Source: a virus
Length of the DNA stretch: 43,229 nt
Reading direction: 5' to 3' (one strand)
Virus record (IMG/VR): IMGVR_UViG_3300004369_000777
Location: 1-43,229 of that record
The notes below the pieces were generated by a model that was given only the letters and a program-made list of their open reading frames with translations, had not been told where the DNA came from and did not search any database. The first letter of the stretch is position 1; every line of letters starts with the position of its first letter. This document shows, in pieces, positions 1 through 43,229 of this stretch. Both the position numbers and the translations under genes were made by a program.

Positions 1-576
1 TATGGTCTACAAAGTTATAGCAGAATAGATAATGATGTGTTATCTCTTGCTGCTATTGAACCTGGAGATTGGAAAAGATTTAGTGAAATAGTTCCACATG
101 ACATAGATGTTGAATTGAACTTGAGTTGTCCGAATATTGAACACTTTGAAAATTATACACAAGGAATTGACAAGTTTTTAAATGATGAAAGAAAAGTGAT
201 TGCAAAACTTTCTCCTCATACTACAAAGAATGCATTAGATGATTTAATACAGATGGGATTTCGTAGTTTTCATTTCTGTAATACATTACCAACTGATAAT
301 GGAGGTAAAAGCGGAAAAGATTTAATTCCTTATGTTGAAAAACTGATTCGATATTTCAATGAGTTGATAACCTATAAACATAATTTACCTGCATATCATT
401 TTGAAATTATTGCTGGTGGAGGAATCACTTCAATTGAAAATATATTATCATATCAAAATCTAGGCGCAAATAGTTATTCTCTTGGAACGATTTGTTTTAA
501 TCCTATAAAGTATTTAAAATTAATTAGGTCTTATCGGAATTCTTTTTACGTCCTTGACAATGAGCCCGTTGACTGA
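1..576 (+). CDS. pyrD: Dihydroorotate dehydrogenase, 3' part (5' end outside window)
   Basis: FMN enzyme that oxidises dihydroorotate to orotate in pyrimidine synthesis. The frame is open from base 1, so the gene begins before the window; 191 residues are visible. The motif LNLSCPN is the FMN/substrate-binding segment and holds the Cys that is the catalytic base in class 1 enzymes (class 2 enzymes have Ser there). Downstream are IAKLSP, a GGKSG segment, and IAGGGI followed by GANSYSLGT, which together form the phosphate-binding end of the TIM barrel. A GTG at 37 is in frame but coding continues upstream of it, so it is not the start. The gene ends in TGA at 574-576, inside an antisense small gene. 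Phage-borne pyrD fits a demand for nucleotides during infection. Family call is firm; activity is inferred. Confidence 0.85.
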   Translation, partial: YGLQSYSRIDNDVLSLAAIEPGDWKRFSEIVPHDIDVELNLSCPNIEHFENYTQGIDKFLNDERKVIAKLSPHTTKNALDDLIQMGFRSFHFCNTLPTDNGGKSGKDLIPYVEKLIRYFNELITYKHNLPAYHFEIIAGGGITSIENILSYQNLGANSYSLGTICFNPIKYLKLIRSYRNSFYVLDNEPVD

Positions 577-667
577 ATCCTTTTGGATTATTACAGTCAA
601 TGGACTTTTTGTATTTTTCAGTCCATTTTTCTGAAAGATAAATGCAAAAATCTTTATAGGTTTTCAT
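524..667 (-). CDS. Small basic protein with NPKGFSQRAHC motif (47 aa)
   Basis: Translating the minus strand from the ATG at 667 gives 47 residues ending in TAA at 524-526. The start overlaps the stop of the upstream 674-residue gene as ATGA, which suggests translational coupling. The C-terminal half contains CNNPKGFSQRAHCQGRKK. As I recall it, this is the core of a small phage/viral domain (DUF5872-like, N-P-K-G-F-S-Q-x-A-H-C) of unknown function, often found at the ends of phage proteins. The N-terminus MKTYKDF resembles the T4 internal-protein capsid-targeting peptide, with LSE at residues 10-12 as a possible gp21-type protease site. Its 3' end overlaps pyrD in antisense by 53 nt. The motif and the coupling make it a likely real gene; its role is unknown. 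Confidence 0.7.
   Translation of the reverse strand: MKTYKDFCIYLSEKWTEKYKKSIDCNNPKGFSQRAHCQGRKKNSDKT
599..627. terminator. Hairpin after pyrD, possible terminator
   Basis: Eight-bp inverted repeat, AATGGACT (599-606) and AGTCCATT (620-627), with a 13-nt loop, followed on the plus strand by three further Ts. It lies 23 nt after the pyrD stop and could end plus-strand transcription. The same bases are coding on the minus strand (47-residue gene), so the structure may be partly coincidental. The U tract is short. Confidence 0.4.
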
Positions 668-2688
668 TTTTGAGTTTTATAATTATGCATACGATTGTAC
701 AAATGTTTCTCACCATTTGATGTGAGTTTTCTTCTGAAAACATTAAATATTATATAATTATATTGCTCGTCTAATTTATTTTTTCTTTCTTCTTCCGTTT
801 CTTTTTCTAATTGCTTAAAGAATTCAGAACCCAAATCTTTGAAATAATCATTCACTATTATATCTATAACTCTTATTTCAAATTTAGGGTCTTTACTAAA
901 ATCAGTAATTGATTTAGTAGAATTATTCATAAAGTATCCTTTAATTCCATCTGGTTGGTCGCTCTTCAATATTTTTTCAAATGCTTCCAAGTCTTTAGAA
1001 TCTCCAAAATATTTTGCACTGCCAGGCCAAATATCAATTGCAGCTAGTTGTAGTTTTAAGGGAACTTCTTTTTTAAGCTCATACCATTTGTTTACCCATG
1101 TAACTATCTTTCCTGAACCTAATTTGATTTCATTTGCTTTTTTCATTGCAAATATAAGTGAATCTACATCTAATTTAGATTTTTCAAGTTCTAGTAATAC
1201 TTTCACTTGTAAAGGATCTTCTATGAATGCCCACTTATAAAAATAATTTAAAAACTTTTCATCATCAGTATAATGATGCATTCCAACTACCGCTTCTGGA
1301 TGTTTTTTAATTACCTCTTCTAAAACATCTCTATCTAACTTAACCTTATAATCATTACATGCTTTATAGAAAGTACTTATTCTTGAATGTAATACCGAAT
1401 TTCCCTTTGCAGTTAATTCTTTATCTTCGTTATCTGGGTCATTATATTCAAAGTTTAGATTCCTATAACGGTTTTCAATAATTTCGTTTATAATAAATTC
1501 AACCTTTTCTTTTTTTGAATCAAGTTTTTTGTAATCAATGGCATGTGGTGTTTTATTTTTATATGACTTATTGTCAATGATATCTACAACATCATATCCT
1601 CTTCTAGATAAAAATACTGCTTGAACCGGTTCTGCTTGATGTATAATTCCATGACCTCTACGGTCCGCTATAGAATCATATCCAGTATTCACCAATAAAT
1701 TAGCCCAAGCATTTGCATATGGATTTGCTATACTTTTATCCTTTTTTTCTTCAGATGGATTTATAACATTTGCAGTTACAATATCAGTACCAGAAGTATA
1801 CTCCACATAATTAAACCAATCATTCTTTATCGTTATAGAAACTTTTTGTTCTTTTTGTGGATCTAGATAGTCTTCAAATTCATCAATCTCCATTCCCTTT
1901 TTCCAATTCTTACTACCTTCGGTTGATTTTTTATCAGGAACTATAAAATAAAATGCATAAACTTTGGGTAATGTTCCTATTCGGAAATATAACTCTATAC
2001 CTCTCTTTGTGTTCTTTTTTTCAAAATCAAGTTTCTTTGTGTTCTTTTTTTCAAAATCAAGTTTTTTAACCATTCCCGCATGTGCAATTAAAGCACCAAG
2101 CAATCTTGAAGCATTCCAAAATTGTCCTCCATCACTTTTATTACTTGACCTATGCATTCCATACCCAATAACTGAACCAACAATCAGCCACATTAACATT
2201 TCATTTTTTACACCAAGTGTTTTCATTAGTTTTGGCACAGCATATAAAGTCATCTTTTTTACATCACCAGCTAAATTACCCCGTGAATAAGAACGACCTT
2301 CACCAATCTCATTTATAAACTTTCCTTTTCTTCTTAAAATTGCAATTTTCGGCATACCCTCTACGAATGGTACATCAAATCTTTTAAACCTTCTGGCAGA
2401 CGGTCCTGCATACATATCGTAGACTTCTGCAATAGGATATGTGTAGATTCCATTTGGAGTATTATACTTACTCTTAGTGTTAAGACCGACTTGCGCAGTT
2501 AGTACTCCACTCTTACCAGTTTCGGTGAAATCCTTTGCATTGCTTATGAATGATATGAAGATATCATTGTCATCTTTATATTTTTCCAATCTTTCAACTG
2601 GCGGTTTTTTAGGATTCAGTTCTTCACCAGTTTTTTTAGAAATTGGATTTCTTCTTGCTTCTGTTAAAAATGTTCTAAATGTTTTCAT
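664..2688 (-). CDS. Putative internal head protein with capsid-targeting N-terminus (674 aa)
   Basis: I do not recognise the whole protein. The first eleven residues, MKTFRTFLTEA, match the pattern I recall for the capsid-targeting sequence of T4 internal proteins (MKTYQEFIAEA in IPIII). LTE followed by Ala fits the gp21 prohead protease rule, with cleavage after E10. The simplest reading is a protein packaged in the head and injected with DNA. Around residues 337-362 is GYDSIADRRGHGIIH followed by EPVQAVFLS, a pattern that reminds me of the C-terminal strands of phage ADP-ribosyltransferase-like or polyvalent proteins; that link is weak. Residues about 209-228 are an exact tandem duplication of KKLDFEKKNT. 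It is followed directly by the 47-residue gene (ATGA overlap) and has a perfect late promoter upstream. Confidence 0.6.
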   Translation of the reverse strand: MKTFRTFLTEARRNPISKKTGEELNPKKPPVERLEKYKDDNDIFISFISNAKDFTETGKSGVLTAQVGLNTKSKYNTPNGIYTYPIAEVYDMYAGPSARRFKRFDVPFVEGMPKIAILRRKGKFINEIGEGRSYSRGNLAGDVKKMTLYAVPKLMKTLGVKNEMLMWLIVGSVIGYGMHRSSNKSDGGQFWNASRLLGALIAHAGMVKKLDFEKKNTKKLDFEKKNTKRGIELYFRIGTLPKVYAFYFIVPDKKSTEGSKNWKKGMEIDEFEDYLDPQKEQKVSITIKNDWFNYVEYTSGTDIVTANVINPSEEKKDKSIANPYANAWANLLVNTGYDSIADRRGHGIIHQAEPVQAVFLSRRGYDVVDIIDNKSYKNKTPHAIDYKKLDSKKEKVEFIINEIIENRYRNLNFEYNDPDNEDKELTAKGNSVLHSRISTFYKACNDYKVKLDRDVLEEVIKKHPEAVVGMHHYTDDEKFLNYFYKWAFIEDPLQVKVLLELEKSKLDVDSLIFAMKKANEIKLGSGKIVTWVNKWYELKKEVPLKLQLAAIDIWPGSAKYFGDSKDLEAFEKILKSDQPDGIKGYFMNNSTKSITDFSKDPKFEIRVIDIIVNDYFKDLGSEFFKQLEKETEEERKNKLDEQYNYIIFNVFRRKLTSNGEKHLYNRMHNYKTQK
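2005..2064 (-). repeat. Exact 30-bp tandem duplication inside the 674-aa gene
   Basis: The 30-base unit at 2005-2034 is repeated without change at 2035-2064. It encodes KKLDFEKKNT twice and keeps the frame. Exact identity suggests a recent slippage or duplication, in a lysine-rich and probably unstructured linker. Confidence 0.9.
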
Positions 2689-2707
2689 AATACTAAAAAG
2701 ATTTTTT

Positions 2708-2715
2708 GATAAATA
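2708..2715 (+). promoter_or_regulatory. T4-type late promoter variant GATAAATA
   Basis: GATAAATA differs from the T4 late consensus TATAAATA at the first base only. It lies 55 bp upstream of the start of the zinc-ribbon gene at 2763, in the short divergent intergenic region. The same variant also lies ahead of gp25 and ahead of the tail operon, but it occurs by chance inside genes too, so this is a moderate call. Confidence 0.4.
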
Positions 2716-2733
2716 GTGTTATTGGTTATGTTA

Positions 2734-2741
2734 TATTTATA
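2734..2741 (-). promoter_or_regulatory. T4-type late promoter TATAAATA for the 674-aa gene
   Basis: The minus strand reads TATAAATA, the full T4 late promoter -10 consensus. It sits 45 bp before the ATG at 2688, which would give a leader of about 40 nt. Late transcription fits the proposed packaged head protein. Confidence 0.65.
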
Positions 2742-2762
2742 ATTTTTAATAGGAGTATATTT

Positions 2763-3014
2763 ATGCCAAGCTATGATTATCACTGTGAAACATGTGGTCA
2801 AGACTTTGAAATCTATATGCCAATTTCAAAACGTCATGAACCTATAAATGATAGTTGTGAACGAAATGATTGCTCTCTTAAACTATCTGTATCCTCACCA
2901 AAAATAGGATATGATAGTTATACATTAGGTGGTAAAAAGCCTGATGAAGGATTTAGAGATAAATTAAGAGAGTGGAAAAGGAACATTCCTGGTAATACTA
3001 TAAACGTAGATTAA
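2763..3014 (+). CDS. FmdB-type zinc-ribbon protein (83 aa)
   Basis: The start at ATG 2763 is chosen because AGGAG (2751-2755) lies seven bases before it. An upstream in-frame start at 2706 lies in the promoter region and has no such site. The protein opens MPSYDYHCETCG, typical of the FmdB regulatory-protein family. Cysteines C8 and C11, then C32 and C37, would bind one zinc ion. The rest is short, charged and without a recognised domain. FmdB-type proteins are thought to act as small regulators or adaptors; the target here is unknown. It precedes the phoH leader on the same strand. Confidence 0.75.
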   Translation: MPSYDYHCETCGQDFEIYMPISKRHEPINDSCERNDCSLKLSVSSPKIGYDSYTLGGKKPDEGFRDKLREWKRNIPGNTINVD

Positions 3015-3015
3015 C

Positions 3016-3023
3016 AAAGGAGG
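3016..3023 (+). promoter_or_regulatory. Orphan Shine-Dalgarno sequence AAAGGAGG
   Basis: A near-perfect ribosome-binding sequence lies just after the zinc-ribbon stop (TAA 3012-3014). No ATG, GTG or TTG follows at usable distance. The only candidate is ATA at 3030, which would give a five-residue peptide ending in TAA. It may be a leader-peptide or ribosome-standby site in the phoH leader, or a relic. Confidence 0.35.
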
Positions 3024-3046
3024 TTTCGCATAGAAAAAAGAAATTA

Positions 3047-3089
3047 ACTCGCTCAGGTCATTTATTCTGAGTGAGTGAATAGACCTGAG
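3047..3089 (+). promoter_or_regulatory. Two mutually exclusive RNA hairpins in the phoH leader
   Basis: Hairpin A pairs ACTCGCTCAG (3047-3056) with CTGAGTGAGT (3067-3076): ten pairs including one G-U, with a ten-base loop. Hairpin B pairs CTCAGGTC (3052-3059) with GACCTGAG (3082-3089), with an inner stem TATTC (3063-3067)/GAATA (3077-3081) and a nine-base loop. The two share bases 3052-3056 and cannot form together. This is the geometry of an attenuator or switch. No long U tract follows B, so control of translation or RNA processing is as likely as termination. Confidence 0.55.
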
Positions 3090-3121
3090 TAATTCTTGTT
3101 TAAAACATTACGGAGTTACTT

Positions 3122-3916
3122 ATGTCAAGAAAAAAGACACAAGCCTCAAGTCCCAACAATGGATTGCAATTAAGAGAAATTGAACCTATGACTCTTGCTC
3201 AAGGTGAACTATTTGATGCCTTTTATGAAGGTTATCATGTAGTTGCTATGGGTACAGCGGGAACAGGTAAATCATTCCTTTCAATTTACCTTGGACTTGA
3301 AGCGGTGTTTGACCCACAATCTCCCTATAAAAAAGTTCTCGTATGTAGGTCCTGTGTGCCTTCTAGAGACATTGGATTTTTGCCTGGTTCGGAAGAAGAG
3401 AAAATCTCTGTATACAAAAGACCATACCAATCAATCGTGCAAGAACTATTTAAGAGAGATGATGCTTGGGAAATTCTTGAAAAGAAGGGAGTAGTAGATT
3501 TCTGTTCTACTTCTTTTTTAAGAGGAACAACTATAGATAATACAATTATCTTTGTTGATGAAATTCAAAACTTGGCTTACAACGAAATTCATAACGTAGT
3601 TACTCGCATAGGAAAAGATTCAGCTTTAGTTTTAGCAGGAGACTTCAACCAAATGGATTTGGATACAGAAGAAAGTGGAGTCCGAGATTTCTTTGAAATC
3701 GCAAAGAAAATTCAAGGATTTAAAATCATTGCCTTTCAAGAAAGGGATATAGTTCGCAATGATTTTATCAAAGAATATATAATCGCAAAGAATGCGTATG
3801 AGAAAGAAAAGAAAGAACGTAAGTTATACAATGGTCATGCGGTAAAAAGAGAGCCATTCAACAATATAATTGTTGCTGGTCAACGTTACGCAATTGAAGC
3901 AACCCCTATAAATTAA
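3122..3916 (+). CDS. phoH: PhoH-like P-loop ATPase
   Basis: PhoH family proteins are ATPases related to the N-terminal half of superfamily 1 helicases. They are very common in marine phages, where their exact role is unsettled (RNA metabolism or phosphate-stress response have been proposed). Visible motifs are Walker A GTAGTGKS at residues 44-51, the conserved CRSCVPSRDIGFLPG stretch after it, Walker B IIFVDEIQN near 142-150, and LAGDFNQMDL near 171-180, the sensor-like motif of this family. The length of 264 residues is normal for a phage PhoH. The start ATG 3122 follows CGGAG and a structured 107-base leader. A G/C hairpin lies just after the stop. Confidence 0.9.
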   Translation: MSRKKTQASSPNNGLQLREIEPMTLAQGELFDAFYEGYHVVAMGTAGTGKSFLSIYLGLEAVFDPQSPYKKVLVCRSCVPSRDIGFLPGSEEEKISVYKRPYQSIVQELFKRDDAWEILEKKGVVDFCSTSFLRGTTIDNTIIFVDEIQNLAYNEIHNVVTRIGKDSALVLAGDFNQMDLDTEESGVRDFFEIAKKIQGFKIIAFQERDIVRNDFIKEYIIAKNAYEKEKKERKLYNGHAVKREPFNNIIVAGQRYAIEATPIN

Positions 3917-3935
3917 TCTAAATATATCAAGGATA

Positions 3936-3955
3936 GGGGGATATAAACATCCCCC
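3936..3955 (+). terminator. G/C hairpin after phoH
   Basis: GGGGGAT (3936-3942), a six-base loop, then ATCCCCC (3949-3955): a seven-bp stem that is very GC-rich for this genome. No U tract follows, so it may be an mRNA-stabilising or processing hairpin rather than a complete intrinsic terminator. It lies between phoH and the next gene start at 3973. Confidence 0.5.
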
Positions 3956-3972
3956 GAATTTAGAGAGTTTAA

Positions 3973-4374
3973 ATGCAAGAATACGAAAACATTTTAAATG
4001 ATTTTTTGAGTTTTTGCGAAAGTAAGAAATATAAAATTGTAGGTGTAGATAGACTTTTTGAAAAGGAAGATTATAATTCAGACGGTGATATCTTAGCAAG
4101 AGTAGCATTATATAATCATGTGCCAATTTTAATTGAAGTGTACAACACGGATTCTATTGGATTGTTTTTCAATCTATTTGAATGTGATCCTTTTTCAGCA
4201 AGTTTATTTACAAGAGAATTTTTAGAAAGAGAAGTCGATATCATATCTGCATTTGTAGAAATGAAAGACCAAGAAGGTAAGCTAACTCATTTATTATTCG
4301 GTGAGGATGCTGTTGAACAATATACCAAAGAAAAACAGACGAAATCAGAAATATTATCATCCTTAATAAATTAA
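3973..4374 (+). CDS. Hypothetical protein upstream of amidoligase (133 aa)
   Basis: I recognise no family. The protein is acidic and probably globular: an N-terminal helix (residues 1-20), then alternating hydrophobic strands (for example VPILIEVYNTDSIGLFFNLF near 51-70), and a charged helical C-terminus. It has no signal peptide or membrane segment. The start is preceded by GAGAG. Its TAA is separated from the amidoligase ATG by one base, so the two are almost certainly translated together, and it may be a partner or substrate of that enzyme. This partnership is inferred from spacing only. Confidence 0.7.
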   Translation: MQEYENILNDFLSFCESKKYKIVGVDRLFEKEDYNSDGDILARVALYNHVPILIEVYNTDSIGLFFNLFECDPFSASLFTREFLEREVDIISAFVEMKDQEGKLTHLLFGEDAVEQYTKEKQTKSEILSSLIN

Positions 4375-4375
4375 A

Positions 4376-5734
4376 ATGAAAGTATTACTAGAAGGTATTA
4401 AAAAGAATCAAATTGATCAAGTAATGAAAAACGATGACTTTAAAGTCGGAATCGAATTTGAATTCTACAATGAAAAATTTTTAACTGCTACAAATCGTCC
4501 AAACCCAAATGAAACATTATTACTTGGACTGTTTGTAGATGTTATCAATGGTGTGAAAAAACAGAATCGAAATATTTTAAATAACAATCGTAATAACAAT
4601 AAAAAAAATTCAATTATCAAACCTTCGGATGTGATTGGTGATTTTGAGTTTAAAGATTTAAAAATATTGAAGAATTTCTTCAAAAAAAATGGTATTGATT
4701 TACCAGAACTAATAGATTTAATTTATTTCTATACAACTTCTGCGGGAAAAGCACTTCCTCAGTTGTATAAAGATGGTGAGTATAGAAAAAATGTATATGA
4801 TAAGTATGCTAAAAACAAAAGAATGCTTGATAAATTTATGAATATTCTGAATGAAAAAACTTCTGGTGACGTTTCATTTAGTGATGTTCGTAAATTTTAT
4901 AAGAACGAAAGCAATCTTCCTTCTATAATTAAAAATCCAAACATCGGTCCAACAGCAAAGGCAACATCAGATAGATGGGGAATCACTACGGATGCATCTG
5001 TTCCTTCTGTATTGGGAGGTATTGAATTTATCAGTCCACCAATGAGACCGATAGAAGCATTAAATGCAACAAATGAAATGTTTCGTTATATCAAAATGAA
5101 TGGAAACACACAATCATATCACGATGATTCAGATGAGTATAAAGATGAAGAAAGAGTTGTTCAATGCGGTGTGCATATCAACATATCATATAATCCAGAA
5201 AGAATGAAAAAGTTTGACCCGTTGAAGTTTGTACTTTTTGCAAATGATTCTCAAGTAGAACAAGAAAAAATATTTGGTGATAGAAAAGATGCTGCTTGGA
5301 TAGGTAATGTTCTGGAAAAATTAACTGATAAATTAGAATGGATGTCAACAACTTTAGATGATAAATCTAGAGAAAACGCTTTTAAAAATTATGTGTTAGA
5401 CAAAATGAGCTTTGGAACTAAGTTTCTACAAAGTACTTTACGATTACTTGATAAGTATGCGAATATCAATCTTACACATATTAAACACAATAATCACACC
5501 ATACGTAGAGCAAGTTCAGAACGCATTGAGATTCGTTATTTTGGTGGTGAAGGATATGAGGATAAAATTATTACGTTCAGAAGAATTTTAGGTGAATTAT
5601 TATATGCTTTTGATGTAGCAACAGACCCAGAAAAAGAAAGAGAAAAATACTATAAAAAAGTATATAAATTATTATCTGTTATCAAACCATCAAAGAAAAC
5701 AAAAAAACCTACTGGTGACAAAATTAAGATATAA
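4376..5734 (+). CDS. Amidoligase-family enzyme (Amidoligase_2-like, COOH-NH2 ligase)
   Basis: Predicted ATP-dependent ligase that joins a carboxyl to an amine. The family signature is visible in order: VGIEFEFY at residues 24-31, WGITTDASV near 201, GGIEFISPPMRP near 215, CGVHINIS near 264, and RIEIRYFGGEGYEDK near 383. In Pfam Amidoligase_2 the first GxExE, the central GxExxSP and the CGxHxH/N blocks form the glutamine-synthetase-like active site, and all three are present. The lysine-rich C-terminus (last 25 residues) looks disordered. The protein is 452 residues, longer than the bare domain; the extra part is an insert between residues 45 and 195. The substrate is unknown: peptide tagging or cell-wall modification have been proposed for the family. 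It is flanked by two unknown small genes on the same strand. Confidence 0.7.
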   Translation: MKVLLEGIKKNQIDQVMKNDDFKVGIEFEFYNEKFLTATNRPNPNETLLLGLFVDVINGVKKQNRNILNNNRNNNKKNSIIKPSDVIGDFEFKDLKILKNFFKKNGIDLPELIDLIYFYTTSAGKALPQLYKDGEYRKNVYDKYAKNKRMLDKFMNILNEKTSGDVSFSDVRKFYKNESNLPSIIKNPNIGPTAKATSDRWGITTDASVPSVLGGIEFISPPMRPIEALNATNEMFRYIKMNGNTQSYHDDSDEYKDEERVVQCGVHINISYNPERMKKFDPLKFVLFANDSQVEQEKIFGDRKDAAWIGNVLEKLTDKLEWMSTTLDDKSRENAFKNYVLDKMSFGTKFLQSTLRLLDKYANINLTHIKHNNHTIRRASSERIEIRYFGGEGYEDKIITFRRILGELLYAFDVATDPEKEREKYYKKVYKLLSVIKPSKKTKKPTGDKIKI

Positions 5735-5759
5735 ATTGATTGCATAGGAGATATGAACT

Positions 5760-6038
5760 GTGAATAACAATTTGACAGAACAGAATAGTTGGAAAGTTTT
5801 ATTTTATGAAAACGCAGATGAGTTTTATGAAGGGTATCTATTTGGTTCAAAAGAAGATGCATTGAAAGCGGCACTTGAATTTTGCAAACAAATGAGTCCT
5901 AAAAAAAGATCAGAACTTATTAAAGTAAATGCCGATAAGCTTGTTTTGGGAGCAAGAAATTCAACAGAATATGTTGTTATCAAACCACCAGAGACAAAAC
6001 CATCAGAAAGATTAAAGAAAAAACGAATGCAACGGTGA
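5760..6038 (+). CDS. Hypothetical protein downstream of amidoligase (92 aa)
   Basis: No recognised family. The start is GTG at 5760, nine bases after AGGAG (5746-5750). An ATG at 5753 is too close to that site and reaches a stop after four codons. The N-terminal half contains aromatic stretches (WKVLFYENADEFYEGYLF) and a helix (KEDALKAALEFCKQM); the C-terminus is basic and proline-containing (KPPETKPSERLKKKRMQR), suggesting nucleic-acid or polyanion contact. It follows the amidoligase by 25 nt and probably shares its transcript. Confidence 0.65.
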   Translation: MNNNLTEQNSWKVLFYENADEFYEGYLFGSKEDALKAALEFCKQMSPKKRSELIKVNADKLVLGARNSTEYVVIKPPETKPSERLKKKRMQR

Positions 6039-6069
6039 TAAATTTAATAGATAAAATCTGTTTGAATGT

Positions 6070-6077
6070 TATAAATA
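6070..6077 (+). promoter_or_regulatory. T4-type late promoter TATAAATA for the fibre gene
   Basis: Perfect TATAAATA on the plus strand, 47 bp before the fibre ATG at 6125 and inside the 86-base intergenic region. It fits late expression of a virion protein and separates this gene from the amidoligase cassette. Confidence 0.7.
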
Positions 6078-6124
6078 AATAAGAAGCATTCTAATCATCT
6101 CAAATAAACGGATTTCGGACAATC

Positions 6125-8956
6125 ATGAGTAATATACCACTACTATTATTAAGCAATACTTTTGGTGAATGGTTAATAACGGTTAATAATTTATTATCAG
6201 AATATAATGATTCTACATCAAATGGAGTATCAAATACTTTAGCTATCTATGATGGAAATGGCTCTTTATCATTTAATCAATTAAGTGTGAATGACCTGCA
6301 AATAAATTCAGGTCCAACAATAGATACCATACGTACAAATTATCTACAAAATAATGATACATCCATTGCAACTACTAAAGCTACTCTTGATTTATTGCGT
6401 GGTACAACTTCAGTGCTTGTTCCCATCAAAGCAAAATCACTAACTTTAGGTAGTGTAACAGCAGATAGCATTCTCACTAGTTTCAATTCAACTTCAACTA
6501 ATTCATTAGTTACTTCACAATCTGTATACAATTTACTCACAGGAACAACAACCTTAAATCTTCCATTAAAAGCAGACTCTATTCAATTGGGTTCTGGTCC
6601 TGTTATATCAAATGTGAATAAAAATTTCAACTCATTTAATGATACCAGTGTAGTAACATCAAATGCAGTTATGAATCTACTTACAGGTTCAGCGATTTTG
6701 AATATGAATCTTGCATCACTAAAGTTGAATTCAGGAACGCAAGTAAACAAAATAGCTACTGATTTTAATAGTGTTGATGACACAACATTAGTTACTGCAA
6801 AAGCAGTTTATAATCTATTTGGTGGTATTGACAATGATATTGGAACAATTGAAGGAAGGAGTATAGATTTAGGCTCTGCATATATTGCAAATAATTTTGC
6901 TGAAGATTTTAGCAGAATAGATGTTTATTCTCTTGCGTCTACTTTTGCAGTTCATGATTATCTTTCAAGTGGTAACTATTCGTTGAATATTGTTGCCAAC
7001 ACGGCTACACTGGATGTTGCACAAATAAATGATGTTTTAGCATCTAATGTGAGCGCAGAACTTTTGACACTGAATAATTATTCTGTAACTGATATTGAAT
7101 CAGATTTTTCAATTATTGATGATCATCGACTAGTCACTGCAAATGCCATCTACAATATGCTAACAACTGGTAATTTAGCAGTGAATGCAGTTCTAGCAAA
7201 TACAAGTATTGTTGAATTAGAAATTGGCGGACATTCTGTAAATGCAATATCTAATGTATTGGATGCTGCAAACACAAATAACTTTACCCTTGGAACAACA
7301 CAAGGAATTTACGATTTGTTATCGGGTGGTGTATCTACTGTTCCACCACTTCCAATTTCTGCAAATTCATTTTCATTTCCAAACGGTGCTGGAAATACAA
7401 CAGTAAATTCTATAGCTACAAATTTCTCTACTGTAAACGATAATAGTTTAGTCACTGCAAATGCAGTTTACAATTTACTGACAGATGGTCAAGTTTCATT
7501 AGCAGTTGATTTTGATTCAATTGAACTCACAAATGGTATCACTGTAAATGCGATATCTACAACTATTTCTGGAAGCGCAATCAATCATCACACACTAGGA
7601 ACTACACAAGCCATCAGTGATGCGATTACAAATGGAACTGGAACTATCAGAGTGAGCCTTGTTGAAACGAATGATTTTTACACATATCAAGGAAGTGTAG
7701 GTAATTTACCATTTGGACAGTCTGTGAGTCAAGGCTTTTCTAGTTTAAATAACATAGGAAATTTTGTAAGTCCTTACCTTTATACCGCAGCAATTGAATC
7801 TTATGATAGAAGAGGTGAGATTTCAAGTTCTGGTATTCTATTAAGTCCAAATGCAACAACTACAACTGGTGGTACAGTACCTGCAGACTCATTAGGATTG
7901 TATACAGATGGTGTGCTTAGATTACACATACAAAATGATGGCACACTAAATGCATATGATAATGATTTTGTAACTACAGGAAATATAAGTAGTACCACTA
8001 GTGATGCACATGTCGCAACACTCACAGGAAATACAACTTCAACTGGACAATTAGTTTTACACTGTGAGGTAAACACACACGGTCAAACAATAGTACCTCA
8101 ACCTCACTCTGCTGGTGTAACAAATATTCTTACATTGCCAGCTGGCTCAAATCAAGAAATTGTTGGTACAACATCTACACAAACACTATCAAATAAAACA
8201 CTCACTGATACTTTAATAAGTGGTCATCTCACACCTACTGCTGATGTGACTTACGATCTTGGTAGTGCAAACAATAGATTTAGAGACATATATCTTTCAT
8301 CATCATCTATTTGGTTGGGAGATGAGATTAAGCTTGACACTTCATCAGGTACTGCAAAATTTAAAAAACGTGATACAAATGTTTTACCAAATATAATTAA
8401 TCTTATAGGTGGAAATTCTGCAAATGCAATATCTCATGTAAATACTACATTTAATTACAATCCAGCAAAAACTACATTATCTGAATTAACCTCTAATGAT
8501 TTACTGAGTTATCTTAAAACATTTAATAATTACCAAACTGCTACTCTTTATGATTTATTTCCTGCAGAAGGTTCGGTATATTATAATGAATTAGATTATT
8601 CAGAGATACTATATCAAACAACTGCTGGAACAATTGCTGATACCGTAAATCAAGATAGCAACTTAGTTTTAGTAGATTATAAAGAATCCAATAAAGTTAT
8701 ATTGAAAAATCCAACTGGAAATATAACTTTATTAGTTGATAATGTTACTGATGCGGAAGGTATTTCTTTAGACATTGTTGCGCATGTATTACAAAACACC
8801 GTAGCATATGATATTACTACTTTAAATATTAATGGAAACAATGCGGTACAACTTACGTCATCTGGAGCAAATACCACTCCAAATGCATTGAATACTTTTG
8901 ATGTGAAAGCGGTTTATTTGAACAACAATTGGTATGCTACTGTCTTGGTGAGATAA
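6125..8956 (+). CDS. Repeat-rich tail fibre / virion structural protein (943 aa)
   Basis: The N-terminus (MSNIPLLLLSNTFGEWLITV) follows the pattern of attachment domains in marine T4-like structural proteins. Residues about 70-510 contain nine degenerate repeats of about 50-60 residues, each centred on a motif like NDNSLVTANAVYNLLTGG. The last third shows phage-fibre motifs: TQTLSNKTL, then YDLGSANNRFRDIYL and IWLGDEIKLDT, a block I associate with beta-rich shafts of marine phage fibres. The protein is rich in Asn, Thr and Ser and poor in Cys, as usual for trimeric fibres. It has its own late promoter and ends 20 bp before a bidirectional terminator. It is likely a receptor-binding or accessory fibre; the receptor cannot be read from sequence. 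Confidence 0.75.
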   Translation: MSNIPLLLLSNTFGEWLITVNNLLSEYNDSTSNGVSNTLAIYDGNGSLSFNQLSVNDLQINSGPTIDTIRTNYLQNNDTSIATTKATLDLLRGTTSVLVPIKAKSLTLGSVTADSILTSFNSTSTNSLVTSQSVYNLLTGTTTLNLPLKADSIQLGSGPVISNVNKNFNSFNDTSVVTSNAVMNLLTGSAILNMNLASLKLNSGTQVNKIATDFNSVDDTTLVTAKAVYNLFGGIDNDIGTIEGRSIDLGSAYIANNFAEDFSRIDVYSLASTFAVHDYLSSGNYSLNIVANTATLDVAQINDVLASNVSAELLTLNNYSVTDIESDFSIIDDHRLVTANAIYNMLTTGNLAVNAVLANTSIVELEIGGHSVNAISNVLDAANTNNFTLGTTQGIYDLLSGGVSTVPPLPISANSFSFPNGAGNTTVNSIATNFSTVNDNSLVTANAVYNLLTDGQVSLAVDFDSIELTNGITVNAISTTISGSAINHHTLGTTQAISDAITNGTGTIRVSLVETNDFYTYQGSVGNLPFGQSVSQGFSSLNNIGNFVSPYLYTAAIESYDRRGEISSSGILLSPNATTTTGGTVPADSLGLYTDGVLRLHIQNDGTLNAYDNDFVTTGNISSTTSDAHVATLTGNTTSTGQLVLHCEVNTHGQTIVPQPHSAGVTNILTLPAGSNQEIVGTTSTQTLSNKTLTDTLISGHLTPTADVTYDLGSANNRFRDIYLSSSSIWLGDEIKLDTSSGTAKFKKRDTNVLPNIINLIGGNSANAISHVNTTFNYNPAKTTLSELTSNDLLSYLKTFNNYQTATLYDLFPAEGSVYYNELDYSEILYQTTAGTIADTVNQDSNLVLVDYKESNKVILKNPTGNITLLVDNVTDAEGISLDIVAHVLQNTVAYDITTLNINGNNAVQLTSSGANTTPNALNTFDVKAVYLNNNWYATVLVR

Positions 8957-8976
8957 TATCTTCTGAAAAAACAAAC

Positions 8977-9011
8977 AAAAAAAGCCGAGGTTTTTACACC
9001 TCGGCTTTTTT
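8977..9011. terminator. Bidirectional intrinsic terminator
   Basis: GCCGAGGT (8984-8991) and ACCTCGGC (8998-9005) form an eight-bp stem with a six-base loop, flanked by A7 (8977-8983) and T6 (9006-9011). Both strands therefore show stem plus U tract. It ends the fibre gene on the plus strand and the long late operon on the minus strand. Confidence 0.9.
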
Positions 9012-9013
9012 AT

Positions 9014-9106
9014 TTACTTACATTGACAAGTATCACTTGTGCAATCTTCACAATTACATTCTCCACATTTACAATCCTCACATTTACAGTTTGGATTATT
9101 ACACAT
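9014..9106 (-). CDS. Cysteine-rich metallothionein-like miniprotein (30 aa)
   Basis: The minus strand from ATG 9106 encodes 30 residues, 11 of them Cys, mostly spaced as CxC and CxxC (CKC, CEDC, CKC, CGEC, CNC, CEDC, CQC) with acidic and lysine residues between and no aromatic residues. This is the composition of a metallothionein or a multi-metal-binding peptide. AAGGAG lies six bases before the ATG, the best ribosome site in this part, and starts two bases after the gp8 stop. The gene ends three bases before the operon terminator. It is the last gene of the late operon. Metal binding is inferred; no family member is recognised at sequence level. It could chaperone metal ions for virion assembly or bind host metal. 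Confidence 0.75.
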   Translation of the reverse strand: MCNNPNCKCEDCKCGECNCEDCTSDTCQCK

Positions 9107-9119
9107 GGAATTCTCCTTA

Positions 9120-11507
9120 TTAAAACTGAATACTGATCTTCAAGTCTTCAGTTTGGTTTTGTGAACGAGAAACCATACTTCTGTTTTCTACATAAAGAAT
9201 CTGTCCAGAACCCGGCATCATGCCTGGAGTAGTTGCTGTATTTGAGCTTGTTGTATAAGCAAATACATTGTCACTTTGAACAGAGTGTAATGTTAGTGAT
9301 TCTACTTTCATATCACCACCATTTAATACAGTCAAGAAGTCTTTTCTTGGCTTGATTACACGTATTCTTTGTGCAACAGTGTCATGGTCTACTAATTTAG
9401 CAGTTGCAATCATTTCACCCGGAGCATATACTCTAGAAGTAGTTACTGAATTAATATTTCCACTGTTGGCATAAAATGCAACAATCATATCTGGCTCAAA
9501 GAAAATTTCATTTGCAGTATTACTACTTTGAGCAGAATCATTTGCTAAATTGATTCTATAGCACTGGTCTGTTTTAAATTCTCTAAACAATTCATTATAA
9601 GTAGTAGTTACACCGGGTTGACTTAACCATAATTCATTTAAATCTGATTTAGAATCATATGAAAGTGGATTCTTTAGAATTCCAATCTTTCTAAATTCGT
9701 TACCAACAGTAAATTCATCAGATTCTGTACCTTCAAATCTAGCATTAATCATAACATTGAATCCACCTAATTCTGATACAGGGTCAAATCCATGACCACC
9801 AACGGGAGGAATACATGCATGAACTTTAGCGGCATTTGCTGGTCCATTCAACGGTCCAGTTGGTGCATATCCAGCCGCACTAACATCTGGCATTACTTTA
9901 GTACTATCAATTCGATAATTATATCTACCAGGATTTGTTACTCTTGTGTCAATAATTCTACCAGATGAATTTGCTAGATAATTTCTTGTTGTAGAGTCAA
10001 ACAATGGCTCAACAATTCCATAAGCATAAAATCCATCAATAGGATCTGTGATGTTTGTGCTTTGATGATTTGGCTCAATATGAATTCTAGGATGAACTTC
10101 TATAATAGTGCTATCGGTGGTAGCAGAAACTAATGAATTTGGCAGCCCTGTTACTCCAGAGATAGAGGTTCCTATTAATTGAGGCACAACATTTGCATCA
10201 ATTGTGAACACTAAAGTGTTTATATTACGTTGAACACCTGATATAGGGAACACATATTTTTTAAATGTTTCCAAATTGGTATTATTTGATGATTTAATAA
10301 CAACACCATAATCAGCGAAGACTTCATTAATGTGTGATGCATCTACCGCTTCTCCAGCTTTTCCAGTAGTGAAATCAAAAATATTATATGGATATGGTTT
10401 TGTTACATCTGCATTAGCATATGTTGCTGCTACATTAACATCTGGCCAATCACAAGCAATGATATTAGCGATGTCCACTGTGAATGTAAGTGTGTTTGCG
10501 GCTCCACCTTGATAATTTACAGTACTTTCGCTGAATCCCATTTGATAATAACCATCACCACCAGACGGCTCATATCCATATAATGTACCATCTAGAGACT
10601 CAACTGGTGTTTTTAGTACCAATGTGTTCAAAATTCCACCAGGAATAGAAGCACCTTCTACATTATACTGATCTGAGAAGTCATTAGTTCTTGACCCGTT
10701 TTCTTTGCGTATTGTTCTTACTGGAATGTAAGAAGTAGTTACGAATTTAAGAGCCTCACCAGCATCAATTGTATAATAATATTTCCATTGATATCCATCA
10801 TTAAATTGACCTTCTCCTACATTATCAACAACCATGAAATCTTCACTTACACCACCTTCCATCACAAAGTTTAATGGCTCACGATATGATGAGTAATCCC
10901 AAATATATTGAGTTGTCCCATCAATATCAGCATTAACAAAACGACCAACTCCTTGTTTAATAGCTTTATAAACACGGAATCGATTATTTACAGTATGAAT
11001 TAAAACATCATCATCAAATTGATTGTCTGCTCTGTCATCATATCCATCATATTTTAAACCAATTCTCCAATTTCTAACACCTGCGTTAATCTCGTCTGCT
11101 CTTTCTCGTTTAACAACATGAGATACTTCATTTGAAGATACTTTTTTTGCAGCAATCATATCATCCCAATGATTGAAGTGCGCATCTTTTACACTATCAA
11201 CCGGATTGGGAGGATTGTTTTCATTAATGTTTGGATCGATACTACCATCTGGTGTGTCTGTCGGACCCCATGCAGTTACTCTACCAATGAATAAATACAT
11301 TTGGTCATCCATTGCATAATATGGTATTTTATTCAAAGCGGTTAAATTAGGTGCGCTGGTCACGCTTAATTCACCTGTTTGTGAATCAACAAACATATTT
11401 TCAGAAGGAATGTATCCACCGACACCATGTTCTGTTCTTTCAAGAAAACTTTCTCTAAACTGTTTAGCGTTACTTACACGAAAACTGGTATGCACTAGTG
11501 CTGGCAT
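9120..11507 (-). CDS. gp8: Baseplate wedge protein, T4 gp8 family (795 aa)
   Basis: Structural subunit of the baseplate wedge. The N-terminal part has the gp8 pattern: TSFRVSNAKQFRESF, then MYLFIGRVTAWGPTDTP, PNPVDSV, HFNHWDDMIAAKKV, VSHVVKR, a run ending FRVYKAIKQG, and DGYQWKYYYTI. The extreme C-terminus (SGQILYVENRSMVSRSQNQTEDLKISIQF, given in pieces: GSGQILYVENR, then NQTEDLKISIQF) parallels the GEMIYMENR and QTEEINILFTF end I recall for T4 gp8. T4 gp8 is 334 residues; this one has a large insert in its second half, as in marine relatives. Position after gp7 matches T4 gene order. Good ribosome site AAGGAG before the ATG at 11507. Confidence 0.85.
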   Translation of the reverse strand: MPALVHTSFRVSNAKQFRESFLERTEHGVGGYIPSENMFVDSQTGELSVTSAPNLTALNKIPYYAMDDQMYLFIGRVTAWGPTDTPDGSIDPNINENNPPNPVDSVKDAHFNHWDDMIAAKKVSSNEVSHVVKRERADEINAGVRNWRIGLKYDGYDDRADNQFDDDVLIHTVNNRFRVYKAIKQGVGRFVNADIDGTTQYIWDYSSYREPLNFVMEGGVSEDFMVVDNVGEGQFNDGYQWKYYYTIDAGEALKFVTTSYIPVRTIRKENGSRTNDFSDQYNVEGASIPGGILNTLVLKTPVESLDGTLYGYEPSGGDGYYQMGFSESTVNYQGGAANTLTFTVDIANIIACDWPDVNVAATYANADVTKPYPYNIFDFTTGKAGEAVDASHINEVFADYGVVIKSSNNTNLETFKKYVFPISGVQRNINTLVFTIDANVVPQLIGTSISGVTGLPNSLVSATTDSTIIEVHPRIHIEPNHQSTNITDPIDGFYAYGIVEPLFDSTTRNYLANSSGRIIDTRVTNPGRYNYRIDSTKVMPDVSAAGYAPTGPLNGPANAAKVHACIPPVGGHGFDPVSELGGFNVMINARFEGTESDEFTVGNEFRKIGILKNPLSYDSKSDLNELWLSQPGVTTTYNELFREFKTDQCYRINLANDSAQSSNTANEIFFEPDMIVAFYANSGNINSVTTSRVYAPGEMIATAKLVDHDTVAQRIRVIKPRKDFLTVLNGGDMKVESLTLHSVQSDNVFAYTTSSNTATTPGMMPGSGQILYVENRSMVSRSQNQTEDLKISIQF

Positions 11508-11531
11508 ATTTTTTCTCCTTAGTAATTAAAT

Positions 11532-14500
11532 TTAAATCTCTACTCTTACATTGTCAATAAAATCAGGTCTATCTATATTCGGGTCATTATAATTATTTGC
11601 AAAGTACGATAATGTGTTTTCTCCAGTATTTAGCGCACTAATATCCCAAGTATAAGACTCGCTTTTTACATAATTCATTTTTAAACTAGAATGATTATAT
11701 CTTCTATAATTATTTCTTCTCTTAACCTGTCTATAATTATAATATTTTATTGTTTCATTTAAATAATTCTCAAGATAGTTATTTAAAAGAAACTCTTGTA
11801 TTGTTATTCCATTATTTATACTGTTTATTTCAAATCCATAACCATCTACTATATTATTTGCTGTATTCACATAACCAGTTGTGTTTGCGACTCCAAATGT
11901 TGAATTTACAGTTAAATGAGTGTCTTCATAATTTACAGTGGTGTTGGTAACTGCAAACTCTGTTTTTATTAATTTACCATTTCTTTCAAACTCACGTATA
12001 TTATATATAGGTTCAAAAATAAAATGACTTAATGTATCGACTTGCACTGATGGTATTGTTTCACCTAGATAATCTGATAATTTAAATTCTTCTAATTCAA
12101 ATATTTGATTTATAATAAAATCTTGAATTATTTTATCAGTCTCAAAATATAAATTTCTATTAAGAACTTCATTAAATATTTTTTCTACTTTTTCATGATG
12201 TGAAATCTCAGTAGATAATCCAGTATAATCATTTGAAATATTATCATAAGAAGTTTCCATGAAGACTTCAGGTTTCAATATTTCCGTATCTACATCATCA
12301 GATATATGAGACATCGTATATTCAAGTTCTGCTTTTAGCGCAGGTCTAATGTTAATATCACTATCTACAATTCTAGTCAATAGTCGGTCTTCTATAACCA
12401 TGTTTTCAAATTCTTTAGTGATAACATCAAATTTACTTAAAGCATTATCATCCGTGTACGATATGTTTATTCTTGTTAATTTATTTTCTATATCAGAAAC
12501 TGAAGATGTAGAATCTAAAAATGTAGTGTTTCCAAAAATAATATTTGTGAATGTATCTGAATTTGTTGTAGAATCTACTTGTGTTTTATGAATGTAATTT
12601 GGTTCACTATGAATCGAAGCGATTTTGTTGATGTTATCGAAATTGTCAATAATTCTGTGATTCAAAAAGTCTGATATTTTTTCATTGTATTTTTTAACAA
12701 AAAGCATATCTTTTGAAATTTTCTTATAGTCTGATTTAAAATCTCTTTCAAAAGAAAATTCTGTAAATTGTTCCTGTGGTGATGAGGTAGCATCTAGGAA
12801 TGTAGTATTTGCAAAAATATAATTACTCTCACTATCATATCCGACATAAGAATGTACTTGAGCTTTGTGAATATAATTCGGTTCAAAATGTGCGGATACA
12901 GACGGAATGTATTTTTTACTTGAAACTACAATTGGTTTGTCCAACACATCATCAAGTTTTTTGAGTCCATATATTTTATCATTTAATCCTATGACAGTAT
13001 GTTTATCTAAGAATTCATTTAAATTTTCAAATTCCACAAATTCACTATCTTGACCAATAGCCGTTGTGGCATCTAAGAATGTGGTATTTGCAAAAATATA
13101 ATTACTCTCACTATCATATCCGACATAAGAATGTACTTGAGCTTTGTGAATATAATTCGGTTCAAAATGCACAGATACAGATGGAATATAATCTTTACTT
13201 GAAACTATAATTGGTTTATTCAAAACCTTATCATCTAACATGTTATATGCAAAAATTTTATCATTTAAACCAATCACTGTATCTTTATTCAAGAATTTTC
13301 TATCATATTCAAATCCAGTAAATGTGTATGTTTCTTTACTTGCAGATGCATCAGCTTGTCTATCAAATTCTATATTCATTCTATAATCAACATTAATTGT
13401 AGAATCTAATTTTATCTTGTGTATATAATGTGGTATGATGTCGACAGACACTGACGGTATAAATTCTCTAGATGATGGAATGATAGGAGTGTTTAGTGCC
13501 ACACTATCAATATCACGATATCGATATATTTTATCGTTTAGACCAATAATTTTATTTTTATCTAAGAATTCATTTAAATTTTCAAATTCCACAAATTCAC
13601 TATCTTGACCAATAGCAGCCGTAGCATCTAGGAATGTAGTATTTGGAAATGTAACTGTTGTATACGTATCATGGTTTGCAACGGTATATGTTTGTCCTTT
13701 TAATACATAATTAGGTTCACTATGTACTGAAACAGAAGGTATATAATTTTTATTGTAATCAGAAATTTTAAATCCAAACTCTTTAGGATCAATTTGCTTG
13801 TAATACCATTTTGTGCCAAGTGGTTTATCTTGCAAAGGTATGACAGTGTTTTTATCAAGAATAAAATTCTGATTTTCAAAATTAATGTCTTCAGACCATT
13901 CTTCTATTGATGCACTAGCATCTAAGAATGTAGTGTTAGGGAAATATACTGTTGTATGGTTTTCAACACCAGAACTTAGGTCTAAATTAATTTTATGAGT
14001 GTATTCTGGCTCCAATTTTAAAACAGGAGATGGCATTCCATTTTTATCCCAATCTAACAATCTTTGCTTGGTGATGTGCTTTTTCATTTCTCTGTAATAC
14101 CACTTTGCTATAATATTATTCAATGAAAATATTTTATTTCTATCAGGTATTATAGAATCGTATTCTAATTCATTTATTTCATAAGTTTCTGATGTTGCAT
14201 CTAAGAATGTAGTATTTGGGAAGTATATGATTGTATCATAAAACAAATGTGTCAGTGTCTGTTCTTCTGTTGAGCGATATGTTTCTACATCCGTCATACT
14301 ATCAATACTTACTCTTGGAATAGTTCCAAATTTATTTTCTTTTAATATTCTTTTATAGTATGAGTTAGGAATATAGAAATCTAAAATTTTAGAAGAAATT
14401 TCTCTATCGTATAAATTGAAAATAGAATTTCTATCTGTTAATGATAAATCTTTTACAATTTTAGCCTCATAATCTTCAACTACACTTTCGGCACTTAAAT

Positions 14501-17500
14501 AAGTAGTATTCGGATAATATACTGTATTATCTGGTTTGGCGAACACTGGAGTACTACCAAGAATTGTTCTGTACATTTCTATATCAGTATCACCCGCTAT
14601 TGTTACAGAAGGAATCGTATCTCCATCATAAAATCTCAATAATTTCTTAAAATATGTTTCTTCCAACTCAATATCTAATATTTTAGCTACTACACCTTGA
14701 TCCAAAGAAAATATTTTATTTCTATCCATTATAAAATGATCCTGCACAATTTTAGCTTCAAAATCTTCAACTACACTTTCTGCACTTAGATAAGTTGTAT
14801 TCGGATAATATACAGTTGAATCTATAATTACACTTGGATTTACATAATCAGTACGTATAGTTTCTATGTCTATATACGAATTTATTTTCATGAATGGCAT
14901 CGTATCACCATCATAATCTGTAGTTTTCACTTTAAAATGATCTCTAATTCGTATATCCACCCAAGGTTTTATGATGTCACCAAGGTCAATATATTTTTTT
15001 CTAGATTCAACATCAAATTTATATTGAATTTTATCATGATATTCGGCAATAACAGAAGATGAATCTAAAAAAACTGTATTTGGGAAATAAACAATAGTGT
15101 CAACATTATTCAATAATGGCATTCTTTTTTTCACCGGTTGCAAATATACATAAGGTTCTGAAAACCCTTTTGCTGAAGGTAGTAAGTCACCCATCCAATC
15201 ACGTTGAACTGCTTTTATGTAAGGTAAGAAATATATATTATACCAATCACGAATTCTTTCATTGTAATCAAAAAATAAATATCTATCTAAAATAGGTACG
15301 TGAGAACGTTGAAAGGTATCAGTTTCTAATGCTTGTAAATTTGAAGCTAAAATTGAATCATCACCGCCAGATGTTAATGTAGATAATGCATCTGCCCCAT
15401 CAAGTGATGATGTATAACTTAGGTCTATATGTAAAAGATATGGTGTAGTGTTAAACGTTTGTGTTTTAAATGTCTCTTTAGTATCTAAATCATAATGTGC
15501 AATAACATTAAATCCTCTTTTGTCTATGTAATTGAATTTTTCTGAAAAATCATTATCAAAGAAATTCTCATGTGTAGAATCAAATGTTATATCATATTCA
15601 ACTACTGTATTTGTTTTATCAAATAAAAAATCTGAATCAAATGGATGTTCTATTGTGGTATCAAATGTGCTGTTATCATCATATCTTTTCAATATAAAAT
15701 AATTTTTATTATCGAATCTAGGAATTTGTCTTGGAACAATCGTGTCCTCTTCCGTAGACCTTACCTGAAAAGGTGTAGATATATAATTTTCATATTCAAG
15801 TTCATGATTTTCATTTAACTTTTTAAGAATGAAATTATCTATTTTCGCATGATTTAGAACGGCTGGAATTTCTAATTTAGCATTGAATACGGTTCTATCA
15901 AATATAGTATTTCTGCGATATTTGTAAACATTGTTATGATCAAAAAATATATCTGTGTTATCAAATGAACTCTCAAAACTATCAAAATTTGAAAACTTTT
16001 TAAGACCATAGCCATACACACTTTCTTCATCTTTTAGAATATTTGCAAATACAGGTGTACCAACACTTTGATCTACTTGGTTTAATCTAGAGATTACATA
16101 TCTGACATCTGCGTCTTTTGGTATTAATTCTGTAATATGGTCCCAATTTATAATATCACCTTGCTCTAATAAAACTCCTAGATTTTCATCATCTTGATAT
16201 GCAAATGCACTCGCTGCCGAAATTAAAGAACCAACTTTATTTTTTTGTTTATCTTCAAATTTGTTTAAAACAGTTACTATTCCTTTTGGTTCAAATTGAT
16301 GGTCTGGACAAAGAACAGTGCTTATTTCTGCAATGTCGTTTGAAACAGTCATATCAAGAGTGATTCTCAACAATTGAATCTGTGATTGCGTTTTTGGTTT
16401 TTCACCCTCTTTTAATGATGATATTGCATTTGAAAATGAAAGTGTAGATACTTTATTTCTCGGAGCATCTGCAAATCTTTCTATTCTAAAATCACAAGTA
16501 TCTTTGTCTTCATTTATAATTTTTCCAATTTGTGTTTCACCGAATTCTTCAGAAGTTGGAACAGTTATAGTCATTGGTTTAAAATCTACATTTATCACAG
16601 TGTGTAAAGGCACATCATAAATTACTTCTGGAGTCACCATTCCAATAAGCTCAAGAATTAAAGCATTTCTAACTTCATCTTTTTGATAATCTCTGAGGTC
16701 TACTTTTAAATGTGTTATATTTTGTGGACGTTGTGCATCTAGAAATTGAAAATATTGACCATAGTCACCAAAAGAAAAATATTCTTGTTGAGTGAAGTCA
16801 ACTCCAATTTCAGGTTTTGCAATAACTAGATGTTCAAGGACTAGGGGGTTGATTCTCGCTAGGTCCACCACTATCGATGGCTCTTGGTCGAAGGGAAGGC
16901 TGTCCGCCTTCCGTGCTAGTGAACTGAAAAAAAAAACTTCGGTCGGTGCCACCTCCGGATATGGATTGATTACATTTGTGTTGCTATTGAAGTCAAATAT
17001 AATTGTATTTGAAGGAGGTTGTATGGTTTGCATAAACGAGAAATCTAATTTTATACCTTCTAGAAAATCATCATTATGCAAAACTTCTTCTATGGTTTTT
17101 AATTTTGGTATTGTATATTCATTATTAATCGCAGATACCATATGCACTAAATCTAAATCAGATTCTCCAAATTTAGAAGGCATTCTCACTTCATATTCAA
17201 ATTCATCTATAAGTACACAATATAAATTTCCTGTATAGTTAAGTTTATATTTTTTAATATTGTTTTTAATACGTATCTTATCGGATAACACACTGTTATT
17301 TGTATATGCGTTATCTTTATTTGCTCCATAGAAATAATTAGGCGTTCTTCCTATGTTTAATTTTTGAGATTTTATTTTTGAAAGATTATTATTCTCATCT
17401 GATGTTACTAATTCTTGATAAGGTGCAACAGTGATTGAAATCTTGTCATTATCTGTGAACTGATATAGATCACCAGAATATTGTGTTTTGACAATTTCTC

Positions 17501-20372
17501 TAGGTACTACCCAATCTACTGTACCATCGGCTTTCACTCGGGCAACATGTGTTCCTATTTTTAAATTCTTAAATCGTACCCATCCATAATCTCTTGTTAA
17601 AATCTCAGTATCTGGCAAATAACCACCTTTTTCATTGAGTGCATTTCCAGAAAGAACTGGTATATATTCTCTATCATATGTATCACTAAACTGTATATTC
17701 GTATTACTAAATTGTTCATCATCAGAACTTAGTAAATAACCATCATAATCAAGAGAAGCATCTCTCACTAAAACTATGCCACCTTTGTTTATTCTTGTAA
17801 TATATTCACGTATAGCTTCTGTAGTGATTCTAAAATTTTTGATTGTTTTATCACGCATTGAGCCGATAGGACCTACTTTATGTTTTATAACATCAGCTAT
17901 CCAATTTGCCTCATCTTCTACATTAATAATTTTCATAAATGATTCTACAGCAACAATACCATCATAATAAGTTACGTTGTTTATGAGATTTGTAGTTTCA
18001 TTACTGTTCAAATAATTCTCAAAATCAAAAAAGGAATTATCAACAGGTTTCGTAATAATATCATCTATAAAATATTTAAATCCTTCAAATATATCGGCTA
18101 TTCCATCTACTTCTATTTCATGGAAATCTCTAGTAAACATTTCTTCATTATGTAAAAAGAATGATTCTACTTCTCTTTCATGAGAACCATTTATAGGCAA
18201 CTGTTCATTATTCAATGTTTGTATTTTAGTAAAGGGATATACCTCACTTGTGAGATATCCCATACTTTCAATTTCTATTTCTGGAAATTCAATTGCTTTA
18301 ATTCTTAAATCTAATTCTTCTTCAAATTTATTTCTAATAAATGCTAAGAATCCAGCAGGATGTAATTCATCTAATAATAATGGTTCTATATATGAAGCTG
18401 GTATTTTAGTTTTGATTTCATAAGAATAGTGTTGATAATAATGATTGTCAAAAAAGTATTTGTCTGAAGATAGTTTACTTTGATTATTTAAGAAATCTCC
18501 AAATGGTTTAAACATTAAGCTTTTTTGATATTCCAATTCAGATAACAAACCATGTGCTATTTCTGGCTCATCGTATTCATAATCTTGCGGATTTCTTAAA
18601 AATCGAATTGGATCTGAATCACGAACCATCAAACCCATTTGTTTTAGTTCGACTTGTGCAATACCTTCACCAAGAACTGCATCTAATTCTGCAGTATCAT
18701 TAAGAGTGTCAAAATCTAACAAATCAATAATTTCTGCTGTTAATGTAACTGTCTGAATTCCATTATCATATTCAAAATCTACATGAGAATCATCTTCTAA
18801 ATTGTTCACTGAGCGTTGAGTAATAAATCTCTTAACTACAAAATCCTCACTCTTGAATGGTAATCCTTCTAAAAGAATTTCATTTTTATCATTGTCAATA
18901 GCAACTTCACCAATACACACACCAACGTTTTCATCATTAGGAATACTTGTACCACCTGTGAAATTAACTACTGTGTTTGCTACAATGAATTGAGCATTCG
19001 CATCATCTTCTCTAAATGTCAGGTCAAAATAATTCATTAGACTTGCTTGTTCTAATGGATTAAATGCACTTACTCTTGGTGGTAGATTATATTCTAATCC
19101 AGAATTTTCAAAGCGAATTGATTTGATTGAACCTACTTCATACTCTGAAGATATGCTTGTTGGTAAAATGAGTTGTGGAGTTGTGTTTTGAAAAGTTCCT
19201 GAATTAGTAAAAACTTCATTCAATAAAGATTTTCCTTTGTAGAATTCTACTGGTCTATTTTTTACTAAATTATAATAATCATTAAAATATTTTGTTAGTG
19301 TTGGATTGATATTAATTTCAGATACATATGCATTTGCAGAATAACTAGCACCGGTAAAATCATTGTTGAAAACAATTGGATCTCCCACACGATATGCAAT
19401 ACCTGGGTCAACAATGTTTATATTTGTTATTGAATGTTTTTTAACCTGAGAGATTCTACCAACACCATCATTAAATACAAATCTATCATCAACTTTATGA
19501 CCGATACCACCATCTTTTATTTCTACACCAATGATAGATTCTATGATATAAGATCTACCAACTTCTTCTCCTGTACTGATGTCATAAGCGATTATTTCTT
19601 CATTTGCTTCAAATTTTCCATTTATAAAAATTAAATCAATAAAAGCACGTTTTGAATTGTCTTTGAAATTTGTTATAGTGTTTTTACAAATCGCAGATGC
19701 TTTAGATTTTGGAGCATATATTCTAGTGTTTGTAAACGAACCATTTGTTTTATTGATATCAACTTGAACAAGATTCTTTTCATAATAAGCACTGTCAGAT
19801 AATTTTAAAATATCTACTTTTGGATAATATAATTCTATCTCATCATCAAAGAATATACGAAAAAACCAATAGTAAGAATTTTCTGTTGTTTTGTTTTTAT
19901 AATAATCTAGTATTCTTTTTGTTAAAGTTTTTGGATCAACTCTGCGAAAAATACTCTGGTCTAATGAAACATTCTTTTTAAAATATTTTTTGAATATATT
20001 CATTGTAGTTTCATAAGCCGTATTCTGCTCAATATCTTTCATATACTGATAGATATTTTTATACAGATTTCTTATGAAATATACTTCTCCAGTATCACCA
20101 TTAAAAATAACTTCATTTTTATAAAATTGATTTGTTTTAGTTTCATAATCAAAATAGATGCGGTCTTTGCTTATATTCTTTACAATAGCTTTTGCTTTGG
20201 ATAAAGAGCCATATATAACATCACCTTCTGATAATTTTTTACTATCAGTCAATACCGCTATAGAAGACTCTAAAAAATTATAGTACTCTTCTACAAATTT
20301 TACAAATTGTGGATATTGTTCTAGAAAATAATTCGGAAATTGACTTTCTACCAGTTCTTTAGGTGTTGTCAT
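11532..20372 (-). CDS. gp7: Giant baseplate wedge protein, gp7-type N-terminal region plus repeats (2946 aa)
   Basis: One uninterrupted frame of 8.8 kb. Residues 1 to about 690 resemble the C-terminal half of T4 gp7 as I recall it: an early FVKFVEEYYNFLES helix, then a segment with TENSYYWFFRIFFDDEIELYYPK (pieces: NSYYWFFRIFFDDEIELYY), and near 660 a stretch ending LHPAGFLAFIRN. Residues 916-1066 are a Hint-like domain. Residues about 1145-1180 come from a GC-rich patch. Residues about 1755-2625 are ten tandem repeats of about 95 residues. T4 gp7 is 1032 residues, so most of this protein is extra. It starts within an ATGA overlap with the gp6 stop and precedes gp8, as in T4. Probable wedge scaffold with long outward extensions; the repeat region may form an arm or fibre-like rod. 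Confidence 0.75.
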   Translation of the reverse strand: MTTPKELVESQFPNYFLEQYPQFVKFVEEYYNFLESSIAVLTDSKKLSEGDVIYGSLSKAKAIVKNISKDRIYFDYETKTNQFYKNEVIFNGDTGEVYFIRNLYKNIYQYMKDIEQNTAYETTMNIFKKYFKKNVSLDQSIFRRVDPKTLTKRILDYYKNKTTENSYYWFFRIFFDDEIELYYPKVDILKLSDSAYYEKNLVQVDINKTNGSFTNTRIYAPKSKASAICKNTITNFKDNSKRAFIDLIFINGKFEANEEIIAYDISTGEEVGRSYIIESIIGVEIKDGGIGHKVDDRFVFNDGVGRISQVKKHSITNINIVDPGIAYRVGDPIVFNNDFTGASYSANAYVSEININPTLTKYFNDYYNLVKNRPVEFYKGKSLLNEVFTNSGTFQNTTPQLILPTSISSEYEVGSIKSIRFENSGLEYNLPPRVSAFNPLEQASLMNYFDLTFREDDANAQFIVANTVVNFTGGTSIPNDENVGVCIGEVAIDNDKNEILLEGLPFKSEDFVVKRFITQRSVNNLEDDSHVDFEYDNGIQTVTLTAEIIDLLDFDTLNDTAELDAVLGEGIAQVELKQMGLMVRDSDPIRFLRNPQDYEYDEPEIAHGLLSELEYQKSLMFKPFGDFLNNQSKLSSDKYFFDNHYYQHYSYEIKTKIPASYIEPLLLDELHPAGFLAFIRNKFEEELDLRIKAIEFPEIEIESMGYLTSEVYPFTKIQTLNNEQLPINGSHEREVESFFLHNEEMFTRDFHEIEVDGIADIFEGFKYFIDDIITKPVDNSFFDFENYLNSNETTNLINNVTYYDGIVAVESFMKIINVEDEANWIADVIKHKVGPIGSMRDKTIKNFRITTEAIREYITRINKGGIVLVRDASLDYDGYLLSSDDEQFSNTNIQFSDTYDREYIPVLSGNALNEKGGYLPDTEILTRDYGWVRFKNLKIGTHVARVKADGTVDWVVPREIVKTQYSGDLYQFTDNDKISITVAPYQELVTSDENNNLSKIKSQKLNIGRTPNYFYGANKDNAYTNNSVLSDKIRIKNNIKKYKLNYTGNLYCVLIDEFEYEVRMPSKFGESDLDLVHMVSAINNEYTIPKLKTIEEVLHNDDFLEGIKLDFSFMQTIQPPSNTIIFDFNSNTNVINPYPEVAPTEVFFFSSLARKADSLPFDQEPSIVVDLARINPLVLEHLVIAKPEIGVDFTQQEYFSFGDYGQYFQFLDAQRPQNITHLKVDLRDYQKDEVRNALILELIGMVTPEVIYDVPLHTVINVDFKPMTITVPTSEEFGETQIGKIINEDKDTCDFRIERFADAPRNKVSTLSFSNAISSLKEGEKPKTQSQIQLLRITLDMTVSNDIAEISTVLCPDHQFEPKGIVTVLNKFEDKQKNKVGSLISAASAFAYQDDENLGVLLEQGDIINWDHITELIPKDADVRYVISRLNQVDQSVGTPVFANILKDEESVYGYGLKKFSNFDSFESSFDNTDIFFDHNNVYKYRRNTIFDRTVFNAKLEIPAVLNHAKIDNFILKKLNENHELEYENYISTPFQVRSTEEDTIVPRQIPRFDNKNYFILKRYDDNSTFDTTIEHPFDSDFLFDKTNTVVEYDITFDSTHENFFDNDFSEKFNYIDKRGFNVIAHYDLDTKETFKTQTFNTTPYLLHIDLSYTSSLDGADALSTLTSGGDDSILASNLQALETDTFQRSHVPILDRYLFFDYNERIRDWYNIYFLPYIKAVQRDWMGDLLPSAKGFSEPYVYLQPVKKRMPLLNNVDTIVYFPNTVFLDSSSVIAEYHDKIQYKFDVESRKKYIDLGDIIKPWVDIRIRDHFKVKTTDYDGDTMPFMKINSYIDIETIRTDYVNPSVIIDSTVYYPNTTYLSAESVVEDFEAKIVQDHFIMDRNKIFSLDQGVVAKILDIELEETYFKKLLRFYDGDTIPSVTIAGDTDIEMYRTILGSTPVFAKPDNTVYYPNTTYLSAESVVEDYEAKIVKDLSLTDRNSIFNLYDREISSKILDFYIPNSYYKRILKENKFGTIPRVSIDSMTDVETYRSTEEQTLTHLFYDTIIYFPNTTFLDATSETYEINELEYDSIIPDRNKIFSLNNIIAKWYYREMKKHITKQRLLDWDKNGMPSPVLKLEPEYTHKINLDLSSGVENHTTVYFPNTTFLDASASIEEWSEDINFENQNFILDKNTVIPLQDKPLGTKWYYKQIDPKEFGFKISDYNKNYIPSVSVHSEPNYVLKGQTYTVANHDTYTTVTFPNTTFLDATAAIGQDSEFVEFENLNEFLDKNKIIGLNDKIYRYRDIDSVALNTPIIPSSREFIPSVSVDIIPHYIHKIKLDSTINVDYRMNIEFDRQADASASKETYTFTGFEYDRKFLNKDTVIGLNDKIFAYNMLDDKVLNKPIIVSSKDYIPSVSVHFEPNYIHKAQVHSYVGYDSESNYIFANTTFLDATTAIGQDSEFVEFENLNEFLDKHTVIGLNDKIYGLKKLDDVLDKPIVVSSKKYIPSVSAHFEPNYIHKAQVHSYVGYDSESNYIFANTTFLDATSSPQEQFTEFSFERDFKSDYKKISKDMLFVKKYNEKISDFLNHRIIDNFDNINKIASIHSEPNYIHKTQVDSTTNSDTFTNIIFGNTTFLDSTSSVSDIENKLTRINISYTDDNALSKFDVITKEFENMVIEDRLLTRIVDSDINIRPALKAELEYTMSHISDDVDTEILKPEVFMETSYDNISNDYTGLSTEISHHEKVEKIFNEVLNRNLYFETDKIIQDFIINQIFELEEFKLSDYLGETIPSVQVDTLSHFIFEPIYNIREFERNGKLIKTEFAVTNTTVNYEDTHLTVNSTFGVANTTGYVNTANNIVDGYGFEINSINNGITIQEFLLNNYLENYLNETIKYYNYRQVKRRNNYRRYNHSSLKMNYVKSESYTWDISALNTGENTLSYFANNYNDPNIDRPDFIDNVRVEI
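12500..15110 (-). repeat. Ten tandem repeats of about 285 bp (95 aa) in the gp7-type gene
   Basis: Each repeat contains a motif like VYFPNTTFLDATS, followed by an aspartate-rich strand, a LDKNTVIGLNDKI-type strand, then YIPSVSVHFEPNYIHK. Motif centres are near 15080, 14800, 14505, 14200, 13930, 13635, 13360 (degenerate), 13085, 12805 and 12525. Bases 12805-12890 and 13084-13169 are identical over 86 nt, and 13004-13061 and 13559-13616 are identical over 58 nt, which points to recent duplication or gene conversion. Confidence 0.85.
16841..16960 (-). other. GC-rich patch with hairpin and T10 run inside the gp7-type gene
   Basis: By hand count 65 of 120 bases are G or C, against roughly 30% around it. 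The patch holds a seven-bp inverted repeat, GGAAGGC (16894-16900) and GCCTTCC (16906-16912), and a run of ten A on the plus strand (16927-16936), which is U10 in the gp7-type mRNA. The reading frame continues through it, encoding EVFFFSSLARKADSLPFDQ and onward. Confidence 0.7.
17175..17627 (-). other. Degenerate Hint (intein-like) domain, residues 916-1066 of the gp7-type protein
   Basis: Block A is GGYLPDTEILT, then GWVRFKNLKIGTHVARV: the intein/Hint start with Tyr918 where splicing Cys1 should be. Block B is ITVAPYQELVTS with Gln986 in place of the conserved His. Block F is YTGNLYCVLIDEFEYEVRM at 1046-1064. No His-Asn plus Cys/Ser/Thr terminal block follows. Only about 55 residues lie between B and F, so there is no homing endonuclease. 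The fold is probably kept but cannot splice. Confidence 0.65.
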
Positions 20373-22210
20373 GAATCGAATAGATTTGCTTTAGCTATAT
20401 TAGATGTTGTTGATGACCTATCTACAAATGGAGCAGGTGTTACATTGATGTCATCAACTGTAATTGTTAGTATTTGTTCTTTAGCGGGTGTAATAACATA
20501 ACTATTTGTTTTCATTTCAAAAATCATTTCAGATGTAGAGCTTCTTATAAATTCTGGCATAAAATCTTCCAATTTTATTACACCGTCTTCATAATTTATA
20601 TTACCTATATTATCTATTAAAGTATATTCTTTTATTAATCCAGCTTCAACTCTTGTAAAGTTTATAGAGAGTTTAGTGTAATCTGGACTTTCTTTTAGAT
20701 AACAGTTTGTAATTAAATTTCTATTCTTGTCAAAATAATCAAAATTAGTTGAAACTAGTGTACCCTTTACAACATTGTTGTTGAAATTTATTTCATAGAA
20801 ATTACCTGTGCCGGTCTCCACATTTCTTTTTTGATATAGCTTCAAATCAATGTAAGCACCCATAAAATAATCATTGAGTTGATCTATCGTTTTGGTCATG
20901 TTTGTTATTTGAAACGAACTAAAGAATTTCAATAAATTATTTTTTGAATAATCAAAGACTGCATTTTCTACAAGTTCTACAATTTCAACTTCATTTAAAG
21001 TTATTTGAAGTGCATCATATGCTACTCTCACATCTACTTTAATATATGTGTATTCGGGGTCTATAATTTTTGGAAGAACTGTAATTACGTTTAAATTTTC
21101 TAATTGTAATCTAATTTGTTCTTTTTCTGCTACTGTTAGTATAAATCTATTTTTTGGTTTAACCGCACAAAAAACACTTCCATATAAAGGTGGACTATTT
21201 TTTTCTCCACCCCAAACCGAAAGTGTATCAATGAATGGAAAATATTTCATTAATATTATTTGATAATCTTTTTCAGTAACTGTTCTGTTTTGACTAAAAA
21301 ATAATTTTCTTGCATTGTTGCGAATGGTGTCTACATTTTCTTCCTCCACTCCTTGTGAAGAAAATTGTACAGTTTGTATTAAACTTGTGAACGCAAATAG
21401 ATTTTTATTTACAATATCAAAATTTACACAATCATTACCTTCTTCTCCAGAAGTCACAAGATATGATATTTCTATGATATTATTATTTTTTAAATCTTTT
21501 CCAATAACTCCATCACCAAAAATAATTTGATATTTTCCATTATAATTTTGTTCAATGTAGTAAACTTCTGATTCTGAATCTAATAACGTAATATCATATA
21601 TTCTATAATATTTTATACGTGCAGCATCTTGAGCGTTTTGTCTCACATAAACATCAAGATAATTTAAATCTATATCTGCACTTGAAATTTCAAATTTCTT
21701 TTCAAGTAATAAATTATTTACTACAATGTTTTCAGTAACATAAGAACCTTGAATCAAATCTATATTTGAAGAATATTGATTTCCACGATTTAAAGAAACA
21801 GTATCTCTACTTACAAATGGAAGAATAGTTCCGTCTGCTTTTGAACCAACAAATTCTGTTCTCGTTCTAACATTAAGCACGGTATTTAAATTACCAGTAT
21901 TTGTTAGTCTTAAATTTATAATAGCCTTGGGTGCTATTTTAGAATTTGCAAGATATCCCATTTGTTTTGCTATAGACACAACATTCTTTCTTTGTTGTGC
22001 TGTGTCCAAGAACATCTCACTGGCTACTTGATTTAAATAATATGCAGAGTATTGAGTGTTGTATGTTAGTAAATCTACTAAAAAATTTAATCCAGAAGAA
22101 TCAAAATCATAGTCTTTAAACTCAGAATTATTTTTAACATAATCAATTAAATTTTGTCTTAATACAACAAAGTCTAATTCATTAATGTTTTCTGAAGGAA
22201 TCTTAGACAT
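20369..22210 (-). CDS. gp6: Baseplate wedge protein, T4 gp6 / Baseplate_J-like (613 aa)
   Basis: Forms the ring of the inner baseplate that joins wedges. The N-terminal region shows the gp6/J pattern: DFDSSGLNFLVDLLTYNTQY, then YYLNQVASEMFLDTAQQR and VSIAKQMGYLANSK. The middle has YQIIFGDGVIGKDLKNNN followed by ISYLVTSGEEGN, typical for the family. Around residue 310 is NRTVTEKDYQIILMKYFP, also conserved. T4 gp6 is 660 residues, so length is normal. One base separates it from the gp25 stop, and its own stop overlaps the gp7-type start (ATGA). The order gp25-gp6-gp7-gp8 matches T4 apart from the position of gene 25. Confidence 0.9.
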   Translation of the reverse strand: MSKIPSENINELDFVVLRQNLIDYVKNNSEFKDYDFDSSGLNFLVDLLTYNTQYSAYYLNQVASEMFLDTAQQRKNVVSIAKQMGYLANSKIAPKAIINLRLTNTGNLNTVLNVRTRTEFVGSKADGTILPFVSRDTVSLNRGNQYSSNIDLIQGSYVTENIVVNNLLLEKKFEISSADIDLNYLDVYVRQNAQDAARIKYYRIYDITLLDSESEVYYIEQNYNGKYQIIFGDGVIGKDLKNNNIIEISYLVTSGEEGNDCVNFDIVNKNLFAFTSLIQTVQFSSQGVEEENVDTIRNNARKLFFSQNRTVTEKDYQIILMKYFPFIDTLSVWGGEKNSPPLYGSVFCAVKPKNRFILTVAEKEQIRLQLENLNVITVLPKIIDPEYTYIKVDVRVAYDALQITLNEVEIVELVENAVFDYSKNNLLKFFSSFQITNMTKTIDQLNDYFMGAYIDLKLYQKRNVETGTGNFYEINFNNNVVKGTLVSTNFDYFDKNRNLITNCYLKESPDYTKLSINFTRVEAGLIKEYTLIDNIGNINYEDGVIKLEDFMPEFIRSSTSEMIFEMKTNSYVITPAKEQILTITVDDINVTPAPFVDRSSTTSNIAKANLFDS

Positions 22211-22211
22211 G

Positions 22212-22589
22212 TTAGCGTATTCTCTTTAATGTTCTTGCAAATGTTAATAATTCTTGAGGATCAGATTTTAATCTATATGATATATTAATTGTTATGTTAT
22301 TCAAATCTTGTTCTACGGTTACATCTTCTAAAATCACTCTTCTTTCATAATTAACTATTTGATTTCTTATATTTGTTCTTAATAAATCTTCTTGTATAAA
22401 ATTATTTAATTCAAATATGTAATCCTGTATGCCTACTCCAAAGTCATTGTTATATAATTTCTCTCCTTGGCGAGTGAATAACAGATGATTTAAAGCACGT
22501 TGTATTGCTGTTTTAGCATCTAAATTTTTAACTTGTTTTGTTGTAGGATGTGGTATAAATTTTAAATCTATATCTGAAAATCTTGACAT
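22212..22589 (-). CDS. gp25: Baseplate wedge protein, T4 gp25 family (125 aa)
   Basis: Small wedge subunit with a lysozyme-like fold but no lysozyme activity in the well-studied tails; it helps start sheath assembly. The visible family pattern is DIDLKFIPHP, then DAKTAIQRALNHLLFTRQGEKLYNNDFGVGIQDYIFEL (pieces: AIQRALNHLLFTRQGEKLY and GVGIQDYIFEL), then a C-terminal beta strand INISYRLKSDPQELLTF. Length is close to the 132 residues of T4 gp25. It starts at ATG 22589, 37 bp after the preceding large gene, the largest gap in this operon, where a late-promoter-like GATAAATA is found. Confidence 0.9.
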   Translation of the reverse strand: MSRFSDIDLKFIPHPTTKQVKNLDAKTAIQRALNHLLFTRQGEKLYNNDFGVGIQDYIFELNNFIQEDLLRTNIRNQIVNYERRVILEDVTVEQDLNNITINISYRLKSDPQELLTFARTLKRIR

Positions 22590-22608
22590 TTATTTTTAAC
22601 CTTAAATT

Positions 22609-22616
22609 TATTTATC
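22609..22616 (-). promoter_or_regulatory. Late promoter variant GATAAATA before gp25
   Basis: The minus strand reads GATAAATA, one base off TATAAATA, in the 37-bp gap before gp25. It would give a leader of about 14 nt and could boost gp25-gp6-gp7-gp8 expression. The same octamer occurs by chance in nearby coding sequence, so the call rests on its position. Confidence 0.4.
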
Positions 22617-22626
22617 TAGCTATTTT

Positions 22627-25600
22627 TTAACGAACTCTATAAAAATAAATTTCACTATTAGTTACTGTGAATGTCAAACTTTCCATCTGAAGATTTCCGT
22701 TTTCATAACCAATTAAAATATAAGGTTGTATTATAGAAGTTTCTTCTTTTCCGATTTCTATTTCCCCTATAAATTTTTTCTTTTTTCTTCTACCAAATTT
22801 AAAAATCTCATTGATATTGCCATTCAGTTGAGTAGCAATTTTTCGATTGTTTCTTCTTCCTTCAAACAAAACGCCCATGTAGACATCTACTTTATTTATC
22901 TCAGGAAGAATAGTATAATTTCCATTATTAAAAGATGCTTCTAATTCAAACTCATAACGATACACAAAATCGTTTACTATGGAACTTGAATAATTTGGTA
23001 ACTCTAACGCATCTTCAGTAAAAATTCCATGAATGTATTTGTTTTCTAATTTACCTTTAATTGTAAATTCATAATCACCACCTGTTGGTCCTCCAGTAAA
23101 GTAATTAGAATTATTTGACAACGATAATATAGTTGTGTCATTTAAGGTAAAGCTTCTAGTGGTTCTAAACGGCGTAAATGTCACAGCAATTGGCTCTGGA
23201 TTAGCTTTTATTCCAGAAGAAGGATTAGAATCTTTACTTGTCTGATCTAAAATGTTTTCTAAATCTAATAGAGAATTGTTTGGCAACAACTCATTAATTT
23301 TATTTTCATCAATTGGTGGTGGAGCAGCAGTACTTGTTACCGGATTATCATCTTTATCTAATAAGCGCAGTAAATAAGCAATGTATCGAACTGGATATGC
23401 ATCAAAAGGTAAACCTTTTGGTAAATAAGAAAGAAACATCATAGAAAATCCAAATTCACTTGAAAGAGTATTTCTTATTTTGGCAATCTCTGCATATATT
23501 TTAGCTTTTCTATATAATATTTTGTTAGATTTGGAGGTAGCTTCTGCTTTTTCTTTAGATGCTATTCCTATATTGCTTAAATTTGTATATAAAGCACTTC
23601 CCACATCAAATAGATTTGAAGGTATATTGGTTAATTGATCTATTTGATTTTGTATAGAAGCACCCAAATTTTTTGCAAGGTCGTAGTCCGATTGTCTATC
23701 AGGCAAAACAGATATTTGAGATGACTCTTGTATTTTTGTATCTTTGTTATCATGATTTGATGTTTGTGCAAAAAGATTATCAATCTCATCCACAATGGCA
23801 TCCGCTGCAGCGGGGTCTAGTTCTCTAATTTTATTTAAATGCACTTGTACAGTACTGAGTTTACTTGGTCTGAATGTTTTTGTAGGTTTTTTGGAATATC
23901 CTTCTGTACTCGTTAAATCTGCAGCAAGCTTATCATATCCTTCTAATCCAGTTTCTCTACAATATTTTGCCCAAATTGAACCTTCAAAATTAATACTGAA
24001 ATTTAAAAGTTCTAATAGAACATCTATAACATCAATTAATTCAATGATTCTTTCTTTTAAATTTTTAAGAAATTGTATAATAGTGTCTAAAGACTCTGTA
24101 TTTGGAGTAAATGTTCTTTCTAAAGAGCGAACATTATTTTGTAGAGATTTAATTGTACTTGTAATGCCTAACATGTCGCTGAAATTCATTTTAGCCCAGC
24201 TACCACCACCTGCAGTATTAAACGGTTGCATTTCTTCTTCCATGACTATACCATCGGCTATAATATCATAATCAGTTCCATTATATTTTGCAACTTGTAC
24301 ATATTGAGATGGTTGAATATAATCAAAGTTAGTTGTGAAATTATTAGCACCTGGCTTCTCTTCAATTTTAACAGTAAATTCATATACATAGTTTTGTGCT
24401 TCTACTGCTGTAAAATTATAAAACTTTTGTATATAATTCTTATATAAAGAATTCTGACCTGCTAGAGGATAACTGTTATGATAAAATACTACATTGGCAG
24501 AGTTTGTTATATTTTCAACAGTGGTTGAAGCAACACTTAGTGTATCTAATTGGTCACGTTTTTCTTGTAGATTTTCGTTAATTAAAGCCGCTCTTGCTTT
24601 TAATTGATCTACAGTTTTCTTCTTAACTAAATCATAAAGAATGTCTTTATCTTTCTCTAATTCATTTAATCTCTCTATTCTTTCAGTTTCTGCTAAATCT
24701 GGAGGAGTTATTGAAAACATATCTGATATATTCAAATATTCATTACGAATTATACTTGAAGCATTCAATAAATCTTGTTGTGCGGTTTGTATCAAATTAA
24801 AAATGGTTAAGTCTCTGGCAGGTTCACCTGAAGTGAGATTTCCATTTTCATCCGTTTGTGTTAACTGAGGTCTGAGTCGTTGATATATCGAATTATATTC
24901 ATTTACCTTTGAAATAAAGTTTTGTAAATTACCGAATTTACTTGTTTCATATATTGTGGAATCTGGTCCAAATCTTTTTACTAAAACACTAACTCTTCCA
25001 AAATCATTAAAAACAAATTTCTGAAATTGTTCTATGTCATTGAAATCTACGGAGTTTTCAAGATTTGCTGCAAAATTTGCAGCACTGTAATATATAATTT
25101 CTGATTTTACTTCTTTTATATCATCAACATAATCTGCATATACTGTTTGTGTTCCTAATTCAATTCCTAATTCAAGTGTATCAACTTCTTCTGCTGTATT
25201 TTGTTTTAAGTTAAAAGCAAGCAGTTCATCAAAAACTTCTCCGGCTTGTTCTTTAGCGTTTTGATTTAAAATTGCCATATCACCTTCATCATTATATCCT
25301 TGATTTTTTAAATTCTCAAGAAGTCTTTCTTTTCTTTCCGATGGCATGTTCGCAATTGGATCAGCAGGAAAAATATAAATATCTTTCAATTCATTATCAA
25401 TAGGATTTCTTTTTATCGAATATAAATCTTTTTTATCATAACTTGTTGTACTTGCACTTATGAATGATTTTTGAATGTCGGGTATTTTTACATTAGAGAG
25501 TATTTTTACTCTTTTTGTAACAGGTGCAAACAATCCTGTGATTTCATCATGTACACCCCACAGGTCTTCAAATTGAAAAAAGTTTGACAGACCAGCAATT

Positions 25601-26355
25601 GTTTCAAGAAGATTGTTTATTTGAGTTCGATTCGTACTAAAGTCAACTGAAAAATATAAAAATAGAGCCTCATACAAACCAAGAGGTCTTGATAAATTTT
25701 CCAGAGATTGTTTAAAGTCTATATAATCACTTTTAATATAACTTTTTCCTCCACCCAATCGTTGACTAATACTTGCACCAACTTCAGTATTTCCAGAATT
25801 TAAAAAATACTTTTCATATTGATTTAAAATTTTATCACCACTTTCTATAAGATCTTCTGCAGCGGTTTTTGTGTATGGCAAATAGTATGGAATATTTTTA
25901 TCAGAGACATCATAAAATTTCTTGTATGCAATTTCTGTTTGTTCTTGTAAAGAAGTTGTTGGAAGTCCTTGAGGTCCCCAATCTTTTAAATTTGGAGGTA
26001 TTACTAAAGCATATAATCCTAATCTTAAAAAAGCATCAAGAACATTGTATATGTAACTTGCAATGTATGAAGCAACAGCAGCCATAAAATTTGGAAGAAG
26101 ATATATAAAATCACGAAATAAAGAAAGTGCTGTAATAGCGAAATCAAAATTGTTCACTACCAAGGTGCGCATTTTTTCTAGATATTCTCTATTCTCTTCT
26201 ATGAATGCTGCATTTCCTCCTGATAAAACATTTTTAAAATCTTCAGTAACATCTTTCCATTTACCAGGACTTGTTGGTCTATACCATTCTTCATCTGTAA
26301 GTTGATCTGAAAATTGAGTAAGTGTTCTACCTAAAGGATAGCGTTTATCACTCAT
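22627..26355 (-). CDS. Large virion/baseplate-associated protein (1242 aa)
   Basis: No firm family match. Residues about 75-123 are unusually hydrophobic (for example FRDFIYLLPNFMAAVASYIA and LRLGLYALVIPP), like an amphipathic or membrane-contacting segment. Residues about 540-600 are charged and helical (ETERIERLNELEKDKDILYD), consistent with coiled coil. The C-terminal 200 residues are beta-rich. It lies between hub/adhesion genes and gp25, so it is most likely a baseplate component, perhaps a tape-like or wedge scaffold. It is translated from an ATGA overlap with the 47-residue gene upstream and carries no signal peptide. The position argues for virion function; nothing more specific can be supported. 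Confidence 0.6.
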   Translation of the reverse strand: MSDKRYPLGRTLTQFSDQLTDEEWYRPTSPGKWKDVTEDFKNVLSGGNAAFIEENREYLEKMRTLVVNNFDFAITALSLFRDFIYLLPNFMAAVASYIASYIYNVLDAFLRLGLYALVIPPNLKDWGPQGLPTTSLQEQTEIAYKKFYDVSDKNIPYYLPYTKTAAEDLIESGDKILNQYEKYFLNSGNTEVGASISQRLGGGKSYIKSDYIDFKQSLENLSRPLGLYEALFLYFSVDFSTNRTQINNLLETIAGLSNFFQFEDLWGVHDEITGLFAPVTKRVKILSNVKIPDIQKSFISASTTSYDKKDLYSIKRNPIDNELKDIYIFPADPIANMPSERKERLLENLKNQGYNDEGDMAILNQNAKEQAGEVFDELLAFNLKQNTAEEVDTLELGIELGTQTVYADYVDDIKEVKSEIIYYSAANFAANLENSVDFNDIEQFQKFVFNDFGRVSVLVKRFGPDSTIYETSKFGNLQNFISKVNEYNSIYQRLRPQLTQTDENGNLTSGEPARDLTIFNLIQTAQQDLLNASSIIRNEYLNISDMFSITPPDLAETERIERLNELEKDKDILYDLVKKKTVDQLKARAALINENLQEKRDQLDTLSVASTTVENITNSANVVFYHNSYPLAGQNSLYKNYIQKFYNFTAVEAQNYVYEFTVKIEEKPGANNFTTNFDYIQPSQYVQVAKYNGTDYDIIADGIVMEEEMQPFNTAGGGSWAKMNFSDMLGITSTIKSLQNNVRSLERTFTPNTESLDTIIQFLKNLKERIIELIDVIDVLLELLNFSINFEGSIWAKYCRETGLEGYDKLAADLTSTEGYSKKPTKTFRPSKLSTVQVHLNKIRELDPAAADAIVDEIDNLFAQTSNHDNKDTKIQESSQISVLPDRQSDYDLAKNLGASIQNQIDQLTNIPSNLFDVGSALYTNLSNIGIASKEKAEATSKSNKILYRKAKIYAEIAKIRNTLSSEFGFSMMFLSYLPKGLPFDAYPVRYIAYLLRLLDKDDNPVTSTAAPPPIDENKINELLPNNSLLDLENILDQTSKDSNPSSGIKANPEPIAVTFTPFRTTRSFTLNDTTILSLSNNSNYFTGGPTGGDYEFTIKGKLENKYIHGIFTEDALELPNYSSSIVNDFVYRYEFELEASFNNGNYTILPEINKVDVYMGVLFEGRRNNRKIATQLNGNINEIFKFGRRKKKKFIGEIEIGKEETSIIQPYILIGYENGNLQMESLTFTVTNSEIYFYRVR

Positions 26356-26495
26356 TTAAGGTCCTTGTTTTTAATTTTTTTCTCAGTTTCTTCTATAAAA
26401 TTTAAACACATTTTTAATGTATTTTGAATTTCAGATAAGTCTTTAATCTTTTTGTCTTTAGAATCTTGAATTTTTTTATTTACATGTTCTGTCAT
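26352..26495 (-). CDS. Small lysine-rich helical protein (47 aa)
   Basis: The minus strand from ATG 26495 reads 47 residues rich in Lys, Glu, Asp and Ile (for example KKIKDLSEIQNTLKMCLNF), predicted as one or two helices. It overlaps the end of the upstream gene by 20 nt and its TGA overlaps the next ATG as ATGA, the same coupling used elsewhere in this operon. AGGA lies about 10 bases before the start. It fills what would otherwise be the largest gap in the operon. Family unknown; a small chaperone or assembly factor for the neighbouring virion proteins is possible. Confidence 0.65.
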   Translation of the reverse strand: MTEHVNKKIQDSKDKKIKDLSEIQNTLKMCLNFIEETEKKIKNKDLK

Positions 26496-28500
26496 ATAAT
26501 TTAGTTCCTACTATGTGATAGTCTCTATGTGTTTTCTCTGTATTTAAATTACTGTAATCTTCAATATCTTCATCTAACATTTTTTCATACTCAAGTAAAC
26601 TATTTACTGATAATCTTGTTTGTTCAGCAATTCCATTTGGTTCAAGATACCATAAAATAAATTCTATAAGTTTAAATGCTAAATTTTTTGGTTCTCCAGA
26701 AGATAATGTTTTGAATTCTTCACTTCCACACAAAGCTGTCCATGTATTTAAGTCGTAACCAATATCTTGTTTTAAAACACCATCGATTTGTTGGAAATCA
26801 CCGATCACATCATTTATTTGAGATATGCTTGTTTGGGGTAGAAAGGGATATTCTGTGAATACATTTTCGTAATCTGAAAATGTTGACCTTGGTATTATTG
26901 TAGCAGGAACACTTGCACCGTCAATAAAGTTTCCTAAGAAAGCAGTGTCAGATGCTTTGGAATCATTTGTCCAACCTGTTGTTTCTAGATAGTTATTCCA
27001 ATGTGTTTCATTGGTTGGAAACATAATATCATATAAACATTTGTCTTGTTCAGTTCTATAATTAACAGGGTCTGTTATAGTTTTATGATTTTCTAATTTT
27101 ATATTAAAGTTGGATTCAGGATTGTAACCCGTTTCATTTTTTAATTGCTTTGCTAATTGTTCATAAAAAACACCTATTTTAGTTTCAAACAACAAACAAA
27201 ATAGACTTGGTACAAAATACTTATATTTTTTAGTTTGATAAAAAGCCGAATTTGTATACGGTGATGAAAATTGATTTTCGATTACTTTATTTTGTAAAAA
27301 TGGCTTTTTATAATTAAAAGTATCAGTATATGGATATAATGGATTTTGATCAAAATATGGGTAGAAATATTGTGTATATAAAAAACCATGATAAGATGAT
27401 GTGCTGTTAAAATATTTTGAAATTTGATATTTGTAAATTTCATTTCTATCTAAAGTACTTATCGTATTTTTTCTAATATTTACTGTAGCAGAAACACTTG
27501 ATGTATATGGTACATTATTACCAAGTATGATGGCAAAAATTCGGTCAAGAGGGTCTGCTACTATATCTAAAAATGAATTCCATACTTGGGTTCCTACATC
27601 CCATTTGAAACCCATAAATGAAAAATTTAACCAGCTAAAAGGATTATTTTTTTCAAGAATTGCTCTCAATCCAAAACTATACTTACCACCTCTTGCCTGT
27701 ACAACACCATTTACTACAAAAGAGTTTTCATGAGGTTTTCTATAAATTGGAACAAAATATTGTCTGCTGTGACTGGTTCCATTACCTCCATATATAAAAC
27801 CTGTTGAAAAATAAGGATTATAAAAAGATACTGTGTTTTGATCACGATATGTTGTTCCTTTTTTGGCATCCTGTGAGTTTCCAATCCAAACAGTATAATT
27901 ACCTCCAGTTGGAATTAAATCACCAGTGATTCCTCCAGGTACTCTATCTGTTGTAATATTCGCTGAAACTACTAATTCTACCATAGTCTCATATCCATTT
28001 ACAGAATCTCCCCATTCTCCTATCCAATTATATGTACCTGAATAACTAGACGTACTAGCAAATGAAGAAGCTTCTTGTAATTTAGAACGAGAATCTAATG
28101 CGCTTATTCCAGCAGTACTACTAACAGGACCGACTGATAATTCCCAACTAGTTTTTCCATCTGATTGTGGTAACTCTTTTACTTCTTCCATACTATCATT
28201 AGACAATGCAACTAATCCTGGAGAACTAAAAACTTTCTTGTCTAAAGCAAATCCTAAATCATTATTATAAGGACCAATACCCAAACCACGATTCCCTTCA
28301 CCATCTTTCAATGCCTCATCGGGACACATATAATGACCAAGATAATCATAAAAATTTTTACTTGGAACTCTCATAATGTTATTGGTATCATCTGTAGTAG
28401 GATTCCAATTTTTGTTAATCACAAGTTCTGAAGACACAACAGTGGCAGTTCCTATTACCTCTTCAATTATTCTTTTTATTTTTCTTAAATATGTTTTCAT
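26476..28500 (-). CDS. Virion structural protein, unknown family (674 aa)
   Basis: No family recognised. The sequence is rich in Tyr, Ser, Thr, Asn and Gly (for example NWIGEWGDSVNGYETM, IWIGN-like strands, FYNPYFSTGFIYGGNGTSH), typical of beta-rich phage surface proteins. The middle (residues about 260-330) has aromatic segments such as NNPFSWLNFSFMGFKWD. The last 100 residues are more helical and acidic. The N-terminus MKTYLRKIKRIIEE begins MKTY like internal-protein targeting peptides but lacks a clear protease site, so I do not press that. Neighbours on both sides are virion proteins, so a tail-surface or adhesion role is the best guess. Confidence 0.55.
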   Translation of the reverse strand: MKTYLRKIKRIIEEVIGTATVVSSELVINKNWNPTTDDTNNIMRVPSKNFYDYLGHYMCPDEALKDGEGNRGLGIGPYNNDLGFALDKKVFSSPGLVALSNDSMEEVKELPQSDGKTSWELSVGPVSSTAGISALDSRSKLQEASSFASTSSYSGTYNWIGEWGDSVNGYETMVELVVSANITTDRVPGGITGDLIPTGGNYTVWIGNSQDAKKGTTYRDQNTVSFYNPYFSTGFIYGGNGTSHSRQYFVPIYRKPHENSFVVNGVVQARGGKYSFGLRAILEKNNPFSWLNFSFMGFKWDVGTQVWNSFLDIVADPLDRIFAIILGNNVPYTSSVSATVNIRKNTISTLDRNEIYKYQISKYFNSTSSYHGFLYTQYFYPYFDQNPLYPYTDTFNYKKPFLQNKVIENQFSSPYTNSAFYQTKKYKYFVPSLFCLLFETKIGVFYEQLAKQLKNETGYNPESNFNIKLENHKTITDPVNYRTEQDKCLYDIMFPTNETHWNNYLETTGWTNDSKASDTAFLGNFIDGASVPATIIPRSTFSDYENVFTEYPFLPQTSISQINDVIGDFQQIDGVLKQDIGYDLNTWTALCGSEEFKTLSSGEPKNLAFKLIEFILWYLEPNGIAEQTRLSVNSLLEYEKMLDEDIEDYSNLNTEKTHRDYHIVGTKLYDRTCK

Positions 28501-28512
28501 TATTTTTTTATA

Positions 28513-30507
28513 TTAACGTGTAATAATCAAACTATGATAAAATGGTGTACTACCTGCTGATGTAGTACTGTTAACAGTAGTGGCTCCTTTTCCTACTGTT
28601 GTTCCGCTAATTGGATTAGATGGATTAGATAGTGTTAATATGTCATTATACTTTATATCAAATGTTCTGGTAATTTTATCCCCACATGCATTTAATACAT
28701 GAATAACAACACTAGTATCCGCAGAATCAGGTGTGAAAGATACTTGATTTACGATATCAGGAGATAACAAACTAGCAGTTGATGTACCTGATGGAAGACT
28801 TTTGGCTTTATAATATTGTGCATTTAAAGCAAGATTAGTTTGAGAAAAAATATTAAATCCAACATCTATATTGAAAACAAGTGGATTGAAAAATAATAAA
28901 TCACCATTCGCATCAGGTGAAGCTGGAGAAACATTTTCAAAACTATCTAGTACAGGACCTGTTATAGCACATTGAGTATCATCAACAGTAATTGAGACTT
29001 CACTATCCGCCATACCAATAAACAAATGAAAGTTATTAGCAATCTGTGCATTACCATTTAAAAATCCCGCAACATCTGCACTATTATTATTTAAAAAACT
29101 TGTACACTCCAAGTAATTTGATTCATTTACAGAATTATAATAAGTGATGTATTTGACAGAAGTTCCTGGCTCGGGAAGATTCCATTTAGGTCCAACTGGT
29201 GTAAAAGTATACACTTCATCATCAGACACATATGTACCTCCACTACTATTAGAAGGTTTGAATATAGTCGTTCCAAATAAATCTACCGTATATGTTTCAC
29301 CTTCAACACCCGTAACATTTAAAGTAACTTTGTTTATGTTATTATCGGTTGGAGAAGTGAGTGATGTCCAAGAAGCTAAAGCTGCCGCCTGTTCTCTATT
29401 ATATGTTTTTGAATCTTGTACTGTATTCGTAGAATCTTTTACGTTAATGGAGATGTTTTCAAAATCATTACTAGCAAAACTTTTTAAAAAAGAAACAACA
29501 ATTCTAGTGTTAAAAACTTCTATTTTAGAGATGTTTAAACCTACACCAGGTGCTCTAGAAGGTACAGGATAATCAAATACATTACCTTGAGATATGTTTT
29601 CAAATTGATACAAATCTGCTTCAAAGACGGCTTCACTTACAGTATAGTCATTTAAACTAACATCATCTTTATATAATGTCACTACTCCAGAAAAATTGGA
29701 AGTTGTACCAGTACCACTTGTTACCGTTAATACCTTAACTGCTTGGTCGCTGTCTGCATTCCAAGGTTCTGCTTTAAATCTATATGTCAATGGTGCAGTT
29801 ATATTTCCAGAAACGTCATGTCCATACAAAACTACTTCGTGTGAGCCCGCAGTGTTAATTGTTATATTACTTGGAAATGTTGTAATTTCTGCTATTGCTG
29901 TACCATCTATAGTTCCTGTAACTTTATCAGCACCAGAAATTTCATCAAATAGATCTACTTCTAATGTTATTGGTGGAGAAGAAAATTGACCAGTTTTATT
30001 TCGTAATGTTAATAGCGGTGGTGTGTTATCCGGCACAGGACCAAAAACTGCTGAATCTCCAGCTACACCAGAATCGTGTGTAGTTTCACCTGACATAGTA
30101 AAGACATACGCATTATCTCCCAATTCCATTGGAAAATTAAAAGATATTAATTGACGGTCACCAGATGTTACAACATCACTAATATATCCTCCAATACTCG
30201 CAGGATAACCACTACCACTTAAAGTGGTCCATCCTGCATTTAGTAATTCACTTGCATTACCTGTTATGAAGAGCAGTTTTCCAAACTGATCTTCCATCGA
30301 AACGCCATTTTTTTTGATTTGATAAAAATACCAATTCAAACTTCTTAAACCGGCATCACCTTGGCTTCCTTGTTGTGTGCCTCCCGCAGAAACTGTTATA
30401 TATGCAGCATCTAATGACTTTGCTGTCCAAATAGGACCAAAATTCGGGTCTGTACCCGTATAATTAAAATTTGTTCCTAAATTAAAAAAACTTATACTAA
30501 TTCCCAT
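28513..30507 (-). CDS. Virion protein with Ig-like domains (664 aa)
   Basis: Probable tail-surface protein. The first 150 residues form a beta-rich domain (GISISFFNLGTNFNYTGTDP). Residues about 155-250 look like an Ig-like domain of the type found in bacterial and phage surface proteins: DNTPPLLTLRNK, then ITLEVDLFDEISGADKVTG and HEVVLYGHDVSGNIT, where the PP-L and the D-x-SGN turns are typical. Further beta repeats follow to the C-terminus (FDIKYNDILTLSNPSNPISG). Such domains often bind carbohydrate on the host surface. It follows the glycosyltransferase by one base. Call as virion protein is good; the exact place on the particle is not visible. Confidence 0.6.
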   Translation of the reverse strand: MGISISFFNLGTNFNYTGTDPNFGPIWTAKSLDAAYITVSAGGTQQGSQGDAGLRSLNWYFYQIKKNGVSMEDQFGKLLFITGNASELLNAGWTTLSGSGYPASIGGYISDVVTSGDRQLISFNFPMELGDNAYVFTMSGETTHDSGVAGDSAVFGPVPDNTPPLLTLRNKTGQFSSPPITLEVDLFDEISGADKVTGTIDGTAIAEITTFPSNITINTAGSHEVVLYGHDVSGNITAPLTYRFKAEPWNADSDQAVKVLTVTSGTGTTSNFSGVVTLYKDDVSLNDYTVSEAVFEADLYQFENISQGNVFDYPVPSRAPGVGLNISKIEVFNTRIVVSFLKSFASNDFENISINVKDSTNTVQDSKTYNREQAAALASWTSLTSPTDNNINKVTLNVTGVEGETYTVDLFGTTIFKPSNSSGGTYVSDDEVYTFTPVGPKWNLPEPGTSVKYITYYNSVNESNYLECTSFLNNNSADVAGFLNGNAQIANNFHLFIGMADSEVSITVDDTQCAITGPVLDSFENVSPASPDANGDLLFFNPLVFNIDVGFNIFSQTNLALNAQYYKAKSLPSGTSTASLLSPDIVNQVSFTPDSADTSVVIHVLNACGDKITRTFDIKYNDILTLSNPSNPISGTTVGKGATTVNSTTSAGSTPFYHSLIITR

Positions 30508-30508
30508 T

Positions 30509-31369
30509 TCAAATATTCTTTATAAATTGTTTTAAAAATCCAATAGGAGAACAATAACTCTCCCACACTTCACGATTAAATTTTTGTTTTTTTATGATAT
30601 TATTATTTTCTACAAATTCTTTTATAATAATTTCTAATTCACTTATACTTTCATTTCCATTTAATACTATAGCTACTTCATTTAAATGAATATCATTTTC
30701 AAATATAAAATCTCTATCAGTGTTTATTAATATTGGTATTCTTCCCATCATCAGTGTTTCATAAAAACGATAGCAATAATTTCCAGCACCTCTATAACAT
30801 ACTGTAAATAAATTGTTTTCTATGTTGAATAGAAATTCTTTTTTTAGTAGTAAATCTTTTGTTCCTGTGAGTAATTTATTTCTTATAATAAAATTAGTTT
30901 TGAACTTCAATAATCTAAATTTATTAATAATTTTTTCTCTTCCATATAATAAATGACCACAATATCCAATACTTATATTATTTACGTAAGTATTTTTAAA
31001 ACTGTCTTCACAAAATGCGGGAAATGAAAATTCAGTTTTTTTCTTTTTTGATTTTAGTAATGCAGTTCTATATAATATGACATTATCTTTATAGTAATAA
31101 TCACAATCGTTTATATCATTTGAAAATGCATAGACTTTATCATTGAAACTATTTAATAAATTAAAAACAGAATCGTGTATTTCAAAGTTTAGTAAATCTG
31201 GAAAAACTATAATTGCATTTTTATCATCAATATATTCAAAAGTTTTTTTACAAAAATCATCAACACCTTTAAATTTTATGTCATCATGCATTGTATTTTT
31301 ACCATACAACGGCAGTACATCACGATTAAAATTATGAAATTTTTCATTATATAATAAAGGTATTTTCAT
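30509..31369 (-). CDS. Exostosin-type (GT47-like) glycosyltransferase
   Basis: Predicted cytoplasmic glycosyltransferase of 286 residues. The C-terminal half carries the exostosin signature: NNLFTVCYRGAGNYCYRFYE, then TLMMGRIPILINTDRDFIFE, near residues 185-225. In the family the consensus is F-C-x-x-R-G-x-x-x-x-R-x-x-E-x-x-x-x-G-x-I-P-V-I, which contacts the sugar nucleotide, and all key positions are present. Its base composition is more AT-rich and Asn/Lys/Ile-rich than neighbouring virion genes. It starts within an ATGA overlap with the 1113-residue gene and is followed one base later by the Ig-domain gene, so it is expressed late with virion genes. It may glycosylate a virion protein or the host surface. 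Confidence 0.7.
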   Translation of the reverse strand: MKIPLLYNEKFHNFNRDVLPLYGKNTMHDDIKFKGVDDFCKKTFEYIDDKNAIIVFPDLLNFEIHDSVFNLLNSFNDKVYAFSNDINDCDYYYKDNVILYRTALLKSKKKKTEFSFPAFCEDSFKNTYVNNISIGYCGHLLYGREKIINKFRLLKFKTNFIIRNKLLTGTKDLLLKKEFLFNIENNLFTVCYRGAGNYCYRFYETLMMGRIPILINTDRDFIFENDIHLNEVAIVLNGNESISELEIIIKEFVENNNIIKKQKFNREVWESYCSPIGFLKQFIKNI

Positions 31370-34300
31370 TCTATTTCTATTTCTTCAAACTCCACAATTC
31401 TTAGTAAAAAGCTATCCATAATATTTGGTGGCTTGTTCAATGGTGTTTTTAAACTTAAAATAAACGTACCATCTTGAGTCGAACCTGAACCATTTTCTAT
31501 ATTAACACTATTGTTATTCATTGTCACATTTACCGCAGTTGCTCCAAGTTTATAACTAAACTCAAATGCCGTAGAATTATAATTGTGATAATAATCTGAA
31601 CCAGAATTTCCTTTTGATGTGAGTGTAAATGTTCTAGTTGGATTTGATGTAGCATATTCATTTGCACTATTTGCGTTAACTGTACCATCCATGAAAATTG
31701 GTTTAAAATACTTTGACCAATACTCTAGAGTATTACCATTTGTTGCAGTCAAATAGTGTGATGTATTATCATCATATTCCTTGAAGAAAATATTTGCGCT
31801 TGATGTTCCTGATTTTCCTTTTTTCAATATTTTAAATCTATGTTGATTTACGATTTCTGCAACTTCTATTTCCAAACCACAATGACTATAATCAAAATCA
31901 TACAGGTGAGTGCTTTCAGAATATGAAACTAAATCTCCATATGGATCATCATTTGATAAAGGCTGATATCTAATTTTTCTTATTTGTAATGTGTCTCCCG
32001 CAGCAAAACCATGAGAAGCTGGGTTGTCATTAATTAAGGTTTCCAATACTATGTAACGATCTTCTCCATCAGTAAAATACAATGTACCCACTGCAGATTC
32101 TTCACATGCAGTATCAAAAGATTGATATCCGGTTATATCTTCTGCATAGATTGGCACACCTTGAGTAAATGCAAATGAATTGTAATTATAGATAGTTAAA
32201 AACGAACTTAGTGCAGAGGTAACAGTAACTACATCTTTTGCTGTCAAACTACTAAGAGATGAATCTGTACCATCTCTTGTGAAATCAGTACCACGATACA
32301 AAATAACTTTTTCTGTAGCCGCTGAAGGAACCATAAAAGTTGGGCTATTACCTTCTTCATCTCCAGTAGATGATGTTCTCAATAGGAATTGTCCAACACC
32401 CTCTACATCAAAACCACTATTTTTTAAATCTGGTGATTGTGATTTTGATTGAATATTAAATCCTATGCGATTAATTTTTCCATTATAAATTTGATTATGA
32501 GAATATGGTGGAGTCACTGTAATGTTTGTAGAACTTTCTACTTGATTTACCGTGTGGTACATTTTATATACAGGAAGAATTCCTGATTGAAGTGATTCCA
32601 AAGCTCTCGTAGTCTTAACTGCTCTCGTAAGCGTAGTGTTAGAAATTCCGCTGTTTATGTCTGCACCGTCAACACGATACACACTTATTAAACGATTTCC
32701 TTCTAACGATTCAAATCTATATTCATCACCATTAATAATAATTAAATCACCAATTTCAAATGTATTATTAACATCATAATCAACACTGAATTGTACACTA
32801 CCACGTTTTTTATTTGTTGTAGATGGTATTAAAGATACTGTTTCTGAAACGCCAGAAAATAAATTTGTTTTACCAGAAACTTCTTCTGAACGAATCTTTC
32901 TTGATGATGGATTTATTGTGAATGATGCATTATAAGTAATGTTAAGACCTTGATAATTTTCTGTTTTTTCAACATCATCATACGTTTTAGCAGTTACAAT
33001 ATATTCAACACCTGACAAAATAATTTTTATATTATCTTCATACACATTCAAAAAATCTGTGCCTGTGTAGTAAATAGTGTTTGTTCCATTTGTAATAAAA
33101 CTACCCCCTAAAATTTTCTCTCTAAAGTTTAATTCTATTACATCACCAGTTGCCAATTCTTCATCAAATCGTGTTCCTTGACCAACAATAGGGTCACGAA
33201 CTATCAGTATTGGACCAGTATAATCATCAGCAATGGCCGTAGATGATATAAAGTTTCCAGTTTCTGGGTCAAAGACTAATGGAAACGTATTGCCATTTGG
33301 AATGATAATTGAATCACCTGGATTTAAAACAGTTCCATCTAAAGGATTTACTGTTGTAGTTGTATCTCCACCAACTGGAGCTTGTAAATTTGCAGAACCT
33401 TCATCACCAGGACTGAGTTTTACTGTACCTGTAAGTTCAAATCTATTTTGTAATATGATTTCTTCACCTTCAATTGGTGAGCCATCCATAATCATACGTA
33501 TTGGTTTAGGTTCAGGATTCACAACCTTGGAATATGGAAATCCTTGATTCGGAGTAATATATGGAAATTGATTAGTTCCTGCAGGTATTAAAATATTTAC
33601 ATCGGGAGGATCCAGAGCGCCTGTGGAAATATCTATTGTAGAAACACAATTTTCGGTATCTGGTATATTGTTTAATATACTACACTTTATGTACGGAAGC
33701 CAAGGAATATCTGCATCAAAACCTTCTTCTCTATATTTTGGTATAAATGCAGTAAGAGGTAGTGTATTTCCACTTTGAACAAAATCTACCGTTGAGTCTT
33801 TACATTGCACAAATACATCACCATCTGTCTTTAGACATTGTAACATGATAGTGTGTGTTTTATCATCGTCATTGTCTTCATAAAATGTGAATGCTTTTTC
33901 TGAAAAAAATCCACCACCTCTCCAATTTGGTTGATCATCAGGATATGTTTGATCTTGAAAAGGTAATGCACCTCTAAGATTAAAACGATGAATGTATTTG
34001 TCAATGTCTTCTTCAGATTGTATTGCATGTTGAAGACCTCTGAGATATGCTCTCTTGATTCCCATAGCAGTACATGCACGAATAATTTCAGATACTTCAA
34101 CAAAGTTATATTTTTTCATGTCTTCAATCATCAAGTTTGCATTGTCTATGATTTTTTTTCTCAATGATTGAATTGCTGCAGGTGCTGTACTTAATCTCAA
34201 TGATAGCGTTTTTTTCTTTTGAATTTCATATGCATCATTCTGAGTAAAAGCAGAAGAGCCTTGAGGTACATTAATTGCAGTTGATATTGATTTGGTTCTT

Positions 34301-34707
34301 GTTGTGGTGTGCCAGTAATGCGTAATTTGAGATGGGTCATCTTCAACTGCACTTGTACCACTTATACCAATAATATAATTGGCATAATTTACACGATGAG
34401 CGGTATCATTCCAAGTTGCTGCTGAACTTGCTCTTGCATCCAACGCATATACATCACCTGTAAGTCCAGGAGTGAATGGATTCGTTGTAAAACTGTTTGT
34501 GATATCAGCACCGCTCCTTACATCTGACAATCCATTAGCTAATAAAGTTGCACTTGTTGTGTTGAGTCCAGACCAAAGTTCATTGAGTATCGAAACAATG
34601 TCATCTCCAGCTTCCGCTCCGTTCACAATAGCATAAGACCCTGAGAATAAATTACCTGGATAATGATCTTCTGCTACGAACAATACTGTTTTTACATCTC
34701 TTGCCAT
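31366..34707 (-). CDS. Large virion structural protein (1113 aa)
   Basis: No family recognised with confidence. The N-terminal 230 residues are mixed alpha/beta (MARDVKTVLFVAEDHYPGNL, IQSLRKKIIDNANLMIEDM). Residues 330 onward are beta-rich with many Gly/Thr/Asn turns (NILIPAGTNQFPYITPNQG; VNPLDGTVLNPGDSIIIPNG), consistent with stacked beta domains of a tail-surface or fibre-like protein. The C-terminus ends in an acidic strand (RIVEFEEIEIE). It follows the 155-residue repeat protein by 11 bp and overlaps the glycosyltransferase by four. It could be the main substrate for that enzyme, given its Ser/Thr/Asn content. That link is inference. Confidence 0.55.
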   Translation of the reverse strand: MARDVKTVLFVAEDHYPGNLFSGSYAIVNGAEAGDDIVSILNELWSGLNTTSATLLANGLSDVRSGADITNSFTTNPFTPGLTGDVYALDARASSAATWNDTAHRVNYANYIIGISGTSAVEDDPSQITHYWHTTTRTKSISTAINVPQGSSAFTQNDAYEIQKKKTLSLRLSTAPAAIQSLRKKIIDNANLMIEDMKKYNFVEVSEIIRACTAMGIKRAYLRGLQHAIQSEEDIDKYIHRFNLRGALPFQDQTYPDDQPNWRGGGFFSEKAFTFYEDNDDDKTHTIMLQCLKTDGDVFVQCKDSTVDFVQSGNTLPLTAFIPKYREEGFDADIPWLPYIKCSILNNIPDTENCVSTIDISTGALDPPDVNILIPAGTNQFPYITPNQGFPYSKVVNPEPKPIRMIMDGSPIEGEEIILQNRFELTGTVKLSPGDEGSANLQAPVGGDTTTTVNPLDGTVLNPGDSIIIPNGNTFPLVFDPETGNFISSTAIADDYTGPILIVRDPIVGQGTRFDEELATGDVIELNFREKILGGSFITNGTNTIYYTGTDFLNVYEDNIKIILSGVEYIVTAKTYDDVEKTENYQGLNITYNASFTINPSSRKIRSEEVSGKTNLFSGVSETVSLIPSTTNKKRGSVQFSVDYDVNNTFEIGDLIIINGDEYRFESLEGNRLISVYRVDGADINSGISNTTLTRAVKTTRALESLQSGILPVYKMYHTVNQVESSTNITVTPPYSHNQIYNGKINRIGFNIQSKSQSPDLKNSGFDVEGVGQFLLRTSSTGDEEGNSPTFMVPSAATEKVILYRGTDFTRDGTDSSLSSLTAKDVVTVTSALSSFLTIYNYNSFAFTQGVPIYAEDITGYQSFDTACEESAVGTLYFTDGEDRYIVLETLINDNPASHGFAAGDTLQIRKIRYQPLSNDDPYGDLVSYSESTHLYDFDYSHCGLEIEVAEIVNQHRFKILKKGKSGTSSANIFFKEYDDNTSHYLTATNGNTLEYWSKYFKPIFMDGTVNANSANEYATSNPTRTFTLTSKGNSGSDYYHNYNSTAFEFSYKLGATAVNVTMNNNSVNIENGSGSTQDGTFILSLKTPLNKPPNIMDSFLLRIVEFEEIEIE

Positions 34708-34718
34708 AATTTATAATC

Positions 34719-35186
34719 CTAAAATAATGGTCCTACAATTGGTGTTCCTAATAGTTTTGGGTCTGTTGCTGTTACTATAATTGATCTACATTCTTTGTCT
34801 ATTGCAATTGCCATTTCAATAGCAAATACTTCGGGAACTATATTTGGTGTTCTACATATTCTAATTAGATCACCAAGCATAAGTCCGTAAGGAACTACAA
34901 GTGAAATTTGATAAAGTGTATAAATTGATGATAGTCCAGATTCAATAGCTGCCGCAAGTTGAGTGGCAAATATTTCAGGCACAACATTAGGAGTACGAAA
35001 AAGAGTAATTACTTGACCAACAGGAGGAACCCAAAACAAAAAATTACCCAGTGCTATGTTCATACTTGAACGTAAATAACTATCTATACCTTGTACCATT
35101 TCAGTTGCAGCAATTTCTGGAACAACATTAAATTTACGAAAGGTACTTATAAATGGTGGTATCAATAAACCAGCATTCAAAGCCAT
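34719..35186 (-). CDS. Three-repeat protein after the gp5-type spike (155 aa)
   Basis: No family recognised. Three internal repeats of about 25 residues at 16-40, 63-87 and 111-135 share FR-x-x-NVVPE(I/V)-F/A-A-x-E/Q-(M/L)-x-x-x-I, for example TPNVVPEIFATQLAAAIESG. Repeats are separated by hydrophobic 22-residue linkers with Pro and Gly (NFLFWVPPVGQVITL; VVPYGLMLGDLIRI). The pattern suggests three equivalent helix-turn units, perhaps one per chain of the trimeric spike or a pseudo-threefold plug. It sits where T4 has the PAAR tip gene 5.4, directly after gp5, but I see no PAAR motif. Function unknown. Confidence 0.65.
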   Translation of the reverse strand: MALNAGLLIPPFISTFRKFNVVPEIAATEMVQGIDSYLRSSMNIALGNFLFWVPPVGQVITLFRTPNVVPEIFATQLAAAIESGLSSIYTLYQISLVVPYGLMLGDLIRICRTPNIVPEVFAIEMAIAIDKECRSIIVTATDPKLLGTPIVGPLF

Positions 35187-35195
35187 AATATATTC

Positions 35196-37277
35196 CTAAA
35201 ATACAAAAGTTTTTTGACAATACGAATTCATTATAAAAGTACTTAAACTTGGATTCGTTATTAAATCAACAGGAGTTGTCGGTCCCAGTGGTGTTAAGTG
35301 TGTATGTGCTAAAAATGTTTGCATAAATGTTACACCCTTAATCGCAGGTTCAACTGCTGCATAATCTCCTATTTGTACAACTCCGGCTGTTGTATGTATC
35401 GTTGCTCCTGCTTGAGCTATAGCATCAAATCTTGTACCTGCTTTTATGAATACTTCAGTGCCTGCTGTTATATTTGTACCAATTACAGATGTAGTATATA
35501 TTCCCAATCCTGACGTTACTGTCGTATCCATTGCAGAAAACATATCGATGTTTCTGGCAGTAGATATAAATCTAATAATACCACCAGTTCCCTCAACACT
35601 ACCCGATGGAGTTGCTTTTAATTTTACACTTCCTACAAAATATGTTTGTAGAACAATGTTTCCTCTTAATGCTCTAAAGTAAACATATCCAGTATGCGTA
35701 GTACCAATAATACTGCCTGGATGCGAAACATGTGTTTCAAATTCTGGTGCTGGTTGAATTTGAGCAAGTGTTGCGACAGATGTAGAAAGAGCAGAGGTTA
35801 CTGTGAATGAAGCAGAATCAAAGGGTCCGCCTAATGGCCTTGAAGATATTCTTGTATCACCATCTTGTGCGTTTAATTCAATATGACCATGCCTCGCTTT
35901 CATCTCAATACCAAGTGGTTTTGGAGCATAAAAAGGTAGCATGAAAAAATTATTTTCAGCAATCATAGAAACGGTGTGTCCTGCTTCCATTGTAATATTA
36001 TCACCTGCACTTGTGCTATGATTCATACCTGAAGACATATTAATAGTGCCAGCAGATACATCAAAACTACCTTTGGCATTAACATCATAAACATTATCTA
36101 TAACATGTAGATGATTACCAACACTTGTTTGTTTAAATGGAGCCGCCTCTATGAGTTCATTTGTTCCAATGAATTTTAAGGATGAAGATACTAAACCAGT
36201 TTGTCCAGTAGAATTCCTAATATTAAAATCACCACTCTCAAGTGTTAAATTGTAATTACTTGAACCACAAACTCTCACATCATAGTCTTCACCAGCCATT
36301 CTTGAAGAGTTTATCATCAAAGCATAGCCACGATTATATGTCGAATATTTCGTTCCTTTCACATATTCATAACTATGCGATTCATTAAAATCATATTTTT
36401 CTCCAACAGTTTGAGTAACTAATTTACCTGTTGGATGTATTTCACGAAAAGTTCCTGAACGATGATATTCATGAATTCTTTCTGCTCTTGGTGTATCATC
36501 ATATTCTATGACATGACCTGATTCTGTTTCCCAAACGTGGTTGAATGGGTAAATTGCATTATATGGTGAAGAAGGTTGATCTATTTTAACAGATTTTCTC
36601 GCAGTTGGTATATTTTTATTTTCATTCAACATCTTTGAAAGCATCGGTTCTTTCAAAGCTTTTTTTGATATTTGATATGTAGATGCTAATGAAACTTCTT
36701 CATCATGATAAATGTTTAAATCTAATATACCTCTTGCAAGTTTTGGTGTGGTAGATTTTTTTTGACTTTCTGTTCTTGGATATCTTTCTACATAATCATC
36801 TTCTTCAATTTCTACACCAAGTGCATCACCTCTTTTTCTACGTGTAGAAATTGGTGGATGTGGATATCCTCTTTGCTCTAAGTTAGATTCATCTCGCACA
36901 TCTTTAAATCCATGCACATACCAATCAGAAGCATCTTCTGGATTTAAATTTTCTGGCTTGGTTGCATAACCACCCAAAGTTCCAATTACTAAAGGTTGTT
37001 GTGCTTCATCTCCATCTAGAAAAAAACCTACAACCCAAGAACCCTCAACTATACCTGTTGGACTTCTACCAACATCTGTTTGTGCTGCTGAGTTTGTAGG
37101 TTGCATAACCATTGCCCAAGGTAAATCTTCAGTTGGTAATTCCAACCGATTGCTTGTGTGATAATTAAAACATCTTACACGCAATCTACCTAAAAAATTT
37201 GGGTCCATGCGGTCTTCAACTACACCTATAAACCAAAGTAAATTTTTACCAAAATTTATATTATTAAAATCTAACAT
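35196..37277 (-). CDS. gp5: Baseplate hub/spike protein, T4 gp5 / VgrG type, no lysozyme domain (693 aa)
   Basis: Central spike that pierces the cell envelope. Residues about 12-110 are the OB-fold: GVVEDRMDPNFLGRLRVRCF, then PTEDLPWAMVMQPTNSAAQ, VEGSWVVGFFLDGDEAQQPL and VIGTLGG, all typical of gp5/VgrG. Residues 110-250 are a polar linker (ending RKRGDALGVEIEEDDYVERY); T4 gp5 has its lysozyme domain here, and I see no lysozyme motif. Residues 280-660 are beta strands of about eight residues with Thr/Ser/Gly turns (TTVTSGLGIYTTSVIGTNIT; FIKAGTRFDAIAQAGATIHT), consistent with a triple beta-helix needle. HTHLTPLGPTTPVD near the end resembles spike-tip linkers. Two bases after the hub gene, as expected for a gp27-gp5 pair. 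Confidence 0.85.
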   Translation of the reverse strand: MLDFNNINFGKNLLWFIGVVEDRMDPNFLGRLRVRCFNYHTSNRLELPTEDLPWAMVMQPTNSAAQTDVGRSPTGIVEGSWVVGFFLDGDEAQQPLVIGTLGGYATKPENLNPEDASDWYVHGFKDVRDESNLEQRGYPHPPISTRRKRGDALGVEIEEDDYVERYPRTESQKKSTTPKLARGILDLNIYHDEEVSLASTYQISKKALKEPMLSKMLNENKNIPTARKSVKIDQPSSPYNAIYPFNHVWETESGHVIEYDDTPRAERIHEYHRSGTFREIHPTGKLVTQTVGEKYDFNESHSYEYVKGTKYSTYNRGYALMINSSRMAGEDYDVRVCGSSNYNLTLESGDFNIRNSTGQTGLVSSSLKFIGTNELIEAAPFKQTSVGNHLHVIDNVYDVNAKGSFDVSAGTINMSSGMNHSTSAGDNITMEAGHTVSMIAENNFFMLPFYAPKPLGIEMKARHGHIELNAQDGDTRISSRPLGGPFDSASFTVTSALSTSVATLAQIQPAPEFETHVSHPGSIIGTTHTGYVYFRALRGNIVLQTYFVGSVKLKATPSGSVEGTGGIIRFISTARNIDMFSAMDTTVTSGLGIYTTSVIGTNITAGTEVFIKAGTRFDAIAQAGATIHTTAGVVQIGDYAAVEPAIKGVTFMQTFLAHTHLTPLGPTTPVDLITNPSLSTFIMNSYCQKTFVF

Positions 37278-37279
37278 TA

Positions 37280-38848
37280 TTAATCATTTAGATAAGAATT
37301 AAAATGAATTTCAAGTTTTCTTTTTCTTGATTCTTCATTTATTACATTAACTATTTCAGATGAAAGTATGGAAGTGGAAACTACATCATTATCCATTTCT
37401 AAGAAAATATCTCTCGGTTCTGATTTTATAGCAATTCCGGATCTTGGGTCTGCTTCATCAATACGATAACTTGTTGATATTGTATCTGTAATCATTTCTA
37501 ATATGATTTTATATTTTTCAGAGATGTCCACTGAATGATGAATTCTTGTCACTAGATATCTACCTGTCAAATACAAATCTCCTTCTTTTCTTTGTCCTCT
37601 TGGCATATAAAAATAAACTAAATCTCCAACATTAATTGAACCTGAACTATCTCCCGCAATTTCTACTTGTATGACAAGTGAGTCTAATTGCGCTTGCATA
37701 CTCATTCTTCTTTGGTACATTTCTTTTCTGTGATCTGAATAATCTTGAGATTCATAGTCACCGCTATGAAAAATAACAAGTTCATTCACAGTACTTGGTC
37801 TTTCAGTTTCTACATTATGTGTGATGTCACTATTGTTTGTTGTTAACAGATATTTGTCGTTGTTAATATGATAATATTTTTTAGCATCATCTTGATAATA
37901 ATATTGTTTCGTTTCAACTTTTCTTTTTTCTAAGTCTACAAATGTAATTTCAGATGAATACATTCCACGATTCATATTTTTAATGACATCGAATCTTTTT
38001 ATAATCTTATAATCATATACAATATTCCAAGGAGATGTACTATCTTTATCTAAAGTGTCTTTAGGTAAATATACTAAAGTTTTTATATTCTCTTTGCTCT
38101 TTTTATTTTTAAATATATCTTCTAAGCTTACAAAACGAAAACGATTTATATCTTGAAAAAAGAAAAACAAGGAGCCTGTTGCAGAAACAGAACGCTTACA
38201 CAATTTATTAATAATACGAAATGGTGTATAACTAGGTGCTACATATTTTTCTATATGACCTGTATCTGTTTCTATTGAAAAATAATTACTTGCGACACTT
38301 TTTTCTTTAATATAATATTCACCTTTTTTAGTTATTGGAATAAATTTTTCATTTGTTAATCCTAGATATTTTTCACAAATAGTTTCAACTATATTGGAAA
38401 GCGAACCACTATGAAATGATCTGGATATCTTTTGTTTTAAATTTTTGATACCTATTTCTGATGTTAAAAATAATGTATAGAGATTAGTGTTTTCATTCAC
38501 TCTTTCAATTTCAGAAATTCCAACTACTCTCATTCTAAGTTGAATTGCTATTTTAGTGTTCATTGAACGAAATGCAATCTGAACTGTCTCTTCACCTATA
38601 ATTGGAAAATCACTTAACAAGTGATTGGCATCTAGAATACTCAATGTTCCTGATAAACAGTTTGAGTATAAATCTTCATATATGCTGAAATTTGTATAAA
38701 TTAAATCTAAAACATATTGTTTAAACAAGGGATTATTATTTTCATCAAATGTTTTAGGACTTTCTAACCATAATGTAATAAGTTCGTAATCACCTATTTC
38801 ATCAGGAAAAAAATCTTTTTTTATACTTCTTTCAAAAACTGTTCTCAT
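37280..38848 (-). CDS. gp27: Baseplate hub protein, gp27-type (522 aa)
   Basis: Likely trimeric hub between tail tube and spike. The N-terminal third fits the hub/tail-protein pattern: LSGTLSILDANHLLSDFPIIG, then EETVQIAFRSM, RMRVVGISEIERVNENTNLY and LFLTSEIGIKNLKQKISRSF, the kind of stretch seen in gp27/VgrG N-domains. Near residues 410-440 are INVGDLVYFYMPRG and LTGRYLVTRIHHSVD, typical of the hub domain that returns to the ring. T4 gp27 is 391 residues, so this one is longer. Its start overlaps the gp53 stop by four bases and it lies two bases before the gp5-type gene. Direct similarity to T4 gp27 is weak by eye; context adds most of the confidence. Confidence 0.65.
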   Translation of the reverse strand: MRTVFERSIKKDFFPDEIGDYELITLWLESPKTFDENNNPLFKQYVLDLIYTNFSIYEDLYSNCLSGTLSILDANHLLSDFPIIGEETVQIAFRSMNTKIAIQLRMRVVGISEIERVNENTNLYTLFLTSEIGIKNLKQKISRSFHSGSLSNIVETICEKYLGLTNEKFIPITKKGEYYIKEKSVASNYFSIETDTGHIEKYVAPSYTPFRIINKLCKRSVSATGSLFFFFQDINRFRFVSLEDIFKNKKSKENIKTLVYLPKDTLDKDSTSPWNIVYDYKIIKRFDVIKNMNRGMYSSEITFVDLEKRKVETKQYYYQDDAKKYYHINNDKYLLTTNNSDITHNVETERPSTVNELVIFHSGDYESQDYSDHRKEMYQRRMSMQAQLDSLVIQVEIAGDSSGSINVGDLVYFYMPRGQRKEGDLYLTGRYLVTRIHHSVDISEKYKIILEMITDTISTSYRIDEADPRSGIAIKSEPRDIFLEMDNDVVSTSILSSEIVNVINEESRKRKLEIHFNSYLND

Positions 38849-39351
38849 ATAGTGATATACTCTTTTAAATCAGATTGCACACGGAATACAACCGCAGGAT
38901 CAAAAACTTTTATCATTTTCTTTGCCTCGTTTTCTCTCATGATTTTTTCAAAAGCAGTTTCTACACTATTTCTGTTTTTAGAAGTAGGTCCAATTTCATA
39001 ACCATCTTTATCAAAATACCTTACAATTGTTTTATTTGCATTCTCTATAGAACCATACTCTCTGATAATTTCTTTATCTATTAATTCTTGTGGTTTGATC
39101 CAATCTGAGTACACATTATAAATGTCATTTAATATAAGAATGGTCCATGTATAATCATATGTTTCATAAAGTTCAAATGAAACTTCTTCTGGTCTTTTCT
39201 GATTTTCTATCTCATAATCAATAATAGTTAAATTATTTCTACTGTTTTTTATGTAATCTAATAATTTAACACGAACAGTAATATCAACTATGTCAATTGA
39301 TTGACTACCTACTCTATAAGTAGTTTTTGGAAATTCTTGAAAATAATACAT
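38845..39351 (-). CDS. gp53: Baseplate wedge protein, T4 gp53 family (168 aa)
   Basis: Wedge subunit that helps join wedges to the hub. The family signature is clear: RPEEVSFELYETYDYTWTIL, then LNDIYNVYSDWIKPQELIDK, close to the T4 pattern RPEELANAIYGNPQLYWVLL and a following W-I-x-x-Q-E as I recall it. The C-terminal helix (FEKIMRENEAKKMIKVFDP) precedes a short strand with VQSDLKEYI, also usual. T4 gp53 is 196 residues. Three bases after the preceding tail-tube gene; its stop overlaps the hub gene start (ATGA). Confidence 0.88.
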   Translation of the reverse strand: MYYFQEFPKTTYRVGSQSIDIVDITVRVKLLDYIKNSRNNLTIIDYEIENQKRPEEVSFELYETYDYTWTILILNDIYNVYSDWIKPQELIDKEIIREYGSIENANKTIVRYFDKDGYEIGPTSKNRNSVETAFEKIMRENEAKKMIKVFDPAVVFRVQSDLKEYITI

Positions 39352-39354
39352 GTG

Positions 39355-40233
39355 TTATAATATGTGAACTTTGTCTACGTCTTTGCGAGTGAACACTTTA
39401 GTTTCTTGTACAGCTAAACTTATTGAAGTTGATGTATAAAATTTTTCACCATCTTCTTCAAAAAAAGCCATTTCATTTTGATTTTGCACATCATTATGTG
39501 ATATATCTAACTTCGTAATTACTGCTGGTAGAAATTTAAATTTTCCATAAATTGCATTATCTACATAAATTTCCATAAGTAATTTACTCGGATATTCGTA
39601 GTGATTATTATAGTTTACCGTAGCAGGTATACTACTATTTATTGTAGAAGGTAACGTATTTCTTTTAAAGACATTTTCAATTTTTCTCAAGTTTACTGCT
39701 TCTTCTTTTGATTTAGGATATAAATTCCAAGTAAAATAAAATAGTCTATATGACTGAGAACTACCTTGATAAAATGTTGTGGTATTGGGATTATAAGCCA
39801 CACCTTCAGCATATGTACCTGCTTTTACTGCATTAAAATCAGTTCTTAACAATTCTGACATTGCTATACCTGATAAAGCATCACCCAAAGTACCTGTATC
39901 TACAGTATTTTGTAAAGCTTTTTTTAATCCATCAGTTGTAATTCCAAATTCATTTATATTTGCATATAACAGATTACCCAATACTCCAATATCTTCTGGA
40001 CTATATGTCGCTGAAATAGATTCTACTAATAATCTTGGAGCAATAGGTAAATATAAAATAGGACTTATAATATCTTCTACTCTGCTTGTTTGCGAAAAAA
40101 CTTCTCTTTGATTTTTTCTGGCTCTATGTTTATAAAAGGTTAATTTTAAATAATTTCTTTTATAAGAATCTCCCTTTTCTGAACGATTTAAATCCAGTGT
40201 ACTTGGAAAAACAATAGCTTCTATATTATTCAT
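39355..40233 (-). CDS. Baseplate tail-tube cap/initiator protein, gp48/gp54 type (second copy, 292 aa)
   Basis: Related to the tail tube protein; links hub and tube. It shows the same blocks as its upstream neighbour: ILYLPIAPRLLVESISATYS, then PEDIGVLGNLLYANI, and FYFTWNLYPKSKEEAVNLRK followed by IENVFKRNTLPS, matching the FTWDLTPRS pattern of T4 gp48. The two proteins are paralogues within this operon. By order (48 then 54 in T4) this second copy is probably the gp54 equivalent (tube initiator), but both look more like gp48 by sequence, so I leave the symbol open. It abuts the upstream gene with no gap. Confidence 0.7.
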   Translation of the reverse strand: MNNIEAIVFPSTLDLNRSEKGDSYKRNYLKLTFYKHRARKNQREVFSQTSRVEDIISPILYLPIAPRLLVESISATYSPEDIGVLGNLLYANINEFGITTDGLKKALQNTVDTGTLGDALSGIAMSELLRTDFNAVKAGTYAEGVAYNPNTTTFYQGSSQSYRLFYFTWNLYPKSKEEAVNLRKIENVFKRNTLPSTINSSIPATVNYNNHYEYPSKLLMEIYVDNAIYGKFKFLPAVITKLDISHNDVQNQNEMAFFEEDGEKFYTSTSISLAVQETKVFTRKDVDKVHIL

Positions 40234-41193
40234 TTAATTACTCCCAACATTATCTGCTGTAAAAAGCTTGTTCTCCATCATAATAACTGTGATTTCATAT
40301 GACTGATGATAGTAGCCGTCATCACCTTTTATAAAAGTTTCTGTTTCAGAATTTACACCATAATATGCTGAGATATCACGAATAGAAAAGTAATGTGGAA
40401 AATCCATTAAATAGTTTATTTGATTGAAATTATCACCAATCTTTTCCATTATACTTATTTTAAATTGTTTAGGCAAAATAAAAGTTGAACTGAATAACTT
40501 ATCTGCTATAGGTTCATTTGCTCTAGCAACATCTTTTGTTTCTTGTTGATCTTCAGGAGTTTCAAAAAATTCTTTCACTACTGTAGGAACGAGTGCTTCA
40601 TATGCTTCTTCAAGATAATTCACATCAGAAAGCTCAGGCAAAGTGGCTTTTTGCAACTGTTTTATAATCTTTTCTAATTCTTTTGCATCTCTTTCGTTTT
40701 TAGGTGTGAGTTTCCATTCCAAAACAAATTCACGAACTCTACTAATTCCATCAAAAAGTAGTGTAAAATTCGGTGCTCTTGTATATCCGGCAGCTTGTGT
40801 TCCAATCTTGAAAAATATGTTTTCTGTTTTCATGACTTGTTGTTCAAGCCATGTGTTCAATGAATCTGCACTCATTTCAGCTATAGATGTTCCAAGTCCT
40901 GTAGTAACCTCAGAAATACTTTTTGCTCCAGATACAACGTTAGCTAGTGCATTCTTGACACTATCATATTTTTGAATGACATTTTCACCTAAAACCCCAA
41001 GTTCTCTTTTTGAATAATCTAATTGTAAGTCTTCTCGGAGTAACCCTTTTGGCAATGGTAAATATATAATATTATCTAACTTTAAAGACGGTCTGCTGTT
41101 AGAATTTTGTGGTAAAGCTTGGTCATAAACTTCTAATTTTAAAAAGAATTTTTGAAAATCTTCAACTTCAATTGGATATATGAAAGGAGACAA
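40234..41193 (-). CDS. Baseplate tail-tube cap/initiator protein, gp48/gp54 type (first copy, 319 aa)
   Basis: First gene of the leftward late operon. Visible blocks are NIIYLPLPKGLLREDLQLDY, then KRELGVLGENVIQKY, and RVREFVLEWKLTPKNERDAK followed by ELEKIIKQLQKATLP, the tube-related pattern shared with the next gene. By order it corresponds to T4 gp48 (tail-tube cap). The start is TTG at 41193, supported by AGAGG five bases upstream on the minus strand; no ATG fits. It diverges from the gp4-type gene with only 11 bp between start codons, so the two ribosome sites overlap. A GATAAATA late-promoter variant lies about 90 bp upstream inside the gp4-type gene. Confidence 0.7.
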   Translation of the reverse strand: MSPFIYPIEVEDFQKFFLKLEVYDQALPQNSNSRPSLKLDNIIYLPLPKGLLREDLQLDYSKRELGVLGENVIQKYDSVKNALANVVSGAKSISEVTTGLGTSIAEMSADSLNTWLEQQVMKTENIFFKIGTQAAGYTRAPNFTLLFDGISRVREFVLEWKLTPKNERDAKELEKIIKQLQKATLPELSDVNYLEEAYEALVPTVVKEFFETPEDQQETKDVARANEPIADKLFSSTFILPKQFKISIMEKIGDNFNQINYLMDFPHYFSIRDISAYYGVNSETETFIKGDDGYYHQSYEITVIMMENKLFTADNVGSN

Positions 41194-41204
41194 AAAATCC
41201 TCTT

Positions 41205-41639
41205 ATGAAAAAAACTAATTATAGACAAGGAAAATTTTTTCCGAAAAATGAAGAAAAATATCGTGGAAACTCTCGTAATGTTATTTATCGTAGTTCTTGG
41301 GAAAAGAGAATTATGGCTTTCTTTGATGAGTCATCCAATGTAGAATGGTGGAATTCAGAAGGTCTAATCGTACCGTACTTCAATCCTATTGATAAAAAAG
41401 CACATTCTTATTTTCCAGATTTCATTTTCATGAATAAAAGCAAGCAGGTTTATATGGTTGAAGTTAAACCATATCGTGAAACTTTACCACCAACAAAAAA
41501 ATTAAAAAATTATAAACATGCAGCGATTACTTATATAATCAATCAATCTAAATGGAAACAAGCAAAAGAATTTTGTGAAAAGCAAAATTGGAAATTTATT
41601 GTTTGGACAGAAAAGGAGATGAAAAAAATGGGAATCTAG
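41205..41639 (+). CDS. gp4: Head completion protein, T4 gp4 family (TnsA-like nuclease fold)
   Basis: Head completion protein that acts after DNA packaging. The conserved string is clear: YRGNSRNVIYRSSWEKRIMA at 19-38, then SEGLIVPYFNPIDKK at 51-65, YFPDFIF at 69-75 and VEVKPY at 85-90, then INQSKWKQAKEFC and FIVWTEKEM near the end. E33, D72 and E86-x-K88 match the PD-(D/E)XK nuclease triad seen in TnsA-like folds. Length 144 against about 150 in T4. Transcribed to the right, divergent from the tail operon. GGAG (41187-41190) is 14 bases from the ATG, longer than ideal, and lies inside the start region of the opposite gene. Confidence 0.88.
   Translation: MKKTNYRQGKFFPKNEEKYRGNSRNVIYRSSWEKRIMAFFDESSNVEWWNSEGLIVPYFNPIDKKAHSYFPDFIFMNKSKQVYMVEVKPYRETLPPTKKLKNYKHAAITYIINQSKWKQAKEFCEKQNWKFIVWTEKEMKKMGI
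41282..41289 (-). promoter_or_regulatory. Late promoter variant GATAAATA ahead of the tail operon
   Basis: The minus strand reads GATAAATA inside the gp4-type gene, 88 bp before the TTG start of the first tail-tube gene. It is the best candidate for driving the long leftward late operon, but it is one base off the consensus and located in coding sequence. Confidence 0.35.
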
Positions 41640-41660
41640 TGAAGAAAAGTTAATATGTAT

Positions 41661-41689
41661 TTGACATTTTAATTCACTTGTGATATAAT
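41661..41689 (+). promoter_or_regulatory. Consensus sigma70 promoter with extended -10
   Basis: TTGACA (41661-41666), a 17-base spacer, and TATAAT (41684-41689) preceded by TGA, giving TGnTATAAT. Both hexamers are exact and the spacing is ideal. It lies in the 85-base gap before the helicase gene and is the only such promoter I see. It should be read by unmodified host RNA polymerase, so the helicase is probably an early gene. Confidence 0.9.
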
Positions 41690-41724
41690 ATTACATCACC
41701 TTTGAATTTTACATATGGAGGATT

Positions 41725-43229
41725 ATGGAACTACTTGAAATCAAACAATATATTTCTGAACTCAATTCTGATGTCTTCTTTTCTCACAATAAATATACAT
41801 CTCTAATAGATTCTCCGACCGGCTCTGGTAAGACTGAACTAATTTTCAAGAGAGCAAAACAAGTTCCTAAAATTATTATTGCCTTTCCTTACACATCTCA
41901 AGTCATTCAACAACACAAACTTCATAAAAACTATCAATGTTTATATGATGATAAACAATATGATGAAAAGAAATCTAAGAAAATAATTTGTACATATGAT
42001 AAACTTGTTTCACTAATCAACCACGATCTAGATCTAAATGATTATGAACTACATCTAGATGAGTGTCACAATCTGTATGTCTCTTCAAACTATAGAGACC
42101 GTGTGATGTATTATATCTCATCATCTATTCGCAATCGAATCTATAAGAAAATATTTTTATATTCAAGCACTTATGAAACAAGATATCTAAACAATTATCT
42201 TATCATTGATGAACATTTTAAAGTTGAGTGTACTGGTCAAGAGAATGATGATGTTACATGTATTCATCTTGAGAATAGCAAACAAGTCACAATGAATGAA
42301 GCAATACTATATTACTTTCAGCATAATGTGATGACTAATGAAAAGGTTTTGATTTATCGAAACAACAAGAGTGAAAACATTGCACTCGGTAAGGCACTAG
42401 AAGATTATGGTTTTGATGTGATTGTTGTAGATAGTGATAGTAAAAATGAAGGTGAAACAATTGAACTTCTACAGAATCAAAGACTTGCTCAATCTACAGA
42501 TGTTCTCATCACCACCTCAATGCTCACGGAAGGTATCAACCTGCTGAACAATGATATCACTCAGATTCATTACATAGACAAAAATAAAAGTGCGGCCACG
42601 ATACGCCAGTTCACCAGCAGAGCAAGAAATCGAAAACACAAAACATATGTCTGGTACAAGAAGGAAGAGAATTTAATTGTTAAAAAAGATATCTTTAACG
42701 AGTGGTATGATTTCAATGAAAACGCAAAAGTGCTAGAACGAAACTATAATTACATTGTACAAACAACTGAAGATAGAAATAGAGATAAGCACATCAATCA
42801 TATTCTCAAGGCATCTACATTCTATGACCGAAGCTGGAGACAATATGGCTATCGCAATGTGAATGGAGAAATCAAGATTGATTACACTAGAGTTGCTAAT
42901 TATTTTTATGAATTAGATGTTACAAATCAGAGTCACAATTCATATATTCTTGGTGAAGAATTGGAGAAGCATAATTTTAGTGTTCACTATATGAGCTACA
43001 GCATTTTGATTGATAAGGAAGATCAAGAGACATCAAAAGAACATTCTAGAACTGTGAAAGCGGAAAGAAAAGCCGAAAAGGTTTTGATTTTACAAGATTA
43101 TATCGACAATGAGATTAATGTCAAGAAACGATTGGCAGAACTTTTGCGCAAGAAAAACAAAACAACTCTAGAGAATCGTGAAATCAAGATTGCTAGAGAA
43201 TGGATTCAACTTGAAAAGGAGAATGTTAA
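41725..43229 (+). CDS. DExH-box superfamily 2 helicase, 3' end outside window
   Basis: The frame from ATG 41725 stays open through the last base (501 codons seen); the apparent TAA at the edge is out of frame. Helicase motifs are present in order: SPTGSGKT at 30-37 (motif I), LDECHN at 111-116 (motif II, DECH), SSTYET (motif III-like), TTSMLTEGINLLN (motif V) and IRQFTSRARNR (motif VI, with Ser where Gly is usual). The last 120 residues are charged and helical. GGAGG (41717-41721) is only three bases from the ATG. Codon use (many AAG, GAG, ATC, CTC) differs from the AAA/GAA/ATT-rich late genes. A replication, recombination or origin-binding role is likely; no closer family is recognised. Confidence 0.75.
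   Translation, partial: MELLEIKQYISELNSDVFFSHNKYTSLIDSPTGSGKTELIFKRAKQVPKIIIAFPYTSQVIQQHKLHKNYQCLYDDKQYDEKKSKKIICTYDKLVSLINHDLDLNDYELHLDECHNLYVSSNYRDRVMYYISSSIRNRIYKKIFLYSSTYETRYLNNYLIIDEHFKVECTGQENDDVTCIHLENSKQVTMNEAILYYFQHNVMTNEKVLIYRNNKSENIALGKALEDYGFDVIVVDSDSKNEGETIELLQNQRLAQSTDVLITTSMLTEGINLLNNDITQIHYIDKNKSAATIRQFTSRARNRKHKTYVWYKKEENLIVKKDIFNEWYDFNENAKVLERNYNYIVQTTEDRNRDKHINHILKASTFYDRSWRQYGYRNVNGEIKIDYTRVANYFYELDVTNQSHNSYILGEELEKHNFSVHYMSYSILIDKEDQETSKEHSRTVKAERKAEKVLILQDYIDNEINVKKRLAELLRKKNKTTLENREIKIAREWIQLEKENV

Follow-up and report, generated by a model that had tools for sequence, protein, structure and literature searches.

The cysteine-rich gene downstream of gp8

The window analysed here is the complete 43,229-nt stretch of the IMG/VR record IMGVR_UViG_3300004369_000777. 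On its minus strand, positions 9014..9106 encode a peptide of 30 amino acids; translation of 9106-9014 yields MCNNPNCKCEDCKCGECNCEDCTSDTCQCK followed by a stop codon. The peptide contains ten Cys residues (positions 2, 7, 9, 12, 14, 17, 19, 22, 27, and 29), which are spaced as CxC/CxxC, and lacks His, Trp, Tyr, and Phe. The preliminary description did not state the strand and counted eleven Cys, one more than the translation gives; the plus-strand frame at 9014-9106 is not Cys-rich. The gene is positioned, as initially described, between the stop codon of a gp8-like baseplate wedge gene (9120..11507, minus; Pfam Phage-Gp8 match, PHROG baseplate wedge), located 13 nt ahead of the peptide start codon, and a bidirectional intrinsic terminator with a 14-bp stem (8978..9011, both strands), which is common to the peptide operon and a convergent gene encoding 943 aa. 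A Shine-Dalgarno sequence, AAGGAG (9113..9118, minus), precedes the ATG by 6 nt. Its calculated duplex energy with the 16S 3' end (-9.3 kcal/mol) is the strongest among the 24 window genes, followed by that of gp8 (-9.1 kcal/mol), in agreement with the claim that this is the clearest ribosome site in the region.

Same-strand genes upstream of the peptide gene encode a gp5-type hub, gp6, gp25, and other tail proteins, from which it is fair to infer that the peptide gene is part of a late operon. Very large structural genes are also found on the minus strand of the window, at 11532-20372 (2946 aa), 22627-26355 (1242 aa), and 31366-34707 (1113 aa); the products of the latter two have no PHROG match, although both genes lie within the tail operon. 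Rfam gave no match in the peptide region. ATG-initiated ORFs of 20-60 aa that reach 25% Cys occurred exactly once in the real window; 60 dinucleotide-shuffled versions of the full sequence contained none.

Seeding a search with gp8 only retrieved 14 loci, i.e., one carrier of the peptide, 12 loci without it, and one (L006) whose sequence is truncated 3' of gp8; another scan seeded with gp8 revealed no additional carriers. The carrier, L016, is a 146.5-kb contig and the closest gp8 relative found (66% identity over gp8). Its peptide gene occupies the corresponding position, encodes MCNNPNCKCEDCKCGNCKCLDCNDESCEC, has an AAGGAG of its own, and is followed by the same terminator, which is almost identical in L016 and L003. 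All ten Cys are kept between the two peptides while 8 of the 18 other comparable residues differ. In relatives with 56-59% gp8 identity, the gp8 stop codon leads almost straight into the same terminator, indicating that genomes either contain or lack the gene as one clean insertion and that it is dispensable. The expectation that relatives carry a Cys-rich frame directly after gp8 was thus borne out, if thinly, because L016 conserves the frame, but it failed for the 12 others with readable 3' flanks, which argues that gp8 is not the usual partner of the peptide.

A family of short phage peptides

Searching 2.9 million viral contigs with a DNA pattern for MCxxPxCxCxxCxC returned 100 stretches. 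Dropping obvious non-members left 84 loci, which represent 54 unique coding sequences and 44 unique peptides. Nearly all of these loci are on IMG/VR viral contigs, which are genome fragments, and they fall into about ten neighbourhoods. Family members are 19-38 aa long, follow the formula MCxNxxCxCxxCxCxxCxC (consensus MCNNPxCKCENCTCDPCxC), and mostly have a ribosome site. Their conserved Cys ladder comprises C2, C7, C9, C12, C14, C17, and C19 plus further C-terminal Cys; single aromatic residues occur in a few relatives only. A Shine-Dalgarno-anchored pattern with fewer Cys matched 58 stretches, among them just two new ones that both look like chance matches. In the 60 nt upstream, an ATAAATA late-promoter-like motif occurs for 22 of 43 unique peptides as compared to 37 of 446 other ORFs, a difference that is inflated by relatedness.

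Codons 1-14 are constrained by the DNA pattern, and only codons from 15 onward were therefore used to measure selection. The pN/pS values for four groups were 0.25, 0.10, 0.05, and 0.42, which are descriptive because pairs within groups are non-independent. Judged by these codons outside the search pattern, the family is under purifying selection. Among 84,980 prokaryote genomes, the MCxNP pattern matched no more than two contigs. Both lie in metagenome-assembled genomes (MAGs) and have phage-like gene content, which disfavours a host origin of the peptide. Based on the orthologues, the signature of selection, the ribosome sites, recurrence in unrelated contexts, and the shuffle null, we conclude that the Cys-rich peptide is the product of a genuine, selected phage gene, as had been proposed for the hidden 30-residue frame, and represents a previously unnamed family.

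The gene has also escaped annotation, as was suspected: no Pfam, NCBIfam, or PHROG family and no annotated isolate phage with the peptide was found. For six family members, PHROGs v4 profiles gave no match even with E as high as 10. Profile searches against Pfam/NCBIfam gave nothing significant, the best match being Metallothio_Euk (E 1.8-3.5, 8-9 bits vs. a cut-off of 22). The PF02069 profile of the prokaryotic metallothioneins SmtA/BmtA/PmtA did not match at E up to 10, and PDB searches gave no significant match, the best for the family profile being a 28-residue metallothionein chain (1qjl, E = 0.84). Comparison of several variants with 50,697 phage records by tblastn, a search weakened by the low-complexity filter, yielded nothing better than E ~1. 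No genuine family member was present in ten regions inspected after scanning nine isolate phage genomes for CxCxxCxC. A short Cys-ladder ORF in cyanophage S-SSM6a was rejected as an out-of-frame overlap of CYVG_00096 that lacks a ribosome site, and matches to the wider pattern CxCxxCxCxxCxCxxC were mostly antisense or low-complexity repeats.

We found no papers on phage or viral metallothioneins in the open-access literature. Metallothioneins as a class bind d10 or soft metals in metal-thiolate clusters; they are smaller than 10 kDa, contain about 25-35% Cys in CxC/CxxC arrangement, and have few or no aromatic residues. The window peptide shares the size and composition features, with 10 Cys among 30 residues, a CxCxxCxCxxCxC core, and no aromatics. 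Short metallothioneins such as the 28-residue domain 1qjl are alike in length (about 25-38 aa), Cys content (about one third), CxC/CxxC ladder, and near absence of aromatics; the family differs in being phage-encoded and in its conserved MCxN start, and its profile match to 1qjl is not significant. With SmtA/BmtA/PmtA, the phage peptides presumably have a CxCxxCxC stretch of the N-terminal part in common, yet they lack the C-terminal Cys/His zinc-finger half. By its architecture the peptide is metallothionein-like, and by sequence comparison it is outside every curated metallothionein family tested. Other short Cys-ladder frames without the MCxN start, e.g., MNCNCKNCNCEVCNCTCCDC and MTKCACTDCTCKDCPCVDCGEECTCACKSKK, were observed in the viral contigs L123, L223, and L194 and may represent separate metallothionein-like families.

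Iron-sulfur and spike-tip genes in the neighbourhoods

Neighbouring genes were clustered and then named by Pfam/PHROG. In group A, the peptide gene follows genes for a phage IscU (NifU_N) and A-type Fe-S carriers (Fe-S_biosyn), or follows PhoH in the same region. When loci were seeded with IscU only, without using the Cys motif, the peptide was present at 29 of 79 IscU loci among the best 80 of 443 loci. These peptides comprised 13 distinct sequences, all encoded on the IscU strand, whereas the six unrelated Cys-rich ORFs at the same set of loci were all on the opposite strand; several IscU-linked peptides, e.g., MCNNEQCECENCTCDPCECKNGDCGCG, lack the NP of the DNA pattern. In L016, the closest relative of the window, IscU is encoded elsewhere in the genome. 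IscU and A-type carrier genes have been described as auxiliary genes of marine T4-like phages, in which they were interpreted as supporting phage Fe-S proteins (Nishimura et al. 2017, PMC5332604). The phages and genes are of the same kind as those in group A; such neighbourhoods carry the peptide, while the published passages on the Fe-S genes mention no Cys-rich peptide beside them.

Two further IscU-bearing contigs deserve mention. L239 (PAAV01000031.1), a contig of a Chloroflexi MAG, has the phage group-A gene order with two A-type carriers and genes for ABC-transporter binding proteins; its IscU frame is just 75 aa long and apparently truncated, and the contig is probably phage. The IscU match in 'Acinetobacter phage MD-2021a' (CAKLQF020000009.1, L263) was rejected as a phage relative, as it resides in a full bacterial isc operon and resembles a host chromosome.

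The second recurrent neighbour is the PAAR spike-tip gene. In group B, the peptide gene is located between the gp5 hub and PAAR genes, followed by gp25 and gp6, and its stop codon overlaps the PAAR ATG (TAATG); at one group-B locus the same gp5-PAAR slot is occupied by a diverged peptide, MCNNKNCKCHDCKCENCKCLQ. In group C, nrdA, nrdB, and glutaredoxin genes lie upstream, and a different PAAR gene precedes the peptide gene by about 165-214 nt. Seeding with PAAR recovered the peptide in 8 of 8 close group-B loci having upstream sequence, in 12 of 16 group-C loci, and in none of 11 distant PAAR loci. Cys/His residues hold zinc in PAAR proteins and T4 gp5.4, and iron is held by further phage spike tips; P2 and phi92 are among the phages with Zn- or Fe-holding tips (PMC10715212). 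The peptide, although encoded beside PAAR in two lineages, is no PAAR protein; PAAR would be its putative client.

Group-C phages additionally encode a permuted tmRNA just downstream of the PAAR and peptide genes (L324:3664-3910 and L327:3423-3667, Rfam tmRNA_permuted with 87 and 79 bits, alpha_tmRNA in L324; L055:3172-3541, ARAGORN tmRNA), which points to alphaproteobacterial-type hosts. The remaining settings include positions next to a head maturation protease and next to genes of unknown function, and about half of all neighbourhoods are not metal-related. A 287-aa neighbour of group-D peptides (L076 ORF 4848-5708, minus; cluster c73) itself contains a Cys-rich segment, ATCGCSSDCGHCGGK, that may be a related metal site. 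Because loci within a group are related, the linkages reflect few independent events, roughly two for PAAR and a few for IscU.

Possible roles in phage metal handling

The CxC/CxxC ladder without aromatics, the late placement, and the strong ribosome sites suggest a metallothionein-like soft-metal peptide, and the iron-sulfur and spike-tip neighbours that it probably helps the virus to handle metals during particle assembly. We consider it an evenly balanced proposition that the peptide is a late-expressed, metallothionein-like buffer or donor of soft metals that supports maturation of phage metalloproteins, its metal binding, metal choice, and delivery being inferred from architecture and gene context. 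Briefly, the peptide would be made late in infection from its strong ribosome site, its Cys ladder would wrap soft metal ions (Zn(II), Fe(II), or Cu(I)) in a metal-thiolate cluster, and the metal would be buffered and handed over during phage metalloprotein maturation. Clients could be the Fe-S clusters built by phage IscU/A-type carriers and the Zn- or Fe-bearing PAAR spike tip. The earlier proposal of a metal supply for virion proteins is partly supported by the recurrent Fe-S assembly and PAAR neighbourhoods. However, gp8, the neighbour in the window, is not a known metalloprotein, the metallothionein profiles gave no significant match, and the gene is dispensable, which all count against a metal donor.

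The main rival, possible but held only tentatively, is a protective sink that mops up Cu(I), Zn(II), or Cd(II) freed in the dying host, sparing Fe-S scaffolds and phage enzymes and donating nothing. Soft metals damage IscU/A-type Fe-S carriers, with which the peptide is co-located, and the same Cys architecture would serve. The variable gene position is also explained, because a sink need not adjoin a client gene. On the other hand, a closer tie to a client is suggested by two lineages, one with the TAATG overlap that couples the peptide gene to PAAR and another with PAAR nearby, and many of the carrying phages have no IscU on their contig.

It is unlikely that the peptide acts as a zinc-knuckle-like regulator or in host takeover by binding a protein of host or phage, such as a polymerase, protease, or defence protein. 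Tiny takeover proteins are abundant in phage genomes, and the non-Cys part of the N-terminus, (M)CxN(P), is conserved in all groups and might form a binding surface. Late position and late-promoter-like motifs fit poorly with takeover, and the sequence between the Cys is variable, the C-termini differ freely, and lengths range over the whole 19-38 aa. Placement of group C downstream of nrdA, nrdB, and glutaredoxin genes could indicate a redox or thiol buffer acting at the end of infection, which we regard as distinctly unlikely: the closest named neighbour there is PAAR rather than glutaredoxin, CxC ladders are typical of metal-thiolate clusters, and a thioredoxin-like fold is impossible at this peptide length. 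That the peptide is a virion component or metal cargo carried to the next host (metal theft) is very improbable, as it has no structural domain and several lineages have its gene outside the tail genes, despite its placement in the baseplate operons of the window and the gp5-PAAR group. A spurious ORF without product is hardly credible, for although the frame is below normal gene-calling length and the similar-looking S-SSM6a ORF is an artefact, the presence of orthologues, the signature of selection, the ribosome sites, and the repeated occurrence in unrelated settings already contradict this reading.

A more specific proposal, again possible but tentative, is that of a dedicated phage metallation factor, i.e., a tiny metallochaperone that would be translated beside its client, load Zn or Fe into PAAR, feed or guard Fe-S assembly, and have spread as a cassette among marine T4-like phages. 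Usual gene-calling length limits miss the whole family, whereas a 14-residue motif recovers its members. As a recurring, selected, and apparently phage-restricted family beside Fe-S scaffold and PAAR genes, these peptides provide a concrete, cloneable candidate for how phages in hosts from metal-poor seawater may metallate their own spike proteins and enzymes.
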